Shown here: positions 1-64,000 of the stretch, one piece after another | Position numbering within the stretch: the stretch's first letter is position 1 | Layout of the letters: every line of letters begins with the position of its first letter | From: Geothrix oryzisoli | GTDB lineage: Bacteria > Acidobacteriota > Holophagae > Holophagales > Holophagaceae | Direction of reading: 5' to 3' | DNA length: 64,000 bases | Assembly (NCBI RefSeq): GCF_022808865.1 | Contig: NZ_JAKZLB010000001.1 | Span: forward strand, 744,001-808,000 | Position numbers and translations under genes: made by a program | Notes under the pieces: generated by a model | Database searches by the model: none | What the model saw: the letters and a program-made list of their open reading frames with translations, nothing else | What the model was told of the DNA's origin: nothing

Positions 1-211
1 AGAGCTTGAAGAGCGAGGCGGACCGGATCACCCCGTCCCGTTCCAGCTGATCGGCGATCTGGTTGATGTTGGCGCCCTTCTTCACCAGGACCGTGGCGTC
101 CTGCCGGAGGGGGCCCTGGCCCTTCCAGGCCCACCAGCCACCTGCGACCGGAGCCGCGGCCAGGAGGAGGGTGGCCAGGAAGAACCTGAGGGACATGGAA
201 GATCGCGCCAT
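1..211 (-). CDS. mltG: Endolytic murein transglycosylase MltG, 5' end only
   Basis: The minus-strand reading from 211 to the window edge gives 70 residues and continues beyond position 1. It starts MARSSMSLRFFLATLLLAA, a signal-anchor segment, followed by the Q-G-P-L-R-x-D and G-A-N-I-N-Q-I-A-D-Q-L pattern that opens the LysM-like domain of YceG/MltG. MltG is an inner-membrane lytic transglycosylase that cuts nascent glycan strands and sets their length. The catalytic Glu is outside the window. A second ATG at 196 is also possible. The gene diverges from the permease at 260, so the 48 bp between them must hold both promoters. Family call rests on the N-terminal pattern only. Confidence 0.7.
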   Translation of the reverse strand, partial: MARSSMSLRFFLATLLLAAAPVAGGWWAWKGQGPLRQDATVLVKKGANINQIADQLERDGVIRSASLFKL

Positions 212-259
212 GCCTCCAGAATGCCGTGATAGCGTGGATCCATCCACCCAAGGAACCCA

Positions 260-1690
260 ATGAGCGCCCCCGGCTACCGCCGTCACGTCGGATTGTTCTC
301 GGCCACCATGCTCATCGCCGGCTCGATGATCGGCTCGGGCGTGTTTATCGTCGCCGCCGACATGGTCCGCACGGGGGGCTCCGGCGGCTTCCTGCTGGTG
401 GCCTGGGGCCTCACGGCGGTGCTCACGCTCTTCGCGGCCCTCAGCTACGGCGAGCTGGCGGGGATGTTCCCCCAGGCTGGCGGCCAGTACACCTACCTTC
501 GCGAGACCTACGGACCCGCCGTGGGGTTCCTCTACGGCTGGACCTTCTTCGTGGTCATCGAGTGCGGCACCATCGCCGCCGTGGCCGTGGGGTTCGGGAA
601 GTACCTGGGCAGCTTCCTGCCGGCGGTCACGGATTCGGCCTGGATGGGGCCCCACCTCGACGTGCCGCTCATGAAGGTCACCCACGCCATCGCCGTAGGG
701 CCCTACCACCTGGGGCTCACGCCCTCCCGGCTGTCCGGCATCGCCGTGGTGGTGCTGCTGAGCGCGGTGAACCTCTACGGCGTGCGGCTGGGTTCCCGCA
801 TCCAGGACCTGTTCACCGTGGCCAAGATCGGCGGCCTGGCCGCCCTGATCCTGCTGGGCCTGCTGCTGAAACCCGCCGTCGCGCCCTCCCAGGCCCCCTT
901 CATCGCCACGGACGGCGCCGCCCTGCCCTTCCTCACGGCCCTGCTGGTGGTGCAGACCGGCAGCCTGTTCTCGGCGGACGCCTGGAACGCCATCACCTTC
1001 ATCGCCGGGGAGGTGAAGGAGCCGAGGCGGACCATCCCATTCGCCCTCCTCATCGGCACGACCATGGTCTGCGGCCTCTACGTGCTGGCCAACGCCGCCT
1101 ACCTGAAGGTGCTGGGGCCCTCGGGCATCGCCCACGCCCCCCAGGACCGCGTGGGCAGCGCCGCCCTTCAGGCCCTGCTGGGCAGCGGCGGCGGGCTCAT
1201 CATGGCGGGCAGCATCCTGGTATCGATGTTCGGCTGCCTCAACGGCCTGGTGCTGTCCGGCGCCCGGGTCTACCAGCGCATGGCGGAGGACGGCCTGTTC
1301 TACCCCCGCGCGGCCCTCCTCAACGACCATGGCGTCCCGGGCTTCGGGCTCTGGATCCAGGCCCTGTGGACCTGCCTGCTCACCCTCACGGGCACCTACG
1401 GGCAGCTGCTGGACTTCGTCATGCTGCCCACGATCCTCTTCTACGTCCTGGCCGTGGGCGGGATCTTCCTCCTCCGCTGGCGGCGGCCCGACCTGGAGCG
1501 CCCCGTGAAGGTCTGGGGCTACCCCTTCGTCCCGGGACTCTACCTCCTCGGCGCCCTCGCCATCATCGGCGCCCTCTTCATCCACCGGCCCAGCTATTCC
1601 TGGCCCGGCCTGGCCCTGGTGGCCCTGGGCTGGCCGGTCTACCTCGCCGTGAAGCCCCGCGTCACGGCCCCTGAAGGGAGTCTCTCATGA
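260..1690 (+). CDS. APC-superfamily amino acid permease
   Basis: This 476-aa protein is an inner-membrane amino acid transporter of the APC superfamily. It has about twelve hydrophobic segments, and TM1 carries the unwound G-S-M-I-G-S-G-V-F motif (around residues 21-29) that binds the amino and carboxyl groups of the substrate in this family. TM6 region G-S-L-F-S-A-D-A-W-N follows. Start at 260 has an AAGGA ribosome site. The stop overlaps the next start as ATGA (1687-1690), so the permease and the lysine-dehydrogenase-like enzyme downstream are translationally coupled. That pairing suggests a basic amino acid such as lysine as cargo; this is inference, since the substrate cannot be read from the sequence. 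Confidence 0.85.
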   Translation: MSAPGYRRHVGLFSATMLIAGSMIGSGVFIVAADMVRTGGSGGFLLVAWGLTAVLTLFAALSYGELAGMFPQAGGQYTYLRETYGPAVGFLYGWTFFVVIECGTIAAVAVGFGKYLGSFLPAVTDSAWMGPHLDVPLMKVTHAIAVGPYHLGLTPSRLSGIAVVVLLSAVNLYGVRLGSRIQDLFTVAKIGGLAALILLGLLLKPAVAPSQAPFIATDGAALPFLTALLVVQTGSLFSADAWNAITFIAGEVKEPRRTIPFALLIGTTMVCGLYVLANAAYLKVLGPSGIAHAPQDRVGSAALQALLGSGGGLIMAGSILVSMFGCLNGLVLSGARVYQRMAEDGLFYPRAALLNDHGVPGFGLWIQALWTCLLTLTGTYGQLLDFVMLPTILFYVLAVGGIFLLRWRRPDLERPVKVWGYPFVPGLYLLGALAIIGALFIHRPSYSWPGLALVALGWPVYLAVKPRVTAPEGSLS

Positions 1691-2808
1691 CCCATGTCGT
1701 CGTTCTTGGAGCCGGCCGCGTCGGCGGCGCCATGGCCAAGGACCTGGCCTCGGAGTTCAAGGTCACGGTGGCCGACCGCTCCGAAGGCGCCCTGGCCCGC
1801 ATGCGCGGGGCCGGACTGGCCACGCGCCCCGCCGATCTCGCCACGCCGGCCGGCGTGAAGGCCGCCGTGGCGGATGCGGACCTGGTGGTCGGCGCCGTGC
1901 CGGGCTTCATGGGCTTCGCCACCGCCAAGGCCGTGCTGGAGGCCGGGAAGCCCCTGGTGGACATCTCCTTCTTCGACGAGGACTGCTTCGAGCTGGACGC
2001 CCTGGCGAAAGCCCAGGGGCTGACCGCCATCGTGGACTGCGGCGTGGCGCCCGGCTGCGGGAACATCATCCTCGGCGACACCGCCCGCCAGTGGGACCAC
2101 GTGGACGTCTTCGAGTGCCTGGTGGGCGGCCTGCCCGCGGTGCGGACCTGGCCCTACGAGTACAAGGCCGGCTTCAGTCCCATCGATGTCATCGAGGAAT
2201 ACACCCGTCCCGCCCGCTACGTGAAGGATGGGCGCACCGTGACGCTGCCCGCCCTCTCCGAGCCGGAGCTGCTGGACTTCGAGGGCCTGGGCACGCTGGA
2301 ATCCTTCAACACGGACGGCCTGCGCAGCCTCATCCGCACCTTCCCCCAGGTGCCTGACATGAAGGAGAAGACCCTCCGCTACCCCGGCCACATCGAGAAG
2401 ATGCGGATGCTGCGGGAGTCCGGATTCTTCAGCAAGGAGAAGCTCCAGGTCGCCGGGGTGGAGATCAGCCCCCTGGAACTCACCACCGCCCTGCTCTTCC
2501 CCATGTGGTTCATGCAGGAGGGCGACGAGGACTTCACGATCATGCGCGTCACTGTGACGGGCTTGAAGGATGGCCAGCGGGTGCGCCGGGAGCTGAACCT
2601 CCTCGACCGCTACGACCGCGCCACGAAGACCACCTCCATGGCACGAACCACCGGCTACACCTGCACGGCCGCCGTGCGCCTCCTCGCGCAGGGCGGCTAC
2701 ACCCGCCAGGGCGTCAACCCGCCCGAGTTCCTGGGGCAGGAGCCCGGCGCCTGGGATTTCATCCGCGCGGAACTGGCGAAGCGCGGCGTGGTGTTCACGG
2801 AATCCTGA
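1687..2808 (+). CDS. Saccharopine dehydrogenase family protein, lysine 6-dehydrogenase-like
   Basis: A 373-aa NAD(P)-dependent dehydrogenase. The Rossmann motif G-A-G-R-V-G-G sits at residues 8-14, and a conserved D-C-G-V-A-P-G-C-G-N motif near 118 marks the saccharopine/lysine dehydrogenase family. The middle (E-Y-K-A-G-F-S, then S-E-P-E-L-L-D-F, F-N-T-D-G, R-Y-P-G-H-I-E-K) matches what I recall of bacterial lysine 6-dehydrogenases, which oxidise the epsilon-amino group of lysine. Length fits that group (about 370-385 aa). It is coupled by ATGA to the permease upstream. It ends exactly against rapZ: a TGATCA palindrome supplies both stop codons. Alternatives are saccharopine reductase or carboxynorspermidine dehydrogenase. 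Confidence 0.75.
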   Translation: MTHVVVLGAGRVGGAMAKDLASEFKVTVADRSEGALARMRGAGLATRPADLATPAGVKAAVADADLVVGAVPGFMGFATAKAVLEAGKPLVDISFFDEDCFELDALAKAQGLTAIVDCGVAPGCGNIILGDTARQWDHVDVFECLVGGLPAVRTWPYEYKAGFSPIDVIEEYTRPARYVKDGRTVTLPALSEPELLDFEGLGTLESFNTDGLRSLIRTFPQVPDMKEKTLRYPGHIEKMRMLRESGFFSKEKLQVAGVEISPLELTTALLFPMWFMQEGDEDFTIMRVTVTGLKDGQRVRRELNLLDRYDRATKTTSMARTTGYTCTAAVRLLAQGGYTRQGVNPPEFLGQEPGAWDFIRAELAKRGVVFTES

Positions 2809-3660
2809 TCAGCCGTTCAGCTCGCGGTGCCGCACGGTGAGGGCGGCCACATCGTTGCGGATCCGGTGGGCCAGCAGCTCCACCAGGGCCACGGAGCGAT
2901 GCTGGCCGCCGGTGCAGCCGATGGCGAGGGTGTGGTAGGCGCGGCCCTCCTGGCGGACCAGGGGCAGGGACCAGCGCAGCCAGGATTCCGCCCGTTCGAG
3001 GAACTCCCGGAACTCCGGACATTCCAGCAGGTACTCCTGCACGGCCGAGTCGCACCCCGTCAGCGGTTTCAGGGCTTCCACATAGTAGGGATTGGGCAGG
3101 AACCGCGCATCCAGCACCACGTCCGCATCGGCCGGCACGCCCCGCTTGAACCCGAAGCTCAGCAGCCGCACGGCGGTGCTGCGGGAGGGCAGCTGGGGCA
3201 CCAGCGCCGCCACCCGCTGGCGCAGGTCCGCCAGGCTCAGCGTGGTGGTATCGAGGATGGTGGTGGCCAGGGCGCGGATCGGGGCGAGCAGCTCCCGCTC
3301 CCGCTGGATGCCTTCCCCGGCGGAGCCCAGGAGGGCGAGGTGGTGAGGCCGCCGGGTCTCGGAATACCGGCGCAGCAGCATGCTGTCATCCGCCTCCACG
3401 AAGACCACCTGGACCGGCACGTTGCCCGCGCTCAGGCGTTCCAGCAGCGGGCCGAACTCGTGGGCGAAGTCGCCCTGGCGGCTGTCCATGCCCACCACCA
3501 GACGCTCCCGGCCCGGCCTGAGCTTCGATTCCAGCTCGATCAGGGGTTCGAGGAGGCGGGGCGGGACATTGTCGAGCGCCGTGCAGCCGCTGTCTTCCAG
3601 CGCGCCCAGCACCGAGTGGCGGCCGGCGCCGGAGAGTCCCGTGACGACGATGAGTTCCAT
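2809..3660 (-). CDS. rapZ: RapZ/YvcJ family nucleotide-binding protein with altered Walker A
   Basis: A 283-aa RapZ family protein. In enterobacteria RapZ is an RNase E adapter that targets the GlmZ small RNA; in Bacillus YvcJ is a GTPase; both bind nucleotides through an N-terminal P-loop. Here the fold signatures are intact: L-E-D-S-G-C-x-A-L-D-N-V-P (22-34), V-G-M-D-S-R (56-61) and the C-terminal G-C-T-G-G-Q-H-R-S (about 248-256). The P-loop itself reads G-L-S-G-A-G-R-H-S (8-16), so the usual Lys-Ser/Thr pair is Arg14-His15. This should weaken or abolish ATP/GTP binding. It lies downstream of secA but is separated from it by a strong terminator. Confidence 0.88.
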   Translation of the reverse strand: MELIVVTGLSGAGRHSVLGALEDSGCTALDNVPPRLLEPLIELESKLRPGRERLVVGMDSRQGDFAHEFGPLLERLSAGNVPVQVVFVEADDSMLLRRYSETRRPHHLALLGSAGEGIQRERELLAPIRALATTILDTTTLSLADLRQRVAALVPQLPSRSTAVRLLSFGFKRGVPADADVVLDARFLPNPYYVEALKPLTGCDSAVQEYLLECPEFREFLERAESWLRWSLPLVRQEGRAYHTLAIGCTGGQHRSVALVELLAHRIRNDVAALTVRHRELNG

Positions 3661-3670
3661 GGATCTAGAA

Positions 3671-3700
3671 GCTATCAGCTGTCAGCGGTCAGCTGTCAGT
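3671..3700. repeat. Short intergenic repeat built on TCAGCTGTCAG
   Basis: The spacer between rapZ and the secA terminator holds two copies of TCAGCTGTCAG split by a CGG (3675-3699). A related 29-base string with about 23 matches lies between ybaB and recR at 12469-12497. Both are intergenic and immediately next to hairpins. It may be a dispersed palindromic repeat of this genome; two copies in one window is weak evidence. Confidence 0.4.
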
Positions 3701-3730
3701 AAAAACAGCAGGGCCCCAGAGGGGCCCTGC
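3701..3730 (-). terminator. Rho-independent terminator of secA
   Basis: Read on the minus strand, a perfect 10-bp G+C-rich stem (GCAGGGCCCC, loop TCT) is followed by TGTTTTTAC. It lies 20 bp after the secA stop and before rapZ, so the two genes are probably separate transcripts. Confidence 0.85.
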
Positions 3731-3750
3731 CGATGGCTGATGGCCGAAGG

Positions 3751-6369
<2,619 letters not shown>

Positions 6370-6508
6370 GGATCCGTCCAGTCGCGTAAACCGTTGATTG
6401 TAGCGTGATGAAGGACCAATTCCCAGTGGGGGTGCGGTCTCCCAAGCCTCCGTGGTTGCCCGACTTACCCATCCAGGGCACACTGATTGTTTGGATTCTG
6501 GAGAAACC

Positions 6509-6928
6509 ATGGCCCTTGAGCGCACCTTTGCCATCGTCAAGCCCGACGCCGTCAAGGACGGCCACATCGGCGAGATCCTCACCGCCATCGAGCAGAGCGG
6601 TCTCAAGATCGTCGGCCTTAAGCTGACCCGCCTCACCCCCGCCATCTGCCAGGGCTTCTACCACGAGCACGTGGGCAAGGGTTTCTATGCCGAGCTGGAG
6701 GCCTTCATGACCGAGGGCCCCGTCGCCATCATGGTGCTCGAAGGCGAGAACGCCATCCTGCGCTGGCGCGACCTCATGGGCGCCACCAACCCCGCCAACG
6801 CCGCCGAGGGGACCCTCCGCAAGCGCTTCGGCGCCAGCATCGGCCGCAACGCCACCCACGGCAGCGACAAGCCCGAGAGCGCTCAGTTCGAAGTCGCCTA
6901 CTTCTTCAACGCGTTCGAACAGTTCTGA
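6509..6928 (+). CDS. ndk: Nucleoside diphosphate kinase
   Basis: A 139-aa NDP kinase of normal length. It transfers the gamma phosphate of ATP to other nucleoside diphosphates through a phospho-histidine. The protein opens [15 protein letters not shown], typical of the family, and the active-site motif N-A-T-H-G-S-D places the catalytic His at residue 117. R-F-G-A-S-I-G-R-N upstream of it is also conserved. The start at 6509 is preceded by GGAG with 6-base spacing. The gene stands alone, diverging from secA and closed by a strong hairpin. Confidence 0.97.
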
Positions 6929-6951
6929 TCTTTCCGGGCATCCGCCCCTGT

Positions 6952-6980
6952 GAAAATCGGCGCCGCTGGCGCCGATTTTC
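6952..6980. terminator. Bidirectional terminator between ndk and the 157-aa gene
   Basis: A perfect 13-bp stem GAAAATCGGCGCC / GGCGCCGATTTTC with a GCT loop lies 23 bp after ndk and 26 bp from the stop of the convergent gene. The A and T runs at the foot of the stem let it work in both directions. Confidence 0.8.
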
Positions 6981-7005
6981 GCAGGAGCGGATGCAGGCCG
7001 GAACC

Positions 7006-7479
7006 TCACCCCTCCATCACCGCCTGCAGGGCGGCCTGGCAGAGCCGGCGCACGCCGGGCAGCAGGTCGGCATTCTGGAGGCCTTTCTCGTGGAGCCACT
7101 GCCCTCCGGTGGGAGGCGGCGGCAGCAGGTCCTCGGGAGCCTTCGTGCGCAGCAGGTGGCTGAGATAGAGCCGCTGCTGGCCTTCGAGCCCTTCGAGCCG
7201 GAGCAGCCAGGGAGTCGGGAGCCGGCTGGTGCGCTCGTCAAAGACCACGGGCAGGGTGGACTTGTCCACGAACCGGTACGGCATGCCCCAGCCGGCCTCG
7301 ATCTGCGCATTCAGCAGGGAGGTGGGCAGGAAGCCCGGCGACCAGGGGATCTGGACCGGCATGAGCAGGCCCCGATGTGGGGTGTGGGGCGAGGGCACGA
7401 GGAGCACGAACGGGGTCTGCTGGCCGTGGACCAGCACGCCTTCGATGAAGGTCGTGAGGTGGACCCGGCCCTCGGCCAT
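7006..7479 (-). CDS. Hypothetical protein, 157 aa
   Basis: I do not recognise this protein. It is soluble-looking, rich in Leu and Pro, with no signal peptide or membrane segment. The N-terminal half contains a short L-L-V-P-S-P...H-R-G-L-L-M-P-V strand pattern that recalls Nudix proteins, but the Nudix box (G-x5-E-x7-R-E-x2-E-E) is absent. The start at 7479 is supported by GGGAGG spaced 5 bases upstream, and this ribosome site lies inside the left repeat of the inverted-repeat element at 7481-7751. The gene is probably read with proS, 270 bp upstream. Reality is supported by the ribosome site and by the terminator that follows. Confidence 0.6.
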   Translation of the reverse strand: MAEGRVHLTTFIEGVLVHGQQTPFVLLVPSPHTPHRGLLMPVQIPWSPGFLPTSLLNAQIEAGWGMPYRFVDKSTLPVVFDERTSRLPTPWLLRLEGLEGQQRLYLSHLLRTKAPEDLLPPPPTGGQWLHEKGLQNADLLPGVRRLCQAALQAVMEG

Positions 7480-7480
7480 C

Positions 7481-7751
7481 AGGGCCTCCCTTCAAATTGG
7501 ATGTGAGCCGCGACGTCGGCCAGCCGCGCCCCTGGCAAGGCGCCGGCCGAAGGGCGATGCGGGACATCGTTCAAGGCCGGCAAGGCCGCCAGGGGTGCGG
7601 CTGGCCACGTCCCGGAGGGCAAGGGGCGGCGCCCTGCGCGATACCACGTCAAACTCCTCGCCGATAGTGCCGTTATCGCCATCGTCGTTCTCCTCGTCTC
7701 GCTTGGGCGGCGCCCCTTGCGCGGCCGCACCCCAATTTGAAGGGAGGCCCT
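7481..7751. repeat. 271-bp element with 20-bp perfect terminal inverted repeats and nested palindromes
   Basis: The ends AGGGCCTCCCTTCAAATTGG (7481-7500) and its exact complement (7732-7751) bound the whole spacer between proS and the 157-aa gene. Inside lie further imperfect inverted repeats: about 21 bp at 7512-7534 with 7590-7610 (one or two mismatches), an inner GCCGGCC/GGCCGGC pair, and about 16 bp near 7618-7633 with 7708-7726. The right end covers the first two bases of the proS stop codon and the left end carries the ribosome site of the next gene. No ORF fits inside. It looks like a MITE- or BIME-like non-autonomous element; no target-site duplication was obvious. Confidence 0.6.
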
Positions 7752-9591
7752 AACGCCCTCCTGCGGTTTCCAACTCCTGCATGATGCGGTCGCGGGCGAC
7801 GGCCACTTCGGCCACGGCGGCCTCGGGCTTGAGCTTGAGGACCTCCTTGGTCCGGCGGTCCCGCAACTCCACGATGCCATCCTTGAGGCCCTTGGCGCCC
7901 ACCGTGAGGCGCAGGGGGAAGCCCAGCAGGTCGGCATCCTTGAACTTCGCGCCGGGGCTCATGCCCTCGCGGTCGTCGTGCAGGACTTCGAAGCCGGCCT
8001 GCTCCAGATCCTTTTCGACCTGCGCCGCCACGCCAGCCACCTCTGGGTTGGCCGGGTCGAGGCAGACGATGTGCACCTGGTACGGGGCGATGGGCCAGGG
8101 CCAGATGATGCCGTCGGCATCGTAGTTCTGCTCGACGGCCGCAGCCACGGTGCGGGTGATGCCGATGCCGTAGCAGCCCATCACCATGGGGTTCTCCTTG
8201 CCCTGCTCGTCCAGGAAGGTGCAGCCCATGCTCTTGGAATACTTCAGGCCCAGCTTGAAGACCTGCCCCACCTCGATGCCGCGGAAGGCCTGGTAGGTGC
8301 CCTTCCCGCAGCGGGTGCAGGCATCCCCTTCGGCGGCCATGCGCAGGTCCGTGTAGGTGCAACCCGGCAGGTCCCGCACCGGATCCAGGCCGAAGTGGTG
8401 GTAGTCCGTGCGGTTGGCGCCGCAGGTGAGGTTCACCGCGCCTTCGAGGCTGCGGTCCACGAGGAAGGCCACCTCCTTCAGCCCCACGGGCCCCATGAAG
8501 CCACTCTTGGCGCCGGTGAAGGCCTCGGCCTCCTCCAGGGGCATCAGCTCCATCTCGGCGGCACCCATGAAGTTCTTCACCTTCACGGGGTTCACCTCGT
8601 GGTCGCCCCGCAGCACGGCGCCCACCAGCTTCGTGGTCCCATCCGCGAAGGTGACGCGGTAGAGGAAGAACTTGCTGGTCTGGGTGATGGGCATGCCCTG
8701 GGGGTGGTCCGCGTCGATCATCCCCGCCGCCTGCTCCACCTGGCCCACGACGCCCGGTGTGCGGAAGTGGTCCCTCTTCAGCTCGAAGGCCCGGCCGTGA
8801 TCGGCGACGGGCAGTGCCGGCGCTTCCGTCTTCTCGATGTTGGAGGTGTAGTCGCACGCATCGCAGCTGAGGATGGCGTCCTCGCCGCTGCCCGCCAGCA
8901 CGTGGAACTCATGGGTGAAGCTGCCGCCGATGGCGCCGCTGTCGGCCTCCACGGGGCGGAACTTCACGCCCAGGCGGCTGAAGATCCGTTTGTAGGCGTT
9001 GAACATGGCCCAGTACTCGCGGTCGGCGCAGGCATCATCCACATGGAAGGAGTAGCCGTCCTTCATGGTGAACTCGCGGCCCCGCATGAGGCCGAAGCGG
9101 GGTCGGCGCTCGTCCCGGAACTTGGTCTGGATCTGGAAGAGGTTCATGGGCAGCTGTTTGTAGCTGCGCACGTTCTTGCGGACGATGTCGGTGATCACCT
9201 CTTCGTGCGTGGGGCCCAGGCAGAAGTTGTAGAACTCCCGCTCATCGGGCTTCTCGCCCCGGGCGCGGCGCTCGGCGACCTCGGCCTTGGCCTTGCGGTC
9301 GCAGAAGCGGAGCAGCTCATCGCCGTAGAACTTCCAGCGGCCGCTCTCCTGCCACAGCTCCGCCGGCAGCACCGCGGGCATGAGCAGTTCCTGGCAGCCG
9401 TCCTTGGCCAGCTCCTCGCGGACGATCTCCTCGAACTTGCGGATGCTCCGGAAGGCCAGCGGCAGGTAGCTGTAGATGCCCGCGGCCACCTTCTGGATCA
9501 TGCCGGCGCGCATCATGAGCTGCTGACTCACGACGTCGGCATCGCGCGGCGTCTCGCGCAGGGTCTGAATGAGGAGTTTCGACTGCTTCAT
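7750..9591 (-). CDS. proS: Prolyl-tRNA synthetase
   Basis: A 613-aa class II aminoacyl-tRNA synthetase that charges tRNA-Pro. Length and order fit the bacterial type: motif 1 (G-I-Y-S-Y-L-P-L-A, about 38-46), motif 2 (F-R-D-E-R-R-P-R-F-G-L-M-R-G-R-E-F, about 155-171), a YbaK-type editing insertion between motifs 2 and 3 (about 225-410, with the G-x-x-x-P region), motif 3 (G-C-Y-G-I-G-I-T-R, about 450-458) and a C-terminal anticodon domain. The editing domain removes mischarged alanine in this family. The stop codon lies at the edge of the inverted-repeat element. Confidence 0.97.
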   Translation of the reverse strand: MKQSKLLIQTLRETPRDADVVSQQLMMRAGMIQKVAAGIYSYLPLAFRSIRKFEEIVREELAKDGCQELLMPAVLPAELWQESGRWKFYGDELLRFCDRKAKAEVAERRARGEKPDEREFYNFCLGPTHEEVITDIVRKNVRSYKQLPMNLFQIQTKFRDERRPRFGLMRGREFTMKDGYSFHVDDACADREYWAMFNAYKRIFSRLGVKFRPVEADSGAIGGSFTHEFHVLAGSGEDAILSCDACDYTSNIEKTEAPALPVADHGRAFELKRDHFRTPGVVGQVEQAAGMIDADHPQGMPITQTSKFFLYRVTFADGTTKLVGAVLRGDHEVNPVKVKNFMGAAEMELMPLEEAEAFTGAKSGFMGPVGLKEVAFLVDRSLEGAVNLTCGANRTDYHHFGLDPVRDLPGCTYTDLRMAAEGDACTRCGKGTYQAFRGIEVGQVFKLGLKYSKSMGCTFLDEQGKENPMVMGCYGIGITRTVAAAVEQNYDADGIIWPWPIAPYQVHIVCLDPANPEVAGVAAQVEKDLEQAGFEVLHDDREGMSPGAKFKDADLLGFPLRLTVGAKGLKDGIVELRDRRTKEVLKLKPEAAVAEVAVARDRIMQELETAGGR

Positions 9592-9783
9592 GGGGGCCTC
9601 GAACTTTTTAGTCTAACCCAGGCCCAGACCTATTCCCCTGGGATGAAAAGCCGACGGCGAATGGCGCGGATCGCCCTTCGGGCCCGCGAGTGGGAAAGAA
9701 GAAAGCCCAGGAGAGCGGGCGGTTGGACTCGCCTCAGGCGCTTCCCAAATCCTCCTTCGCGCCCAATCGCGTCATTCGCGGTT
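9592..9783. other. 192-bp spacer between proS and yqeY with a short inverted repeat
   Basis: No credible gene on either strand. An inverted repeat joins GCGAATGGCGCG near 9659-9670 with CGCGTCATTCGC near 9767-9778 (one mismatch), bracketing a GC-rich core that includes CCCTTCGGGCCCGCG. The spacer has the look of a structured intergenic repeat unit. The proS promoter must be at the proS-proximal end. Confidence 0.4.
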
Positions 9784-10233
9784 TCAGGTCAGCAGGCTCT
9801 GGACCAGGGCGCTGGCGGCCTTGCCGTCGAAGGCACCCCCGTGGGCGGCCTGCAGGGCCTTCATGACCAGGCCCATGTCCTTCTTCGCGACGGCACCCGA
9901 CTGGGCGATGGCGGCCTTCACGGCGGCCTCCAGGGCCGGTCCCTCGATCATGGCCGGCAGGTAGGGCTTCAGCAGCTCGATCTCCGCCCGCTCCTGGGCG
10001 GCCCGCTCGGCCTGGCCCACCTTCTCGAACTGGGCGACGCTGTCCTCCCGGGACTTCACCAGGCGCTTCAGCACGGCCAGGGCGTCCGCCTCGGCAAGGG
10101 TCCCCTGGGGGCCGAGCCCCTTGGCCACCGCCTCGTTCTTGTAGGCGGCCAGGGCCATGCGGAGTACCTGGGTCCGGGCGGCATCTCGGGCCAGCATGGC
10201 GGTTTTCAGATCGGCCTGAAGACGATTGAGCAT
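9784..10233 (-). CDS. yqeY: GatB/YqeY domain protein
   Basis: A 149-aa protein of the YqeY family, which resembles the tRNA-binding C-terminal tail of GatB. Cellular role is not established; it may bind tRNA. Typical family features are the N-terminal helix M-L-N-R-L-Q-A-D-L-K-T-A-M-L-A-R-D, the E-x-E-I-L-L-K-P-Y-L-P middle and the C-terminal M-G-x-V-M-K-A-L...D-G-K-A-A-S segment. The start at 10233 follows GGAGG by 5 bases. It lies downstream of the ferredoxin gene but a hairpin separates them. Confidence 0.88.
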   Translation of the reverse strand: MLNRLQADLKTAMLARDAARTQVLRMALAAYKNEAVAKGLGPQGTLAEADALAVLKRLVKSREDSVAQFEKVGQAERAAQERAEIELLKPYLPAMIEGPALEAAVKAAIAQSGAVAKKDMGLVMKALQAAHGGAFDGKAASALVQSLLT

Positions 10234-10282
10234 GGGAACCTCCGGGGGAATTCCATGGTGACGCGGTTGCATCCCGACGTAC

Positions 10283-10310
10283 AGAACGGGCGCCGACTGG
10301 CGCCCGTTCT
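10283..10310. terminator. Hairpin terminator between the ferredoxin gene and yqeY
   Basis: A perfect 12-bp stem AGAACGGGCGCC / GGCGCCCGTTCT with a GACT loop lies 28 bp after the ferredoxin stop (minus strand) and about 50 bp before yqeY. There is no long U tract, so efficiency is uncertain. Confidence 0.6.
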
Positions 10311-10338
10311 CATCTGAAACGGCGAAGCCGTTCCAGTC

Positions 10339-10593
10339 CTAGGCCTTCTCGAACTTGATGACTTCCACGGGGCAGCCAGCGGCGGCGGCCTCGATGCTGG
10401 CTTCCAGGTCGGTGCCGAAGCTGCCGGAGAGGGGGCTCTGCTCATCCCGGTTCTCGGAATCGATGCCGTCCTCGCGCACGGAGCCGTTGATGTTGCAGCT
10501 GGTGTCGGTGACGTGGAACACGTCGGGGCACTCCGCCTCGCAGGCATTGCACACGATGCAGCCTTCGTCGATCCAGACTTTGGTGATGGCCAT
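10339..10593 (-). CDS. 4Fe-4S ferredoxin
   Basis: An 84-aa electron carrier. The cluster motif G-C-I-V-C-N-A-C-E-A-E-C-P (C-x2-C-x2-C-x3-C-P) lies near residues 11-23, and a further Cys in A-A-A-G-C-P-V-E-V-I-K-F near the C terminus is the usual fourth ligand of single-cluster ferredoxins. The fourth Cys of the N-terminal motif is therefore extra. The middle is acidic, as in other soluble ferredoxins. The start at 10593 (MAITKVWID) follows GAGGAG; a reading extended to 10614 is less likely. The redox partner is not in the window. Confidence 0.88.
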   Translation of the reverse strand: MAITKVWIDEGCIVCNACEAECPDVFHVTDTSCNINGSVREDGIDSENRDEQSPLSGSFGTDLEASIEAAAAGCPVEVIKFEKA

Positions 10594-10728
10594 GGTCGTC
10601 TCCTCGAAATTCAATTGGGGCCCTGGCAGTGGGCGAACCCAACCAACCTAGCATCGCAGGGGCCCCGGACCAAGCTTCGCCTGGCCTCCTGGGGCGTGGG
10701 AGACTGGAGTTGTGACGGAGGTCCGCCC

Positions 10729-11646
10729 ATGAGCCTGCAGGAAACGGGAATTCTTGCCCGGATCCGGAATCTGCTGCCCGGAGGCGACGGGCTCACGGAC
10801 GACTGCGGCGCCCTGCCTGCGACCCCGGCCGGGCAGACGCTGCTGGTGACCACGGACCTCATGGAATCCGGCCAGCACTTCCACCTCGACTGGCATCCGC
10901 CGGACCTCCTGGCGCGCAAGCTGCTGATGGTGAACCTCTCGGATCTGGACGCCTCCGGCGCCCGCCCCTTCGGCTACACCCTCACCCTGGCCCTGGGGCC
11001 TGAGATTGATGCCCCCTGGCTGGACCGCTTCCTGGAGGGCCTGGCGGAAGCCTCCCGCGAGTCCGGGGTCCAGGTCCTGGGCGGCGACACGGTCGGCCGC
11101 CCCTCGGGCCTGGGCCTGGGCCTCACGGCATTCGGCTTCGCCACCCGCTGGCTACGCCGGGACGGCCTGCAGCCCGGCGACCGGCTCTTCGTGGACCAGC
11201 GCCCCGGTGCCAGCCTGCGGGGCCTGCGGAAACTCCAGGCGGGCCACCGCTGGGATCCCACGAGGCCTGATGCGGAGCTGGAGGCCCACCTGGCCCCCCG
11301 CCCCCGGCTGGGCCTGGGCCTGCAACTGGCCGGAATCCCCGATGTCCACGCCTGCCTCGACCTGTCCGACGGGCTCAGCCGGGACCTGCGCAATCTGGCG
11401 GAAGCCTCGGGTCTCAGCATCGTGGTGGATCCCGGCCTGGAGGAGGACGCCCTGCGCGGGGGCGAGGACTACGCCCGCTGCTTCGGCAGCGCGCTGGCCC
11501 AGGCCGACCTCGAGGCCAGACTGGGACTGCCCCTCATCCCCGTCGGCGAAACCCTGCCCCGCGGGGAATCACCCCTGCTGGCCTATGATGGAGGCTCGCT
11601 CCGTCCCCTGCCCGACCTCAGCTTCGACCACTTCGGATCTTCATGA
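10729..11646 (+). CDS. thiL: Thiamine-monophosphate kinase
   Basis: A 305-aa ThiL, which phosphorylates thiamine monophosphate to the active cofactor thiamine diphosphate with ATP. Family marks are the N-terminal D-D-C-G-A (about 24-28), T-T-D-L-M-E-S-G-Q-H-F (about 42-52), the V-N-L-S-D-L-D-A-S-G-A-R-P motif (about 68-80), G-G-D-T (about 124-127) and the C-terminal D-L-S-D-G-L with G-G-E-D-Y. The Cys in D-D-C-G-A replaces a common Ala/Thr. The start at 10729 has an ACGGAGG site. The stop overlaps the next start (ATGA), coupling it to the DUF2062 gene. Confidence 0.92.
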   Translation: MSLQETGILARIRNLLPGGDGLTDDCGALPATPAGQTLLVTTDLMESGQHFHLDWHPPDLLARKLLMVNLSDLDASGARPFGYTLTLALGPEIDAPWLDRFLEGLAEASRESGVQVLGGDTVGRPSGLGLGLTAFGFATRWLRRDGLQPGDRLFVDQRPGASLRGLRKLQAGHRWDPTRPDAELEAHLAPRPRLGLGLQLAGIPDVHACLDLSDGLSRDLRNLAEASGLSIVVDPGLEEDALRGGEDYARCFGSALAQADLEARLGLPLIPVGETLPRGESPLLAYDGGSLRPLPDLSFDHFGSS

Positions 11647-12155
11647 CGCATCACGACAAAACGCACATCTGGGCCCGCACCAAGCGATTTCTCGCCGATC
11701 CCGAGCTGGAACCACACCACCTGGCCTGGAGCTTCGCCCTGGGGTTCGCCATCGCCTGGAACCCGCTGCTGGGCACCCACACGGCCATCATCCTGGCGGT
11801 CTGCGCCCTGGTGAAGAAACTGCACCGGCCCCTCACCTTCCTGGGCGCGTTCACCAACAATCCCTGGACCATGGTGCCCATCGCCACCGTTTCCGCCCTG
11901 TTCGGCAACATCCTGCTGGGCCGCGGCCTGCATCTGGACCTGAGCGGCGTGGACTGGAAGAGCATCGGCTGGCAGAGCGTCAGCACCCGCGCCGGGTTCG
12001 AGGCGGCCGCCACCATGCTCAAACCCATCCTCGCGCCCTATCTGCTGGGCGGCTTCGTGATGAGCGCCCTGGCGATGCCCGTGGGATATTTTCTGATGCT
12101 GCGGCTGGCGCATCGCTTGCGCCGCCCCGTGCCCACCCCTCTTCCCGGAGACTGA
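11643..12155 (+). CDS. DUF2062 membrane protein
   Basis: A 170-aa protein of the DUF2062 family, a small inner-membrane family of unknown role often found near cell-envelope or glycosyltransferase genes. The family signature W-S-F-A-L-G-F-A-I-A-W-N-P-L-L-G-T-H-T (about 29-47) and L-G-A-F-T-N-N-P-W-T-M-V-P (about 68-80) are plain. Two or three hydrophobic segments are seen, the last near the C terminus. It is coupled to thiL by ATGA and is followed after 2 bases by ybaB, so it sits in a four-gene plus-strand run. Confidence 0.85.
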   Translation: MTHHDKTHIWARTKRFLADPELEPHHLAWSFALGFAIAWNPLLGTHTAIILAVCALVKKLHRPLTFLGAFTNNPWTMVPIATVSALFGNILLGRGLHLDLSGVDWKSIGWQSVSTRAGFEAAATMLKPILAPYLLGGFVMSALAMPVGYFLMLRLAHRLRRPVPTPLPGD

Positions 12156-12157
12156 CC

Positions 12158-12460
12158 ATGGACATGCGCTTCCTGATGAAACAGGCCCAGCAGATGCAGG
12201 CGAAGCTGCAGGAGGCCCAGGCCAACCTGCGCATCGAAGGCACCGCCGGCGGCGAACTGGTGAAGGTCACCCTGAACGGGTCCAAGGAGCTGATGGGCCT
12301 CTCCATCGCCAAGGACGCCATGGATCCCGAGGATCCCTCCATGCTCGAAGACCTGCTCCTGGCGGCCTTCCGCGATGCCACCACCAAGGTGGATGAGGCC
12401 ATGAAGAAGCAGATGGGCGGCATGGGCGCCGGCCTCGGCCTGCCGGGCCTGGGGCTCTGA
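12158..12460 (+). CDS. ybaB: YbaB/EbfC nucleoid-associated protein
   Basis: A 100-aa DNA-binding protein of the YbaB/EbfC family, a tweezer-shaped dimer that coats DNA. It opens with the long helix M-K-Q-A-Q-Q-M-Q-A-K-L-Q-E-A-Q and continues E-G-T-A-G-G-E-L-V-K-V-T-L-N-G, the family core. The C terminus is Gly/Met/Leu-rich and probably disordered. Start at 12158 has a CCGGAG site. As in many bacteria ybaB lies directly before recR; dnaX, the usual third member, is not here. Confidence 0.93.
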   Translation: MDMRFLMKQAQQMQAKLQEAQANLRIEGTAGGELVKVTLNGSKELMGLSIAKDAMDPEDPSMLEDLLLAAFRDATTKVDEAMKKQMGGMGAGLGLPGLGL

Positions 12461-12490
12461 TGGCCATCGGCTGCTGGCTGTCAGCCGTCA

Positions 12491-12513
12491 GCTGCCAGCC
12501 GGCGGCTGGCAGC
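12491..12513. repeat. Perfect 10-bp hairpin between ybaB and recR
   Basis: GCTGCCAGCC, a GGC loop and GGCTGGCAGC form a perfect stem 31 bp after ybaB and 20 bp before the recR GTG. No U tract follows, so a pause or RNA-stabilising role is as likely as termination. It abuts the TCAGCTG-type repeat shared with 3671-3700. Confidence 0.5.
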
Positions 12514-12533
12514 CAGGATCGTGGGGGCCTGCC

Positions 12534-13133
12534 GTGAAGCTGCCGCCGCCCCTCGAGGCCGTGGTCGAGAGCCTCCAGAAGCTGCCGGGCGTGGGCGCCA
12601 AGTCCGCCCAGCGGATGGCCCTGCACCTGCTCAAGGAGGGCCCGGAGGCCATGGCCCATCTGGCCCACCAGCTTCAGCAGGCCGCCGAGAAGGTGGGCTT
12701 CTGCCAGGTCTGCGGCGCCTTCACGGACCAGCCCACCTGCCCCATCTGCCTGGATCCGCGGCGGGATCCGTCCAGCCTCGTCATCGTGGCCGAGGCCTCC
12801 AACGTGCTCAGCTTCGAGCGCAGCGGCCACTTCCGGGGCCGCTACCACGTGCTGGGCGGCCTCATCTCGCCCCTGCGCGGCGTGGGGCCCGATCAGCTGC
12901 GCGTGCGCGAGCTGCTCAAGCGCCTGGAGGACGGCGCCATCCAGGAGATCATCCTGGCCACCAACCCCACCGTGGACGGCGAGGCCACCGCCAGCTGGCT
13001 GGCCCGCATCCTCGAACCCATCGGCGTCCGCACCACCCGCATCGGGTTGGGCCTGCCGATCGGCAGCGACCTCGAGTACGCCGACGAGCTCACGCTGGAC
13101 CGCGCCATGGAAGGGCGGAGACCGGTCGGCTAG
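12534..13133 (+). CDS. recR: Recombination mediator RecR
   Basis: A 199-aa RecR, which with RecF/RecO loads RecA on gapped DNA. Order is standard: helix-hairpin-helix L-P-G-V-G-A-K-S-A-Q-R (about 18-28), the four-Cys zinc finger C-Q-V-C...C-P-I-C (about 57-72), the Toprim domain with V-A-E-A-S-N-V (about 84-90), and N-P-T-V-D-G-E-A-T-A (about 143-152). Start is GTG at 12534 behind GGGGG. It ends three bases before the stop of the convergent ferredoxin gene. Confidence 0.95.
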   Translation: MKLPPPLEAVVESLQKLPGVGAKSAQRMALHLLKEGPEAMAHLAHQLQQAAEKVGFCQVCGAFTDQPTCPICLDPRRDPSSLVIVAEASNVLSFERSGHFRGRYHVLGGLISPLRGVGPDQLRVRELLKRLEDGAIQEIILATNPTVDGEATASWLARILEPIGVRTTRIGLGLPIGSDLEYADELTLDRAMEGRRPVG

Positions 13134-13136
13134 CAG

Positions 13137-13418
13137 CTAGTACTTCACGCTCACATCACCCTTCGCCCAGGCCTGGCAGGCGAGGCGCTGGTCGGGCCCG
13201 GCCTTGAGCACTTCGAGCACGCGAGATTCGGCGGTGCCCTTCTCGCTCAGGTTCTCCGCGCCCTCGACCACGGTGACGACACAGGTGCCGCAGCGGGCGT
13301 GGCCACCGCAGCGGTGGTTCAGGGGCACGCCGGCCCGGGTGCTGGCCGCCAGCAGGGCGGTCTCCTGCTCGCACTCCGCGCTGCCGGGTTTCTTGCCGTC
13401 GAATCGGATGGTGTGCAT
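13137..13418 (-). CDS. 2Fe-2S ferredoxin
   Basis: A 93-aa plant/adrenodoxin-fold ferredoxin. Cluster ligands are C37, C43, C46 and C81 (C-G-G-H-A-R-C-G-T-C, then L-A-C-Q), the C-x5-C-x2-C-x34-C spacing of the family. It carries one electron, partner unknown. The ATG at 13418 lacks a clear purine-rich ribosome site; the reading frame stays open upstream into the photolyase 3' end, so a different start is possible but would have no family similarity. It is 59 bp downstream of phr on the same strand. Confidence 0.85.
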   Translation of the reverse strand: MHTIRFDGKKPGSAECEQETALLAASTRAGVPLNHRCGGHARCGTCVVTVVEGAENLSEKGTAESRVLEVLKAGPDQRLACQAWAKGDVSVKY

Positions 13419-13477
13419 GCAATACCCATAAGTCAATAAAGCAGAAGGGATAGCGACAGACCGCTCCCTCCACTCTA

Positions 13478-14887
13478 TCAGGGCGCCCCGGGCCCCAGCT
13501 GCCCTTTCGCAGTGGCCAGGAACCGCTCCCGTGCGAAGGCGTGGTCCACGATGGGCCCGGGATAGTCGAACCGCAGGCGGATCGCCTGCGGCGCCTTCCA
13601 GGGCTCGTGGATGAAGGCGGTCGGGCAGTCGCCCAGCTCGGGCACCCAACGCCTGACGTAAGCGCCCTCTGGATCGAACCTGCGGCCCTGGGTGACGGGA
13701 TTGAAGATGCGGAACCAGGGCTGGGCATCGCAGCCGCAGCCCGCACACCACTGCCAGCCGGCGTTGTTCGCGGCCCAGTCGCCGTCCGTGAGCCAGCGCA
13801 GGTAGTGGGCCTCACCGCGCCGGTAGTCGATGAGCAGGTGTTTCGTGAGGAAGCTCGCGGCCACCATGCGGGCCCGGTTGTGGATGAAACCCTCGGCCTG
13901 CAGCTGCCGGGCGGCGGCATCCACCACGGGATAGCCCGTGCGGCCTTCCGTCCAGGCTTCCCAGGCGGTTTCGTCCTCACGCCAGGGGAAGCCCTCGAAC
14001 GCCGGCCGGAAGGGCCGCTCCAGGAGCTCCGGCCATTCCCACAGCAGGTGGTGGCTGAACTCGCGCCACAGCAGCTCGTTGAGATAGCGGCGTCCGGATT
14101 CGCCCGCCCCGGCCGCCGCCACCGCCTGCCAGAGGGCGCGCACAGACAAGGTGCCGAACTTCAGGTCCGCGCTGAGGCGCGAGGTGCCGGGCTGGTCCAT
14201 GCGGTCCCGGCCCACCCCGTAGTCCCCCAGGGCGGCTTCCAGGAAGGCCTTCAGGCGCTGGCGGGCGGCCCGTTCCCCGCCGGCCTGGAGGCGGGGATTG
14301 GGCACGAGCCCCAGGTCCGTCAGCGAAGGGATCGGCACCGTATCGGCCCGGAGGTCCCCGGGAATCGGCGGGAGCGAGCGCGGCGTGGCCAGCGCCGGCG
14401 CCAGGTCCAGCTTCGCCCCGCAGGCCCGGGCGAAGGGCGTGAACACCCGGAACATGCCGCCCTGCCCGTTCCGCACGGAGCCGGGCGGCAGGAGCGTCTC
14501 CCCCTCGAACAGGCGGAAGGCGATGCCCGCGCGGGCCAGGGCCTCGTCCACGCGGCGATCGCGCACCCGCGCGAAGGGCTCCACCCAGCGATGCGCCAGC
14601 ACCTGGTCAGCCTTCCATTGGGCCGCCAGGCGCGGCACAACCTCCACGCTGCGGCCCGGCACCACCAGCAGGCGCGACCCCAGGTGGCCCAGGTTGGCCT
14701 CCAGGGACACCAGCGACGCCACCAGGAACTGCATGCGATGGGGCAGATCCCGGGCCCGCTCCGGCGCGAAGAAGAAGGGATCCAGCACGAAGAGCGGGAT
14801 CACCTCGCCCGCGGCGGCGGCCTCCACGAGCGGCCCGTGGTCCGCCACGCGGAGGTCCTTGCCCCGGAACCAGACGATGCTGCGCAT
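13478..14887 (-). CDS. phrB: Deoxyribodipyrimidine photolyase
   Basis: A 469-aa class I CPD photolyase/cryptochrome family protein, which splits UV-induced pyrimidine dimers using light and reduced FAD. The N-terminal antenna domain starts with V-W-F-R-G-K-D-L-R-V-A-D. The FAD-binding C-terminal half has L-L-W-R-E-F (about 269-274), T-G-Y-P-V-V-D-A-A-A-R-Q-L (about 315-327), H-N-R-A-R-M-V-A-A-S-F-L-T-K (about 335-348), D-G-D-W-A-A-N-N-A-G-W-Q-W (about 367-379), the typical FAD and DNA contacts. Length is normal. Confidence 0.93.
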   Translation of the reverse strand: MRSIVWFRGKDLRVADHGPLVEAAAAGEVIPLFVLDPFFFAPERARDLPHRMQFLVASLVSLEANLGHLGSRLLVVPGRSVEVVPRLAAQWKADQVLAHRWVEPFARVRDRRVDEALARAGIAFRLFEGETLLPPGSVRNGQGGMFRVFTPFARACGAKLDLAPALATPRSLPPIPGDLRADTVPIPSLTDLGLVPNPRLQAGGERAARQRLKAFLEAALGDYGVGRDRMDQPGTSRLSADLKFGTLSVRALWQAVAAAGAGESGRRYLNELLWREFSHHLLWEWPELLERPFRPAFEGFPWREDETAWEAWTEGRTGYPVVDAAARQLQAEGFIHNRARMVAASFLTKHLLIDYRRGEAHYLRWLTDGDWAANNAGWQWCAGCGCDAQPWFRIFNPVTQGRRFDPEGAYVRRWVPELGDCPTAFIHEPWKAPQAIRLRFDYPGPIVDHAFARERFLATAKGQLGPGAP

Positions 14888-14915
14888 GCCGAAAGCCTAG
14901 CCCGGAATGCGGACT

Positions 14916-15257
14916 TCAGATGGCCTGGCCGCCCCGCTCGCCGGTGCGGATGCGGATGCACTCCTTGAGGTCCTGGACGAAGATCTTCCCGTCGCCCACT
15001 TCGCCGGCGCCGTGGCGGGCCGTGCGGATGATGGTGTCCACGGTGATGTCCTCGAAGGCGTCGTTGCAGGCGATGGTGATCTGGATCTTGGGGATCAGGT
15101 TGGGAATGATCTTCTTCCCGCGCTGGACCACGATCTCCTGCTGGCGCCCGTGGCCGCTGACGCGGGCGACGGTGATGCGCTCGATTTCCGCTTCGATCAG
15201 GGCCTCGCGAACCTCGTCGAGCTTCTCTTCGGGGATGATGGCGGTGATGAGCTTCAT
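14916..15257 (-). CDS. glnK: PII signalling protein GlnK/GlnB, T-loop without tyrosines
   Basis: A 113-aa PII trimer subunit that senses ATP/ADP and 2-oxoglutarate and blocks AmtB. The B and C loops are canonical (T-V-D-T-I-I-R-T-A-R-H-G, G-D-G-K-I-F-V, I-R-I-R-T-G-E). The T-loop starts normally (G-H-G-R-Q, 35-39) but is one residue shorter than E. coli GlnB, and both usual tyrosines are gone: Tyr46 aligns with Gln45 and the uridylylated Tyr51 with Ile50. Uridylylation by GlnD is therefore not possible at the usual site. It lies 19 bp downstream of amtB, the standard amtB-glnK pairing. Start has AGGAGG. Confidence 0.93.
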   Translation of the reverse strand: MKLITAIIPEEKLDEVREALIEAEIERITVARVSGHGRQQEIVVQRGKKIIPNLIPKIQITIACNDAFEDITVDTIIRTARHGAGEVGDGKIFVQDLKECIRIRTGERGGQAI

Positions 15258-15276
15258 CGGAGCCTCCTGGTTCAGC

Positions 15277-16599
15277 CTAGTTGAGGTTGTTCAGGCCGTA
15301 AGCGCGTTCCCCGTGGATCTCGTGATCCAGGCCCGCCCGCTCCACGGACTCGGCGACGCGGAAGCCGACGAGCTTCTCCACCAGGAAGGCGATGAGCAGC
15401 GTCATGACCACGGAGAAGGCGATGGTGGCGCCCACCGCGAAGGCCTGGATCTTCAGCTGGGAGAGCACGCCCCAGCCGGGGACCTTGGTCGCGGCCTCGG
15501 CCCACCAGGAGTCCCGGATGAAGAAGGTGAGACCGAGGGCCCCGACGATGCCGCCGGTGCCGTGGATCCCGAAGGCATCCAGGGAGTCGTCGTAGCCCAG
15601 GCGGTTCTTCAGCATGATCATGCCGTAGCAGACGCAGGAGGCGATGGCCCCGAGCGCGATGGCCCCGCCGACCTGGACCACGCCGGCGGCCGGCGTGATG
15701 ACCACCAGGCCCGCCAGGATGCCCGAGGCCATGCCCAGGCTGGTCGGCTTGTCCTCCCGGATGATCTCGATGAGCACCCAGGTGAGCGCCCCGGCGGCCG
15801 CGGCCACCTGCGTGACGGTGAGGGCCCGGGCGGTCTCCAGGTTGGAGGCGATGGAGGATCCCGCGTTGAAGCCGAACCAGCCCACCCACAGCAGGCCCGC
15901 GCCGATGAGCGTGAAGGTGAGGTTGTTCGGGGACATGGCGGTCTTCGGGTAGCCGTGGCGCGCCCCCAGGAACAGGGCCAGCGCCAGGCCCGCCACGCCG
16001 GAGGAGATGTGCACCACCGTACCGCCCGCGAAGTCGATGGCCCCCTTCGCGCCGAGGTTGAAGAAGTAGCCATCGGAGGCCCACACCCAGTGGCACAGCG
16101 GGCAATAGACGAAGAGCACCCAGAGCGTGATGAAGGCCACCCAGCCGCGGAAGGAGATCCGCTCGGCCACAGCCCCGGCGATCAGGGCCGGCGTGATGAT
16201 GGCGAACTTGCCCTGGAACATGGCGAAGGCGTACTCGGGCACCCCCGCCGGCAGGATCGTGTGGTCGATGCTGCGGAGCAGGACCAGGCCCCGGCTCCAG
16301 CCGATGAGCCCTCCCAGCACATTGGGTCCGAAGCTGAGGGCGTAGCCGACCACTGTCCAGAGGACACCCACCACGGCCATGGCCGAGAACGAATGCATCA
16401 TCGTGCCCAGGACATTCTTGGTGCGGACGAGGCCGCCGTAGAACATGGCCAGCCCCGGCACCATCAGCAGCACCAGCGTGGTGGAGGTCAGCATCCACGC
16501 GGTGGTGCCGGTGTCGTTCACCGGAGCGCTCCCCGCGGCGGCCAGGGGGAACCCCATGCCCAGGATGGCGATGAGTCGAAGGGATCGCTTCCAGGTCAT
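15277..16599 (-). CDS. amtB: Ammonium transporter AmtB
   Basis: A 440-aa Amt/Mep/Rh channel that takes up ammonium. A signal peptide (about 1-22, ending A-A-A-G-S-A) is followed by eleven membrane segments. The signature D-F-A-G-G-T-V-V-H-I-S-S-G near 180 supplies the first of the twin pore histidines and F-G-I-H-G-T-G-G-I near 328 the second. The gate Phe pair is not resolved by eye. With glnK directly downstream it forms the usual nitrogen-limitation operon. The upstream region is AT-rich with a 21-bp-spaced direct repeat (see 16670-16696). No sigma-54 -24/-12 pair was found. Confidence 0.95.
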   Translation of the reverse strand: MTWKRSLRLIAILGMGFPLAAAGSAPVNDTGTTAWMLTSTTLVLLMVPGLAMFYGGLVRTKNVLGTMMHSFSAMAVVGVLWTVVGYALSFGPNVLGGLIGWSRGLVLLRSIDHTILPAGVPEYAFAMFQGKFAIITPALIAGAVAERISFRGWVAFITLWVLFVYCPLCHWVWASDGYFFNLGAKGAIDFAGGTVVHISSGVAGLALALFLGARHGYPKTAMSPNNLTFTLIGAGLLWVGWFGFNAGSSIASNLETARALTVTQVAAAAGALTWVLIEIIREDKPTSLGMASGILAGLVVITPAAGVVQVGGAIALGAIASCVCYGMIMLKNRLGYDDSLDAFGIHGTGGIVGALGLTFFIRDSWWAEAATKVPGWGVLSQLKIQAFAVGATIAFSVVMTLLIAFLVEKLVGFRVAESVERAGLDHEIHGERAYGLNNLN

Positions 16600-16669
16600 C
16601 GGTTCCTCCGGAGGACTGCCTGCTTCCAGGCTACCCGGCAGGCAATCCTTTTAATGGATCATCCCATTT

Positions 16670-16696
16670 GTATAAACATTATTGATATCGGTATAA
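16670..16696 (-). promoter_or_regulatory. AT-rich direct repeat upstream of amtB, possible operator
   Basis: Two TTATAC copies (minus strand; GTATAA on plus at 16670-16675 and 16691-16696) lie 21 bp apart, two helical turns, around a GATATC palindrome. This is the only AT-rich patch in the neighbourhood and sits 70-100 bp upstream of the amtB start. It could bind a regulator dimer or include the -10 element; not proven. Confidence 0.35.
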
Positions 16697-16725
16697 CGCG
16701 CCCTGCACACAGAACCGGGGCCGGC

Positions 16726-17238
16726 TCACCCGCTGGTTCCGCTGCCCAGGGCCACCTGCCAGAGGCTGGTGGGATCGGAGTGCATCAGCCATTCGGAGAC
16801 CAGGGGGCGCCTGGCCCAGGCGCCAGCCTCCAGTTCCTGGTCCAGCTGGCCGGGACTCCAGCCGGCGTAGCCGAGGAAGAGGCGGTAGCGGGCCGACGGA
16901 TCCCCCAGCAGGGACTCGAGCAGATCCTTGCGGTGGCTCACGAAATGGGTGAAGTCCACCACCGTGTCCTCCTCCTCCGGCAGGCCGCCCTGCACCAGGA
17001 GGATGCCCCGCTGCGGGTCCACGGGTCCGCCCCGCCAGGCGGTGGCCTCCTCAGAGCCTTCATAGGCCAAACCGCCCTCCGCGCTGACCTGGGCCAGGGC
17101 CAGCGGCAGGGGCCGGTTGAGGATCAGCCCCAGGGCCCCTTCATCATCGTGTTCGACGATCAGCACCACCGTGTGGAGGAAGTTGGGGTCCAGGAGCGAA
17201 GGGCTGGCCACCAGGAGGCAGGGGGCTTCGGGCGTCAT
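16726..17238 (-). CDS. yqgE: YqgE/AlgH family protein (DUF179)
   Basis: A 170-aa member of the YqgE/AlgH family, which has no agreed molecular function. It starts MTPEAPCLLVASPSLLDPNF and shows the family strings H-T-V-V-L-I-V-E-H-D-D-E-G-A-L-G-L-I-L-N-R-P (about 22-43), G-G-P-V (about 70-73) and F-L-G-Y-A-G-W-S-P-G-Q-L-D-Q-E-L (about 121-136). I took the ATG at 17238 because it fits the usual N terminus; 17268 is an alternative. Neither has a strong ribosome site. It is upstream of amtB on the same strand but with its own 126-bp gap. Confidence 0.9.
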   Translation of the reverse strand: MTPEAPCLLVASPSLLDPNFLHTVVLIVEHDDEGALGLILNRPLPLALAQVSAEGGLAYEGSEEATAWRGGPVDPQRGILLVQGGLPEEEDTVVDFTHFVSHRKDLLESLLGDPSARYRLFLGYAGWSPGQLDQELEAGAWARRPLVSEWLMHSDPTSLWQVALGSGTSG

Positions 17239-17299
17239 GATGCCGATGATGATAGCCCAGCGGTCCATGCAGGGAAGGCGCTCAGGCTAGGCTGGAGGC

Positions 17300-18040
17300 A
17301 TGCGTACGCCTCTCCCGTCCCACCTCGGTGCCCTCCGCGAGGGGCTCGCCCTGCTCCGCCGGCACCCCCTGCTCAGCCTCGGCCTGGCCCTGCTGGCCAT
17401 GCTCCTGGCCCAGCTGGGACCCGCCCTGGAAATGGCGGCGGGCGTGAAGCCCAGCCTGCTGGTCCAGCCCATCTTCGGCTTCGCCGGCCTGCTGCCGCTC
17501 GAGATGTACTTCATCCCCAGGCTGCAGGCCCAGCTGGATGCGGAGTTGCGGGACGCCCCGGGCAATCCCGCGGCCACCTGGCCCACCGTCTTCGATGGCC
17601 GCTGGCTGAAGGCCTTCCTCCTGCGGCTGGGGCTCAGCGTCGCCATCGGCCTGGGCCTGTTCTGTTTCCTGGTCCCGGGGCTCCTGCTCCTCACCCTGTT
17701 CGGCTGGGCCCCCATGCGCATGCTGCTCCGGGGGGACTCCGCGCTGGCCTCCCTGCGCTGGAGCCAAGCCGCCATGGCCCGCCACTGGCCCCGGATCATC
17801 CAGGCGGTGCTGGCCATGCTGCTGGTGGCCCTGGTCTACCAGATCGCCGCGGGCTGGGCCCTGGACCGCCTCCTCCCCGCCGCGGACCCCGACCTGGGCC
17901 CCAGCGCCCTGGTGCGCCTGAAGCATCCCGCCCTCTGGGTCTTCAACCTGCTGGGCGGTGCCATGAACCTCTGGCTCAGCAGTTCCCTGCTGGCGCTGTA
18001 CCACCGGCTGGAGGCCACCCTGGCGGCTCCCGCCGCCTGA
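17300..18040 (+). CDS. Hypothetical multi-pass membrane protein, 246 aa
   Basis: I do not recognise a named family. The protein has about five or six hydrophobic segments (near 22-40, 55-70, 105-135, 165-185, 215-235) and a short loop with W-P-T-V-F-D-G-R-W. The layout recalls YciC/glycerophosphoryl-diester-phosphodiesterase-type membrane domains that regulate envelope proteins, but this is only a resemblance. It diverges from yqgE with 61 bp between the starts. Its stop abuts the convergent 71-aa gene through a TGATCA palindrome. Confidence 0.7.
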   Translation: MRTPLPSHLGALREGLALLRRHPLLSLGLALLAMLLAQLGPALEMAAGVKPSLLVQPIFGFAGLLPLEMYFIPRLQAQLDAELRDAPGNPAATWPTVFDGRWLKAFLLRLGLSVAIGLGLFCFLVPGLLLLTLFGWAPMRMLLRGDSALASLRWSQAAMARHWPRIIQAVLAMLLVALVYQIAAGWALDRLLPAADPDLGPSALVRLKHPALWVFNLLGGAMNLWLSSSLLALYHRLEATLAAPAA

Positions 18041-18256
18041 TCAATCCTCGTCGTCGAAGAAGCCCGGATCCTCGATCTCCACCAGATCCCCGGCCTCCAA
18101 TCGCTGCCGCTGTCCGGGCGTGAGGGAGGCCTCCACCCAGCGCGGATCGGTCTTGCCGTGGAGGAAGTGGGCCGAGGGCTCGGCCGCTTCGAAGGCCTCC
18201 CGGGTGCGCCAGAGATGCACCCAGCCCACGTGGTTGATGCGGGCCCAGACCTTCAC
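18041..18256 (-). CDS. Small acidic protein, 71 aa, coupled to moaB
   Basis: Unknown function. The protein starts MKVWARINHVGWVHLWRT and ends in an acidic D-P-G-F-F-D-D-E-D tail, with no membrane segment or Cys. The GTG at 18256 follows GGAGG by 9 bases and overlaps the moaB stop (GTGA), which strongly supports translation. Position at the end of a purE-moaB run suggests it is carried along with them rather than acting in the same pathway. Confidence 0.65.
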   Translation of the reverse strand: MKVWARINHVGWVHLWRTREAFEAAEPSAHFLHGKTDPRWVEASLTPGQRQRLEAGDLVEIEDPGFFDDED

Positions 18257-18738
18257 GTGCAAGGTCCTCCGGCCGCGCCTTCCTTCCTCAGCACCGAGAC
18301 GGCATGCAGGAGCAGGGGCCAGGCCAGCTGGATCTGCTCCAGGGCCGCCGCGGGCCGCCCCGAGAGGTTCAGGATCACCGTCCGTCCGGCAATGCCGCAG
18401 ACCGCGCGGCTGGCGAAGGCCAGGGGATGGCCGCCCTTGGCGCGGATCAGCTCGCAGATGCCGGGCGCCTCGCGCTCGATGACGCGCCGCGTGGCCTCCG
18501 GCGTGGTGTCCCGGGGGCCGAAGCCCGTACCGCCGCAGGTGAGCACCAGCGGCGCTTCCGACGCCACGGCGACCCGCAGGTCCGCCTCCAGGGCCGTCGG
18601 ATCGTCCGGCATCAGCGAGGCCGTCACCGCCTTCACCCCCTGCCCCTTGAGCCACGAGGTCAGCAGCGGCGTGGACTGGTCCTGGTACTCGCCCCGGGAG
18701 GCGCGATCGGACAGGGTGATGAGGTGGACGCGGTCCAT
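18253..18738 (-). CDS. MoaB/MogA family molybdopterin protein
   Basis: A 161-aa protein of the MoaB/MogA family. MogA adenylylates molybdopterin before molybdenum insertion; MoaB proteins share the fold and sometimes the reaction. The family motifs T-C-G-G-T-G-F-G-P-R-D-T-T-P-E-A (about 67-82) and S-R-A-V-C-G-I-A-G-R-T-V-I-L-N-L-S-G-R-P (about 108-127) are present, including the Asp that contacts the cofactor. No other molybdenum cofactor gene is in the window. It starts 1 bp after the purE stop and is coupled to the 71-aa gene. Confidence 0.88.
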   Translation of the reverse strand: MDRVHLITLSDRASRGEYQDQSTPLLTSWLKGQGVKAVTASLMPDDPTALEADLRVAVASEAPLVLTCGGTGFGPRDTTPEATRRVIEREAPGICELIRAKGGHPLAFASRAVCGIAGRTVILNLSGRPAAALEQIQLAWPLLLHAVSVLRKEGAAGGPCT

Positions 18739-18739
18739 G

Positions 18740-19237
18740 TTAGGGCATCACGAGATCGTCGTCCGCCAGCGCCTTCTCGGTCTGCGCCTGGCGGTAGGCC
18801 AGGTAGCGGTCCCGGATGCCGGCATCCGTGAGCGAGAGGACCGAGGTGGCCAGGAGGGCGGCATTGATGGCGCCGGCCTTGCCGATGGCGAGGGTGCCCA
18901 CGGGAATGCCCGAGGGCATCTGCACCGTGGAGAGCAGCGCATCCATGCCCTCCGTCGCCCAGCCCTTCATGGGCACGCCCAGCACGGGCAGGTGCGTCTT
19001 GCTCGCGCAGACGCCCGCCAGGTGCGCCGCCCCGCCCGCGGCGGCGATGATCACCCTGAGGCCCCGGCCCTCGGCCTCCTTGCAGAACGCCACCACCTTC
19101 TCCGGTGTGCGGTGCGCGCTGGCCACGTGGGCCTCGAAGGGGATCCCCAGCGCCTTCAGTGTCAGCGCCGTGTGCTGCATGGTCTCCCAGTCGTTCTTGG
19201 AGCCCATCAGGATGCCCACCAGGGGAGTCGTCGTCAT
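18740..19237 (-). CDS. purE: N5-carboxyaminoimidazole ribonucleotide mutase PurE
   Basis: A 165-aa PurE, which converts N5-CAIR to CAIR in purine synthesis. The N terminus [11 protein letters not shown] (about 6-16) is the family substrate loop, with Asn where Ser is common before the Asp. S-A-H-R-T-P (40-45) holds the catalytic His, and [12 protein letters not shown] (about 66-77) and L-G-V-P-M-K-G (about 88-94) complete the class I pattern. purK is not in the window. It heads a purE-moaB-71 aa run. Confidence 0.94.
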
Positions 19238-19321
19238 GGATGCCTCTCAATCGCCGGGGGCCGGGGGGCCGCCTCGGGAAGGGCCATTCTAGCGGAGAGC
19301 GGTTCCCACGACAGGGGTCTC

Positions 19322-19735
19322 CTACCACCGTTTCCACCCCAACACCCACAAGACGCCCAGGACGGCCAGGGCGTCGCGGTCGTCGGGGTCCATGCGCTGG
19401 TTGCGGTCACGGAGCTCTTCGGGACCGGGGCCACGCATGACGACCCGGTGGGTGCCCTGGGCGGGGTCCTCCAGCAGCACCCAGTCGGGAGCGGTGCGGC
19501 CCACCACGGCGGCGCCGATCCTGGGCGTGCCGGGCTTCCAGCGGACCTCCAGGGGCTCCCACTGCCCCGCGTTCATCACCCGCCACGGGCCTTCAGCCGG
19601 CATGGCCGCCAGCTCCAGCACGGCGTCCCGATCCAGGTAGCGCACGATGAGCCGCGCTTGGGGTGTCGCCACGGTCTCCGGCTTCCGGCAGCCGAAGCCC
19701 ATGAGCAGGACGAGCGCCACCAGCAGCAGTCGCAT
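19322..19735 (-). CDS. Putative lipoprotein, 137 aa
   Basis: Unknown function. The N terminus MRLLLVALVLLMGFGCRKP is a short lipoprotein-like signal with Cys16, though the residues before the Cys (G-F-G) are not the best lipobox. The rest is hydrophilic with several Trp, and ends in a hydrophobic V-L-G-V-L-W-V-L-G-W-K-R-W helix, so it could be anchored at both ends. The ATG at 19735 follows GGAGG by 5 bases. It lies 85 bp downstream of the amidase gene and 84 bp upstream of purE on the same strand. Confidence 0.6.
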   Translation of the reverse strand: MRLLLVALVLLMGFGCRKPETVATPQARLIVRYLDRDAVLELAAMPAEGPWRVMNAGQWEPLEVRWKPGTPRIGAAVVGRTAPDWVLLEDPAQGTHRVVMRGPGPEELRDRNQRMDPDDRDALAVLGVLWVLGWKRW

Positions 19736-19820
19736 CCGACCCTCCATCTCCATTCTGATGCTTTTCCCGCCGGCGCAAAGGGGCACCCTGCGCCGCTTCG
19801 CCGCCCCCGTGGCGAAACAG

Positions 19821-21491
19821 CTATTTCCGGTAGTAAGCCCGGATCGCGTTCACCACGGCCACGGCGTAGCGTTCCCGGAAGTCGGGATCACGCAGGTTGG
19901 CGGCGTCGTCCTCGTTGGTGAGGTTTGCCACCTCGATCAGGGCCTTGGTGGCGCCGATGCTGTAGCGGATGACGGCGGGGATCCACTTGCCGCCGCCGCG
20001 ATGGATGACATTGCGGATGGGCCGGTTGGCGTGGACGGGGATGTTGTCCTTCTGCAGGGCCGTCAGCAGGGCCTCGGAGAACTGCCGGCTGCGGGCCTCG
20101 CCCTGCAGCTTTTCCCGGCCTGTGAAGGCCACCCGGCTGGAGCGCTTCGCCTCGGCCACGCGACCGGCCCGGGCCCCGTTCAGGGCGAAGGTGGACGGCA
20201 CCAGGGCCGCCCCGGGCACATAGACCATCGAGCCCCGCGCGGAGGGGTGCAGGCTGTCGGCGTGGAAGCTCAGGAAGAGCGTTTTCTGGACATCACCCCG
20301 GGTCTTCCGGAAGGCCGCGAAGAGGTCGTTGGCCAGCACCCAGCGCAGGTGGACGCTCACCGCGGACGGGCTTTCACCATCCACGGCGAAGGGCGGGCTG
20401 GTGAGGATCTCCGCCGCGTGGCTGGGGGTCCGGATCGTCTCCCGGCTCTGGAAGCCCAGACCGGGGTAGCGGATGGTGCTGCTCACCTGGGCCTCGGTCT
20501 CCTGCTCGAGGAGGCGGCGCACGCGCATGGCGATGTCGTAGACGAAATCGGATTCCCAGAGGCCGTTGGCCCGGGCACCGGGATCCACGCCGCCATGGCC
20601 GGCATCCAGGATGATCCGCACGCCCTTGAGCTTGGGGCCGGCTTCCACCCGGGCGGTGCGGCGCACTTCGGCGCGGACCTCACGCTCTTCCGCCAGGCCC
20701 GAGCTGCCTTCGGACTGGAAGGGATCCGCCAGGTAGGCCACGGGGATCTTGACGAGCTGGCCGGGCTGGATGCCGCGCACGTCGGCGATGCCGCTGCGCT
20801 GGGCGATGAGGTCCGCCAGCTCGTTCACGCCCTTGGGATCCACCCGGTCGGTGTAGCGGATGACCACGCTCGAGTACAGCGCCTCGCCCCGGCGCATGCG
20901 GTAGGCGGCGTACTTGCCCTGGGTGTCCTCGCCGAAGGAGAGCAGCCCGCGGTAGGCCGCCACGCGGGCCTCGTCGTCGAGGGCATCCTCGGGCTGGGAG
21001 CGGTCGGGGCCCTTGCCCAGGCCCCCGAGGTCGGCCGACAGCAGGCTGCGCGGAATGCGCCAGACATCGCCCTCGCGGAGTTTCTCGGGCAGGTCGGGGT
21101 TCTCGGCCATGAGCCGGTCATAGTTCTGGCCATGGCCCGTGAACAAGGCGGCGAGGGTCCAGACCGATTCCACATCGGGATGACCGACCCGGTGCCGGAC
21201 CTCCTCCTGGCGCCACTGATCCGCGGGGAACAGGGCCGCCAGGGCCCAGCGCTTGCCCTGAGGGCTGAGGCTCTCAAAGGGCACCCAGCCGCTGCCTTCG
21301 GCGCCCTTGGCCAGGAAGGCCTTCGGCAGCGCCTTGCCCTCGACGCTGAGCCCCTTCCGGAACTGGAGCCGCAGGATGATGGGCCTGCCTTCGGGTGTGC
21401 GGGCGTGGGCCAGCACGGGGGCAGGTTCCTGCGCCACGGCGACCAGGGCCGCGGGCAGAAGCAAGGCGCTGCGGAGGCTCAGGCCTCCCAC
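19821..21491 (-). CDS. N-acetylmuramoyl-L-alanine amidase with N-terminal peptidoglycan-binding region
   Basis: A protein of about 556 aa with a signal peptide (L-L-L-P-A-A-L-V-A-V-A-Q). The middle resembles two LysM-like segments (one near 80-140 with N-P-D-L-P...G-D-V-W-R-I-P, one near 225-290 with G-I-Q-P-G-Q-L-V-K-I-P). The C-terminal half is an Amidase_3 domain: I-L-D-A-G-H-G-G-V-D-P-G-A (zinc His), then F-L-S-F-H-A-D-S (second His) and L-I-E-V-A-N-L-T-N (catalytic Glu). It cleaves the MurNAc-L-Ala bond. Start is uncertain; the GTG at 21491 overlaps the upstream gene by 13 bp and fits the signal peptide. A ~100-residue insertion lies between the zinc motifs. Confidence 0.85.
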   Translation of the reverse strand: MGGLSLRSALLLPAALVAVAQEPAPVLAHARTPEGRPIILRLQFRKGLSVEGKALPKAFLAKGAEGSGWVPFESLSPQGKRWALAALFPADQWRQEEVRHRVGHPDVESVWTLAALFTGHGQNYDRLMAENPDLPEKLREGDVWRIPRSLLSADLGGLGKGPDRSQPEDALDDEARVAAYRGLLSFGEDTQGKYAAYRMRRGEALYSSVVIRYTDRVDPKGVNELADLIAQRSGIADVRGIQPGQLVKIPVAYLADPFQSEGSSGLAEEREVRAEVRRTARVEAGPKLKGVRIILDAGHGGVDPGARANGLWESDFVYDIAMRVRRLLEQETEAQVSSTIRYPGLGFQSRETIRTPSHAAEILTSPPFAVDGESPSAVSVHLRWVLANDLFAAFRKTRGDVQKTLFLSFHADSLHPSARGSMVYVPGAALVPSTFALNGARAGRVAEAKRSSRVAFTGREKLQGEARSRQFSEALLTALQKDNIPVHANRPIRNVIHRGGGKWIPAVIRYSIGATKALIEVANLTNEDDAANLRDPDFRERYAVAVVNAIRAYYRK

Positions 21492-22027
21492 GGGGCCTCG
21501 CCCGTGGGCAGGGCCTCGCCGGAACGGCCCGCCCGCACCCAAGCGCGCATGGATTCCTCCAGGCCGCCGGGATCCTCGGAGCGGGCCTGCAGGAAGAGCT
21601 TCAGGCGCCGTTCCAGGTGGCCCGCCCCTTCCTCGAGCAGGAAGAGCCGGTCGTGCAATCGCTCGTGCGGCGCCTTGCCGGTGCTGGGCGGCAGCTTGAG
21701 GGTGCCCATGTCCAGCGTGGCGGCGTTGAGGGTGAACACCCACTCCAGGTCACCGGAGAGGATGCGGAGCTTCATCTTCGCGGGGCGCATGCCCCGGCCG
21801 AGGGCCTCGAAGGCTTCACGGCTCTCCGAAGGATTGCCCTTCCTGAGGCTGATCTCCTTCACCTCGCCCCGCTCCGAGACCAGCTGGATGGCGTCGTCCA
21901 CGAAACAGCCGGAGCCGTCGCCGTCCCCGCCGCTGGCCCCGCCTTCGGTCATGCTGCGCATCCAGAGCCAGAGGAGGAACTCCTCGCCGAGGAAGCGGCC
22001 CTGCTCCAAGAGTTCAAGCGGCTTCAC
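21479..22027 (-). CDS. Hypothetical protein, 182 aa, partner of the RdgC-like gene
   Basis: I cannot assign this by name. It opens M-K-P-L-E-L-L-E-Q-G-R-F-L-G-E-E-F-L-L-W-L-W, a pattern I associate with proteins next to short RdgC-like genes in other deep-branching Gram-negatives; the association is from memory. No membrane segment. The C terminus is charged and probably helical. It starts at GTG 22027 immediately after the RdgC-like stop and overlaps the amidase start, so all four genes from 23556 to 19821 form one unit. A role with RdgC in DNA binding is a guess. Confidence 0.65.
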   Translation of the reverse strand: MKPLELLEQGRFLGEEFLLWLWMRSMTEGGASGGDGDGSGCFVDDAIQLVSERGEVKEISLRKGNPSESREAFEALGRGMRPAKMKLRILSGDLEWVFTLNAATLDMGTLKLPPSTGKAPHERLHDRLFLLEEGAGHLERRLKLFLQARSEDPGGLEESMRAWVRAGRSGEALPTGEAPWEA

Positions 22028-22639
22028 CTAGGCCTCCTCGATTTCGAGATCCAGCGGATCCAGGGCCATCAGGCCCTCCACGGACAAGCCGGGGCTGAGC
22101 CGCCCCGCCAGCACCAGGGGCGCCAGGGGATGGATCTCGCAGCCGAAGGACTTGATGAACAGCGTCGAGAGGGCCCCCTGGGCCTTGCTCGAAGAGGCCG
22201 TGGTCCAGAGGATGCCGCCCTTGAGATCCCAGGCCACCTCCACCACCCGCGGCGTCGGCAGCACTTTGCGCAACAGTTCCAGCTTCACTTCGTCCTGGAG
22301 GGAGATGCGGGCCTCCTTGCCGATGAAGGCCAGGTCCTTCTCCTTCAGCAGGCTCTGCAGCCGCAGATCCATGTGGGCCTTGAGCAGCGCCGGCGGCACG
22401 CGGCGCGTGTCGATGCGGAGGCCGAAGACGGCGAAGCGCTCCTGCCCGACCCAGTCCTCGTCGGGAGGCGTGATGAGCGGATTGCGCCAGTCGCACCAGC
22501 CGATGCGCTCCTCCTCCATGCCGTCCTGGAAGGGGCGGAACTGATCCTGCTCCAGGCCCGCCTGGAGATCCTTGGGATCGGGCACGGGACCCAGCACCAG
22601 GAAGCGTTTGAGGGACACGGTCCCCTGAAGGATGCTCAT
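22028..22639 (-). CDS. RdgC-like protein (short form), 203 aa
   Basis: It resembles the N-terminal part of RdgC, a ring-shaped DNA-binding protein that modulates RecA in proteobacteria. Evidence: M-S-I-L-Q-G-T-V-S-L-K-R-F-L-V-L at the start, F-A-V-F-G-L-R-I-D-T-R-R-V-P-P-A-L-L-K-A-H near 68-88, then V-K-L-E-L-L-R-K-V-L-P near 117-127 and W-D-L-K-G-G near 137. At 203 aa it is about two thirds of the 300-aa enterobacterial protein. It is coupled to the PP2C gene by ATGA (22636-22639). Confidence 0.7.
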   Translation of the reverse strand: MSILQGTVSLKRFLVLGPVPDPKDLQAGLEQDQFRPFQDGMEEERIGWCDWRNPLITPPDEDWVGQERFAVFGLRIDTRRVPPALLKAHMDLRLQSLLKEKDLAFIGKEARISLQDEVKLELLRKVLPTPRVVEVAWDLKGGILWTTASSSKAQGALSTLFIKSFGCEIHPLAPLVLAGRLSPGLSVEGLMALDPLDLEIEEA

Positions 22640-23556
22640 GAGGCGGCGCCTCCGAAAAGTCCCCGGAGTCGGCCCCAGAAGCCGCGCCCGAGGTCCCGGG
22701 AATCCGGGTGCAGAAGGTCCAGGGGTTCTCCCGGAACAGGCAGGGGAAGAGAGGGATCGTTGAGGACGAGCACCACCCCTGTGACGTTGTCCCGGGCTCC
22801 CCGGGCGATGGCCTCCTCCAGCAGCAGCTCCAGGCTGCGCCGGGGGCTGAGGTTCTGGTTCAGAGTCTCGCGGATGTGGCCGTCCCCCACTTCACCGTGG
22901 AGTCCATCGGAACAGCAGAGCAGGCGATCCCCCCGGCGCAGGGCCAGACGCGAGAGCGCCACCTTCAGCGGCTGGGGGGAACCCAGCGCCTGGGTGATCA
23001 TGTTGCGCTGGGGGTGGGTGCGGGCCTGCTCGCGCGTGAGCGTCCCCTGGGCCACCAGGTCGTTCACGAGCGTCTGGTCCTCCGTGAGCTGGTGCAGGGC
23101 CCCCTGGCGCAGCAGGTAGGCCCGGGAGTCGCCGATCTGGGCCACGTAGGCGCAGCCGTTCCAGATGATCGCCGCCGTCAGCGTGGAGCCCATGCCCCGG
23201 GCGGTGCGGTCGTCGTCGGAATAGCGCAGGACGGCGTCGCTGGCCTCCCGGACGGCGGCTTCCAGCGCCTTGATCAGGTCCGCCTCGCGACCCTTGCCCG
23301 GCGCCAGGCGCCCCCAGTGGCCGAAGAGGTACAGGGCGATCGCGGCCAGACCCTCGCGGCTGGCCACCTCTCCCGCGGCGGCCCCGCCCATGCCATCGGC
23401 CACTGCCACGAGGAGGCCCGGGTCACCGACCTTCAGGGAACTGGCCGGGCCGTTGATGATAGGCTCCTCGCCATCCAGCGCGCTCAGCAGGTAGGCATCT
23501 TCATTGTTCCTCCGGACTTTGCCCGGATGGGTGATCGCGGCGAAATCGATGAGCAT
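22636..23556 (-). CDS. PP2C-family Ser/Thr protein phosphatase
   Basis: A 306-aa PPM/PP2C phosphatase, probably cytoplasmic. Metal-binding motifs are present in order: R-R-N-N-E-D-A (about 15-21), V-A-D-G-M-G-G-A-A-A-G (about 52-62), G-M-G-S-T-L-T-A (about 118-125), I-G-D-S-R-A-Y-L (about 139-146), C-S-D-G-L (about 213-217) and A-R-D-N-V-T (about 252-257). It reverses Ser/Thr phosphorylation by Hanks-type kinases; none is in the window. It leads a coupled unit with the RdgC-like, partner and amidase genes. A second PP2C lies at 29897-30664. Confidence 0.92.
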   Translation of the reverse strand: MLIDFAAITHPGKVRRNNEDAYLLSALDGEEPIINGPASSLKVGDPGLLVAVADGMGGAAAGEVASREGLAAIALYLFGHWGRLAPGKGREADLIKALEAAVREASDAVLRYSDDDRTARGMGSTLTAAIIWNGCAYVAQIGDSRAYLLRQGALHQLTEDQTLVNDLVAQGTLTREQARTHPQRNMITQALGSPQPLKVALSRLALRRGDRLLCCSDGLHGEVGDGHIRETLNQNLSPRRSLELLLEEAIARGARDNVTGVVLVLNDPSLPLPVPGEPLDLLHPDSRDLGRGFWGRLRGLFGGAAS

Positions 23557-23722
23557 GAGGAAGTGAGGACCCTGGCGGACTGCGGGTTCGGGAAGGTACG
23601 AATTGGCCCTTTCCGTTCATCATAGCGGGTGGAGGGGCGAATCTAATGACCGAAGGACCCGTGGACCCGGATCTTCTCGACCTGCGGAGCGCGGCAGCCC
23701 CCGGCCCCGCCAAGGGCCGAGC

Positions 23723-24592
23723 GTGACCGGCGCACTCGCCATCCTTGGCCCAGGCGTGCTCGGCCTGTCCACCGCCCAGTGGGCCGCGGAGTGCGGGCTG
23801 GAAGTGCGCCTGCTCGGCCGGAACCTCGATTACGCCAAGCAAGGGCTCCGGCACGTGGAGCGCCGCTGGGAGGCAGCCTTGCGGAAGGGCGTGTTGACGC
23901 CCCAGGCCCGCGAGGAGGCCCAGGCGCGGCTCCAGGTCCGCCCCTTCGGGCCGGAAGCCCTGGAGGACGCGTCCATCCTGCTGGAGGCCCTGCCGGAGGA
24001 TCCAGCCCTGAAAACCCTGGCCCTCGCCGCTGCCAAGGACTGGGGCGGCAAGGACCTCCTGCTGCTTTCGGGCACCTCGGCCCTGCCCATCTCAGGCCTG
24101 GCCGAGGCCGCGGGACTCCAGGAGCGTCTCCTGGGATTCCACCTCTTCGTACCGGTTCCCCGGATGGCCGTGGTGGAAGTCGGAGTGCCGGCCGGGACAC
24201 CGCCCGCCCTGGTGGATCGGGCCCGCAGCCTGGGCCTGGCCCTGCGCAAGCGCGTGGTGGCCGTGAAGGACCAGCCCGGGTTCGCGGCCGCCCGGATGGC
24301 CCTGGCGCAGGGGCTGGAGGCGATCCGCCTGCTGGCAGCGGGCACCGCCTCGGCGGAGGACCTGGATGCCCTCATGACCCTGGGCTACGGCCATCCCGTG
24401 GGGCCGCTGGAATTGTCGGACCGCATCGGCCTGGATCTGCGCCTGCGCATCGCCGAGGGCCTCTTCCAGGCTTCCGGAGATCCCTGCTTCGAGCCGCCCG
24501 CCCTGCTCCGGGAGCTGGTGGCCCGGGGCGATATCGGGCAGAAGGCCGGAAGGGGTTTCTACAGCTGGGGTTCAGACGGGAGGCGCCTGTGA
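23723..24592 (+). CDS. 3-hydroxyacyl-CoA dehydrogenase-like protein
   Basis: A 289-aa NAD-binding protein of the 3-hydroxyacyl-CoA dehydrogenase superfamily. The Rossmann motif I-L-G-P-G-V-L-G-L is at 7-15 (usual G-x-G-x-x-G altered to G-P-G-V-L-G). G-F-H-L-F-V-P-V-P-R-M-A-V-V-E-V (about 138-153) contains the catalytic His and the family V-E-V string, and the C-terminal half has M-T-L-G-Y-G-H-P-V-G-P-L-E-L-S-D and G-R-G-F-Y-S-W. Start is GTG at 23723 with a weak AAGGG site. The stop overlaps the next start (GTGA). Substrate (acyl-CoA or beta-hydroxy acid) is unknown. Confidence 0.8.
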   Translation: MTGALAILGPGVLGLSTAQWAAECGLEVRLLGRNLDYAKQGLRHVERRWEAALRKGVLTPQAREEAQARLQVRPFGPEALEDASILLEALPEDPALKTLALAAAKDWGGKDLLLLSGTSALPISGLAEAAGLQERLLGFHLFVPVPRMAVVEVGVPAGTPPALVDRARSLGLALRKRVVAVKDQPGFAAARMALAQGLEAIRLLAAGTASAEDLDALMTLGYGHPVGPLELSDRIGLDLRLRIAEGLFQASGDPCFEPPALLRELVARGDIGQKAGRGFYSWGSDGRRL

Positions 24593-24741
24593 GCACCACC
24601 ATCCTCGTGGCCGGGGCGCTCGTGCTCCTGTTCGTGATCTACGTCGCATATCGGATCGGCAGGGCCCTGCTGCGGGTCTTCGTGGGTCTCGCGGTGCTGG
24701 CTCTGCTAAGCTGGGGGCTCTGGAAACTGTTCCATTCCTGA
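24589..24741 (+). CDS. Small membrane protein, 50 aa
   Basis: Two hydrophobic stretches (about 5-20 and 29-43) separated by Y-R-I-G-R-A-L-L-R, ending K-L-F-H-S. The GTG at 24589 is inside the GTGA overlap with the upstream stop and follows GGGAGG, so translation is well supported. Function unknown. Confidence 0.55.
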   Translation: MSTTILVAGALVLLFVIYVAYRIGRALLRVFVGLAVLALLSWGLWKLFHS

Positions 24742-24766
24742 ATCTCCAGCCTTCCGAGGAGCAAGC

Positions 24767-24967
24767 ATGGCCGCCATCTCCTGCACCCACTGCGGCGCCG
24801 ATCTGACCGCCCCCCAAAGCGTGCGCATCGCCGAGTACCAGTTCGGCCACCTGGAGAAGGTCTCCGAGGACCCCGGCTTCAAATACCACTTCGAGCAGGC
24901 GGACAACTTCACTATCCTCTGCAATAGCTGCAAACGCCTCGTCCGCACCCTTCCCATCGCCAAGTAG
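24767..24967 (+). CDS. Zinc-ribbon-like small protein, 66 aa
   Basis: A small protein with C-T-H-C near residues 6-9 and C-N-S-C near 52-55, the spacing of a zinc ribbon. The middle is charged and aromatic. The ATG at 24767 follows GAGGAG, and a strong terminator follows 9 bases after the stop. It could be a regulatory or structural zinc protein; function unknown. Confidence 0.65.
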   Translation: MAAISCTHCGADLTAPQSVRIAEYQFGHLEKVSEDPGFKYHFEQADNFTILCNSCKRLVRTLPIAK

Positions 24968-24976
24968 TTCTTTCCC

Positions 24977-25020
24977 GCCCAAAAGGAAACGGCCCCATTC
25001 GGGGCCGTTTCCTTTTGGGC
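24977..25020. terminator. Strong bidirectional terminator between the zinc-ribbon gene and pilQ
   Basis: A perfect 20-bp stem with an ATTC loop; the outer third is A/T-rich (CCCAAAAGGAAAC), giving U-rich foot on both strands. It ends both the plus-strand run and the pil operon. Confidence 0.9.
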
Positions 25021-25029
25021 AGCGCCGGA

Positions 25030-27045
25030 CTACTGGCGCAGGACCCGCGGCGTGATGAAGATCAGCAGCTCGCTGTTCGACTCGGACTTGGTATCCCGGC
25101 GGAAGAGGAAGCCGAGGAGGGGGATCTTGGACAGGAAGGGAACCCCCGCCCGACCGGTGGTGTGGTTCGTCACGTAGACACCGCCCAGCACGGCCGTGCC
25201 GCCATCCCGCACCAGCATCTGGGTTTCCAGGGCCTTGCGGAGGATGGTGGGGGTGCCATTCACGGTGCGGCTGAAATCGGCCTCGGCCTTCTCCAGCTTG
25301 ATGTCCATGATGATGGTCCCCTCGTTGGTGATCTGGGGGGTAACGTCCAGCTGCAGGTTCGCATCCACGAAGGCCACGGTGATCGCGCCGCCCTGGGCCC
25401 CGCCCTGCTGGGTGGGATAGGGGATCTTCTCGCCGCTGAGGATGGTGGCCTTCTTGTTGTTCTGGGTGACCACCTTCGGGGAGGACACGATCTTCACCGT
25501 GCCATCCGATTCCAGAGCCTGCAGGACCGCGTTGATGCTGAGGCGGTTGCTGAGGAAGGAGAGCCAGAGTTCCCCGGCCGGGGCCGCGATGGAGGTCACA
25601 CCAGAGGTGCCAGGAGCCCAGGCAACCGACGCGTGCTGTCCGGAGGCGGTCCGGTTGAAGCCCTGGATGCCGTTCCAGAAGGGCGCCTGGTTGCCGACCC
25701 AGGGGCCGCCGATGGTCGCCGGGGCGGCGTCGGCCTGGGGCCACTTGACGCCGAACTGGCGTTGCCAGTCCTTGTTGGCCTCGACCACCCGGGCTTCGAT
25801 CTGGACCTGCTGGATCTGGACGTCCAGGGTGTCCAGCAGTTCGGAGATGACGGGAATCCGCGAGGGCAGATCCGTGATGATGAGGGTGTTGGTGCGGTCG
25901 TCCAGGATGGCCGAGCCGCGCTTGGTCATCATCTCCTTGAGGATCCTCTGCACATCGCCGACCTTGGCGTAGGAGAGGGGACGGGTGATGGTCTGGAGTT
26001 CCCCGGCCAGGGCCTTGGTCTCCTCCAGCTTCTTCCGCTCCTCTTCTTCCTTCTGGAGCTTGTCCACCTTGGCGACCCGCAGGACGCCGTTCTGGATCTC
26101 CTTGCCCAGGCTCGCGTTCTTCAGCACCACATCCAGGACTTGGTCCCAGGGGGTCTCATTGAACTTGAAGCCGTAGTTGCCCTGCACATCGGGGTCCATC
26201 ACCAGGTTCAGCTTGCCGGTGTCCGCGAGGATGCGCAGGAAGTCCCGGATGTCCGTGTTCTGGAGGTCGATGGTGATCTTCGCGCCGGTGTACTTGGTGG
26301 AAGTCTCACCGAGGGTGCGGCCCGAATACCGGCTTGAAGCAGGAGCAGGTGCCTGGGCCTTCGCCGCCTCGGGCAGCTGCACCGCTTCGGGCGTGGTCAC
26401 CGGCAGTGCCGTCGAGACGGCCAGCTGGGGCAGGAGCTGGAAGGAACCGCCCACGGAGGGAAGCTGGGCCAGCGGCTTGGCCGAGGCCTGGACCGTCACC
26501 GGAACAGGAGCCGGAGCGGCGGCCATGAGCGTGGCGGCAGGGTGGATCGCCGGCAGAGGCTGAGCCTCCATGCGATGGGAACCCTCGACCCGGGCCTGGA
26601 CCCGTCCTTCGCCGGGGTTCAGCATCAGCTGAACACCGTCCGGGCTGGTGCCCACCACCACCTGGGTGCCGGGAGCGACCTCCAGCACCAGACGGGTGAC
26701 CGGTTTGGGGGCCGCCGAGAACTGGCCAAGGCGGGCCTTCTGAACCAGAGGATGGGTCAGCAGGGCCAGATCCTTCTTGGTGACGGCGGTTCCCCGCTCG
26801 ACCCCGGGAAGATCCAGCACCACCCGGAGGGGGCTGGAGAGGACCTGGATGGCAGGCTGGCCCGCCATCCCGGGGATCCGGAGCGACACCCGGGCGCCCG
26901 CGCCAGCGGGCTCAAGGGTCGCGGCGGCCAGCGTGACCTTCGCGACGGTGGTTTCCGTGGACGGCGAGGCAAGGAGGGACCCCGTGTGGATCCCCGCCAG
27001 GACCACGCCCCCTGCGACCAGCAAGGAACTCAGGCGAGCATTCAT
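25030..27045 (-). CDS. pilQ: Type IV pilus secretin PilQ
   Basis: A 671-aa outer-membrane secretin through which the pilus passes. A signal peptide (1-26) is followed by a single AMIN domain (about 35-145, peptidoglycan binding), a Pro/Ala linker with several Q-L-P repeats, an STN/N0 domain (I-T-I-D-L-Q-N-T-D-I-R-D-F-L-R-I-L-A near 250), one N1-type domain with N-T-L-I-I-T-D-L-P-S-R near 390, and the C-terminal secretin core with V-P-F-L-S-K-I-P-L-L-G-F-L-F near 640. It overlaps pilP by ATGA. Last gene of pilMNOPQ. Confidence 0.95.
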   Translation of the reverse strand: MNARLSSLLVAGGVVLAGIHTGSLLASPSTETTVAKVTLAAATLEPAGAGARVSLRIPGMAGQPAIQVLSSPLRVVLDLPGVERGTAVTKKDLALLTHPLVQKARLGQFSAAPKPVTRLVLEVAPGTQVVVGTSPDGVQLMLNPGEGRVQARVEGSHRMEAQPLPAIHPAATLMAAAPAPVPVTVQASAKPLAQLPSVGGSFQLLPQLAVSTALPVTTPEAVQLPEAAKAQAPAPASSRYSGRTLGETSTKYTGAKITIDLQNTDIRDFLRILADTGKLNLVMDPDVQGNYGFKFNETPWDQVLDVVLKNASLGKEIQNGVLRVAKVDKLQKEEEERKKLEETKALAGELQTITRPLSYAKVGDVQRILKEMMTKRGSAILDDRTNTLIITDLPSRIPVISELLDTLDVQIQQVQIEARVVEANKDWQRQFGVKWPQADAAPATIGGPWVGNQAPFWNGIQGFNRTASGQHASVAWAPGTSGVTSIAAPAGELWLSFLSNRLSINAVLQALESDGTVKIVSSPKVVTQNNKKATILSGEKIPYPTQQGGAQGGAITVAFVDANLQLDVTPQITNEGTIIMDIKLEKAEADFSRTVNGTPTILRKALETQMLVRDGGTAVLGGVYVTNHTTGRAGVPFLSKIPLLGFLFRRDTKSESNSELLIFITPRVLRQ

Positions 27046-27509
27046 CGTTTACCCTCCTCACGCTTGAACGTCTTCGTGATGGTGCGGAATACAGAACGGT
27101 TGGTGGTATTTACATCCCACTGGTGGAACGTCACGGCCTTGTCGGTGATGCTGGTGATCTCGCCATCCTTGAAGCGGTGGCCCGCTGGCAGCCAGCGGAC
27201 ATTCCCACGGCTGTCGGAGACGATGGCAAAATTCTTGCCGTCTTTGCGAATCATCCCCTTGACGGCGATGTCGTCGATGAGGTCGAGGGCATCCGTGGGA
27301 CGGTCATCCCTGGGAGTCGAGAAGGGATCCCGGGTGATGGCGGGCTTGTAGGGCGTGATCTTGATGATGGCCACGTCCTGGGCCGGAGCGGCCTCGGCGG
27401 CCGGGGTTCCGGCCGCGGCGGGTGCTTCCGCGGGCTTGGCCGTGGGTCCGGTCTGGGCCACCAGGGCGATTCCGGCAAACAGGGGAAGGTACAGGAGTCG
27501 TTGGATCAT
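27042..27509 (-). CDS. pilP: Type IV pilus lipoprotein-like PilP
   Basis: A 155-aa periplasmic protein that links the PilMNO inner-membrane complex to the PilQ secretin. A signal peptide (about 1-19, ending A-L-V-A-Q-T) is not a clear lipobox; there is no Cys after it, unlike classic PilP lipoproteins. A Pro/Ala-rich linker follows, then the beta-sandwich with R-D-P-F-S-T-P (about 76-82) and the I-A-V-K-G-M-I family motif. Order and overlap with pilQ support the call. Confidence 0.88.
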   Translation of the reverse strand: MIQRLLYLPLFAGIALVAQTGPTAKPAEAPAAAGTPAAEAAPAQDVAIIKITPYKPAITRDPFSTPRDDRPTDALDLIDDIAVKGMIRKDGKNFAIVSDSRGNVRWLPAGHRFKDGEITSITDKAVTFHQWDVNTTNRSVFRTITKTFKREEGKR

Positions 27510-27518
27510 GGCGGTTCC

Positions 27519-28130
27519 TCAATCCTCCTTGGTGCCGCCCGTGGGGGCGGGACCGGGGGCCGGTTTTGGGGCCGGCGGGGCCGGGGGAGGTTCGGGGTTG
27601 TAGATGAACGCGCTGACGGTGCACTTCACCGTGGCCGGATAGACGCTGCCTTTGTCGGCCTTGCGGTTGAACTCGATGTTGGAGACGTTGATGATCTTGT
27701 CGTAGCCGGAGACCAGCGAGGCGAACTGGCCGAAGGTGTGGTACCCCACCCTGAACTCGAACTCCACGGGCTTTTCCGTGTAGTAGGTGTCCTTCCGCTC
27801 AGGTTTGAGGGAGAAGGAGACCTGGTCGATGCCCGCATCATCCGCAAGCTTCTTGATGCGGTAGGGGATCTCCCCGTAGTCCGCCTCGGAGGGCATGATC
27901 TTGACCAGTTCTTCGATCCGCTTGTCCTGCTTGGCGACCTCGTCGCGCAGCTTCTCGTAGCTGGCCTTGAGCAGACGGCCCTTGTCCACTTCGGCCTGGA
28001 GGGTCTTCACGTCGGTCCGGACGGCGTCCAGTTCGCTCCGCTTCCCGCCGAGCAGGAAGTAGACCAAGCCGGCCAGGACGATACCCGCCACCGCGCCAAC
28101 GCCGATCTGTTTCTGAAGCTGGGGATCCAT
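27519..28130 (-). CDS. pilO: Type IV pilus assembly protein PilO
   Basis: A 203-aa inner-membrane protein with one N-terminal membrane segment (about 11-27), a coiled-coil (about 32-75), and a ferredoxin-like periplasmic domain (about 85-180). It pairs with PilN to form the alignment complex. The C terminus is an unusual Pro/Ala/Gly tail. It lies between pilN (8-bp gap) and pilP (9-bp gap). Confidence 0.92.
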   Translation of the reverse strand: MDPQLQKQIGVGAVAGIVLAGLVYFLLGGKRSELDAVRTDVKTLQAEVDKGRLLKASYEKLRDEVAKQDKRIEELVKIMPSEADYGEIPYRIKKLADDAGIDQVSFSLKPERKDTYYTEKPVEFEFRVGYHTFGQFASLVSGYDKIINVSNIEFNRKADKGSVYPATVKCTVSAFIYNPEPPPAPPAPKPAPGPAPTGGTKED

Positions 28131-28138
28131 GGCCTACC

Positions 28139-28738
28139 TCAGACAGCGTTCTGGAGTTCGAAGGAGATCGTGAAGTCGAAGGAACCGGTGGTTCCCCGCC
28201 TCGCGCTCGGATAATTGATCTTCTTGAACCATCGGGTGCGGGACTGGAGGTTGCCGTAGAAGGCGTTGATGGCCTCGAAATTCCGCCCTTCTCCCTCGAT
28301 GGTGATGAGCGAGCCCTTCTGGGAGATCTTCTTGAACCACACGTCGTCGGGCAGGCTGTTGGCAAGTTCCTCGAGGAGGTGCACCGGCAGCGACTGCTGG
28401 CGCTTCAAGGTGGTCATCACCTCCTCTTTCTTCTGGAGGGCGGCCTTCTTCTCCCGGAAGGTCTTCTCCAGCGCGATGTAGGGCTCGTACTGCTTCTTGT
28501 CGCGCTCGAGATCGGCCTTCTGCTTCTCGGCCCTGGTCAGTTCGCTGTTCAGCCAGACGTAGTAGATGCCGCCACAGGCCGCGAACACCAGACCCACCAC
28601 CACGCCGGCGATGGGCAGGCTCGAGCGGCTTCCGCCTTCACCCGTGTAGACCTGGACGGGTTCGGCAGCCGCCTTGCTGGCCCCCTTCTTTCCCCCGGCC
28701 TGGGCCAGAGCGTCACCCAGCAGGTTGATCTTGATCAT
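28139..28738 (-). CDS. pilN: Type IV pilus assembly protein PilN
   Basis: A 199-aa inner-membrane protein starting MIKINLLGDALA. I-N-L-L in the first seven residues is the conserved PilM-binding peptide. A membrane segment lies near 42-62, followed by a coiled-coil with many Lys/Glu (about 65-115) and the ferredoxin-like domain ending F-D-F-T-I-S-F-E-L. It forms the PilNO heterodimer. The stop and start overlaps (ATGA with pilM) mark it as part of one operon. Confidence 0.94.
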   Translation of the reverse strand: MIKINLLGDALAQAGGKKGASKAAAEPVQVYTGEGGSRSSLPIAGVVVGLVFAACGGIYYVWLNSELTRAEKQKADLERDKKQYEPYIALEKTFREKKAALQKKEEVMTTLKRQQSLPVHLLEELANSLPDDVWFKKISQKGSLITIEGEGRNFEAINAFYGNLQSRTRWFKKINYPSARRGTTGSFDFTISFELQNAV

Positions 28739-29817
28739 CGGTCCCCCACTTGGCGCAAGGCCAGCCCGACCACGACGGTGGCGCCGCTGCCGATTTCGCG
28801 AACCGTCATGGGATCTTCGGTCCGGCCATCGATCTCAACGAGCTGGAAGGGATTGAACCGGTCCACCGAAACCCGGAGCCGGTCGCTCAACACGTCCATC
28901 AATCCATGGGTCATGGAGCCGCCACCGCTGACGAGCACGCGGTCGAGACGGTCCACCTTGAAACTGCTCTTGAAGAAATCGAGGGTCCGGCCGAGCTCAT
29001 CGCCGAAGGCATCGGATACGGCATTGATCGACGGATGGATCTCGTCGGGCTCGTGCCCTTCGGCCGCCTGGTTCCGCTTGAGACGCTCCGCGCCCTCGCG
29101 GGTCACGCCCCAGTCCTCCATGAGCTTCTCGGAGTAGCGGCTGCTGCCCCAGGCCATGTCGCGCCAGAACACCGACTTGCCGCCCACCATCATGGTGAGG
29201 TTGGTGAAGGTGGCGCCCATGTTCACCAAGGCGACGACTTCATCCCGCCCGCCGCCCATGGTGTTGGCCTCATAGGCGTTCTGTAGGGCGAAGACGTCCA
29301 CGTCCACCACCTTGGGGCTGCATCCGGCCTGGGCCACGCAGCTCACATAGGCTTCCAGCTTGTCCTTGCGGCAGGCCACCAGCACGACATCCATGTTGCC
29401 GTCCCCAGCCCGCTCCTCGATGAGGTAATAGTCCAGGGCGTAGGAGTCCAAACCCTGTCCTGCCGGGAAGAAGCTTTCGGCTTCCCAGCGGACGGATTCC
29501 GCCAGCTCAGCCTGGCTCATCAGGGGGAATGTCACTTTTTTGACCATCACCTGCTGACCTGACACGGAGATGGCCACATCCTTGGCTTTGATTTTCTGTT
29601 CCGCCATGACCTGCCGGATAGCTGATGCCACAGCGTTGCTATCCATGATGTCGCCATCCACGATGGCGTCAGGCGGCAGGGCCACCCGCCCCAGTTTCTG
29701 GAGGCGATAACGCGTCTGGCCGCCCTTTCCAATCTGCTGGAGTTCGCAGACTTTCACCGAGCTGGACCCGATATCCAAGCCAACAAGACTTTTGGGTTTG
29801 CTTCCGAAGAGACCCAC
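28735..29817 (-). CDS. pilM: Type IV pilus actin-like ATPase PilM
   Basis: A 360-aa cytoplasmic actin-fold protein that binds PilN. The phosphate-1 motif V-G-L-D-I-G-S-S-S-V-K is near 12-22; the membrane-contact and adenosine motifs (V-L-V-S-G-G-G-S) are near 286. I chose the GTG at 29817 because GAGG precedes it by 6 bases; a GTG at 29829 gives four more residues but has no ribosome site. It heads pilMNOPQ, with a plausible sigma-70 promoter at 29852-29879. Confidence 0.95.
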   Translation of the reverse strand: MGLFGSKPKSLVGLDIGSSSVKVCELQQIGKGGQTRYRLQKLGRVALPPDAIVDGDIMDSNAVASAIRQVMAEQKIKAKDVAISVSGQQVMVKKVTFPLMSQAELAESVRWEAESFFPAGQGLDSYALDYYLIEERAGDGNMDVVLVACRKDKLEAYVSCVAQAGCSPKVVDVDVFALQNAYEANTMGGGRDEVVALVNMGATFTNLTMMVGGKSVFWRDMAWGSSRYSEKLMEDWGVTREGAERLKRNQAAEGHEPDEIHPSINAVSDAFGDELGRTLDFFKSSFKVDRLDRVLVSGGGSMTHGLMDVLSDRLRVSVDRFNPFQLVEIDGRTEDPMTVREIGSGATVVVGLALRQVGDR

Positions 29818-29851
29818 CGGATGCCTCACTTGGAGAATTTAGGTATTGGAG

Positions 29852-29879
29852 ATGGTACCGCTGGAATGGATTAGGTCAA
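29852..29879 (-). promoter_or_regulatory. Candidate sigma-70 promoter of pilMNOPQ
   Basis: On the minus strand TTGACC, a 16-bp spacer and TACCAT lie about 35 bp upstream of the pilM start. The -35 box is near consensus and the -10 matches four of six positions. The spacer between PP2C and pilM is the only AT-rich region nearby. Confidence 0.45.
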
Positions 29880-29896
29880 GACTAACTAATTTTGCG

Positions 29897-30664
29897 TCAA
29901 GCCGATTCCGGTTCCAAACCGACCAGGACGGCCGTGATATTGTCCTCGCCGCCATGGTCTCGCGCGGCCAGAACAAGTGATTCCACAGCCCCTTGAAGGT
30001 CACTGGACTGCGTCACGATGTCCCAGATCTGTCTATCGCCGATCATTCCTGACAGGCCGTCAGAGCAAAGCAAAAGTCGCTCCGTTTTGCCCAGATCGAG
30101 ATTCTGGACCTCAATATCCAGGTCCCCCCCGTTGCCCAGCGCCTGGGTGATGACGTTCCGGAAGGGGTGCACCCGGGCTTCGGAAGGGGTCAGAATGCCA
30201 TTCGCCACCTGCTCCGCCACCCAGCTGTGGTCCTTGGTCACCTGACGGATACCCTCTGGCCCCAACAGATAGGCCCGACTGTCTCCCACGTGGGCCAGGG
30301 TCACCTTCGTACCGTGGACCAGGCCCGCCACCACCGTGGAGCCCATGGTCTCCCGTTCGGGGTTGTGGCGGATGTCCTCGGCGATGGCCCGATCGGACAG
30401 GAGAAGGGCCGCCTTCAGCCGATTCCCGTCATAGGAGAGCGCCGGATCGTACTCCATGGGCCAGGTCCGGTCTTTCTCCTTGGTGTCGCTCACGAACTTG
30501 GCCACGGTGTCCACGACAATCCGGCTGGCCACCTCACCGGCGGCGTGACCGCCGAGCCCATCGGCCACCAAGAACAGACCCAGGTCCGCATCTGACAGAT
30601 AGCTGTCCTCGTTGTGCTTCCGGACACAACCGACATCGGTCTTGCCTGCGGCGCGGATCCTCAT
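29897..30664 (-). CDS. PP2C-family Ser/Thr protein phosphatase (second copy)
   Basis: A 255-aa PPM phosphatase, shorter than the one at 22636. Motifs in order: R-K-H-N-E-D-S (about 15-21), V-A-D-G-L-G-G-H-A-A-G (about 33-43), T-M-G-S-T-V-V-A (about 106-113), V-G-D-S-R-A-Y-L-L (about 125-133), C-S-D-G-L-S-G (about 199-205) and G-G-E-D-N-I-T (about 238-244). The ATG at 30664 was chosen; a TTG at 30670 would overlap the J-domain stop. It is downstream of the J-domain/TPR gene and 79 bp upstream of pilM, suggesting phosphorylation control of a shared process, which is an inference. Confidence 0.9.
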   Translation of the reverse strand: MRIRAAGKTDVGCVRKHNEDSYLSDADLGLFLVADGLGGHAAGEVASRIVVDTVAKFVSDTKEKDRTWPMEYDPALSYDGNRLKAALLLSDRAIAEDIRHNPERETMGSTVVAGLVHGTKVTLAHVGDSRAYLLGPEGIRQVTKDHSWVAEQVANGILTPSEARVHPFRNVITQALGNGGDLDIEVQNLDLGKTERLLLCSDGLSGMIGDRQIWDIVTQSSDLQGAVESLVLAARDHGGEDNITAVLVGLEPESA

Positions 30665-30666
30665 GA

Positions 30667-31401
30667 TCAACCCTTTCCCGTCAGTCGGCCCCAGAGGTCC
30701 TTCAGTTGATCCATGAGGCTCGCCTGGCTTGCGGGAGTGGCCGGGGCCTTCCCCTTCTTGCCGGGCTCCGAGGCCCCTTTGGGGGCGGCCTGCCGCAGTT
30801 TCGGATGGTTGGGTGAGATCTCGCGGGCGGTCTGGAGGTGCCGCTGGGCCCGGGCCGCCATGCCCAGGGTCTGGAAGTGACCCGCCAGGCGGAGGTGGCA
30901 GTCCACATCCCGGGGAGCCAGCCGGACAGCCGCCTCCAGGGCCTTCACCACAGCGCGGAGGTCGCCCCCACCCTGTTCCAGGATCGTGGCGAGCAGTGCG
31001 TGGTACTTCGGTTTCTTGTCGTCCAGGCGGATGGCGTACTGAATCAGGGCCTGGGCTTGATCCACCCGCCCCTGGTCAAAGGCCTCCTTGGCCATGGCCG
31101 CCCAATCCTCGGGCGTTCGCTCCTGCGGGGTTTCGGCTTCCTTCCCTTTTTCCACGGCCGGCGCGGCGGCGGGCGCGGCCTTGGGCAGCTGCTGCATCTG
31201 CTGCACCAGCGCAAGCCGCTTGCCGGGATCCTTCAGCGTGCTGAAGGCCTCCGCCAACTCCCGGAACTTCCCTTCGGCCTCGACCTTCGCGTCTCCGGTG
31301 TAGCGGTCCGGGTGCCAATGCTTGGCGAGCCGATGGTAGGCGGCCTTGATGTCCTCGGCGGAGGCATCGGGGGAGATTTCCAGCACATCGAAAGGATTCA
31401 T
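30667..31401 (-). CDS. J-domain and TPR-like protein
   Basis: A 244-aa protein with a DnaJ-type J domain at 1-65 (N-P-F-D-V-L-E-I, then the H-P-D tripeptide in K-H-W-H-P-D-R-Y). A Pro/Ala linker and a C-terminal TPR-like helical region (about 95-200, with A-x-x-Y-A-I-R-L-D and A-A-R-A-Q-R-H-L-Q motifs) follow. It lacks the Cys-rich DnaJ domain and so is a J-type co-chaperone with its own specificity. The start at 31401 fits the J domain; ribosome site is weak. Coupled to PP2C. Confidence 0.8.
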   Translation of the reverse strand: MNPFDVLEISPDASAEDIKAAYHRLAKHWHPDRYTGDAKVEAEGKFRELAEAFSTLKDPGKRLALVQQMQQLPKAAPAAAPAVEKGKEAETPQERTPEDWAAMAKEAFDQGRVDQAQALIQYAIRLDDKKPKYHALLATILEQGGGDLRAVVKALEAAVRLAPRDVDCHLRLAGHFQTLGMAARAQRHLQTAREISPNHPKLRQAAPKGASEPGKKGKAPATPASQASLMDQLKDLWGRLTGKG

Positions 31402-31614
31402 GGGAGTCCACAGGGCACCCTGCGCCAACGCATCGCATGGGGATGGAAGAACAGGGCTTGAGCAGAGGATGGTAGCCTATTTCCATCCTGTGTGCAGGCC
31501 CAGGGCAAGGAAACGTGGTCCGACGCCACCGGGAGGAGGGGGGTTCTCCTGAAGGTCCGGACTGGAAGGTACCCCGGCTCTGGTGGCACAGTAGAAGGTT
31601 CCACGGGAGCGGGC

Positions 31615-33075
31615 ATGGCGTTGGGCAGGGCGATGGGCTGGCGCAGGAGCCTGGATTCCGGCGACCTGTCCTCCGAGTCCCTGGTGCGAGCGGCCTTCGA
31701 CCGCATCCGGGCCCTGGACGGTACCCTCCACGCCATCCTGGCCACGGACGAAGCCCGCAGCCTCGACCTGGCCCGGAAGGCTGACGCGCGCCTGCGCGCC
31801 GGAGAACGCTCGCCGGTGCTCGGTCTCCCCATCGTCCTCAAGGACAACCTCCACTGGTCCGGCCTGCCCATGACCTGCGGGTCCCGCGTGCTCGACGGCT
31901 ACGTGGCCCCCTACGACGCCACCGTGGTGGGTCGGCTGCTCGAGGCGGGCGCGATTCCCATCGCCAAGGCCAACCTCGATGAGTTCGCCATGGGCTCCAG
32001 CGGCGAATACAGCGCCTTCGGACCGGCGCGGAACCCCTGGGATCCCACCCGGGTGCCCGGCGGCAGCAGCAGCGGCTCCGTCGTGGCCGTGGCCGCCGGC
32101 TATGCGCCTCTGGCCCTGGGCAGCGACACGGGGGGCTCCGTGCGCCTGCCCGCCAGTTTCTGCAATGTGACGGCCCTCCGGCCCACCTACGGCGTCCTCA
32201 GTCGCTACGGGCTCACGGCCATGGCCTCCAGTCTCGACCAGGTGGGCCCCATCGCGGCCACCGCCGCAGATCTGGCCCTCGCCTTCGGCGTCATGGCCGG
32301 CGCCGACCCCCTGGACAGCACCTCCGTGGACCTGCCGGGCACGGAGCGGTTGGCCGACCTCCAGCCGCTGGATCTGGAGGGCCTCCGCATCGGCCTTCCC
32401 GAGGAGTACTTCACCGATGGCCTGGAACCAGGCGTTCGGGAGCTGCTCGACGCGGCCTTGCGGGTGTTCGAGGGCCGGGGCGCGCGGCGGGTTCCCGTGA
32501 GCCTGCCCCACACCCGCTACGCCATTGATACCTACTACCTGCTCTGCACCAGCGAGGTGTCCAGCAACCTCAGCCGCTTTGACGGGGTGCGGTACGGCCT
32601 CCGGGTGCCCTCCTCCGACGGCGGCCTGCCCGAGATGATGGCGCGGACCCGGGATGCGGGCCTCGGCGACGAGGTGAAGCGCCGGATCCTCCTGGGGACC
32701 TTCTGCCTGTCCAAGGGCTATTACGACGCCTTTTACCTGAAGGCCCTCAAGGCCCGCACGCTCATCGCCGAGGATTTCCGCGCCGCCTTCGCCCAGGCCG
32801 ATATCCTGGCTTCCCCCGTCAGCCCCGGCACGGCCTTCCCGTTCGGCGCCAAGACAGCGGATCCCATGTCCATGTACCTCGCCGACGTCTTCACCGTACC
32901 CACCGCCCTGGCGGGACTGCCCTGCCTGTCCATGCCCGCGGGGTTCACCGGCGGCCTGCCAGTCGGCATCCAACTCATCGGACCGGCCCTTTCGGATGTC
33001 CGCCTGCTGGAGGCGGCCCACGCCTTCCAGTCCCTCACCCGCCATCACCTCGAAACCCCGACCCTGTCCGCATAG
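31615..33075 (+). CDS. gatA: Glutamyl/aspartyl-tRNA amidotransferase subunit A
   Basis: A 486-aa amidase-signature enzyme. GatA releases ammonia from glutamine for transamidation of Glu-tRNA(Gln) or Asp-tRNA(Asn). The catalytic Lys lies in V-L-K-D-N (about 67-71), and G-G-S-S-S-G-S (about 146-152) and G-S-D-T-G-G-S-V-R-L-P (about 164-174) hold the Ser residues. L-R-P-T-Y-G-V-L-S-R-Y-G-L and S-S-L-D-Q-V-G-P are GatA-type. Start at 31615 has GGGAG. gatB and gatC are not in the window, so the gene is unlinked here; another amidase cannot be excluded but the GatA-type motifs are strong. Confidence 0.88.
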   Translation: MALGRAMGWRRSLDSGDLSSESLVRAAFDRIRALDGTLHAILATDEARSLDLARKADARLRAGERSPVLGLPIVLKDNLHWSGLPMTCGSRVLDGYVAPYDATVVGRLLEAGAIPIAKANLDEFAMGSSGEYSAFGPARNPWDPTRVPGGSSSGSVVAVAAGYAPLALGSDTGGSVRLPASFCNVTALRPTYGVLSRYGLTAMASSLDQVGPIAATAADLALAFGVMAGADPLDSTSVDLPGTERLADLQPLDLEGLRIGLPEEYFTDGLEPGVRELLDAALRVFEGRGARRVPVSLPHTRYAIDTYYLLCTSEVSSNLSRFDGVRYGLRVPSSDGGLPEMMARTRDAGLGDEVKRRILLGTFCLSKGYYDAFYLKALKARTLIAEDFRAAFAQADILASPVSPGTAFPFGAKTADPMSMYLADVFTVPTALAGLPCLSMPAGFTGGLPVGIQLIGPALSDVRLLEAAHAFQSLTRHHLETPTLSA

Positions 33076-33084
33076 GAGCGAACC

Positions 33085-34428
33085 ATGGCCTTTGACGTCG
33101 TCATGCCCCAGATGGGCGAGAGCATCGCGGAAGCCACCGTACTGAAGTGGCACAAGCAGGTCGGCGATGTGATCGCCAAGGACGAGACCCTCTACGAGAT
33201 CAGCACGGACAAGGTGGACGCGGAGATCCCCGCTCCCGCCGCCGGGACCCTGCTGGAGATCCTCGTGGACGTGAACGCCACCGTTCCCGTGGGTACCGTG
33301 GTGGCCCGCATCGGCGGTGCCTCCGAAAAGCCGACCGGAGCTGGCGCGCCCCCTGCGGTCGCTGCTCCCCCAGCGGCGCCGATTTCCGCGGCGGCTCCTG
33401 CCCCGCTGGTCGAAGAGGATGACAACAGCCTCGAGGGCCGCCTGCGCACCAAGAGCAGCCCCCTGGTCCGCGAGATGGCCAAGCAGCACGGCATCGACCT
33501 GGCCCGGGTCCAGGGCAGCGGCCAGGCCGGTCGCGTCACCCGGGAGGACCTGGAAGCCTACCTGGCCAAGGGGCCGGTCGCGGTACCCGCCGCCCCCCCG
33601 GTAGCAGCATCCATCGCGCCTGCCCTGCCCGCAGTCCACGACCCCTCCGCGCCGACCATGGGGCTGACGCCGGGCATGGCCGTGGCCCCGGCCCCGGCCA
33701 TGCCCGCCTTCGCCGCCGGAGAGCGCGTGAAGGTCGAGCCCATGAGCCGCATGCGCAAGATCATCGCGGACAACATGGTGGCGAGCCGGCGGACCTCGGC
33801 CCACGCCTACACGATCTTCGAGATCGATATGACCCATGTGGCCCAGCTGCGCAACAAGCACAAGAAGGCCTTCGAAGCCCAGTTCGGCACCAAGCTCAGC
33901 TTCATGCCCTTCGTGATGATGGCCGCCTGCAAGGCGCTGCGCGCCTACCCCATCGCCAATGCCTCCGTGGACGGCGACAACATCGTCTACAAGCAGGACA
34001 TCAACCTCGGCATCGCCGTGAGCCTGGACTGGGGCCTCATCGTCCCCGTGGTGAAGAACGCCGACATGATGAACCTGGGCGGCCTGGCCCGCAGCCTCAA
34101 CGACCTGGCCGAGCGGGCCCGCACCAAGCAGCTCAAGCCCGACGAGATCAGCGGCGGCACCTTCACCATCACCAACCCGGGCGTCTACGGCGACACCTTC
34201 GGCCTGCCCATCATCAACCAGCCCCAGGCGGCCATCCAGGGTGTGGGCGCCATCGTGAAGCGCCCCGTGGTCATCACCGGCCCCGACGGCACCGACTTCA
34301 TCGCCATCCGCCAGATGATGTTCAGCAGCCTGGGCTTCGATCACCGGATCGTCGATGGCGCCACCGCCGATCTCTTCATGGCTTTCGCTAAAAAGGAACT
34401 GGAATCGTCGACCTTCGGCCTGGAATAG
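33085..34428 (+). CDS. 2-oxo acid dehydrogenase E2 (dihydrolipoyl acyltransferase)
   Basis: A 447-aa E2 core protein. One lipoyl domain (1-78) carries the lipoylated Lys43 in S-T-D-K-V-D; an Ala/Pro linker follows; the E3-binding domain is near 128-165 (S-S-P-L-V-R-E-M-A, then G-S-G-x-x-G-R-V-T-x-E-D); a second linker leads to the catalytic domain (about 215-447). The catalytic His/Asp motif F-D-H-R-I-V-D-G is near 415. It could serve branched-chain, 2-oxoglutarate or pyruvate dehydrogenase; E1 and E3 are absent from the window. Nine bases after gatA on the same strand. Confidence 0.9.
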   Translation: MAFDVVMPQMGESIAEATVLKWHKQVGDVIAKDETLYEISTDKVDAEIPAPAAGTLLEILVDVNATVPVGTVVARIGGASEKPTGAGAPPAVAAPPAAPISAAAPAPLVEEDDNSLEGRLRTKSSPLVREMAKQHGIDLARVQGSGQAGRVTREDLEAYLAKGPVAVPAAPPVAASIAPALPAVHDPSAPTMGLTPGMAVAPAPAMPAFAAGERVKVEPMSRMRKIIADNMVASRRTSAHAYTIFEIDMTHVAQLRNKHKKAFEAQFGTKLSFMPFVMMAACKALRAYPIANASVDGDNIVYKQDINLGIAVSLDWGLIVPVVKNADMMNLGGLARSLNDLAERARTKQLKPDEISGGTFTITNPGVYGDTFGLPIINQPQAAIQGVGAIVKRPVVITGPDGTDFIAIRQMMFSSLGFDHRIVDGATADLFMAFAKKELESSTFGLE

Positions 34429-34438
34429 CAACTCATCC

Positions 34439-34480
34439 ACGCATGAAAACGGCGGCCTGGCGGCCGCCGTTTTCATGCGT
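34439..34480. terminator. Bidirectional terminator between the E2 gene and dnaB
   Basis: A perfect 19-bp stem (foot ACGCATGAAAAC) with a TGGC loop. The dnaB stop codon TGA is inside the stem, so translation of dnaB runs into the hairpin. Confidence 0.85.
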
Positions 34481-35846
34481 AGGAGGACGTCTCCCGGACC
34501 ATTTCCCGGTACATCGCGTACTCGCCCTGGAAGTGCAGCTGGATGATCGCGGTGGGGCCGTTGCGGTGCTTGGCCACGATCAGCTCGGCTGAGGGATCGG
34601 GCTCTTCGTTGGCTGAGGGGATCATCTTCCGGTGGATGAAAGCCACCATGTCGGCGTCCTGCTCGATGGCACCCGAGTCGCGGAGGTCGCTGAGCTGCGG
34701 TCGGCCGCCAGTGCGGTGTTCCACTTCGCGGTTCAGCTGCGAGAGCACGACCACCGGTATGCCGAAGTCCTTCGCCATGAGCTTGAGGCCGCGGCTGATC
34801 TCGCCGATGCGGACGGCTTCGTTCTGCTTGGCGCCCCGGCTGTTCTCGGGGCTGCTGAGCAGCTGGAGGTAGTCGATGAGGACGAACTCCACCCGTCGAT
34901 TGCTCTGGCTGCCCTGCTTCACGATCATGTTCTGGATCTGGGGCACCGTGATCGAGGCCTGATCGCAGATGAACAGCGGCATCTGCACCAGCTCGTCCCG
35001 GGATCGCATCACATGATCCAGCCGCCCGGTGGCGCGGCCGGACTGGAGATCCTTCATGTTGGTCTGGCTCTGCGCGGCGAGCAGGCGCAGGAAGACCTCC
35101 TCGTGGCTCATTTCCAGGCTGAAGAAGGCGCCGCAATGACCCGGGCGGCCATCCCGCTCCTGGGCCGCGCGCAGGACCCAGTTCAGGGCCAGGGCCGTCT
35201 TGCCGATGCCCGGACGGGCCGCCAGCACGATGAGATTCCCCGGCTGGAAGCCCTGGGTCAGTTCGTCGAATCGCTGGAACCCGACCCGCACGCCCGGTGA
35301 CAGGCGTCCCTCCAGCCGCTCATGGAGGCGCTCCATGGCATCGTCCGCCACCGACTGGATGGAGAGCAGGCCCCGGGCCTTGGCATCGCCCTGGGCCAGG
35401 TGGAAGAGGCTCTGGGCGGTCTGGTCCACCAGCACTTCCGGTGGCTCATCCTCCTCTGCGGCCTGGCGCACCAGCTGGGCGCCCAAGTGGACGAGGCGAC
35501 GCAGCTTGGCCTTGCGGCGGATCAGGTCCGCCAGCACCTGGGGCCGCTCGACATCCTCGCCGGCCAGCAGCTCCACCAGGCCGGGATAACCGCCGACCTT
35601 GTTCAGGCTGTCGTCCTGATCCAGCGCATCCTTCAGGGTGAGGGAATTGACCTCGACCTGGGCTTCGATGAGGGTGCGCAGGGCCCGGAATACGGCGCGG
35701 TGGGCCGGATGGACGAAGTCGTCCTCCGCCAGGGCGAACACCGCCTCGCTGGCCACGAAGCCAGCGCCCGGGGCGCAGCATGTGGCCAGGAAGGACCGCT
35801 CCGCATCAATATCCTCCGGAAGGCGTTCCGGAAGCCAATCCGCCAT
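34473..35846 (-). CDS. dnaB: Replicative DNA helicase DnaB
   Basis: A 457-aa hexameric helicase that unwinds DNA at the fork. The N-terminal domain starts with L-P-E-D-I-D-A-E-R-S-F-L; the RecA-like C-terminal domain has Walker A A-R-P-G-I-G-K-T (about 210-217), F-F-S-L-E-M near 245, the V-L-I-D-Y-L-Q-L-L Walker B (about 328-336) and D-L-R-D-S-G-A-I-E-Q-D-A-D (about 391-403). No intein. Start ATG at 35846; a GTG at 35849 is possible. The stop lies in the terminator shared with the E2 gene. Confidence 0.96.
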   Translation of the reverse strand: MADWLPERLPEDIDAERSFLATCCAPGAGFVASEAVFALAEDDFVHPAHRAVFRALRTLIEAQVEVNSLTLKDALDQDDSLNKVGGYPGLVELLAGEDVERPQVLADLIRRKAKLRRLVHLGAQLVRQAAEEDEPPEVLVDQTAQSLFHLAQGDAKARGLLSIQSVADDAMERLHERLEGRLSPGVRVGFQRFDELTQGFQPGNLIVLAARPGIGKTALALNWVLRAAQERDGRPGHCGAFFSLEMSHEEVFLRLLAAQSQTNMKDLQSGRATGRLDHVMRSRDELVQMPLFICDQASITVPQIQNMIVKQGSQSNRRVEFVLIDYLQLLSSPENSRGAKQNEAVRIGEISRGLKLMAKDFGIPVVVLSQLNREVEHRTGGRPQLSDLRDSGAIEQDADMVAFIHRKMIPSANEEPDPSAELIVAKHRNGPTAIIQLHFQGEYAMYREMVRETSSYA

Positions 35847-35861
35847 CACTGCACCGTCCGT

Positions 35862-38800
35862 TCAGAGTCCCGGAGGAGTGTACCCCCCGCCGTCCACATC
35901 CACAAAGACCGGGTTGGTGACTGCGACGGGATAGATGCCCTTCATGATCTTGTTCCAGGGCGTGCCGGCCTGGTACGCCCCCGTCGTGGCCAGAGGGACG
36001 CCGGCCTCGACCACCACCCAGGCGTCCTTGCCGGTAGGCATCGCCACGCCACTGAGGGTCGCGGTGCGCAGCAGGAAGTCGGAGGTGGAGGCGGTGAAGC
36101 TGCTCATGGGCACCACCTGGGCCACGCCGTTCACCACCACACGGACCTCGTCCACCGGCACCCAATCCGCCGCATAGAGCGAGATGGTGAGGGTGACGGT
36201 GGCCGCAGGGCCGGGCACCAGGCCCCCGGGTCCCACGCCATTGACGGTCACATCAAGCAGGGGGCCGGTGGAGGCCACGGCGGCACCACTGCGAAGGGCG
36301 GCCAACACTGGGTCGAGCGTCGTCTGCGTCAGCTTGGCTCCCACCTTGAGGTAGGTCCGGGCCAGGCCCACGGGGGTGTCGAAACTGAACCGCGCGGCGG
36401 AGAGGCCCAGCCCCTTGGTGAAAGCGGTCGGCTGCTGCTGGCTCAACAGCGAGAACCAGTCGCTCCGCACAGCCTTGAACTCGGCGAACCAGGCGCTGGG
36501 ATCCGCCGAGTCACAGCCCTCGGCCCGAAGCAGTTCCAGGGCGTCGAAATCCCCCTGACGCTTGGTCAGGCTCACGGGTCCGGTCTGGGTCCACCAGGCA
36601 TTGACCCCAGTCCCGATCGGCACTGCCGGATCGAACCCGCGCACGGTGAACAGCCCCTGGGGGCCCCGCGGCCGGTGGACGATGGTATAGGCGCCCTCCG
36701 ACTGGGTGATGAAATCCGCCAGGGTCCAACCCTTGGAGGGACGGGCCCCGCCATTGCGGTTGCCCGTGGGGGCCGGGGTGAACAGCGCCGTGACGAAGCC
36801 ATCCCCAAGCGTCGAGCTGCGCGCACCCACCACGAAGGGGTCATTGCCGATGGGCGCCCGCTGGGCGTCCGAGACGGCGAGGTTGTCGATCTCCGAACGG
36901 AATTCATCCCGCAGCGCGACGGGGTCCGTCAGCCGGTCCTCTTCGGTGCGGGCGACGGTCTGCACCCCTTCCGCCAGGGCCGAACTGAGCATTTCCCCTG
37001 GGTTCAACCCGCCGGTGGTCGCCTGGGTGGGGCCGGGGACATCGAAGGTGGTCCAGCCCGCCGGCAGGGTCGGCGGAATGGTCACGAAGGTGTGGGCCAC
37101 ATCCGCCTGCCCCTGGAAGGACTTCACCGGCAGGGCATCCAGGTGGGACAGGGGCCCACGGGTGCCGTAGGCGAGATAATCACCGGGGGGGAAATAGGCC
37201 GTGGCCGCCCCGCCGATATACCGGAAGGCGGTCCCGAAGATCTGGTTCCCGGCCGTGTACTGATAGGAGCCGAGGTTGGCACCGGCGAAGTCCTTGGCCT
37301 TCAGAACCTGGTTGTAGTACCCCGCCAGGCTGCGCCTCCGCTTCATGGATGGGTCCGGAATCCCGCCCAGGGCCGAGAGGGTGATGCGGAGGGGGTTCAT
37401 CCCCCCCAGTTCCAGGGTCCCCGCCTGCCGGGCCATGAAGTTGTGGATCAGCTCTTTCTGCTGGATCACGTTGCCGGAGGTGTCCACCACGTCGGCGCGT
37501 TCAGGGCTGAGGCTCTCGGCCAAGTGCCAGGCCTGGTCCTTCGACGGCGTGATGGGCGTCGCCAGATAGGGGCGGTTGGTGTCCGCGGCATTCGTACCGA
37601 GGTAGAGCGTATGGCTCTGGATGGCATTGGTGGCGGTCACCCGGTACGGCTGGGTGTGCCCGGTTCCCCGGGCATCGGGCACAGCCGGCAACAGGATTCC
37701 GAGGGCCCCGCCGCCGGAGGGGATGTCGCTGGCTTCGCGCCACTCCACCCGTTCCGTCACCCAGTGGGAGGGATCCGCATCCGTGGCCGGGTCGGCGTTC
37801 AGGCCGGTATAGCGCTCGAACCGGAACTCGGTCTGCCTGGGGCCGAAACGCGCGGCCGTTCCGAAGGAATCGTAGGCCAGGACACCAAAATCCCCGCCCC
37901 GGAGGCCCGTTCGCGCCTGGACCATCTCGTTGAAGACCGAGGTGGCCTGGGCCGGCTGGGTGGCCGAGATGCTGGGCCCGCCCACCAGGTACAGCCGCCG
38001 CCGGTAGGTCAGGGACTGCCCAGCGGGGAGGCTGGCCACCGCAGGACTGCCCACCACCAGCCGGCCCGGGAAGCTGGGGCGGACCTCGGTGAGCGCGTGC
38101 TGGGGGTCGGAAGCCACCAGCACCTGATCCACATCCAGGGGCAGGATGCCCAGCGTGGCATGTTCATCCAGGGTATTCCCCGCGGACTCGGAGCCCATCA
38201 GGGCCACCATGGGGGCCACCACACTCGTGGTCAGTGGCGCCGAGAAGTCCGAACCGGGGATCTCCGCACCCCAGCTGCTGAGGGGCGTGCCCGTGAAGGT
38301 GGACACCGCCGGCACCACGAACCGGAACCCGCCACCGTGCTGGGACAGGAAATCCCCAATGCTCCGGATGGGAAGCGCCGTGGTGCCGCCGTTGGTGATG
38401 GTGGTCTCCAGGGTGAAGAAGGTGTCGGCCTTGGTCAGGGAGATCCGGTGGAGGACGCTGACGCCCTGCACCCGCCCCTGGGTATCGGTGGCCACGCCCA
38501 GCTTGCCCCCGGGGTCCAGCAGGTAGCCCTGCATTTCCAGATCCACCAGGTTCACGCCGGTGCCGGGGGTGTAGCGGTCGAAGACCAGGGGCAGATCCGG
38601 GTCCTGGTTGGCCACGGGTCCCAGGCGTTCCACCAGGTCCGTGGGCATGGACACCCGCTTGTAGTTCTGGTCGAGGGACACATTGCCCACATCCAGGATG
38701 GCGCCACCCGAGGGGGCGCCGAACTGGCCTTCCCGGTCACCGAAGGCCGCCCCGTCCACTGCGAGCTGCACAGCATCATTGCCGAGGTAGAAGTCCCCCG

Positions 38801-39008
38801 GCCCGGAGGTGGCCTTCAGGCCGACCAGCCGGTCGCCGCCAGAAGCCGGGATCTCCTCCACCGCCACGGTGGGCCGGGCCACACCCGTGGCCCGGAAGCA
38901 GCCCAACCCGCCCGCGGCCAGGACCATGGCCAGGGGGGCCAGGAGCCCCTGCAGACGGCGGGAAGACAGACGGGCGGGAAGGACTTCGGGATCAAGGCTC
39001 ATGTTCAT
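35862..39008 (-). CDS. Large secreted CehA/McbA-like protein with degenerate PHP metal sites
   Basis: A 1048-aa secreted protein or lipoprotein (signal ending G-L-G-C, Cys37). I recognise the architecture of CehA/McbA-type PHP metallohydrolases: a long N-terminal beta region, then a PHP-like section from about 650 and a C-terminal beta sandwich with S-G-A-A-V-A-S-T-G-P-L-L-D-V-T-V-N-G and N-P-V-F-V-D-V-D-G-G-G-Y. In active enzymes D-x-H-x-H, T-D-H-N/D and S-D-x-H bind metal. Here they read D656-V-P-G-P660, T688-E-E-D691 and S870-A-A-R873, so every His is lost. It is probably not a hydrolase. The start at 39008 is preceded only by GAGAC; 39002 and 39038 are alternatives. It diverges from the sanA-like gene. 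Confidence 0.6.
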   Translation of the reverse strand: MNMSLDPEVLPARLSSRRLQGLLAPLAMVLAAGGLGCFRATGVARPTVAVEEIPASGGDRLVGLKATSGPGDFYLGNDAVQLAVDGAAFGDREGQFGAPSGGAILDVGNVSLDQNYKRVSMPTDLVERLGPVANQDPDLPLVFDRYTPGTGVNLVDLEMQGYLLDPGGKLGVATDTQGRVQGVSVLHRISLTKADTFFTLETTITNGGTTALPIRSIGDFLSQHGGGFRFVVPAVSTFTGTPLSSWGAEIPGSDFSAPLTTSVVAPMVALMGSESAGNTLDEHATLGILPLDVDQVLVASDPQHALTEVRPSFPGRLVVGSPAVASLPAGQSLTYRRRLYLVGGPSISATQPAQATSVFNEMVQARTGLRGGDFGVLAYDSFGTAARFGPRQTEFRFERYTGLNADPATDADPSHWVTERVEWREASDIPSGGGALGILLPAVPDARGTGHTQPYRVTATNAIQSHTLYLGTNAADTNRPYLATPITPSKDQAWHLAESLSPERADVVDTSGNVIQQKELIHNFMARQAGTLELGGMNPLRITLSALGGIPDPSMKRRRSLAGYYNQVLKAKDFAGANLGSYQYTAGNQIFGTAFRYIGGAATAYFPPGDYLAYGTRGPLSHLDALPVKSFQGQADVAHTFVTIPPTLPAGWTTFDVPGPTQATTGGLNPGEMLSSALAEGVQTVARTEEDRLTDPVALRDEFRSEIDNLAVSDAQRAPIGNDPFVVGARSSTLGDGFVTALFTPAPTGNRNGGARPSKGWTLADFITQSEGAYTIVHRPRGPQGLFTVRGFDPAVPIGTGVNAWWTQTGPVSLTKRQGDFDALELLRAEGCDSADPSAWFAEFKAVRSDWFSLLSQQQPTAFTKGLGLSAARFSFDTPVGLARTYLKVGAKLTQTTLDPVLAALRSGAAVASTGPLLDVTVNGVGPGGLVPGPAATVTLTISLYAADWVPVDEVRVVVNGVAQVVPMSSFTASTSDFLLRTATLSGVAMPTGKDAWVVVEAGVPLATTGAYQAGTPWNKIMKGIYPVAVTNPVFVDVDGGGYTPPGL

Positions 39009-39075
39009 CAAGGCGTCTCGTTCAGGCGGGAGGTCCATGGGGCTGGGGCGTGCGGAAGGTCTATGCTAACTCACG

Positions 39076-39759
39076 ATGCCGATCTCCGCCCTTCTTCATC
39101 GCTGCTGGCCGCACCGACGGACCCTGCTCCTGATCCTGGCGCTTCCCCTCCTGGGAGACTTGCTCTGGACTCTGGGAAGGTTCCCAGCCCTGCACCACCA
39201 GCAAATCTACCGGGCTGAGGCCCTTCCGGCGGTGGGCGGGCCGGTGCTGGTCCTGGGTGCCGGCGTGTACGGAGACGGGGAACCGACCGAACTCCTCCAG
39301 GGCCGGCTCCGCACGGCCCTGAATCTCTACCAGAACGGAAAGGTCCGCTGGTTCCTGGTGTCCGGCGACAACCGGCACCCTTCCTACAACGAACCCCAGG
39401 CCATGCGGCGCTGGCTGGTGAAGCAGGGGGTCCCGCCCACCCGCATCGTCAGCGACTACGCAGGCCTCCGGACCTGGAACAGCCTCAAGCGGGCCCAGGC
39501 TGTCTTTGGCCAGCGGCAGGTGGTCATCGTCACCTCGGATTTCCACCTGCCCCGCGCCCTCTACCTGGCCGATCGCATCGGGATCCAGGCCTGGGGCGTC
39601 CCGGCCTCCACCGAGGACCGCCCTCCCGTGAACCGGATCCGGTATTGGCTCCGCGAGTACGTGGCCCGGCACCTGGCCCTGTGGGATGCCTGGTTCCCGC
39701 CGGATGTCCGGCTGGGCCCCCGCGAACCGACCCCCGACGACTGGGATCCTGCTTCATGA
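39076..39759 (+). CDS. SanA/YdcF family protein (DUF218)
   Basis: A 227-aa protein with one N-terminal membrane segment (about 15-33) and a DUF218 domain. Family marks: V-L-G-A-G-V (about 59-64), L-V-S-G-D-N (about 93-98), Y-N-E-P-Q-A-M (about 102-108) and V-T-S-D-F-H-L-P-R-A (about 150-159). SanA of enterobacteria affects the envelope barrier to vancomycin. The stop overlaps the thiolase start (ATGA). Biochemical role unknown. Confidence 0.88.
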   Translation: MPISALLHRCWPHRRTLLLILALPLLGDLLWTLGRFPALHHQQIYRAEALPAVGGPVLVLGAGVYGDGEPTELLQGRLRTALNLYQNGKVRWFLVSGDNRHPSYNEPQAMRRWLVKQGVPPTRIVSDYAGLRTWNSLKRAQAVFGQRQVVIVTSDFHLPRALYLADRIGIQAWGVPASTEDRPPVNRIRYWLREYVARHLALWDAWFPPDVRLGPREPTPDDWDPAS

Positions 39760-40895
39760 GGAACCCCAGAGACCTGGTCATTCTCGCCGCAGGCCGTCTG
39801 CCCCAGGGGCGCTATGGCGGCAGCCTGGCGGGCGTGGGCGCCCTGCCCCTCGGGGTCTCGGCCGTGGAGGGCCTGCTGGCCGACCCCGCCCTGCCCCGGC
39901 CCGGCAACCTGATCTGGGGCATGGCGCGCAGCCACACCCAGGGCATGAATCCGGCCCGCACCCTGGCTCTGAAGGTCGGCCTCCCCAGCGACACGCCGGC
40001 CTTCACGATCAACATGGCGTGCGGGTCCAGTCTCCAGGCCCTCATTCTCGCAGCCCAGCGGTTGGGGGCCGGCGCGACGGCACCCATCCTCGCCGGCGGA
40101 AGCGAGGCCATGTCGGATACCCCCCATCTGGTGCCTGGCCTGCGCTGGGGGTTCCGCCTGGGCCACCGGCAGCTGCCGGACGTCATGTTCCAGGACGGCC
40201 TGCGGTGCCCCGTAACGGGGCTGCTCATGGGCGAAACCATCGAACGCCTGGCGGTCAAGCGGGGTGTCACGCGCCTGGAGGCCGATGCCTGGGCGGCGGA
40301 AAGCCACCACCGGGCGGCCAGGGCCGATTTCCTCGCGGAGCAGCTGCCTCATCCAGACCTCCACCACAATGAATCCATCCGGCCGGAGATCACGCCGGAG
40401 GCCCTGGCCCGGCTGGCCCCGGCCTTCGATCCCCGGGGCCAGATCACCGCCGGGAATGCCTCTGCCCTGTCGGACGGCGCCGCGGCCCTGCTGCTGGCCC
40501 GGCGGGAGCAGGCGGGCGAGGCTCCGGCGCTGGCCCGAGTCCTGGGTTGGAGCGAAGCGGGCGTGGATCCGCTGGACATGGGCGAGGCCCCCGTCCCGGC
40601 CGTGCAGCGCCTGCTGACCGCCCACGGCCTGACCGTGGCCGACATCGACCTGTGGGAGCTGAACGAGGCCTTTTCGGCCCAGCTTCTCGTTTGCCAACGG
40701 CAACTTGGCCTTCCCGAGGACCGCCTGAACGTGGCAGGGGGCGGCGTGGCCCTGGGACATCCCATCGGGGCCACCGGCGCGCGCATCGTCGCAACCCTGG
40801 TCCACCAGCTGAGGCGCCGGGGCGGCGGCCTCGGCGTGGCCACCCTCGGCATCGGGGGAGGACTGGGGTTGGCCCTGCTGCTCGAGACCGAATAA
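39756..40895 (+). CDS. Thiolase family protein lacking the second catalytic Cys
   Basis: A 379-aa thiolase-fold protein, near the family's normal length. Cys89 in N-M-A-C-G-S-S-L is the acylated nucleophile, N-E-A-F-S-A-Q (about 303-309) and G-H-P-I-G-A-T-G (His335) are intact. The C-terminal C-x-G motif, which supplies the acid/base Cys378 in Zoogloea thiolase, reads L-G365-I-G-G-G, so the Cys is replaced by Gly. The enzyme may be inactive, or specialised in condensation or binding. It is coupled to the SanA-like gene. No fad operon is adjacent. Confidence 0.85.
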   Translation: MRNPRDLVILAAGRLPQGRYGGSLAGVGALPLGVSAVEGLLADPALPRPGNLIWGMARSHTQGMNPARTLALKVGLPSDTPAFTINMACGSSLQALILAAQRLGAGATAPILAGGSEAMSDTPHLVPGLRWGFRLGHRQLPDVMFQDGLRCPVTGLLMGETIERLAVKRGVTRLEADAWAAESHHRAARADFLAEQLPHPDLHHNESIRPEITPEALARLAPAFDPRGQITAGNASALSDGAAALLLARREQAGEAPALARVLGWSEAGVDPLDMGEAPVPAVQRLLTAHGLTVADIDLWELNEAFSAQLLVCQRQLGLPEDRLNVAGGGVALGHPIGATGARIVATLVHQLRRRGGGLGVATLGIGGGLGLALLLETE

Positions 40896-40965
40896 GAGCG
40901 CCTAAACCAGGCCTGGCACTTCTGCGAAGATGAACCGGGGCCTCCCCCGGCCCCCTGAGGATTCC

Positions 40966-41697
40966 ATGACCGACGCGCCCCTGATCCGGCTCACCGACAT
41001 CACCAAGGTCTACCAGATGGGCGACATGGAGGTGAGAGCCCTGGACGGCGTGTCCATGGAGATCCGCCGCGGAGAATACGTGGCCATCATGGGACCCTCC
41101 GGTTCCGGAAAATCCACGATGATGAACGTCATCGGCTGCCTGGACACCCCCACGACCGGGACCTACGAATTGAACGGGAAGCTGGCCTCGGCCATGACGG
41201 ATGACGACCTGGCCCAGATCCGGAACGAGGAGATCGGCTTCGTCTTCCAGACCTTCAACCTGCTGGCCCGCACGACCTCGCTGCAGAACGTGGAACTGCC
41301 TCTGATCTACGCGGGGAAGACCCCGGTCGAGCGCCACCAGATGGCCCTGAAGGCCCTGGAGAACGTCGGCCTGGGCACCCGCAGCGACCACATGCCCAAC
41401 CAGCTCTCCGGCGGCCAGCGGCAGCGCGTGGCCATCGCCCGCGCCCTGGTGAACGATCCCTCCATCCTCCTGGCGGATGAGCCCACGGGCGCCCTGGATT
41501 CCAAGACCAGCGTGGAGATCATGGCCCTCTTCGAGGATCTGTATCAGAAGGGCAACACCATCATCCTCGTCACCCACGAAGAGGACATCGCCCGCCACGC
41601 CCACCGCATCGTGAAGCTGCGCGACGGCAAGATCATCCATGACGAGCCGAACACGCCCATCACCTCCGAAGAGCACCTGGCGCACCTGAACCTCTGA
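40966..41697 (+). CDS. ABC transporter ATP-binding protein, LolD/MacB type
   Basis: A 243-aa ATPase of the LolD/FtsE/MacB group. Walker A G-P-S-G-S-G-K-S (about 43-50), Q-loop, signature L-S-G-G-Q-R-Q-R (about 148-155), Walker [13 protein letters not shown] (about 168-179) and the H-loop V-T-H-E. The A-L-D-S-K-T following Walker B is typical of MacB-type exporters. The start at 40966 is preceded by TGAGG. No permease or adaptor gene is next to it (thiolase before, carbonic anhydrase after), so its partner is unknown. Confidence 0.9.
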
Positions 41698-41743
41698 GGG
41701 TGGGGGCTCCCTCCCCGCCCCTGACCTCCGGTAGACTGGCTGG

Positions 41744-42412
41744 ATGCAGAAGCTCGTCCAAGGCATCCACCAGTTCCAGACCCAGATCTTCAGCTCCCAC
41801 AAGGACCTCTTCGAGCGCCTGGACAAGGATCAGGCGCCCGAGACGCTCTTCATCACCTGCTCGGACTCGCGCATCAGCCCGAACCTGATCACGCAGACCC
41901 AGCCGGGAGAGCTGTTCATTCTGCGGAACGTGGGCAACCTCGTGCCCCCGTACGAGCACATGGGCGGCATGAGCGCGGGCATCGAGTTCGCGGTCACGGT
42001 CCTCCAGGTGAAGGACATCATCGTCTGCGGCCATTCCAACTGCGGCGCCATGAAGGCCCTGCTGGAACCGGACCAGCTGAGCGAACTGCCCGCCACCAAG
42101 GCCTGGCTGGCCCATGCCCGGAAGACCGAGCAGATCATGTGGCAGAGCTACGGCCACCTCCACGGCAACGCCTTGCTGCATGCCACGGTGGAGGAGAACG
42201 CCCTGGTCCAGCTGGAGAACCTGCGCTCCCATCCTTCCGTGGCCAAGGCGGTGAGTGCCGGCCGGCTGCACCTGCACGCCTGGGTCTACAAGATCGAGAC
42301 CGGCGAGGTCTTCGCGTTCGATCCGGACCGCGGCCAGTACACCTCGGTCACGGCCATGGAAGGCCTGGCGCCGCTCGATCCTGAGCACCGCGCGACCGAT
42401 CTGTCGATCTAG
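41744..42412 (+). CDS. Beta-class carbonic anhydrase
   Basis: A 222-aa zinc enzyme that hydrates CO2. Zinc ligands are C39 in T-C-S-D-S-R, H97 and C100 in C-G-H-S-N-C-G; Asp41 and Arg43 form the usual dyad. R-N-V-G-N near 61-65 is also a family mark. Length is normal for a bacterial beta-carbonic anhydrase. It lies alone between the ABC ATPase and era (convergent). Confidence 0.94.
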   Translation: MQKLVQGIHQFQTQIFSSHKDLFERLDKDQAPETLFITCSDSRISPNLITQTQPGELFILRNVGNLVPPYEHMGGMSAGIEFAVTVLQVKDIIVCGHSNCGAMKALLEPDQLSELPATKAWLAHARKTEQIMWQSYGHLHGNALLHATVEENALVQLENLRSHPSVAKAVSAGRLHLHAWVYKIETGEVFAFDPDRGQYTSVTAMEGLAPLDPEHRATDLSI

Positions 42413-42417
42413 CCGAC

Positions 42418-42470
42418 CGCCGGATCGCGGAGCGGCCTGGGGGACAGGCCAGCGCCGCGAGACTCCGGCG
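42418..42470. terminator. Structured spacer between carbonic anhydrase and era genes
   Basis: CGCCGGA (42418-42424) pairs with TCCGGCG (42464-42470), and inner TCGCGG/CCGCGA and GGCCTG/CAGGCC pairs extend the stem into an imperfect hairpin of about 50 bp. There is no U tract. It probably ends transcription of the two convergent genes. Confidence 0.4.
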
Positions 42471-42490
42471 AGGAGGCTATGCCACCCGTT

Positions 42491-43423
42491 TCAGATCTCC
42501 AGCCGGTCCAGCCGATCGGGGCGGTCCCGCCAGCCCTCGTCCACCTTCACGAACAGCTCCAGGCGCACGGGGCGCTGGAGCAGCTTCTTCAGCTCGCGCT
42601 GGGCGCTCTGGCGGATGTCCTTGATCATCTCGCCCTGGCTGCCCAGCAGGATCTTGCGGTGGCCGTCGCGGTCCACCAGGATACGGGCCGCGATGAAGAC
42701 GCCTTCAGGTCCCAGGTCCTCCGGGTAGTCCGCATGGCCCGCCTCAAGCCACTGCTCGATGAGCACCGCCACCCCGTGGGGGACTTCCTCGCGGGTCTTC
42801 CGGAGCACCTTCTCGCGGATGAACTCCGCGGCCAGGGACCGCTCGGTCTGGTCGGTGAAGGTCTCTTCGTCGTAGAGCCAGCCGGGCTGGGTCGCATCCC
42901 GCTCGAGGAGGGTCCAGAGCGGGTCGAGGTTCAGCCCCATCTTGGCGCCGATGGGGACGATCTCCTTGAAGGGCAGCAGGTCCTTGTACGTGGCGATCTT
43001 CTCCAGCAGGCGGCCCTTGGAGAGCAGGTCGATCTTGTTCAGCAGCAGGTAGGTAGGCCGGCCCAGCTTGCGGAGGCGCTTGGCCAGGGCATGCTCACCC
43101 GTCCCCAGGTAGTCGTCCGCGTCCACCATCCACAGAAGGAGGTCGGCCTCCTCGAGCGCCTGGTCCACGTGGGCCATCATGCGTTCGTTGAGGGCGTGCT
43201 TGGGCAGGTGGATGCCCGGCGTATCCAGGAAGGCCAGCTGCACATCGCCGCGGTTCACCACCCCCAGCACTTTCGTGCGGGTGGTCTGGGGGATCTGGCT
43301 CGTGGCCGCCAGTTTCTGTCCCAGCAGGGCGTTCAGCAGGGTGGACTTGCCGGCATTGGGCAGGCCGATGATGGCGAGGGTGGCGTGGCGCCGGATCGGG
43401 CCCGTCGTGGGCTGGTCAACCAC
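42491..43423 (-). CDS. era: Ribosome assembly GTPase Era
   Basis: A 310-aa GTPase that binds 16S rRNA near its 3' end. G1 G-L-P-N-A-G-K-S (about 20-27), G3 D-T-P-G (about 67-70), G4 N-K-I-D (about 127-130) and the C-terminal KH domain with G-V-A-V-L-I-E-Q-W and I-L-L-G-S-Q-G-E-M-I-K (about 263-273). G1 has Pro for the usual Arg/Val. Start is GTG at 43423, overlapping the lpxA stop by 8 bases (GTGGTTGA), so translation is coupled. The order fabZ-lpxA-era is unusual but clear here. Confidence 0.95.
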   Translation of the reverse strand: MVDQPTTGPIRRHATLAIIGLPNAGKSTLLNALLGQKLAATSQIPQTTRTKVLGVVNRGDVQLAFLDTPGIHLPKHALNERMMAHVDQALEEADLLLWMVDADDYLGTGEHALAKRLRKLGRPTYLLLNKIDLLSKGRLLEKIATYKDLLPFKEIVPIGAKMGLNLDPLWTLLERDATQPGWLYDEETFTDQTERSLAAEFIREKVLRKTREEVPHGVAVLIEQWLEAGHADYPEDLGPEGVFIAARILVDRDGHRKILLGSQGEMIKDIRQSAQRELKKLLQRPVRLELFVKVDEGWRDRPDRLDRLEI

Positions 43424-44201
43424 GATGCACGCCCCGCTTGGCTTCGCGGATGAACGTGAGCAGGTAGGCGACTTCGGCGATGTGGCCCAGCTCCTTCTCG
43501 GTCTGAGCCATGGCCTCGTCCCGGAGCAGCCCTGAGTGGAAGAGCAGGCGGTGGGCCTTCTTCAGGCCCTCGACCACCTCCACGGGGAAGCCCTTGCGCT
43601 GGAGGCCGATGGTGTTCACCCCGTAGCTCTTGGTGTCCCGGGCGCCGGCGGTCTTCATGAACGGCAGCACGTCCTGAGTGGCCACGGTGAACCCGCCCAT
43701 GAAGGCGTGGTGCCCGACCCGGCAGAACTGGTGGACCGCGGAGAAGGCCCCGATGTTGCAGCCGTCACCCACTTCGACATGGCCCGCCAGCGTGGCGCAG
43801 TTGGCGAAAATGTTCTTGTTCCCCACATGGCAGTCATGGGCCACATGGGAGCCGGTCATCAGGAAGTTGTCGTCGCCCAGGGTGGTGAGGCCGCCCCCGC
43901 CCTCGGTGCCGCGATGGAGGGTGCTGCCCTCGCGGATCACGTTCCGGTTCCCGACCTGCAGGCGCGTGGGCGCTCCCTTGAACTTGAGATCCTGGGGACC
44001 CATGCCCAGGGTGGCATGGGGGTAGATGTCGTTGTCCTCGCCGATCTCGGTGTGGGGACCGATCACGACATGGCTGCGCAGCAGGGTACGGGCGCCGATG
44101 ACGGCGTTGCCTTCGATCACACAGAAGGGGCCGACGACCACGCCCTCGCCCAGCTGGGCCTCCGGGCTCACGACGCTGCTCGGATGGATCTGCGCGCTCA
44201 T
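43416..44201 (-). CDS. lpxA: UDP-N-acetylglucosamine O-acyltransferase LpxA
   Basis: A 261-aa hexapeptide-repeat enzyme that adds the first acyl chain of lipid A. The left-handed beta helix of I/V-G-x-x-x-x-repeats covers about 1-185. G-S-H-V-A-H-D-C-H-V (about 116-125) contains the catalytic His, and the C-terminal helical region starts near 190 with N-T-I-G-L-Q-R-K-G-F. The ATG at 44201 overlaps the fabZ stop (ATGA). Confidence 0.94.
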   Translation of the reverse strand: MSAQIHPSSVVSPEAQLGEGVVVGPFCVIEGNAVIGARTLLRSHVVIGPHTEIGEDNDIYPHATLGMGPQDLKFKGAPTRLQVGNRNVIREGSTLHRGTEGGGGLTTLGDDNFLMTGSHVAHDCHVGNKNIFANCATLAGHVEVGDGCNIGAFSAVHQFCRVGHHAFMGGFTVATQDVLPFMKTAGARDTKSYGVNTIGLQRKGFPVEVVEGLKKAHRLLFHSGLLRDEAMAQTEKELGHIAEVAYLLTFIREAKRGVHRG

Positions 44202-44668
44202 CGTCCTTCTCCCTCGGCCAGGTCCATCAGCATGGACATGAATTCGGCTTCCGCGACCTTCTGGCCCTCCACGAAGGCCTCGCCGCGCATCTTGCAGATC
44301 CGGCCCTTGAGCTGGATCACCTTGACGTCCATCACCAGCTGATCGCCGGGCAGCACCGGCTTGCGGAACTTCACCGCGTCGATGCCCATGAAGTAGATCA
44401 CCTTCCGGGCCCGGTCCTCGATCTCCTGGAGCAGCAGGCAGCCGCCCGTCTGGGCCATGGCCTCGATGATATAGACCCCGGGGAAGACCGGCCGGCTGGG
44501 GAAGTGGCCCTGGAAGATCTGCTCGTTGAAGCTGATGTTCTTGAGACCCCGGATCCACTGCTTGGGCTCGAAATCCAGGATGCGGTCCACCAGCAGGATC
44601 GGATACCGGTGAGGCAGCAGATCCATGATTCCTTGCAGGTCGATCGTTCGGGGTTCGCGTTCCGACAT
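44198..44668 (-). CDS. fabZ: 3-hydroxyacyl-ACP dehydratase FabZ
   Basis: A 156-aa hotdog-fold dehydratase of fatty acid synthesis. L-L-P-H-R-Y-P-I-L-L-V-D-R (about 18-30) opens the family, and G-H-F-P-S-R-P-V-F-P-G-V-Y-I-I-E-A-M-A-Q (about 54-73) holds the catalytic His and Glu. The start at 44668 has GGAG at 5 bases. Its overlap with lpxA fits a shared supply of hydroxyacyl-ACP for lipid A. Confidence 0.94.
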   Translation of the reverse strand: MSEREPRTIDLQGIMDLLPHRYPILLVDRILDFEPKQWIRGLKNISFNEQIFQGHFPSRPVFPGVYIIEAMAQTGGCLLLQEIEDRARKVIYFMGIDAVKFRKPVLPGDQLVMDVKVIQLKGRICKMRGEAFVEGQKVAEAEFMSMLMDLAEGEGR

Positions 44669-44717
44669 GGGCACTCCAATCCTATAGCCTACCGGCTATG
44701 GGCTTCGGCCTCCACCC

Positions 44718-46490
44718 TCAGGACCGCCGGGCCGTCCGCTCGTAGACCCGGGCTTCGATGAAGAGGTCCAGCAGGCCCCGGTCCAGGGCTCCTTCCCGGG
44801 CCTCCTCCGCCAGGATGTCCAGGCTGCGCTCCACAGGGACGGCCCCCTTGTAGGGCCGATCCTGGGCCGTGAGGGCGTCGTAGACATCCGCGATGGCCAT
44901 GGCGCGGCTCTGGACCGGAATATCCGGCTCGGCCAGCTTCCGGGGATAGCCACGACCGGTCAGCCGCTCATGGTGGGCATAGGCGATGTCGGGAATGCCC
45001 GCCAGGTCCCGGGTCCAGGGGATGCGCTCCAGGAAGCGGAAGGTGTGGGTGACGTGGCTTTCGATTTCGAGGCGCTCGGCCTCGGACAGGCTGCCCCGGC
45101 GGATGCGGAGGCTGGCCAGATCCGCCGGCTCCACCAGCGGGCGGCGGTCCCCGCTCCAGTGCGTGAAGGTCAGGTTCTCCAGCAGGCCCAGACCTTCCGC
45201 CACCTCCTGGGCCATCACCGTGGGCTCGTTGCTCTGGCGGACCAGGTGGATGAGGCGCTCCGCCTCGGCCTGCCGGTCCTGGATGGCCCGTTCCCATAGT
45301 TCCGGCTGCCCCCCGCCTTTCCAGGCCTGGGCCAGCGCTTCCAGAGCCTCCTCCAGCTCCCGCTGGCGCAGACGCTGGAGGATGATCTCGAGCTGGCCGG
45401 GATCCAGCTTCTTGGCCTTCACCAGCACCTGCTCACGGACCCCCACCTTGCCGAAATCGTGCAGCAGGCTCGCGTAGCGCAGCTCCCGCAGCTGGCGGTC
45501 CGTGAAATCCAGGTGGCCGTATGGGCCGTTCGGCGTAGCATTGACGGCCTCCGCAAGGCCCACGGTGAGGTCCGCCACTCGGCCGGAATGGCCGCTGGTG
45601 ACCGGGTCCCGGGCCTCGATGGCGGTCACGGAGGCCGCCACGAACCCCTCGAAGAGGCGCTCGATCTCCTCCCGCAGCTGGGCATTCTTCACGGCCACCG
45701 CCGCCTGCCCCGCCAGGCTCTGGGCCAGCCTCTGGTCCGCGGCGGAGAAGGCGGCCACCTGGCCATCCTCCTTCAGGCGGTTGAGGAGCTGCAGGACGCC
45801 CAGCACCTGCCCTTCCGTGTCGAGCATGGGCACCACCAGGGCGGATTGGGTGCGGTACCCGGCTTGGCGGTCGAAGCGGTCGTTGAACCGATAGGGCGCC
45901 TCCGGGGGGATCCCATACACATCCGGCAGATTCAGGCTCTCCTTGCTGAGGGCCACGAAACCGGCCAGGGCCTCACGTGAGATGGGCATGGCGACCCGGG
46001 CGAAGGGCAGGCTCACCCGGGCGTTCTGGGTGTGGGCGAAGAGCAGTTCGGGGTGATCCTCACCGCCGATGAGCAGGTAGATGGACCCGGCCTCGGCCAG
46101 CAGCAGCTCCCGGGCCTTGGTGAGGATCAGATCCAGCAGCCGGTCCAGGTTCTGCTCCGAGGCCAGGGCGCGACCCACCTCGTGGAGCCGTTCCATGTCC
46201 CGGCGGTCCTGCAGACGTGCCCAGGCCGACCGCACCAGCGCCTCCGCGGCCTCCAGACCCGGCCAGGTTTCGCAGTCCGCGAAGGTCCCGTCCCCCGGCA
46301 GACCCAGAACCACATCGGCGAGGCCACCGTCCACGAAGACCATGGAGCGGCGCATCTCGCCGGCCATACGGCCCAGGAGGATGCTACGGTGCTCTGGGGG
46401 GACGGCGACGGTGAATCGCAAGGCGGAATCAGGCTCCAGAAGGGTGACGGCGAAAGTCCCGACAGCATATCGGAATTCCCCAGCCCCCAC
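44718..46490 (-). CDS. GAF and HD-GYP domain protein, putative cyclic di-GMP phosphodiesterase
   Basis: About 590 aa. An N-terminal region of unclear type (about 1-100) is followed by a GAF domain (about 110-270, with A-G-S-I-Y-L-L near 140 and the A-L-V-V-P-M motif near 225) and an HD-GYP domain. H-D-F-G-K-V-G (about 350-356) and A-H-H-E-R-L-T-G-R-G-Y-P (about 495-506) are conserved, with Thr for the usual Asp before G-x-G-Y-P. HD-GYP proteins hydrolyse cyclic di-GMP. About 100 residues are inserted between the HD and GYP motifs. The start is uncertain: GTG at 46490 lies 19 bp from the divergent methyltransferase start and has no clear ribosome site. Confidence 0.8.
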   Translation of the reverse strand: MGAGEFRYAVGTFAVTLLEPDSALRFTVAVPPEHRSILLGRMAGEMRRSMVFVDGGLADVVLGLPGDGTFADCETWPGLEAAEALVRSAWARLQDRRDMERLHEVGRALASEQNLDRLLDLILTKARELLLAEAGSIYLLIGGEDHPELLFAHTQNARVSLPFARVAMPISREALAGFVALSKESLNLPDVYGIPPEAPYRFNDRFDRQAGYRTQSALVVPMLDTEGQVLGVLQLLNRLKEDGQVAAFSAADQRLAQSLAGQAAVAVKNAQLREEIERLFEGFVAASVTAIEARDPVTSGHSGRVADLTVGLAEAVNATPNGPYGHLDFTDRQLRELRYASLLHDFGKVGVREQVLVKAKKLDPGQLEIILQRLRQRELEEALEALAQAWKGGGQPELWERAIQDRQAEAERLIHLVRQSNEPTVMAQEVAEGLGLLENLTFTHWSGDRRPLVEPADLASLRIRRGSLSEAERLEIESHVTHTFRFLERIPWTRDLAGIPDIAYAHHERLTGRGYPRKLAEPDIPVQSRAMAIADVYDALTAQDRPYKGAVPVERSLDILAEEAREGALDRGLLDLFIEARVYERTARRS

Positions 46491-46509
46491 CGAAACCTGG
46501 CAAGGCCCC

Positions 46510-47682
46510 GTGGAGCGGCTGGCCTGGGGCGGCAAGGGCGTGGGCCGCGGGACCGACGGCCGCCTGCTGCTCCTGGAGGCCCCGCTGGCCCTGTTCCCGG
46601 GCGAGGTGGTGGAGGCCACCGTCGTCTGGAAGGCCCGGCACGGCGAAGGCCGTGTCCTCCGCTGGATCACCCGGGATCCCCGCCGTGCTGCGGCCGGGTG
46701 CCCGGTGGCCGAGGTCTGCGGCGGCTGTGAACTCTGGGAAGCCGGCCGGCACGCCCCGGACCTCAAACGGCAGATGGTCGCCGACCTCCTGCGCCGCCAG
46801 CTGGGCGAAGGGGTGCCCTGGGACTGGCATCCGGCCCCGGCGGAGGCCCTCCGCCACCGCATCCAGCTCCACTGGGACGGAGCCTCTCTCGGCTACTTCC
46901 GCCGCCACAGCCACGCGCTGGTGCCCGTGTCCGCCTGCCCTGCCGCCGCTGAGCCCTTGTCCCTGGCCATTCCGCGCATGCAGGAAGCCCTGGCGGCGCA
47001 CATTCTCTCCTCTCGGCCCGGCCGATGGGAGCTGTCCACGGGCACCCCTGCGAGCGAGGTCCTGGCCACCGATGAACGGGGCCGCAGCTGGCGCCTGGAA
47101 CCGGACGGCTGGCACCGAACGGAAGCGCCCCTGGCGCACCGGCTGGGGGGGATCACCCTGCGCCATGAACCCGGCGCCTTCTTCCAGGTGAGTCCGCCCT
47201 GGGCGGCCGAGGCCTTCCGCAGCCTCATGGAGGGCTGGGAGGTTCAGGGCGGCACCCTCTTCGACCTCTACGGTGGCGTGGGCCTCTTCTCCGCTCTATT
47301 GGGCAAGCGCTTCAATCACCGGGTGCTGGTGGAATCCGGCGAGGCCGCCGTCGCCTGGGCCCGGCGCAACCTGGAGGCCCTGGGCCTGCCGGCGGAATGC
47401 CTGGTCGGTGATGTGGCCGCGTGGGTGCCCGAAGGACTGGGCGAAGCGGGCGATGTCATCCTGCTGGATCCGCCGCGATCCGGCCTCGAGCCGGCGCTGA
47501 GCGACCGCCTCTGCACTGCCGGGGCCGGAACACTGGTGCTGGTGGGCTGCGACGGCGCGGCTTTCTGCCGGGACCTGAAGCGGCTGTCCCAGGCCTGGAG
47601 CCTCGAGCATCTGGCCGTGCTGGACCTGTTCCCCCTCACCAGCCATGTGGAGTGTGTGGCGCTGCTGACCCGGCGGCCATGA
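46510..47682 (+). CDS. TrmA/RlmD-family 23S rRNA (uracil-5-)methyltransferase
   Basis: About 390 aa. A reduced TRAM-like start (V-E-R-L-A-W-G-G-K-G-V-G-R) leads to a cluster-binding motif C-P-V-A-E-V-C-G-G-C, with a fourth Cys in S-A-C-P. The C-terminal SAM-dependent domain has D-L-Y-G-G-V-G-L-F (about 254-262), L-L-D-P-P-R-S-G-L (about 318-326), the nucleophile in V-G-C-D-G-A-A-F-C-R-D-L and the general-base Glu in S-H-V-E-C-V. Start is uncertain: GTG 46510 fits the family; GTG 46444 adds 22 residues. It overlaps speD by ATGA. Confidence 0.88.
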   Translation: MERLAWGGKGVGRGTDGRLLLLEAPLALFPGEVVEATVVWKARHGEGRVLRWITRDPRRAAAGCPVAEVCGGCELWEAGRHAPDLKRQMVADLLRRQLGEGVPWDWHPAPAEALRHRIQLHWDGASLGYFRRHSHALVPVSACPAAAEPLSLAIPRMQEALAAHILSSRPGRWELSTGTPASEVLATDERGRSWRLEPDGWHRTEAPLAHRLGGITLRHEPGAFFQVSPPWAAEAFRSLMEGWEVQGGTLFDLYGGVGLFSALLGKRFNHRVLVESGEAAVAWARRNLEALGLPAECLVGDVAAWVPEGLGEAGDVILLDPPRSGLEPALSDRLCTAGAGTLVLVGCDGAAFCRDLKRLSQAWSLEHLAVLDLFPLTSHVECVALLTRRP

Positions 47683-48038
47683 CTCCCCTGGGCCGGCATC
47701 TGCTCGCGGAGTTCACCGGCTGCGAGGCCGCGGCCCTGGCGGACCTGGACCGGGTCCGCTCCGCCATGCTGACCGCGGCGACAGCCTCCGGCGCCACCAT
47801 CATCACCGACAGCTTCCACCACTTCAGCCCCTACGGCGTGAGCGGGGCCGTGATCATCGCGGAGAGCCACCTGGCCATCCACACCTGGCCTGAGCATCGT
47901 TTCGCGGCCGTGGACTTCTTCAGCTGCGGGGCCGTGGACATGGACCGGGGACTGGCGGTCCTCCACACGGCTTTCAGCGCGACCGGGGAAACCCGGCTGG
48001 CGCTGGAGCGGGGGCCCCTGCGGACGCTCCAGCCCTGA
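47679..48038 (+). CDS. speD: S-adenosylmethionine decarboxylase proenzyme
   Basis: A 119-aa pyruvoyl enzyme that makes the aminopropyl donor for spermidine. The proenzyme cleavage site is A-E62|S63-H; Ser63 becomes the pyruvoyl group. H-H-F-S-P-Y-G-V-S-G precedes it. The short form fits the bacterial class 1B type. speE (spermidine synthase) is absent from the window. It is coupled to the methyltransferase gene. Confidence 0.93.
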   Translation: MTPLGRHLLAEFTGCEAAALADLDRVRSAMLTAATASGATIITDSFHHFSPYGVSGAVIIAESHLAIHTWPEHRFAAVDFFSCGAVDMDRGLAVLHTAFSATGETRLALERGPLRTLQP

Positions 48039-48100
48039 CACCGCCCTCCAGGTGCTGCCGCCGCTTCTTCAGAGCGAGGTGCCGTGGCGGTGGATGCCCG

Positions 48101-49513
48101 TCATGCGGGGACCCCTTTCAGGCTGGCCCAGAGGTGGAAGGTGGCAAGGCTCCGGTGGGGCGCGAAGGGGGCCATGAGGCGCAGGGTCTCGGGGCCTCCG
48201 GGGCGCGCCTCGAGCTTGAACCAGCGCTGGAGGGCCATGGTGAGGGCCGCATCCCCCACGGGAACGCAGTCCCGGAAGCCGAGGCCACGCATCAGCACAT
48301 ACTGGGCCGTCCAGGGTCCGCAGCCCCGCAGGGCGAGCAGGGCCTTCCCGGCGCTGGTGGCCGTGAGCATCTCGTCCAGGCGCAGTTCGCCTTCCGCCAC
48401 CTTCCGGGCGGCTGTCAGAACGTATTCGACCTTGCGCCGTGAGAAGCGCCGGGCCACCAGCTCCGCCGGATCCAGGGCCGCCAGGCGGGTGGCCTCCGGA
48501 TGGGCGATGAGATCCCCCACGGAGGTTCCCGCCAAGCGGATCAGGTCGCGGCGCAAGGCGTAGGCGAAGGCCAGGTTCACCTGCTGGCCCAGGATGGCCC
48601 AGACCAGCGCCTCGAAGGGATCCAGCGTCAGCGGCACCCGCAGGCCCTCCCGCCCCCGGGCCAGCGCAGGCTGGGCCGCCTCGAAGGAGGCCGAATCCCC
48701 ATGCCAGGCCAGCAACCGCAGGGCCGCCCGGTGGGCCTCGGCCATGGCGGCGGGACCGTGCGTCCCCTCTAGGGACACGACGACCGTGGCCGCGCCGAAG
48801 GCCAGGTCCAGGATCCCCGGCCTCCCTGCGAAGTGCGCGGCCTTGCGGAGGGTGGTGCCCGCCACCCGCTCGGAGACGCTGTCGGGATCGCGCCCATGGA
48901 AGCGGAGGAGGTCGTCCAGGCGCGTGTGCTCCGGCAGGGGCAGGGTGAAACGGTCCGAGCCCAGCAGATCCCGGTAGGCCCCGGGGGTCAGGCCGGTCTG
49001 CCGCCGGAAGGCCTCGTGGAAACCCGAGGGACTCTCGAACCCGACTGCGGCCCCCAGATCCAGCAGGGATCCCTCCCCTGCCTCCAGCCGCGCACAGGCA
49101 GCCTGGATGCGGGCCCGCTGGAGGAAGGCCGCGGGCTGGGTATGGGCGTGGTCCCGGAACAGGGTCTTCAGCTTGGTGAGACCGACGCCGGCCGCCTTCG
49201 CCAGGGCCTCCGCCGCCGGAAAGGCCGCCGGGTCCGCCAAGGCCCGGGCCATGGCGTCCTCCAGACGCGCCAGGTCCGCGTCCTCGCCCCGGTAGAACGC
49301 ATCGGGCCGGCAGCGCTTGCAGGGACGCAGCCCCGCCGCTTGCGCCGTGGCCTCGTCCACGAAGAACCTGACGTTCCGGGCCAGGGGCTTCCGCGCCGGA
49401 CAGGAGGGCAGGCAGTAGATCCCTGTGGTCAGGACGCCCATGAGGACCCGCCCGTCGAAGGACGCGTCCTTGGCCAGGATCCGTTCGTAGAGGTGCTCCT
49501 CCGACCAGCGCAT
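48101..49513 (-). CDS. Ada N-terminal/AlkA fusion (methylphosphotriester sensor plus DNA-3-methyladenine glycosylase II)
   Basis: A 470-aa protein fusing three parts. The Ada zinc domain (1-75) has Cys34, Cys38, Cys65 and Cys68 with T-T-G-I-Y-C-L-P-S-C-P-A-R and R-P-C-K-R-C-R-P-D; Cys34 aligns with E. coli Cys38, the phosphotriester acceptor. An AraC helix-turn-helix follows (about 85-185). The C-terminal AlkA glycosylase (about 190-470) has the helix-hairpin-helix L-R-G-C-G-P-W-T-A-Q-Y-V-L and catalytic Asp in P-V-G-D-A-A-L. Fusion couples sensing of alkylated DNA to base removal. ogt and a degenerate ogt paralogue lie just upstream in the same direction. Confidence 0.92.
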   Translation of the reverse strand: MRWSEEHLYERILAKDASFDGRVLMGVLTTGIYCLPSCPARKPLARNVRFFVDEATAQAAGLRPCKRCRPDAFYRGEDADLARLEDAMARALADPAAFPAAEALAKAAGVGLTKLKTLFRDHAHTQPAAFLQRARIQAACARLEAGEGSLLDLGAAVGFESPSGFHEAFRRQTGLTPGAYRDLLGSDRFTLPLPEHTRLDDLLRFHGRDPDSVSERVAGTTLRKAAHFAGRPGILDLAFGAATVVVSLEGTHGPAAMAEAHRAALRLLAWHGDSASFEAAQPALARGREGLRVPLTLDPFEALVWAILGQQVNLAFAYALRRDLIRLAGTSVGDLIAHPEATRLAALDPAELVARRFSRRKVEYVLTAARKVAEGELRLDEMLTATSAGKALLALRGCGPWTAQYVLMRGLGFRDCVPVGDAALTMALQRWFKLEARPGGPETLRLMAPFAPHRSLATFHLWASLKGVPA

Positions 49514-49578
49514 GGCTCCATGCTAGAGGCCCGCCCGGGAGAAGTCCTCCGATGGGCGGCGTCGGAATGATTTCAGTC

Positions 49579-50103
49579 TCAGTCCCACTCCAGCGGAAGG
49601 CGGGGCTGGGGCGGAGCCTTGGGCAGCACACCCTCCAGGCGCAGCAGGAACTCCTTCATGTCCAGTCCCCCGGCATAACCGACCAGGGATCCGTCGGAGC
49701 CGATCACCCGGTGGCAGGGGATGAGGATGGCGATGGGGTTGGCGCCGTTGGCCCGGGCCGCCGCGCGGATGCACTTCTCATCCCCCAGGCGCCGTGCCAG
49801 CTCCAGATAGGAGATGGCCTGGCCATAGGGGATCTTCTGCAGCTCCTTCCAGACCCGCCGCTGGAAATCCGTGCCCTCGGCCAGCATGGGGATGTTGAAG
49901 TCCCGGAGGTTACCGGAGAAATAGGACTCCAGCTGCCGCTTCAGGTAGGGCAGGCTCTTGGGGACGGGACTGGCGGGGGCCAGGAGCGGGTGACCGTGCA
50001 GGCGGTCCAGGCGGATCAGGCGCCCCTCCCCATCGAAGACCGCGCCCAGGTCTCCCAGAGGCGTGGGCAGCAGATGATAGGGCCCGTTCATGGGCACCAG
50101 CAT
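49579..50103 (-). CDS. ogt: Methylated-DNA-protein-cysteine methyltransferase Ogt
   Basis: A 174-aa suicide enzyme that transfers methyl groups from O6-methylguanine to its Cys. The acceptor Cys130 sits in I-P-C-H-R-V-I, followed by G-S-L-V-G-Y-A-G-G-L-D-M-K (about 137-149). R-A-A-A-R-A-N-G-A-N-P near 113-123 contains the Arg finger. Start ATG 50103 has no strong ribosome site; ATG 50091 is an alternative. The gene lies between a Ser-variant paralogue and the Ada-AlkA fusion. Confidence 0.92.
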   Translation of the reverse strand: MLVPMNGPYHLLPTPLGDLGAVFDGEGRLIRLDRLHGHPLLAPASPVPKSLPYLKRQLESYFSGNLRDFNIPMLAEGTDFQRRVWKELQKIPYGQAISYLELARRLGDEKCIRAAARANGANPIAILIPCHRVIGSDGSLVGYAGGLDMKEFLLRLEGVLPKAPPQPRLPLEWD

Positions 50104-50133
50104 GGCAGAATCACGGTTTTTTGTTGCGCCTGA

Positions 50134-50598
50134 TCAAGGGCGCCGCCAACCCATGCCCGATTCCAGTTCCCTCAGGGCCTTCGGCAGGGGTCCCTCGCCG
50201 GGCAGGAGGACCCGGTGGGACGGCACCAGCAGGAGGATGGGGTTCGAGGCACAGGCCATGATGATGAGATCTTCATCCACCCCCAGCCAGGACGCGAGGT
50301 CCGCCGGCCGCCGGGATTGCCCGTAGGGGATGGTCCGCACCGTGTCCCAGATGCGCAGCTGCAGGGGCGAGCCCTGGGGATCCACGGGTACGGTGAAGGT
50401 GCGCAGGGTGCCACCCAGGTAGGCGTCCAGCTGGCGGTCCAGGTAGCGCTTGGCCTCGCGCTGCTCCTTGGGCGGCAAGGGGGTGGTCTTGCGGGGATCC
50501 AGTCCTTCCACCGCCAGCTCCCGCAGGCGCCCGCGGCCATCGAAAGCCGCATGCACCGGCCCCATCAGGGTATTCAACTCGTAATGCCAGAGGACCAT
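50134..50598 (-). CDS. Ogt-like protein with active-site Ser in place of Cys
   Basis: A 154-aa paralogue of the next gene. The N terminus aligns with it (L-M-G-P-V-H-A-A-F-D-G versus P-L-G-D-L-G-A-V-F-D-G), as does I-W-D-T-V-R-T-I-P-Y-G-Q-S (versus V-W-K-E-L-Q-K-I-P-Y-G-Q-A). The acceptor motif reads L-V-P-S127-H-R-V instead of P-C-H-R-V, so methyl transfer to Cys is impossible. Known alkyltransferase-like (ATL) proteins have Trp at this position and flag lesions for repair; a Ser form would be a distinct variant. The start could also be 50634, overlapping the mqnA start. Confidence 0.82.
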   Translation of the reverse strand: MVLWHYELNTLMGPVHAAFDGRGRLRELAVEGLDPRKTTPLPPKEQREAKRYLDRQLDAYLGGTLRTFTVPVDPQGSPLQLRIWDTVRTIPYGQSRRPADLASWLGVDEDLIIMACASNPILLLVPSHRVLLPGEGPLPKALRELESGMGWRRP

Positions 50599-50632
50599 CA
50601 GGGAATCATCGCAGGGTCGGTAGACTGTTGCC

Positions 50633-51442
50633 ATGGCCACTGAACCATTTCGCCTGTCCATCATCGACTACCTGAACGCCGCCCCCCTGAACCACGGATT
50701 CAAGCACGGCCTCGGCTGGGAGCATTTCCACCTGAAATTCCACTACCCCTCGGCCTGCGCCGACCGCCTGCGGAGTGGGGATGCGGATGCGGGGATCCTG
50801 AGCAGCATCGAGTACTTGCGGATCCCGGGCCTCCGCATCGTGCCAGGCCTCTGCATCGCCTCCCCCAAGCGGGTGCGCAGCGTCGTGATCCTGTCGAAGG
50901 TGCCGCCGGAGCAGATCCGCAGCCTGGCCCTGGACACCTCGAGCCGCACCAGCGTGGTGCTGGCCCAGCTGCTGCTGCGGGAGCGCTACGGCGTGGTCCC
51001 GACTGTGACCGACATGGGCCCCGATCTCCCCGCCATGCTCGAAGCCAATGACGCGGCCCTGATGATCGGCGACTCGGCCATGCGGGCCCCCCGCCAGGGC
51101 CTCTTCGTGCTGGACCTGGCGGAGGAGTGGCACGCCTGGACCGGCCTGCCCTTCGTCTTCGCACTCTGGCTGGTCCGCAAGGACGCCCCGGAACTGCCGG
51201 TTCCCGGCGGAGTGGCCTCCTTCTTCCACAAGAGCTTCGAGATCGGCCAGGCCCAGCTACCCGCCATCATCGAGGAGGCCCGGCGCACCATCGGCTGGAC
51301 CAAGATCGAGCTGCACGAGTACCTCACCGAGAACATCAGCTACACCCTGGGCGAGGCCGAACGCGAAAGCCTCGCGCTCTTCTTCGAGAAGGCCGTCCGC
51401 CACGGCTTCGCACCCGAGGTGAAACCCCTGCGGTTCCTCTGA
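50633..51442 (+). CDS. mqnA: Chorismate dehydratase MqnA (futalosine menaquinone pathway)
   Basis: A 269-aa protein with the MqnA/MqnD periplasmic-binding-protein-like fold. It dehydrates chorismate at the first step of the futalosine pathway to menaquinone. The start I-D-Y-L-N-A-A-P-L (about 11-19), D-A-G-I-L-S-S-I-E-Y (about 50-59) and S-S-R-T-S (about 102-106) are typical. No other mqn gene is in the window. The ATG at 50633 and the divergent Ogt-like gene may share a CCATGG. Confidence 0.9.
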   Translation: MATEPFRLSIIDYLNAAPLNHGFKHGLGWEHFHLKFHYPSACADRLRSGDADAGILSSIEYLRIPGLRIVPGLCIASPKRVRSVVILSKVPPEQIRSLALDTSSRTSVVLAQLLLRERYGVVPTVTDMGPDLPAMLEANDAALMIGDSAMRAPRQGLFVLDLAEEWHAWTGLPFVFALWLVRKDAPELPVPGGVASFFHKSFEIGQAQLPAIIEEARRTIGWTKIELHEYLTENISYTLGEAERESLALFFEKAVRHGFAPEVKPLRFL

Positions 51443-51493
51443 CGCTTCCGATGACCCGATCCTCCGCCTGCTGACCACCCCTGAAGGGACCCC

Positions 51494-52804
51494 ATGACCA
51501 ACCTCTCCTCTCTCTTCCATACCCACATCGCCGAGCGCCAGCGCACGACGGACGAGGCCCTGGCCGAAACGGGGTTCGACACGCTCGTGATCTCCAGCGG
51601 CAAGGTCTACACGCACTTCGCGGATGATCAGGACGCCCCCTTCCACCCCACGCCCCACTTCGCCCACTGGTGCCCCATGGCCGGGCCCCACCACATCCTG
51701 GTGATCCGCCCGGGCCAGCGCCCGCGGCTCATCCGCTACGCTCCGGAGGACTTCTGGTACGAGCAGCTGCCCCTCGGGAACCCTTTCTGGGCCGCTGAGT
51801 TCGACATCGAGGAGGTGGGCACCGTCGAAGATGCCTGGAAGCGCCTGGGAACGCCTGCCCGGGCCGCCTACATCGGCAACGAGACGGACCGGGCCGAGAC
51901 CGCGAACCTGGAACTGAATCCCGTCGGCCTCACCGCCCGCCTGGACTGGCACCGCACCAACAAGTCCGCCTACGAAGTGCAGAACATCGAGGAGGCCACG
52001 GTACTCGCGGCCCGGGGCCATCTGGCCGCCAAGGCGGCCTTCCTGGCCGGCGCCAGCGAGCTGGAAATCCACTACGCCTACATCCAGGCCGTGGGCATCG
52101 TGGATCACGAGATGCCCTACGGCAGCATCGTGGCCCTCAACGAGAAGGGCGCCACCCTCCACTACGAGGGCAAGCGCACCTTGAAGAACGGGTCCGTCAT
52201 GCTGATCGATGCCGGCGCCCAGGTCCGTGGCTACGCCGCCGACATCACCCGAACCGTGGCGGCGCCCCACTGCGACAGCCGCTTCGCGGACCTCGTGGAC
52301 GGCATGGTGAAGCTCGAGCTCCAGCTCTGCGACATCGTGAAGCCCGGCCTGCCCTATGGCGACCTGCACCACCAGGGGCACCTGGCCATCGCGGGCCTCC
52401 TGAGGGACCACGGCATCCTGAAGGCGACCCCCGAGGAGGCCGTGGAGAAGGGTCTCAGCCGCCCCTTCTTCCCCCACGGCCTGGGCCACCACCTCGGCAT
52501 CCAGGTGCATGACGTGGCGGGGCGGCAGGGCGCGCCGGACGGCACCATGGCGCCACCGCCGCCCCAGCACCCCACCCTGCGCACCACCCGCACCATCGAG
52601 GCCGGCCAGGTGTTCACCGTGGAACCGGGCCTCTACTTCATCCCCATGCTGCTGCGCCCCTTCCGCGAGAACGAGCACAAGGACCGCTTCGACTGGAAGC
52701 TCATCGACGAGCTCACACCCTGTGGCGGCATCCGAATCGAGGACAACCTGCTGGTGACCACCGGCGGACATCGCAACCTCACCCGGCCCCACCTGCCCAA
52801 CTGA
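51494..52804 (+). CDS. pepQ: Xaa-Pro dipeptidase PepQ
   Basis: A 436-aa M24 metallopeptidase of the PepQ type, which cleaves dipeptides with C-terminal Pro. Metal ligands in order: Asp in L-I-D-A-G-A (about 237-242), Asp in Y-A-A-D-I-T-R-T (about 248-255), His in F-P-H-G-L-G-H-H-L-G (about 327-336), Glu in F-T-V-E-P-G-L-Y (about 374-381) and Glu in I-R-I-E-D-N (about 412-417). Length is normal for PepQ. Fifty bases after mqnA. Confidence 0.94.
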   Translation: MTNLSSLFHTHIAERQRTTDEALAETGFDTLVISSGKVYTHFADDQDAPFHPTPHFAHWCPMAGPHHILVIRPGQRPRLIRYAPEDFWYEQLPLGNPFWAAEFDIEEVGTVEDAWKRLGTPARAAYIGNETDRAETANLELNPVGLTARLDWHRTNKSAYEVQNIEEATVLAARGHLAAKAAFLAGASELEIHYAYIQAVGIVDHEMPYGSIVALNEKGATLHYEGKRTLKNGSVMLIDAGAQVRGYAADITRTVAAPHCDSRFADLVDGMVKLELQLCDIVKPGLPYGDLHHQGHLAIAGLLRDHGILKATPEEAVEKGLSRPFFPHGLGHHLGIQVHDVAGRQGAPDGTMAPPPPQHPTLRTTRTIEAGQVFTVEPGLYFIPMLLRPFRENEHKDRFDWKLIDELTPCGGIRIEDNLLVTTGGHRNLTRPHLPN

Positions 52805-53000
52805 GCGTCAGGGGCCGAGGACACAGCGCTCCAGGGGGAATTACGGGGTTGGACGGCCGCACCCGCTGGGGACGGCTGTTCAACCCCAACCTCTGCCGCA
52901 GTTCCATCTTGTGGGCCAGACCGTCTTCGGGTCTGATTGGAAGAGCCTTTCCCACCGCCTTCCATTCCACCGCCAGGGCCGTAGCCCGAGGAGCATCCCT
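52805..53000. other. 196-bp spacer upstream of the EF-hand-like gene
   Basis: No gene seen. It contains a GACCGTCTTCGGGTC palindrome near 52920-52934 and an otherwise GC-rich sequence. It must hold the promoter for the small gene that follows; no clear -35/-10 pair was found. Confidence 0.3.
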
Positions 53001-53324
53001 GTGTCCACTGAAGCCTTCGACGCCAACCGCGACCACCGCATCAGCCGTGCGGAGGCCGCCAGCCTGGTCCGGACCTTCCACTCCAGGGCCGAGGCCGGCG
53101 AACACCGGTCCTCCACCTTCAACCGCGGCGCCTTCGAGCGGCTCCTCGATCAGCCCGGTGCCGCCGGCATCCGCGTCTACCGGGCCCGGCACGAGGACGG
53201 TTCGCCGACCCTGGTGATGGTGGCAGTGGACGCGACAGGGCAGGACCTCGCCACCCTGGACGCCGTGTTCATCCAGAAGGGTACGGACTGCCCGCCCTAT
53301 TGCGTGTCGCAGGCCTGGTTCTAG
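53001..53324 (+). CDS. Small EF-hand-like protein, 107 aa
   Basis: Unknown function. Residues 7-18 read D-A-N-R-D-H-R-I-S-R-A-E, the D-x-N-x-D-x-x-I-x-x-x-E pattern of a calcium-binding EF-hand loop. The C terminus has C-P-P-Y-C. GTG start at 53001 follows GAGGAG by 7 bases; a longer reading from 52911 lacks a ribosome site. The first of three tandem genes ending with a histidine kinase. Confidence 0.6.
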   Translation: MSTEAFDANRDHRISRAEAASLVRTFHSRAEAGEHRSSTFNRGAFERLLDQPGAAGIRVYRARHEDGSPTLVMVAVDATGQDLATLDAVFIQKGTDCPPYCVSQAWF

Positions 53325-53330
53325 CCCTCC

Positions 53331-54002
53331 ATGGACCGCTTCAGGGTCCTTCTCTGGGTCGGATGGGGCATCCAGTCGGTTTCCCCCCTGGTTCCCGTGC
53401 TGGCGGCTGCGGTCCACGCCCGCTCGGAGCGCTTCCAGTCCTTCCCCTGGATGCGGCGCCTGACGGCGCTCCTGGTCTTCCAGCTCATCGTGAACTGGAC
53501 CATGCTCGGCATGGCCCTGAACCGGGTCCACAACGCCTGGGTGGCCGACCTGGCTCACCTGCCCGAGATGCTCGGCGCCCTGTGGGTGCTGGCGGGACTG
53601 GGCCCGAAGGTGCTTCCCGGGCCCGCCTCCCTCGTCGCCGCCGTTGCCATGGTGGCGAGTGCCGCCTGGGACGCCGCCCGGGTCGGGATCGGCTCCCGGT
53701 GGTCCATGGCCGAGACCACGGCGAGCCTCGTGCTGTTCGCGCTGAGTCTCTGGCTGCTCAAGGGGCTCGTGACGAAGGTGGATGAGCAGTCCCCCTGGAA
53801 TCGGCCCGCTGCCTGGCTGCTCGGGACCTGGGCGCTGGACCAGGGGATCATGCTGATGTTCTATCCCCTGCAGAACCTGTTCATCCACCAGCTCTCACGG
53901 GATTGGGTCCTGATTCCCTGGCTGGTGAGATTCTTCATCGGACTGCTCCTCAACCTCGCCCTCGCCAGGACCTACCTGTGCCGGAAAACCAACTCGTACT
54001 GA
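53331..54002 (+). CDS. Multi-pass membrane protein, 223 aa
   Basis: About six or seven hydrophobic segments (near 9-27, 42-60, 73-90, 100-118, 130-145, 165-180, 195-212). No catalytic motif recognised. It follows the EF-hand gene by 6 bases and overlaps the histidine kinase start by 25 bases, so it is probably the sensor or membrane partner of that kinase. Confidence 0.7.
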   Translation: MDRFRVLLWVGWGIQSVSPLVPVLAAAVHARSERFQSFPWMRRLTALLVFQLIVNWTMLGMALNRVHNAWVADLAHLPEMLGALWVLAGLGPKVLPGPASLVAAVAMVASAAWDAARVGIGSRWSMAETTASLVLFALSLWLLKGLVTKVDEQSPWNRPAAWLLGTWALDQGIMLMFYPLQNLFIHQLSRDWVLIPWLVRFFIGLLLNLALARTYLCRKTNSY

Positions 54003-54811
54003 GCTACCTCTTGGGCGTCCTCGCCCTGGCGGCCCTTGGCGGGCTGGCCCTCTATGCCATGGCCCAGGCCAAGAACCGCATCATCCGCGAACAGCGCAAG
54101 GCTCTGGAAACGGAGCAGCGGCTGCGCGGCGCCCAGGAGGCCTTCACGGACAATGCGCACCACGAGCTGCGCACGCCCGTGCAGGTGCTGGCCGGGCACC
54201 TGCAGATGCTGCGGGACATGGATCCCACCGCGCCGCAGGCCGAGATCCTCTCCCGGGCCGAGGAGACCACGGTGCGCCTGGGCGGCCTGGTGCAGGGTCT
54301 GCTCGATCTCGCCAGCCTGGCCCAGGGCACCCTCGCCATCCGTCCCGCCCTGACGGACCTCGGCGCCCACCTGGCCCTCCTCGGAAAGGATCTCGAGACC
54401 CAGGCCCGGGCGAAGGGCCTGGAAGCCCGCGTGGCCCTGGACCCCCTGCCCCACCCCCTGGTCTGCGATGCCGCCCGCCTCACCCAGGCGCTGGGGTTTC
54501 TCCTGGACAATGCCGCGGGCTTCACGGAACGCGGGCTCGTGACCTTCGGCCTGAAGGCCCGACCGGAAGGCCGGACCTGGCATCTGCGCTTCGAGATCCA
54601 GGATGAGGGACCGGGACTGCCCCTGGACTGGGAGCGTCTGCTGAAGCCTTTCGAGCAGGAGGAGCGCAGCCTCCGCCGGCGCCGGGGCGGCCTGGGCATC
54701 GGCCTGCCCCTGGCCGCCGGCATCCTCCAACTGATGGGGGGCCGGATGGGCTTGATCCCGGTTGCCACGGGCACCCTGGCCTGGGTGGAAATAGAGTTCG
54801 AGGAAGCCTGA
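53978..54811 (+). CDS. Sensor histidine kinase
   Basis: A 277-aa kinase with one N-terminal membrane segment (about 6-27), a coiled-coil linker, an H-box N-A-H-H-E-L-R-T-P (phospho-His62), N-box L-L-D-N-A-A (about 173-178), G1 D-E-G-P-G-L (about 208-213) and G2 G-G-L-G-I-G-L-P-L-A (about 233-242). The GTG at 53978 was chosen for its ribosome site (AGGA); no extracellular sensor domain is present. No response regulator lies in the window. Confidence 0.87.
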   Translation: MPENQLVLSYLLGVLALAALGGLALYAMAQAKNRIIREQRKALETEQRLRGAQEAFTDNAHHELRTPVQVLAGHLQMLRDMDPTAPQAEILSRAEETTVRLGGLVQGLLDLASLAQGTLAIRPALTDLGAHLALLGKDLETQARAKGLEARVALDPLPHPLVCDAARLTQALGFLLDNAAGFTERGLVTFGLKARPEGRTWHLRFEIQDEGPGLPLDWERLLKPFEQEERSLRRRRGGLGIGLPLAAGILQLMGGRMGLIPVATGTLAWVEIEFEEA

Positions 54812-54830
54812 GTCCAAGAAGCCTCGCTTC

Positions 54831-54843
54831 GCGATATATATAG
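54831..54843 (+). promoter_or_regulatory. Possible promoter -10 upstream of the DPP-IV-like gene
   Basis: ATATATATAG at 54834-54843 is the only AT-rich string before the peptidase start; GGAG at 54856-54859 serves as ribosome site. No clear -35 was found. Confidence 0.3.
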
Positions 54844-54862
54844 GACATCTCACGGAGCCTCC

Positions 54863-57025
54863 ATGCCCGCCCGCGCCCTCCTGGCCTGCCTGATCCTCGT
54901 CCCCGCTCTGTGGGGTCAAGGCTCGGGCCGGCTCACGCTCGAAGCCGTCGCCCATCCCACGAGGAAGGTGGCCTATGGGGGCCTGCCCGCCACGCGCCTG
55001 GACTGGCTGCCGGATGGCGCCCTGGTGCAGACCCGCCGGGAGGGCGACCAGACGGCCCTGTACCGGGTGGATCCCATCACCGGGGAGCGCAGCCCCTTGC
55101 TGGAATCCGCCCGACTCCACGCCGCCCTGGTCGCGGCCGGGGCCAGCGAAGCCGCGGCCAGGGCCGCCCTCGGCCGCGGCAGCTTCACCTGGAACCGGAG
55201 CCACAGCGCTTTCCTCCTGGAGGTCGGAGAGGACCTTTTCCTGGTGGATGTGAAGAGGGCCGCTGCCCGGCAGCTTGCAGGCGGGAAGCCCGAGGAGCCG
55301 ACCTTCAGCCCTGACGGTACCCAGGTGGCCTACATGCGAGGGAACGACCTCTACCGGGTGGACGCGGCCACGGCCCAGGAGACCCGCCTCACCACCGGCG
55401 GCAGCGAGACGGTGTTCAACGGCCGCCTGGACTGGGTGTACCAGGAGGAGATCTATGGCCGCGGCAGCTTCCGTGCGTTCTGGTGGGCGCCGGATTCCAA
55501 GCGCCTGGCCTTCCTCAGCCTGGACGAGTCGAAGGTCCCGGTCTACACCCTCATGGACGACCGCTTCCAGCCCCAGAAGGCTTTGAAGGCGCGCTATCCC
55601 AAGGCCGGAGATCCCAACCCCATCGCCCGGCTGGGCGTGGTGGACCTCGCCGGAACCACCCGGTGGATGGACGACCCTTATCCGGGGAAGGAAACTCTCA
55701 TCGTCCAGGTGGGCTGGGATCCCTCGGGCCGCCTGCTCGCCACCCACCAGGACCGCATCCAGAGCTGGCTGGATCTGCGCCGCTACGAAGAGAGCGCCTC
55801 CCAGCTGCTCATCCGCGAGAATGGCCAGGCCTGGCAGGAGCGGCTGCCCCTGCCCCACTTCCTGCCAGACGGCGGCTTCCTGTGGGAATCCGGGCGCAGC
55901 GGCCATCACCACGTCTACCGCTACGGAAAGGAGGCCCGGCTGATCGGCGCCGTCACGGCCGGCAACTGGGATGTGAGGCAGGTCCATGGCCTTGATGCCC
56001 TGGGTCAGGTGCTCTACTTCGATGCCACCGAGCGCAGCCCCATCGGGGTCGATGCCTACCGCATCGGGCTCGATGGCAAGAGTCTGACCCGCCTCACCGA
56101 GCGGCCGGGCACCCACCGGGTGAAGTTCAACGCCACCTTCACCGCCTTCCTGGACACCTGGAGCGACATCCAGACCCCACCCCAACAGGCCCTCCACGAC
56201 GGCACCGGGAAGCGGCTCCGCCTCATCGACGCAAACCCCACCGAGGCCTGGAAGGCCCTGAAGCTCGGCCGGGTGACCTTCCAGCAGGTGAAGACCCGGG
56301 ACGGCTTCCCCATGGAGACGATGCTGGTCCTGCCCGTGGATTTCGATCCCGCGAAGAAGTACCCCGTGTTCCAGACGCTCTACGGCGGGCCGATGGCCCC
56401 CGAGGTGCGGAACCTCTGGCGCCGGGACATGCCCTGGTTCCAGTTCCTGGCCCAGCAGGGCATCGCCACCTGGGTCTGCGACAACCGCAGCGCTTCGGGC
56501 AAGGGTCTGGCCAGTGCCCACGGCATCCACCGCAACCTGGGCGCCCAGGAGCTGCAGGATCAGCTCGACGGCCTGGCCTGGCTGAAGGCCCAGGGCTGGG
56601 CGGACATGGACCGGATCTGCCTGGATGGCTGGAGCTACGGCGGGTTCATGACCACCTACGGCCTCACCCACAGCAAGGCCTGGAAGCTGGGCATCGCGGG
56701 CGCCCCCGTGACGGACTGGCACCTCTACGACAGCATCTACACCGAGCGCTACATGGGCCTGCCCGCCGACAACCCCGCGGGCTACGACTCCAGTTCCGTG
56801 CTGAAGGCCGCGCAGAACCTCTCCGGTCGCCTGCTGCTGCTGCACGGCACCCTCGACGACAACGTGCACCCCCAGAACACCGTGATGCTCATCGACGCGC
56901 TTCAGAAAGCCGGCTTCCCCGTCCAGATGGTGCCCCTTCCGGGCTCCGACCACAGCCCCCGGGCATCCCAGCACAACTGGGCGCGCTTCCAGGCCATGTG
57001 GGAGTTCCTGTCGAAGTACCTATAG
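54863..57025 (+). CDS. S9 family dipeptidyl peptidase, DPP-IV type
   Basis: A 720-aa secreted or periplasmic serine peptidase (signal peptide 1-18). A beta-propeller N-terminal domain includes Y-Q-E-E-I-Y-G-R-G near 194-202, whose Glu pair anchors the substrate amino terminus in DPP-IV. The catalytic domain has Ser591 in G-W-S-Y-G-G, Asp665/666 in H-G-T-L-D-D-N-V-H and His697 in G-S-D-H-S. It removes N-terminal X-Pro dipeptides. It converges with a peptide transporter gene, which suggests a peptide uptake unit. Confidence 0.93.
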   Translation: MPARALLACLILVPALWGQGSGRLTLEAVAHPTRKVAYGGLPATRLDWLPDGALVQTRREGDQTALYRVDPITGERSPLLESARLHAALVAAGASEAAARAALGRGSFTWNRSHSAFLLEVGEDLFLVDVKRAAARQLAGGKPEEPTFSPDGTQVAYMRGNDLYRVDAATAQETRLTTGGSETVFNGRLDWVYQEEIYGRGSFRAFWWAPDSKRLAFLSLDESKVPVYTLMDDRFQPQKALKARYPKAGDPNPIARLGVVDLAGTTRWMDDPYPGKETLIVQVGWDPSGRLLATHQDRIQSWLDLRRYEESASQLLIRENGQAWQERLPLPHFLPDGGFLWESGRSGHHHVYRYGKEARLIGAVTAGNWDVRQVHGLDALGQVLYFDATERSPIGVDAYRIGLDGKSLTRLTERPGTHRVKFNATFTAFLDTWSDIQTPPQQALHDGTGKRLRLIDANPTEAWKALKLGRVTFQQVKTRDGFPMETMLVLPVDFDPAKKYPVFQTLYGGPMAPEVRNLWRRDMPWFQFLAQQGIATWVCDNRSASGKGLASAHGIHRNLGAQELQDQLDGLAWLKAQGWADMDRICLDGWSYGGFMTTYGLTHSKAWKLGIAGAPVTDWHLYDSIYTERYMGLPADNPAGYDSSSVLKAAQNLSGRLLLLHGTLDDNVHPQNTVMLIDALQKAGFPVQMVPLPGSDHSPRASQHNWARFQAMWEFLSKYL

Positions 57026-57105
57026 AGTGCCTAACACCCCTGACGGGACCGCGATAAAGCCAGGTGGGCGGCGCGCGACCCCATGGGGGTTTTGTTAGGC
57101 ACTCT
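57024..57105. repeat. 82-bp inverted repeat with attC-like ends between two convergent genes
   Basis: AGAGTGCCTAACA (57024-57036) pairs exactly with TGTTAGGCACTCT (57093-57105). The inner ends read GCCTAAC and GTTAGGC, matching the R'' (RYYYAAC) and R' (GTTRRRY) core sites of integron attC sites; size (82 bp) is in the attC range. A further ACCCC/GGGGT pair lies inside. The element fills the whole gap between the peptidase stop and the transporter stop. No integron integrase is in the window, so a large hairpin terminator is an equal explanation. Confidence 0.5.
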
Positions 57106-57109
57106 TAGA

Positions 57110-58375
57110 TCAGGCTTCCTGTGTCGCGGGCAGCATCCGGTCGTACACCCAGAGCAGCACGGCCGTGAGCACGCCCACGCCGATGATCGTCCAGAGCATG
57201 CCCGCCGGCTTGTGGGTCACCTCGCCGAAGTGGTGCATCAGCTTCCCCCCGAACCAGCCCCCGATGAGGGAACCAAGGCCGATGGGGAGGAAGGCGAAGC
57301 CCATGTAGGTCCCCTGCTGACCTGGAGGGGCGAGGCGGGAGATGTACTCGTAGTAGCGCGGCGACTGCACGATCTCCCCCAGCGCGACGCAGACGAGCGT
57401 GATGATCACGCCCGTCACGGTCGGCCTGAAGATCAGCACGATCCAGGCGAGGGACGACATCAGGGTGCCGATCGTGACCGCCTTCACCGAGGCGATCCTC
57501 TGGGTGGCCAGGTTGATCAGGACCGTCAGGGAGATCACGACCAGCGGGCCCGTCATCAGCAGCAGTTCCGTGTCCGCCTTCGGGTCGATGTACTTGGCGA
57601 CATACAGGGGCAGCGTGATGAATTCCTGCCAGTACACCACCCAGTATCCCGTGAAGATCAGCAGGAACAGCATGAACTTCGGGTTCGAAAGGACTGTGAG
57701 GAAGTTCCTGCCCGTCTCCGCCAGGGAGGGAGGCGGCACATCGCCCTCTTTGCGCGGTTCCTTGAACAGCAGCAGCACCGCGAAGAACATCAGGAACACG
57801 CTGATGGCCGCTACGCGGAAGACATTCTCCACGCTCATGTGCCGGTGGACATAGGACGCGACAAAGGGACCGGCGGCGCCGCCGATGTTCACCAGCGTGT
57901 AATAGATCGAATAGCCGATGGAGCGGACATTCTCCTTCGAGGCCCGCGCGGTGGTTCCGACCACGGCCGGCTTCACCAGCGCGATGCCGAGGGCCGGCAG
58001 CATCAGCAGGAATGCGACGAGCACGCCGAGCGGCACCAGGCCTCGGACCGGAGCCATCCAGGAGGAACCGAGCGAGCCGAGCAGGAAATAGGAGCAGCTG
58101 AGGATCAGATAGGCGAGGGAGAGTGCGCGACGGAAGCCGAGGCGGTCGGCGATCGCACCTCCGAAGGCCGCCAGGAACCAGACCAGCCCGCCGAACAACC
58201 CGGCCAGGCTGCTGGCATCCTGCGTCGGAAAGCCGAGCGATTCGTTCAGGTAGCGGGCCAGGGACGCAAAGGCCGCGTAGTACGAAAGCCGCTCGAACAA
58301 CTCGCTGACATTGGCGACCCAGAAGGGTCGCTCAAATCCATCGCGGATGTCGCGCAAGCGCTGCGCTTTGCTCAA
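57110..58375 (-). CDS. POT/PTR2-family peptide transporter
   Basis: A 421-aa MFS-fold proton-coupled transporter with about twelve membrane segments. The TM1 motif E-L-F-E-R-L-S-Y-Y (about 25-33) is the POT family E-x-x-E-R signature, which couples proton and peptide. Start is a TTG at 58375 behind AGGAGG, 3 bases spacing; no ATG fits. It converges with the DPP-IV-like gene and probably imports the peptides it releases. Confidence 0.86.
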   Translation of the reverse strand: MSKAQRLRDIRDGFERPFWVANVSELFERLSYYAAFASLARYLNESLGFPTQDASSLAGLFGGLVWFLAAFGGAIADRLGFRRALSLAYLILSCSYFLLGSLGSSWMAPVRGLVPLGVLVAFLLMLPALGIALVKPAVVGTTARASKENVRSIGYSIYYTLVNIGGAAGPFVASYVHRHMSVENVFRVAAISVFLMFFAVLLLFKEPRKEGDVPPPSLAETGRNFLTVLSNPKFMLFLLIFTGYWVVYWQEFITLPLYVAKYIDPKADTELLLMTGPLVVISLTVLINLATQRIASVKAVTIGTLMSSLAWIVLIFRPTVTGVIITLVCVALGEIVQSPRYYEYISRLAPPGQQGTYMGFAFLPIGLGSLIGGWFGGKLMHHFGEVTHKPAGMLWTIIGVGVLTAVLLWVYDRMLPATQEA

Positions 58376-58489
58376 GGTGCCTCCTGGGCAAGAGAACTGC
58401 CCCTCGATCTTCCTGGGGATCCGTAGGGGCGGTCAACCCGGTCTGCCGGGTGATGAGCCCGGAACCGCTCCGCCCTGGGCCAATCTGAA

Positions 58490-58516
58490 GAAGGGGGGGG
58501 GCGATGCCCGCCCTTC
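58490..58516 (-). terminator. Weak hairpin after the CBS gene
   Basis: On the minus strand GAAGGGCGGGC pairs with a G-rich copy around GATGC, about 12 bp after the CBS stop. The long C run is not a U tract, so termination is uncertain. Confidence 0.35.
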
Positions 58517-58528
58517 GGATGGAGGCGA

Positions 58529-58951
58529 CTATTCCCGGGTCTTGGCGAACTCGACCACGGCCTTGAGCATGTCGCCCACGGACATGATGCCCACCAGCTT
58601 GCCCTTGGCATCCACCACGCACAGACCGTACAGCTTGTGGTCCAGGATGGCCTGGGCCGCCACCGCCAGATCCGTGTCCGGGGTCACGGTGTGGGGATGC
58701 GCGTTCATGACCTCCTTCACGGCGGTCTTGGACAGCAGGTAATGCACTTCCCAGGTGTCCAGCGAGGTGGCCTTGCCCGGGGTGTAGTCCTTGATCATCC
58801 GCTCGGTGATCAGGCCCACGAAGTGGTTGCCGGCCATGACGGGGAGACGCCGGATGCCCTTCTCCTTCATGAGGTGGATGGCCTCGATGATCGAGGCGTC
58901 CTCGCTGATCGTGATGGGGTTCTTGGTCATCCACTTTTCGACGGTGGTCAT
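58529..58951 (-). CDS. CBS-domain protein
   Basis: A 140-aa protein made of two CBS domains (about 1-65 and 70-138), each with the V-T-P-D or I-S-E-D turn and a G-I/L-x-x-R/S-V-G-D-M motif. CBS pairs bind adenosine nucleotides and regulate partners. The start at 58951 follows GAGGAG. It is the last gene of a minus-strand run with livF (10-bp gap), so it may sense energy state for the transporter; that is an inference. Confidence 0.9.
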   Translation of the reverse strand: MTTVEKWMTKNPITISEDASIIEAIHLMKEKGIRRLPVMAGNHFVGLITERMIKDYTPGKATSLDTWEVHYLLSKTAVKEVMNAHPHTVTPDTDLAVAAQAILDHKLYGLCVVDAKGKLVGIMSVGDMLKAVVEFAKTRE

Positions 58952-58961
58952 CGGAATCTCC

Positions 58962-59666
58962 TCACATGCCCAGGAAGGCTTTCTTGATGTGTTCATTGTT
59001 CAGCAGCTCGTCGCCCCGGCCCGTCAGCACCACCCGGCCCGTCTCCATGACATAGGCGCGATGGGCGATACGCAGGGACTGGTAGACGTTCTGCTCCACG
59101 AGAAGGATGGTAACGCCCTGCTTGTTGATGCCGGTGATGATGTCGAAAATGTTCTTCACCAGCAGGGGCGAAAGGCCCAGCGAAGGCTCATCCAGGAGGA
59201 GCACCTTGGGGTTGGCCATCAGCCCCCGGGCGATGGCCAGCATCTGCTGCTCGCCGCCGGACATGGTCCCGCCGAGCTGTTTTTCCCGTTCCTTGAGGCG
59301 GGGGAACAGCTCGAACACCCAGTCGATGTTCTTCCGGCGGTCCGCCCGGGTGGCCTTGACGTAGGACCCCATGCGGAGGTTCTCCATCACGGTCATCTCC
59401 GGGAAGATGCGGCGCCCTTCGGGGACCTGTACCAGCCCTGCCTCCACCACCTGGTGGGACAGCATCTTGCTGAGTTCCTTCCCTTCGAAGGTGATGCTCC
59501 CGGAGGTGGGCTTGACCAGGCGCGAGATGTTCTTGAGGGTGGTGGACTTCCCGGCGCCATTGGCGCCGACCACGGTGACGATCTCACCCTCGTGGACTTC
59601 CAGATCCACATCCCACAGGACCTTCAGATCGCCGTAGGCGAAATTCAGCTTCTCGATCTTAAGCAT
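58962..59666 (-). CDS. livF: Branched-chain amino acid ABC transporter ATPase LivF
   Basis: A 234-aa ATPase. Walker A G-A-N-G-A-G-K-S (about 35-42), signature M-S-G-G-E-Q-Q (about 135-141), Walker B L-L-L-D-E-P-S-L-G-L (about 155-164) and H-loop. A-Y-G-D-L-K-V-L-W-D near the start is LivF-type. It overlaps livG by 8 bases. Confidence 0.95.
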   Translation of the reverse strand: MLKIEKLNFAYGDLKVLWDVDLEVHEGEIVTVVGANGAGKSTTLKNISRLVKPTSGSITFEGKELSKMLSHQVVEAGLVQVPEGRRIFPEMTVMENLRMGSYVKATRADRRKNIDWVFELFPRLKEREKQLGGTMSGGEQQMLAIARGLMANPKVLLLDEPSLGLSPLLVKNIFDIITGINKQGVTILLVEQNVYQSLRIAHRAYVMETGRVVLTGRGDELLNNEHIKKAFLGM

Positions 59667-60378
59667 GGCTTTCACCCAGGTAGGCATCGATCACGTCCTG
59701 ATTGCTCACCACCTCCTGAGGAGTGCCTTCGGTCAGCTTCTCGCCGGAGGTGAGGACGACGATCCGGTCGGAGATCCGCATGATGGCCTTCATGTCGTGC
59801 TCGATGACCATCTGTGTGAGGCCCTGCGCCTTGATGTCCAGGATGAGCTGGATGATCTCCTCGCTTTCCGCGGGGTTGAGACCGCCCATGACCTCGTCCA
59901 GCAGCAGGAGCTTCGGCTTGGTGGCCAGGGCCCGGGCCACTTCGAGCTTCTTCCGCTCGCCGATGGGCAGGCCGCCGGCCAGGAAGTCCTCCCGGTGTTC
60001 CAGGCGGACCACCTTGAGCTGTTCCATGGCCAGCTCGCGGGCGTGCTTCAACGACGAGGTATGGGCGAGGGCGCCCACCATCACGTTGTCGATCACCGAG
60101 AGCTTGGCCAGGGGCCGCACCTTCTGCCAGGTCCGCACCATGCCCAGCATGCAGACCTTGTCGGGCTGGAGCCCGTTCATGCGGCGGCCATCGAAGATGA
60201 CCTCGCCCCTGGACGGAGGATAGTAGCCGGTGATGCAGTTGAAGAGGGTGGTCTTGCCGGCGCCGTTGGGCCCGATCAGCCCCATGATCGTGCCCTGCTC
60301 CACAGAGAAGGACACATCGGAATTGGCCGCCAGGCCGCCGAAGAACTTGCTGACGCTCTTGATCTCCAGGATGGCCAT
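59659..60378 (-). CDS. livG: Branched-chain amino acid ABC transporter ATPase LivG
   Basis: A 239-aa ATPase starting [16 protein letters not shown]. Walker A G-P-N-G-A-G-K-T (about 37-44), L-P-I-G-E-R-K-K in place of the usual signature L-S-G-G-Q (about 136-143), Walker [13 protein letters not shown] (about 159-170, with V-M-G-G typical of LivG) and H-loop I-E-H-D-M. Start has GGAGG and overlaps the livM stop (TGATG). Confidence 0.94.
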
Positions 60379-61427
60379 CAGACCGCCTCCCGATTCCGGC
60401 GCGGGGCCAGCTTCTTGAGGAAGCCCATGAGCCCCTCCGGCATGAAGAGGATCACCAGCACCACGAGGATGCCGTAGAGCAGCACGTGGGCATGCGCGAG
60501 GTTCTCCTTGAGGAAGAGCCCCACCCTCGAGTCCGCGCTCACGAGGCCGACTTTCACCAGACCTTCCGTGATCATGTTGCTGCGGAGCGCCTCTGAGAGG
60601 GGCACGAGCAGCAGGGAGCCGAGTACGGGGCCCCAGATGGTCCCCATGCCCCCGATGATGCAGATCAGCATAATCTGGACCGAGACATCCAATCCGAGCA
60701 CCGTCGGCGGATCCACGAATCCCACGTAGATGCCGTAGAAGGCACCGGCCAGGGAGGTGAGCACGGCGGAGATGACCAGGCCGATGTTCTTGTAGATCGT
60801 GATGTGGATGCCCAGGGAATGGGCCGCGTCCTGGTCCTCGCGGATGGCCTGGAAGTAGTAGCCCAGCTTGGAATGCTGCACCCAGTAGGTGATCCCGATG
60901 GTCAGCAGGGCCAGGAAGAGGCCGATGTAGTAGAAGGGCACCTTGGTCAGGAAATCCGTGATGACCCGCTCCCCGATCTTGAAGGCGGGGATCTCGGTGG
61001 CCAGGATGCCTTCGGCCCCATTGGTGAGGGTGGTGAGGTTGATGGCGGAAAGGCGCATGATCTCCGCCACGGCGATGGAGGCCAGCACGAAGTAGGGGCC
61101 CCGAAGGCGGAAGCAGATGCTGCCGATCACGAGCGCCACCACGATCACGATGGCCACGCCCACCCACACGCCCACCCAGGGAACGACCTGCTTGGAGTGC
61201 ATGAGCATCATGGTGGTGTAGGCCCCCACACCGAAGTAGGCGGCGTGGCCGACCGAATACTGTCCTGCGTAGCCGCCCAGGATGTTCCAGCTCTGGCCCT
61301 GGGACACGCTCAGGAAGAGCAGGATCATCATGTGCAGCGCGTAGGGGCTCTCCACATAACGGGGAACCACGAGGAGGGCGGCCAGTAGGATGAGGCCGAC
61401 CACAGCCTTGAGAATGGTCTTGGTCAT
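60378..61427 (-). CDS. livM: Branched-chain amino acid ABC transporter permease LivM
   Basis: A 349-aa permease with about nine or ten membrane segments. [22 protein letters not shown] (about 40-61) is the LivM signature, and [10 protein letters not shown] (about 197-206) is the coupling region that contacts the ATPases. Order livH-livM-livG-livF is standard. Confidence 0.95.
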
Positions 61428-61437
61428 GTCGTCCTCC

Positions 61438-62307
61438 TCAGGTCCGCGACTTGCCCATCAAGCCCGAGGGCTTGAAGAGGAGTACGAGCAGGAAGAGCAC
61501 GAAGACCACCACATCCTTCCAGCCGGAGGAGATGTAGACCGCGCTCATGGATTCGGTGACGCCGATGAGGATCCCGCCGAGGGTGGCGCCCACGACGCTG
61601 CCCATGCCGCCGAGCACCGTGATGACGAAGGCCTTCAGGGTGAAGGTGCCGCCCACCTGCGGGAAGATGTAGTAGGTGGGCGAGATCAGCGCGCCGGCAG
61701 TCCCCGCCAGGGCGGCGCCGAGGCCGAAGGCGATGACCGACATGCGGCTGACGTTGATGCCCATCAGCTGGGCCGCCTCCCGGTCCTGGGCCGTGGCCCG
61801 GATGGCCTGGCCCGTATCGGTCTTCAGGAGGAACCAGCCCAGCACCGCCGTAATGGCAGCCGTGATCAGGAAGGAGATCAGCAGGGGTGTGGAGATCGAG
61901 ACCCCCCCGCCCACCTGGATGGTGGAGGAGGAATACGAGGTGGTGAGGATCTTGTAGTCCGAGGTGAAGATCAGCATCACCGTGTTGCTCATGATGAGCC
62001 CCAGCCCGATGGTCAGCAGGATCTGGTTCTGGGCCACGGCGTTGAGCACGCGGTTGATGAAGACCTTCTGGAGGAAGCCCCCGAAGAAGAACATCAACGG
62101 GAAGCTGATGAGCACGGAGACGAAGGGATCCACCCCCAGCAGCGTGAACAGCAGGTAGGTGAGATACATCCCCACCATCATGATGTCGCCGTGGGCGAAG
62201 TTGACGACCCGCATCACGCCGAAGATGAGCGTGAGGCCGATGCCGATGAGCGCATACACGCCACCGATCAGGATCCCACTGATGAGAGATTGCAGGAATA
62301 CAGCCAT
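61438..62307 (-). CDS. livH: Branched-chain amino acid ABC transporter permease LivH
   Basis: A 289-aa permease with about eight membrane segments. S-L-I-S-G-I-L-I-G-G-V-Y-A-L-I-G-I-G-L (about 7-25) and V-N-F-A-H-G-D-I-M (about 35-43) are LivH-typical; A-T-A-Q-D-R-E-A-A-Q-L-M-G (about 168-180) is the coupling loop. It lies 10 bp upstream of livM. Confidence 0.95.
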   Translation of the reverse strand: MAVFLQSLISGILIGGVYALIGIGLTLIFGVMRVVNFAHGDIMMVGMYLTYLLFTLLGVDPFVSVLISFPLMFFFGGFLQKVFINRVLNAVAQNQILLTIGLGLIMSNTVMLIFTSDYKILTTSYSSSTIQVGGGVSISTPLLISFLITAAITAVLGWFLLKTDTGQAIRATAQDREAAQLMGINVSRMSVIAFGLGAALAGTAGALISPTYYIFPQVGGTFTLKAFVITVLGGMGSVVGATLGGILIGVTESMSAVYISSGWKDVVVFVLFLLVLLFKPSGLMGKSRT

Positions 62308-62340
62308 GGGCGTCTGGAACTCCTGGAGGAGGTGGAAAAG

Positions 62341-62362
62341 GGGGGCGCCGCAAGGCGCCCCC
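62341..62362 (-). terminator. Hairpin between livK and livH, probable attenuating terminator
   Basis: On the minus strand GGGGGCGCC, loop TTGC and GGCGCCCCC are followed by CTTTT, between the substrate-binding protein gene and the permease genes. A partial terminator here would let the binding protein be made in excess, as in other ABC systems. Confidence 0.65.
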
Positions 62363-62375
62363 GCTCAGGGAGGAG

Positions 62376-63521
62376 TCACTTCCACTTGGGGAAGGGGTAC
62401 ACAGCCTTCTTGGTGGCGAACTTGGCAGGCAGCACCGTCTCGTAGTTCCCCTGGAGGATCTGCTGCACGAGCATCTGGTGGTTGTTCTGGTTGGTGAAGC
62501 CTTCGTAGTCGGCGAACTGCACCTCGCCCATCACGCCATTCCACTTGCCGGACTTCAGCGCATCCCGGGTCTTGGCGCGGTCGCCGCCGGCGTTCTTGGC
62601 GGTTTCCGCCATGATCATCATGGAGGCGTAGGCGCAGGCGGCATGATAGGTGGGCTCCTTGCCGAACTTCGCCTTGTAGCGGGCCCCGAACTCCTTCGCA
62701 CCGGGCCAGTTCACGTCGTTCGTCCACTGGGTGCAGGAGATGACGTTCTCCGAGATCGCACGCTCTTTGGCGAACTCCGTGGTGGTGAACCCCGCACCGG
62801 CACCGAGGAAGGCCTGGGGCTGGAGACCCACTTCCTTCGACTGCCGCATGAGCAGGATGGCGTCAGCCACGTAGGACACCATGAACACAAGATCAGGATT
62901 CTTCGACTTCACCTTGGCGAGGGTGGACCGGTAGTCTGCGGCACCCTTGGGATAGGGCTCGTCCGCGACGACCTGCATGCCCTTCTTCGCCACATACTCC
63001 TTGGCGGTCTTGGTGGTGGAGGTGCCGAAATCGGTGTTCTCGTAGATGAAGGCGATGGACCTGGGCTTGCCGAGCGAGGTGGCCGCGTCGATGAGGCTGG
63101 AGGCGTACTTGTCCGCGGGGGCATTCATGCGGAAGACGTACTTGAGGCCCTGACGCGTGATCTCCTCCTTGGCCGCCGCGGGGATGAGCAGGGGCACGCG
63201 ATACTTCTCCGCCAGCTTGGCCACGGCGTTGGAGCAGGCCGAGGTGTAGGGCCCCACGACGCCGACGACGCCGTCGCGCGTGGCCAGCTTCTCCATGGCG
63301 CTCATGGAGATCTGCGGCTTGCCCGTATCGTCCTCCCAGACGAGCTGGAGGTTGATGCCCTTCTTCCGGAGGTCTTCGTCCGCGAGCTTGATGCCGTTGG
63401 TGATGTTCTCCCCGATGGGCGCCTCGGGCCCGCTCATGGAATTGATGACGCCGATCTTCTGCGCCATGAGACACGGAGAGAGGGCGAGTGCGGTGCCCAG
63501 GGCCAAGAGGTGCTTTCGCAT
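62376..63521 (-). CDS. livK: Branched-chain amino acid ABC transporter substrate-binding protein
   Basis: A 381-aa type I periplasmic binding protein with a signal peptide (1-20, ending L-M-A-Q). V-I-N-S-M-S-G-P-E-A-P-I-G-E-N (about 25-39) is the LivJ/K start; D-D-T-G-K-P (about 62-67), Y-T-S-A-C-S (about 90-95) and Y-E-N-T-D-F-G (about 146-152) belong to the ligand cleft and hinge. The start has GGAG. It is first of the liv operon and downstream of a porin gene. Ligand could be Leu/Ile/Val or another small acid. Confidence 0.93.
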   Translation of the reverse strand: MRKHLLALGTALALSPCLMAQKIGVINSMSGPEAPIGENITNGIKLADEDLRKKGINLQLVWEDDTGKPQISMSAMEKLATRDGVVGVVGPYTSACSNAVAKLAEKYRVPLLIPAAAKEEITRQGLKYVFRMNAPADKYASSLIDAATSLGKPRSIAFIYENTDFGTSTTKTAKEYVAKKGMQVVADEPYPKGAADYRSTLAKVKSKNPDLVFMVSYVADAILLMRQSKEVGLQPQAFLGAGAGFTTTEFAKERAISENVISCTQWTNDVNWPGAKEFGARYKAKFGKEPTYHAACAYASMMIMAETAKNAGGDRAKTRDALKSGKWNGVMGEVQFADYEGFTNQNNHQMLVQQILQGNYETVLPAKFATKKAVYPFPKWK

Positions 63522-63584
63522 GGCAGCTCCAGTGCAAAGGTGATGTGGGTGGAAGGTATGGCCGATTCTACACCCCCTCTGGAC

Positions 63585-63630
63585 CAAAAAAACCACGGAA
63601 CCCATGGGTTGTGACCCATGAGTTCCGTGG
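63585..63630 (-). terminator. Rho-independent terminator of the porin gene
   Basis: On the minus strand a 17-bp stem with one mismatch (CCACGGAACTCATGGGT / ACCCATGGGTTCCGTGG, loop CACA) is followed by TTTTTTTGG. It separates the porin from livK. Confidence 0.9.
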
Positions 63631-63672
63631 CTGCGATGCCGAAAGTGTTCGGCTAGGTAGAACGTGCTCGGA

Positions 63673-64000
63673 TCAGAATCCGACCATCAGGGAAGCGACG
63701 AGGGAATCGCCGCCCTGCTCGCCGGTCTGGCCCGCGCGAGGCAGCAGGAAGTTCTTGCTGCGGTGCACGTAGTCCAGCTTCAGCTTGCCCGCGCCGTACT
63801 TGGCGGGATTGAACACGTAGTTGTAGCCCACGGTGATCTCGGTGTACTTGGGGCTGAGGTCGTTGCCCGTGGGGAGGCCGGTGGCCACGTTCGTGGTGTA
63901 GGGGTTGGTGGCGGTGTACCAGTCGTCCCCGGAGTTGTAGTTCAGCACGTCGTAGCGGGCGGTGAACCAGTGCTGGCCCATCTTGTAGGCGCCATCGATG
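63673..64000 (-). CDS. Porin-like outer-membrane protein, C-terminal part
   Basis: At least 108 residues, continuing beyond 64000. Beta strands alternate (Y-T-E-I-T-V-G-Y-N-Y-V-F, K-L-K-L-D-Y-V-H-R) and the last residue is Phe after V-A-S-L-M-V-G, the BAM-recognition signature of outer-membrane beta barrels. Family (O/P-type porin or OprP-like) cannot be fixed from this end. It is followed by a strong terminator. Confidence 0.7.
   Translation of the reverse strand, partial: IDGAYKMGQHWFTARYDVLNYNSGDDWYTATNPYTTNVATGLPTGNDLSPKYTEITVGYNYVFNPAKYGAGKLKLDYVHRSKNFLLPRAGQTGEQGGDSLVASLMVGF

Follow-up and report, generated by a model that had tools for sequence, protein, structure and literature searches.

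Loss of activity in metal-binding PHP domains has precedents. The PHP domain of E. coli DNA polymerase III alpha is an inactive variant with a demonstrated structural role (PMC3666897). Across inactive PHP domains of Pol III, a lost metal ligand is most often replaced by Arg, and the residues neighbouring the ligands are conserved (PMC3666897). The first-pass annotation of the locus described below spoke of a new class of pseudo-hydrolase; given this precedent, the wording was too strong. In our literature search, no paper on inactive CehA/McbA proteins was found, nor a description of a secreted inactive PHP protein of the CehA/McbA branch.

Herein, we describe a probable case of such a protein from Geothrix oryzisoli, a member of the class Holophagae. 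The window, i.e., the whole stretch of 64,000 nucleotides that was analysed, contains a gene of 1048 codons plus stop on the minus strand (35862..39008), a strand that the first-pass annotation had left unstated. Some relatives have an in-frame ATG further upstream, at 39038, and the commoner start is 39008 (MNMS). The N-terminus carries a lipoprotein signal peptide (38898..39008, minus strand) identified by its sequence pattern: it reads ...AAGGLGC37-FRATG, with a hydrophobic stretch ahead of the lipobox ...GGLGC and its lipidated Cys37. All 73 Holophagae sequences that reach this region have Cys37, and all of these orthologues read C-[FY]-[RH]-x-[ST] at the lipobox. By this pattern the product is a bacterial lipoprotein. 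The earlier description called it secreted; lipoprotein is the better term in view of the lipobox Cys37. In the Holophagae proteins, Phe or Tyr follows the lipidated Cys. In E. coli, Phe or Tyr at this +2 position sends a lipoprotein to the outer membrane, a rule taken from that species which may not hold in Acidobacteriota. An antisense open frame of 1298 amino acids (35322-39218, plus strand) spans the whole gene. The longest stop-free stretch opposite the gene measured 780-2514 bp in 12 relatives, and the frame looks like a by-product of high GC content rather than a gene.

An AlphaFold2 model was computed from a Holophagae-only alignment. Since all intact, His-bearing relatives were left out of that alignment, the barrel in the model was not imposed by them. 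The model of the whole chain had a pLDDT of 89.6, and that of residues 596-1048 one of 91.9. When the model of residues 596-1048 was compared with solved structures, the nine best matches were all PHP structures (Z 10.0-16.1), and the next match had a Z of only 6.7. The nine were 3e38 (16.1), 2anu (15.6), EndoQ (12.9 and 12.8), RNase AM (12.3 and 12.1), PsfC (11.7), 3e0f (11.7) and 2yb1 (10.0). The PHP barrel occupies residues 652-922 (36243..37055, minus strand). It is followed by a C-terminal beta domain, residues 935-1036 (35901..36206, minus strand), which ends in the NP[IV]FVD motif. At the other end of the chain, residues 47-345 (37974..38870, minus strand) form a galactose-mutarotase-like beta super-sandwich, assigned by fold comparison alone: against 4bze, 233 residues were aligned with a Z of 16.4, an rmsd of 3.7 and 11% identity. 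Searches of the PDB by sequence or profile with the Holophagae protein returned nothing. The PHP layout proposed in the first-pass annotation was thus recovered by structure prediction and comparison with solved folds, and the prediction lacking a PHP barrel that it had named as counterevidence did not materialise.

Next, we compared the protein with the CehA/McbA family. The NCBIfam model NF038032 matched residues 877-1037 with 57.9 bits (1.1e-15), a match that covers only model positions 183-315, the C-terminal half of the model. The curated cut-off of this model is 80 bits, and the window protein stays below it, as do most of the Holophagae proteins; the intact relatives score 130-160 bits across the full model. 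Relatives outside Holophagae occur in Myxococcota, Poribacteria and other Acidobacteriota; they have the same domains and can be aligned with the protein end to end. The motif STGPLLDV (residues 913-920; 36249..36272, minus strand) is common to the intact relatives. By sequence, domain layout and tree, the protein descends from the CehA/McbA family. It should be called CehA/McbA-derived by descent and, judging from the cut-off and the motifs, not a metallohydrolase.

The metal ligand columns were read against 30 intact relatives, 17 from other Acidobacteriota classes and 13 from outside Acidobacteriota or unplaced. All 30 have H658, H660, H690, H779, D871 and H873, while 28 have D666 and 29 have H738. 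The window protein shows clear replacements in eight of the nine PHP ligand columns. The D-x-H-x-H site reads DVPGP (656-660; 37029..37043), with H658P and H660P; the third ligand is replaced by Gly666 (37011..37013); the T-D-H-N site reads TEED (688-691; 36936..36947), with H690E; the next two ligands, Glu and His, fall in residues 723-738 (36795..36842), with H738F; the N-H-P-R site reads HRPR (778-781; 36666..36677), with H779R; and the S-D-x-H site reads SAAR (870-873; 36390..36401), with D871A and H873R (all minus strand). The ninth column, E723D, lies in a poorly aligning loop; it mostly reads Asp, and its alignment is uncertain. None of the motifs HxH, T[DE]H, NHP and SDxH is left. The first-pass annotation had located DVPGP, TEED, SAAR, STGPLLDV and NPVFVDV (1032-1038) at their correct positions; the alignment confirms where it placed the three metal motifs and that each has lost its ligands, and adds D666, H738 and H779 to the losses.

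The same loss was found across the class. Among 76 Holophagae sequences, H658, H660, H690, H779, D871 and H873 are absent, except for a single His779 (L064), which is the only His at any of the six His sites; the three motif sites are therefore consistently non-His, a point on which the first-pass annotation had made its reading depend. Some residues around the ligands were kept: D656 (76/76), P780, R781, D850, S/T870 and R884 are also conserved in the intact relatives and are probably structural. Glu825 (36534..36536, minus strand), a conserved residue that is not a ligand, is retained in most orthologues. No His that could supply a substitute metal site is conserved class-wide in the 76 sequences, and intact His ligands elsewhere in the chain, which the first-pass annotation would have counted against itself, were thus not found. 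Two candidates for such a site were rejected. His 187, 283, 522, 639 and 778, conserved in Holophagaceae, are not shared by the other two families; and the idea that the NHP His has moved to position 778 fails since 778 is His in only 47/60 Holophagaceae and His is not among its commonest letters in the other families.

Orthologues are present in 90 of 93 Holophagae genomes, normally as one copy, and in all 60 good genomes (completeness >=90%, contamination <=5%) as a single copy. The gene is missing from a 0.9-Mb genome (84% complete) and from a genus represented by two genomes (71% and 89% complete), in which a real loss is possible. Two Holophagaceae genomes of 1.2 Mb (G215 and G329; genus g19, e.g., L102), about one third of the usual size and apparently reduced, keep the gene next to dnaB. 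In a maximum-likelihood tree of residues 600-1040, computed with the motif columns left out, with 27 Holophagae rows and no root inferred, all Holophagae form one clade (branch 99/96), and a single change between intact and ligand-less states is needed. That change was a loss and not a gain, because the other relatives, like PHP proteins in general, have intact ligands. Across eight Geothrix genes, dN/dS was 0.18 over the full length and 0.14 for the PHP domain, values that are rough as synonymous differences are high. A dN/dS of ~0.18 means purifying selection, and the gene is not decaying.

The gene lies 12 bases upstream of dnaB (34473..35849, minus strand), its same-strand neighbour throughout Holophagaceae, and no terminator was found between the two in the window. 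On the other side, a divergent DUF218 (YdcF/ElyC-like) gene (39076..39759, plus strand) is the neighbour in those Holophagaceae loci that reach it. Proteins related to DUF218 (YdcF/ElyC-like) help to build the envelope of other bacteria, and this neighbour hints weakly at an envelope role. Different genes follow in the other two families (L120 7916-9919, L133-L135). In one of them (f2), a gene that resembles GH57 glycosidases by eye follows immediately downstream and overlaps the gene end, and in most loci a glgC-like gene comes after it. In the third (f3), a MutS-like gene lies downstream of the pseudo-hydrolase gene. Synteny comparison found no neighbour family common to all three Holophagae families, and no partner can be named because dnaB and DUF218 are not shared with the other two.

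A full-length CehA/McbA match above the cut-off is absent from most Holophagae genomes, including that of the window. About nine genomes do have a match above it, one of them partial. Full-length matches occur in a few Holophagaceae, at L175 (G152:C19), G344:C785 and G345:C58 with 186-239 bits, and at L174 and L176. At L174-L176, HxH and HP are kept and the letters at the TDH and SDxH sites differ, which means that the NF038032 model also covers partly altered sites. A pseudoenzyme guarding an active paralogue was considered and rejected: most genomes have no such paralogue, so the protein is not simply the partner of one.

Our reading, to which we assign a probability of roughly 0.8, is that the protein is an envelope lipoprotein derived from a CehA/McbA-type metallohydrolase which lost its ligands once and now serves as a structural or binding module. 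On this reading, the starting point was a secreted PHP metallohydrolase of the CehA/McbA type. Its metal ligands were lost in the last ancestor shared by all Holophagae, and each descendant family kept the barrel and flanking beta domains. Computation shows the fold, the loss and its single origin, the presence nearly throughout the class and the purifying selection. The present protein would bind no metal and perform no PHP chemistry, and would serve the outer envelope as a structural or binding module. The mutarotase-like sandwich would be the likeliest part to face a ligand or glycan, with the dead barrel acting as a scaffold. With catalytic residues lost in all orthologues and the fold kept under selection, the protein has the hallmarks of a pseudoenzyme. 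The first-pass annotation had suggested a deliberate non-enzymatic role; a non-catalytic role is indeed likely because the His are replaced, the loss is class-wide and purifying selection acts on the gene. A further-reaching proposition, which we regard as tentative and rather doubtful, is that the metal site was stripped once at the class root and the product became a single-copy lipoprotein of the envelope that the class cannot do without and that even 1.2-Mb genomes retain; its new function would be structural, binding or catalytic without metal.

One rival reading takes up the ligand binding on the outer surface that the first-pass annotation had in mind: a specific pocket would have formed out of the old active site. 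The lipobox is consistent with a surface location, and in Holophagaceae the first site is indeed fixed as W-x-x-F-D-x-P-[GA]-P-[ST], with Pro at 658 in 60/60 and Pro at 660 in 59/60 sequences. However, the other two families have different letters here (FDPxxxT and ADFxxxS/T), and a new pocket shared across the class is not supported, because the replacements differ between the three families. Of the remaining columns in Holophagaceae, 666 is Gly in 60/60 and 779 is Arg in 49/60 sequences, and several vary even within the family: 690 (E, Q and others), 738 (F/T/V), 871 (S/A) and 873 (R/K/L). Regional averages had suggested extra conservation of the former site, a suggestion that a shift test within the PHP domain overturned: the surroundings of the ligand sites were matched in conservation in 54 of 320 shifts and the ligand positions themselves in 135 of 320, so conservation beyond the rest of the domain was not significant. 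The fold is maintained with no sign of a new shared role for the old site, and we consider such a pocket unlikely.

Less likely again is that the protein is still an enzyme, working without metal through acids of the barrel (D656, E689, D691, E825) or through the mutarotase-like domain. D656, D850, E680 and E1001 are conserved class-wide, E825 is present in 57/60 Holophagaceae, and the sandwich resembles aldose mutarotases. Against this, D656 is equally invariant in the intact relatives, so it is likely structural, and E825 is Gln in 7/16 sequences of the other families. Still, the conserved D656, D850, R781, R884 and, for the most part, E825 may leave room for other chemistry in the barrel.

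A decaying pseudogene or annotation artefact, as the lost ligands and the long antisense frame might suggest, is hardly conceivable given full-length open frames in nearly all genomes, the low dN/dS, the single copy in 60/60 good genomes and its retention in two 1.2-Mb genomes. Equally little credence can be given to a chance resemblance of motifs in a protein that is not PHP, for which a Pfam search of the 1048-aa protein without a match and the sub-threshold NF038032 score would speak, since PHP structures took the first nine places in the fold comparison and the protein aligns end to end with intact relatives.

Apparently, the fold of an ancient enzyme persists here for a purpose other than metal-dependent hydrolysis. 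As an example of an enzyme that became a non-enzyme, the Holophagae protein is a clean one: the node can be dated, nearly all descendants have the gene, normally in single copy, and intact relatives are at hand for comparison. It also points to a core protein of the envelope in a class of metal-reducing bacteria and bacteria of soil and sediment, and automatic labels of "CehA/McbA metallohydrolase" on these orthologues are likely wrong about activity.

How does the protein compare with the described systems? Its sandwich shares the fold of the galactose mutarotase-like 4bze, the fold alone having been compared, and differs in being fused to a PHP barrel. The best fold matches of the barrel, the structural-genomics PHP structures 3e38 (BVU_3505) and 2anu (TM0559), are, unlike it, annotated as predicted metal-dependent phosphoesterases. 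With the long secreted CehA/McbA forms of Myxococcota, Poribacteria and other Acidobacteriota, it shares the N-terminal sandwich, the barrel, the STGP and PR motifs and the C-terminal beta domain with its NP[IV]FVD end; in these forms, by contrast, the ligands of HxH, T[DE]H, NHP and SDxH are intact and the family scores high. The PHP domain of Pol III alpha likewise kept its fold and the neighbours of its ligands after ligand loss, and the Arg or Lys at 779 and 873 in Holophagae matches the Arg among its replacements. Unlike the Holophagae lipoprotein, it retains four of the nine ligands, is cytoplasmic and fused to a polymerase, and belongs to another branch of the PHP proteins.
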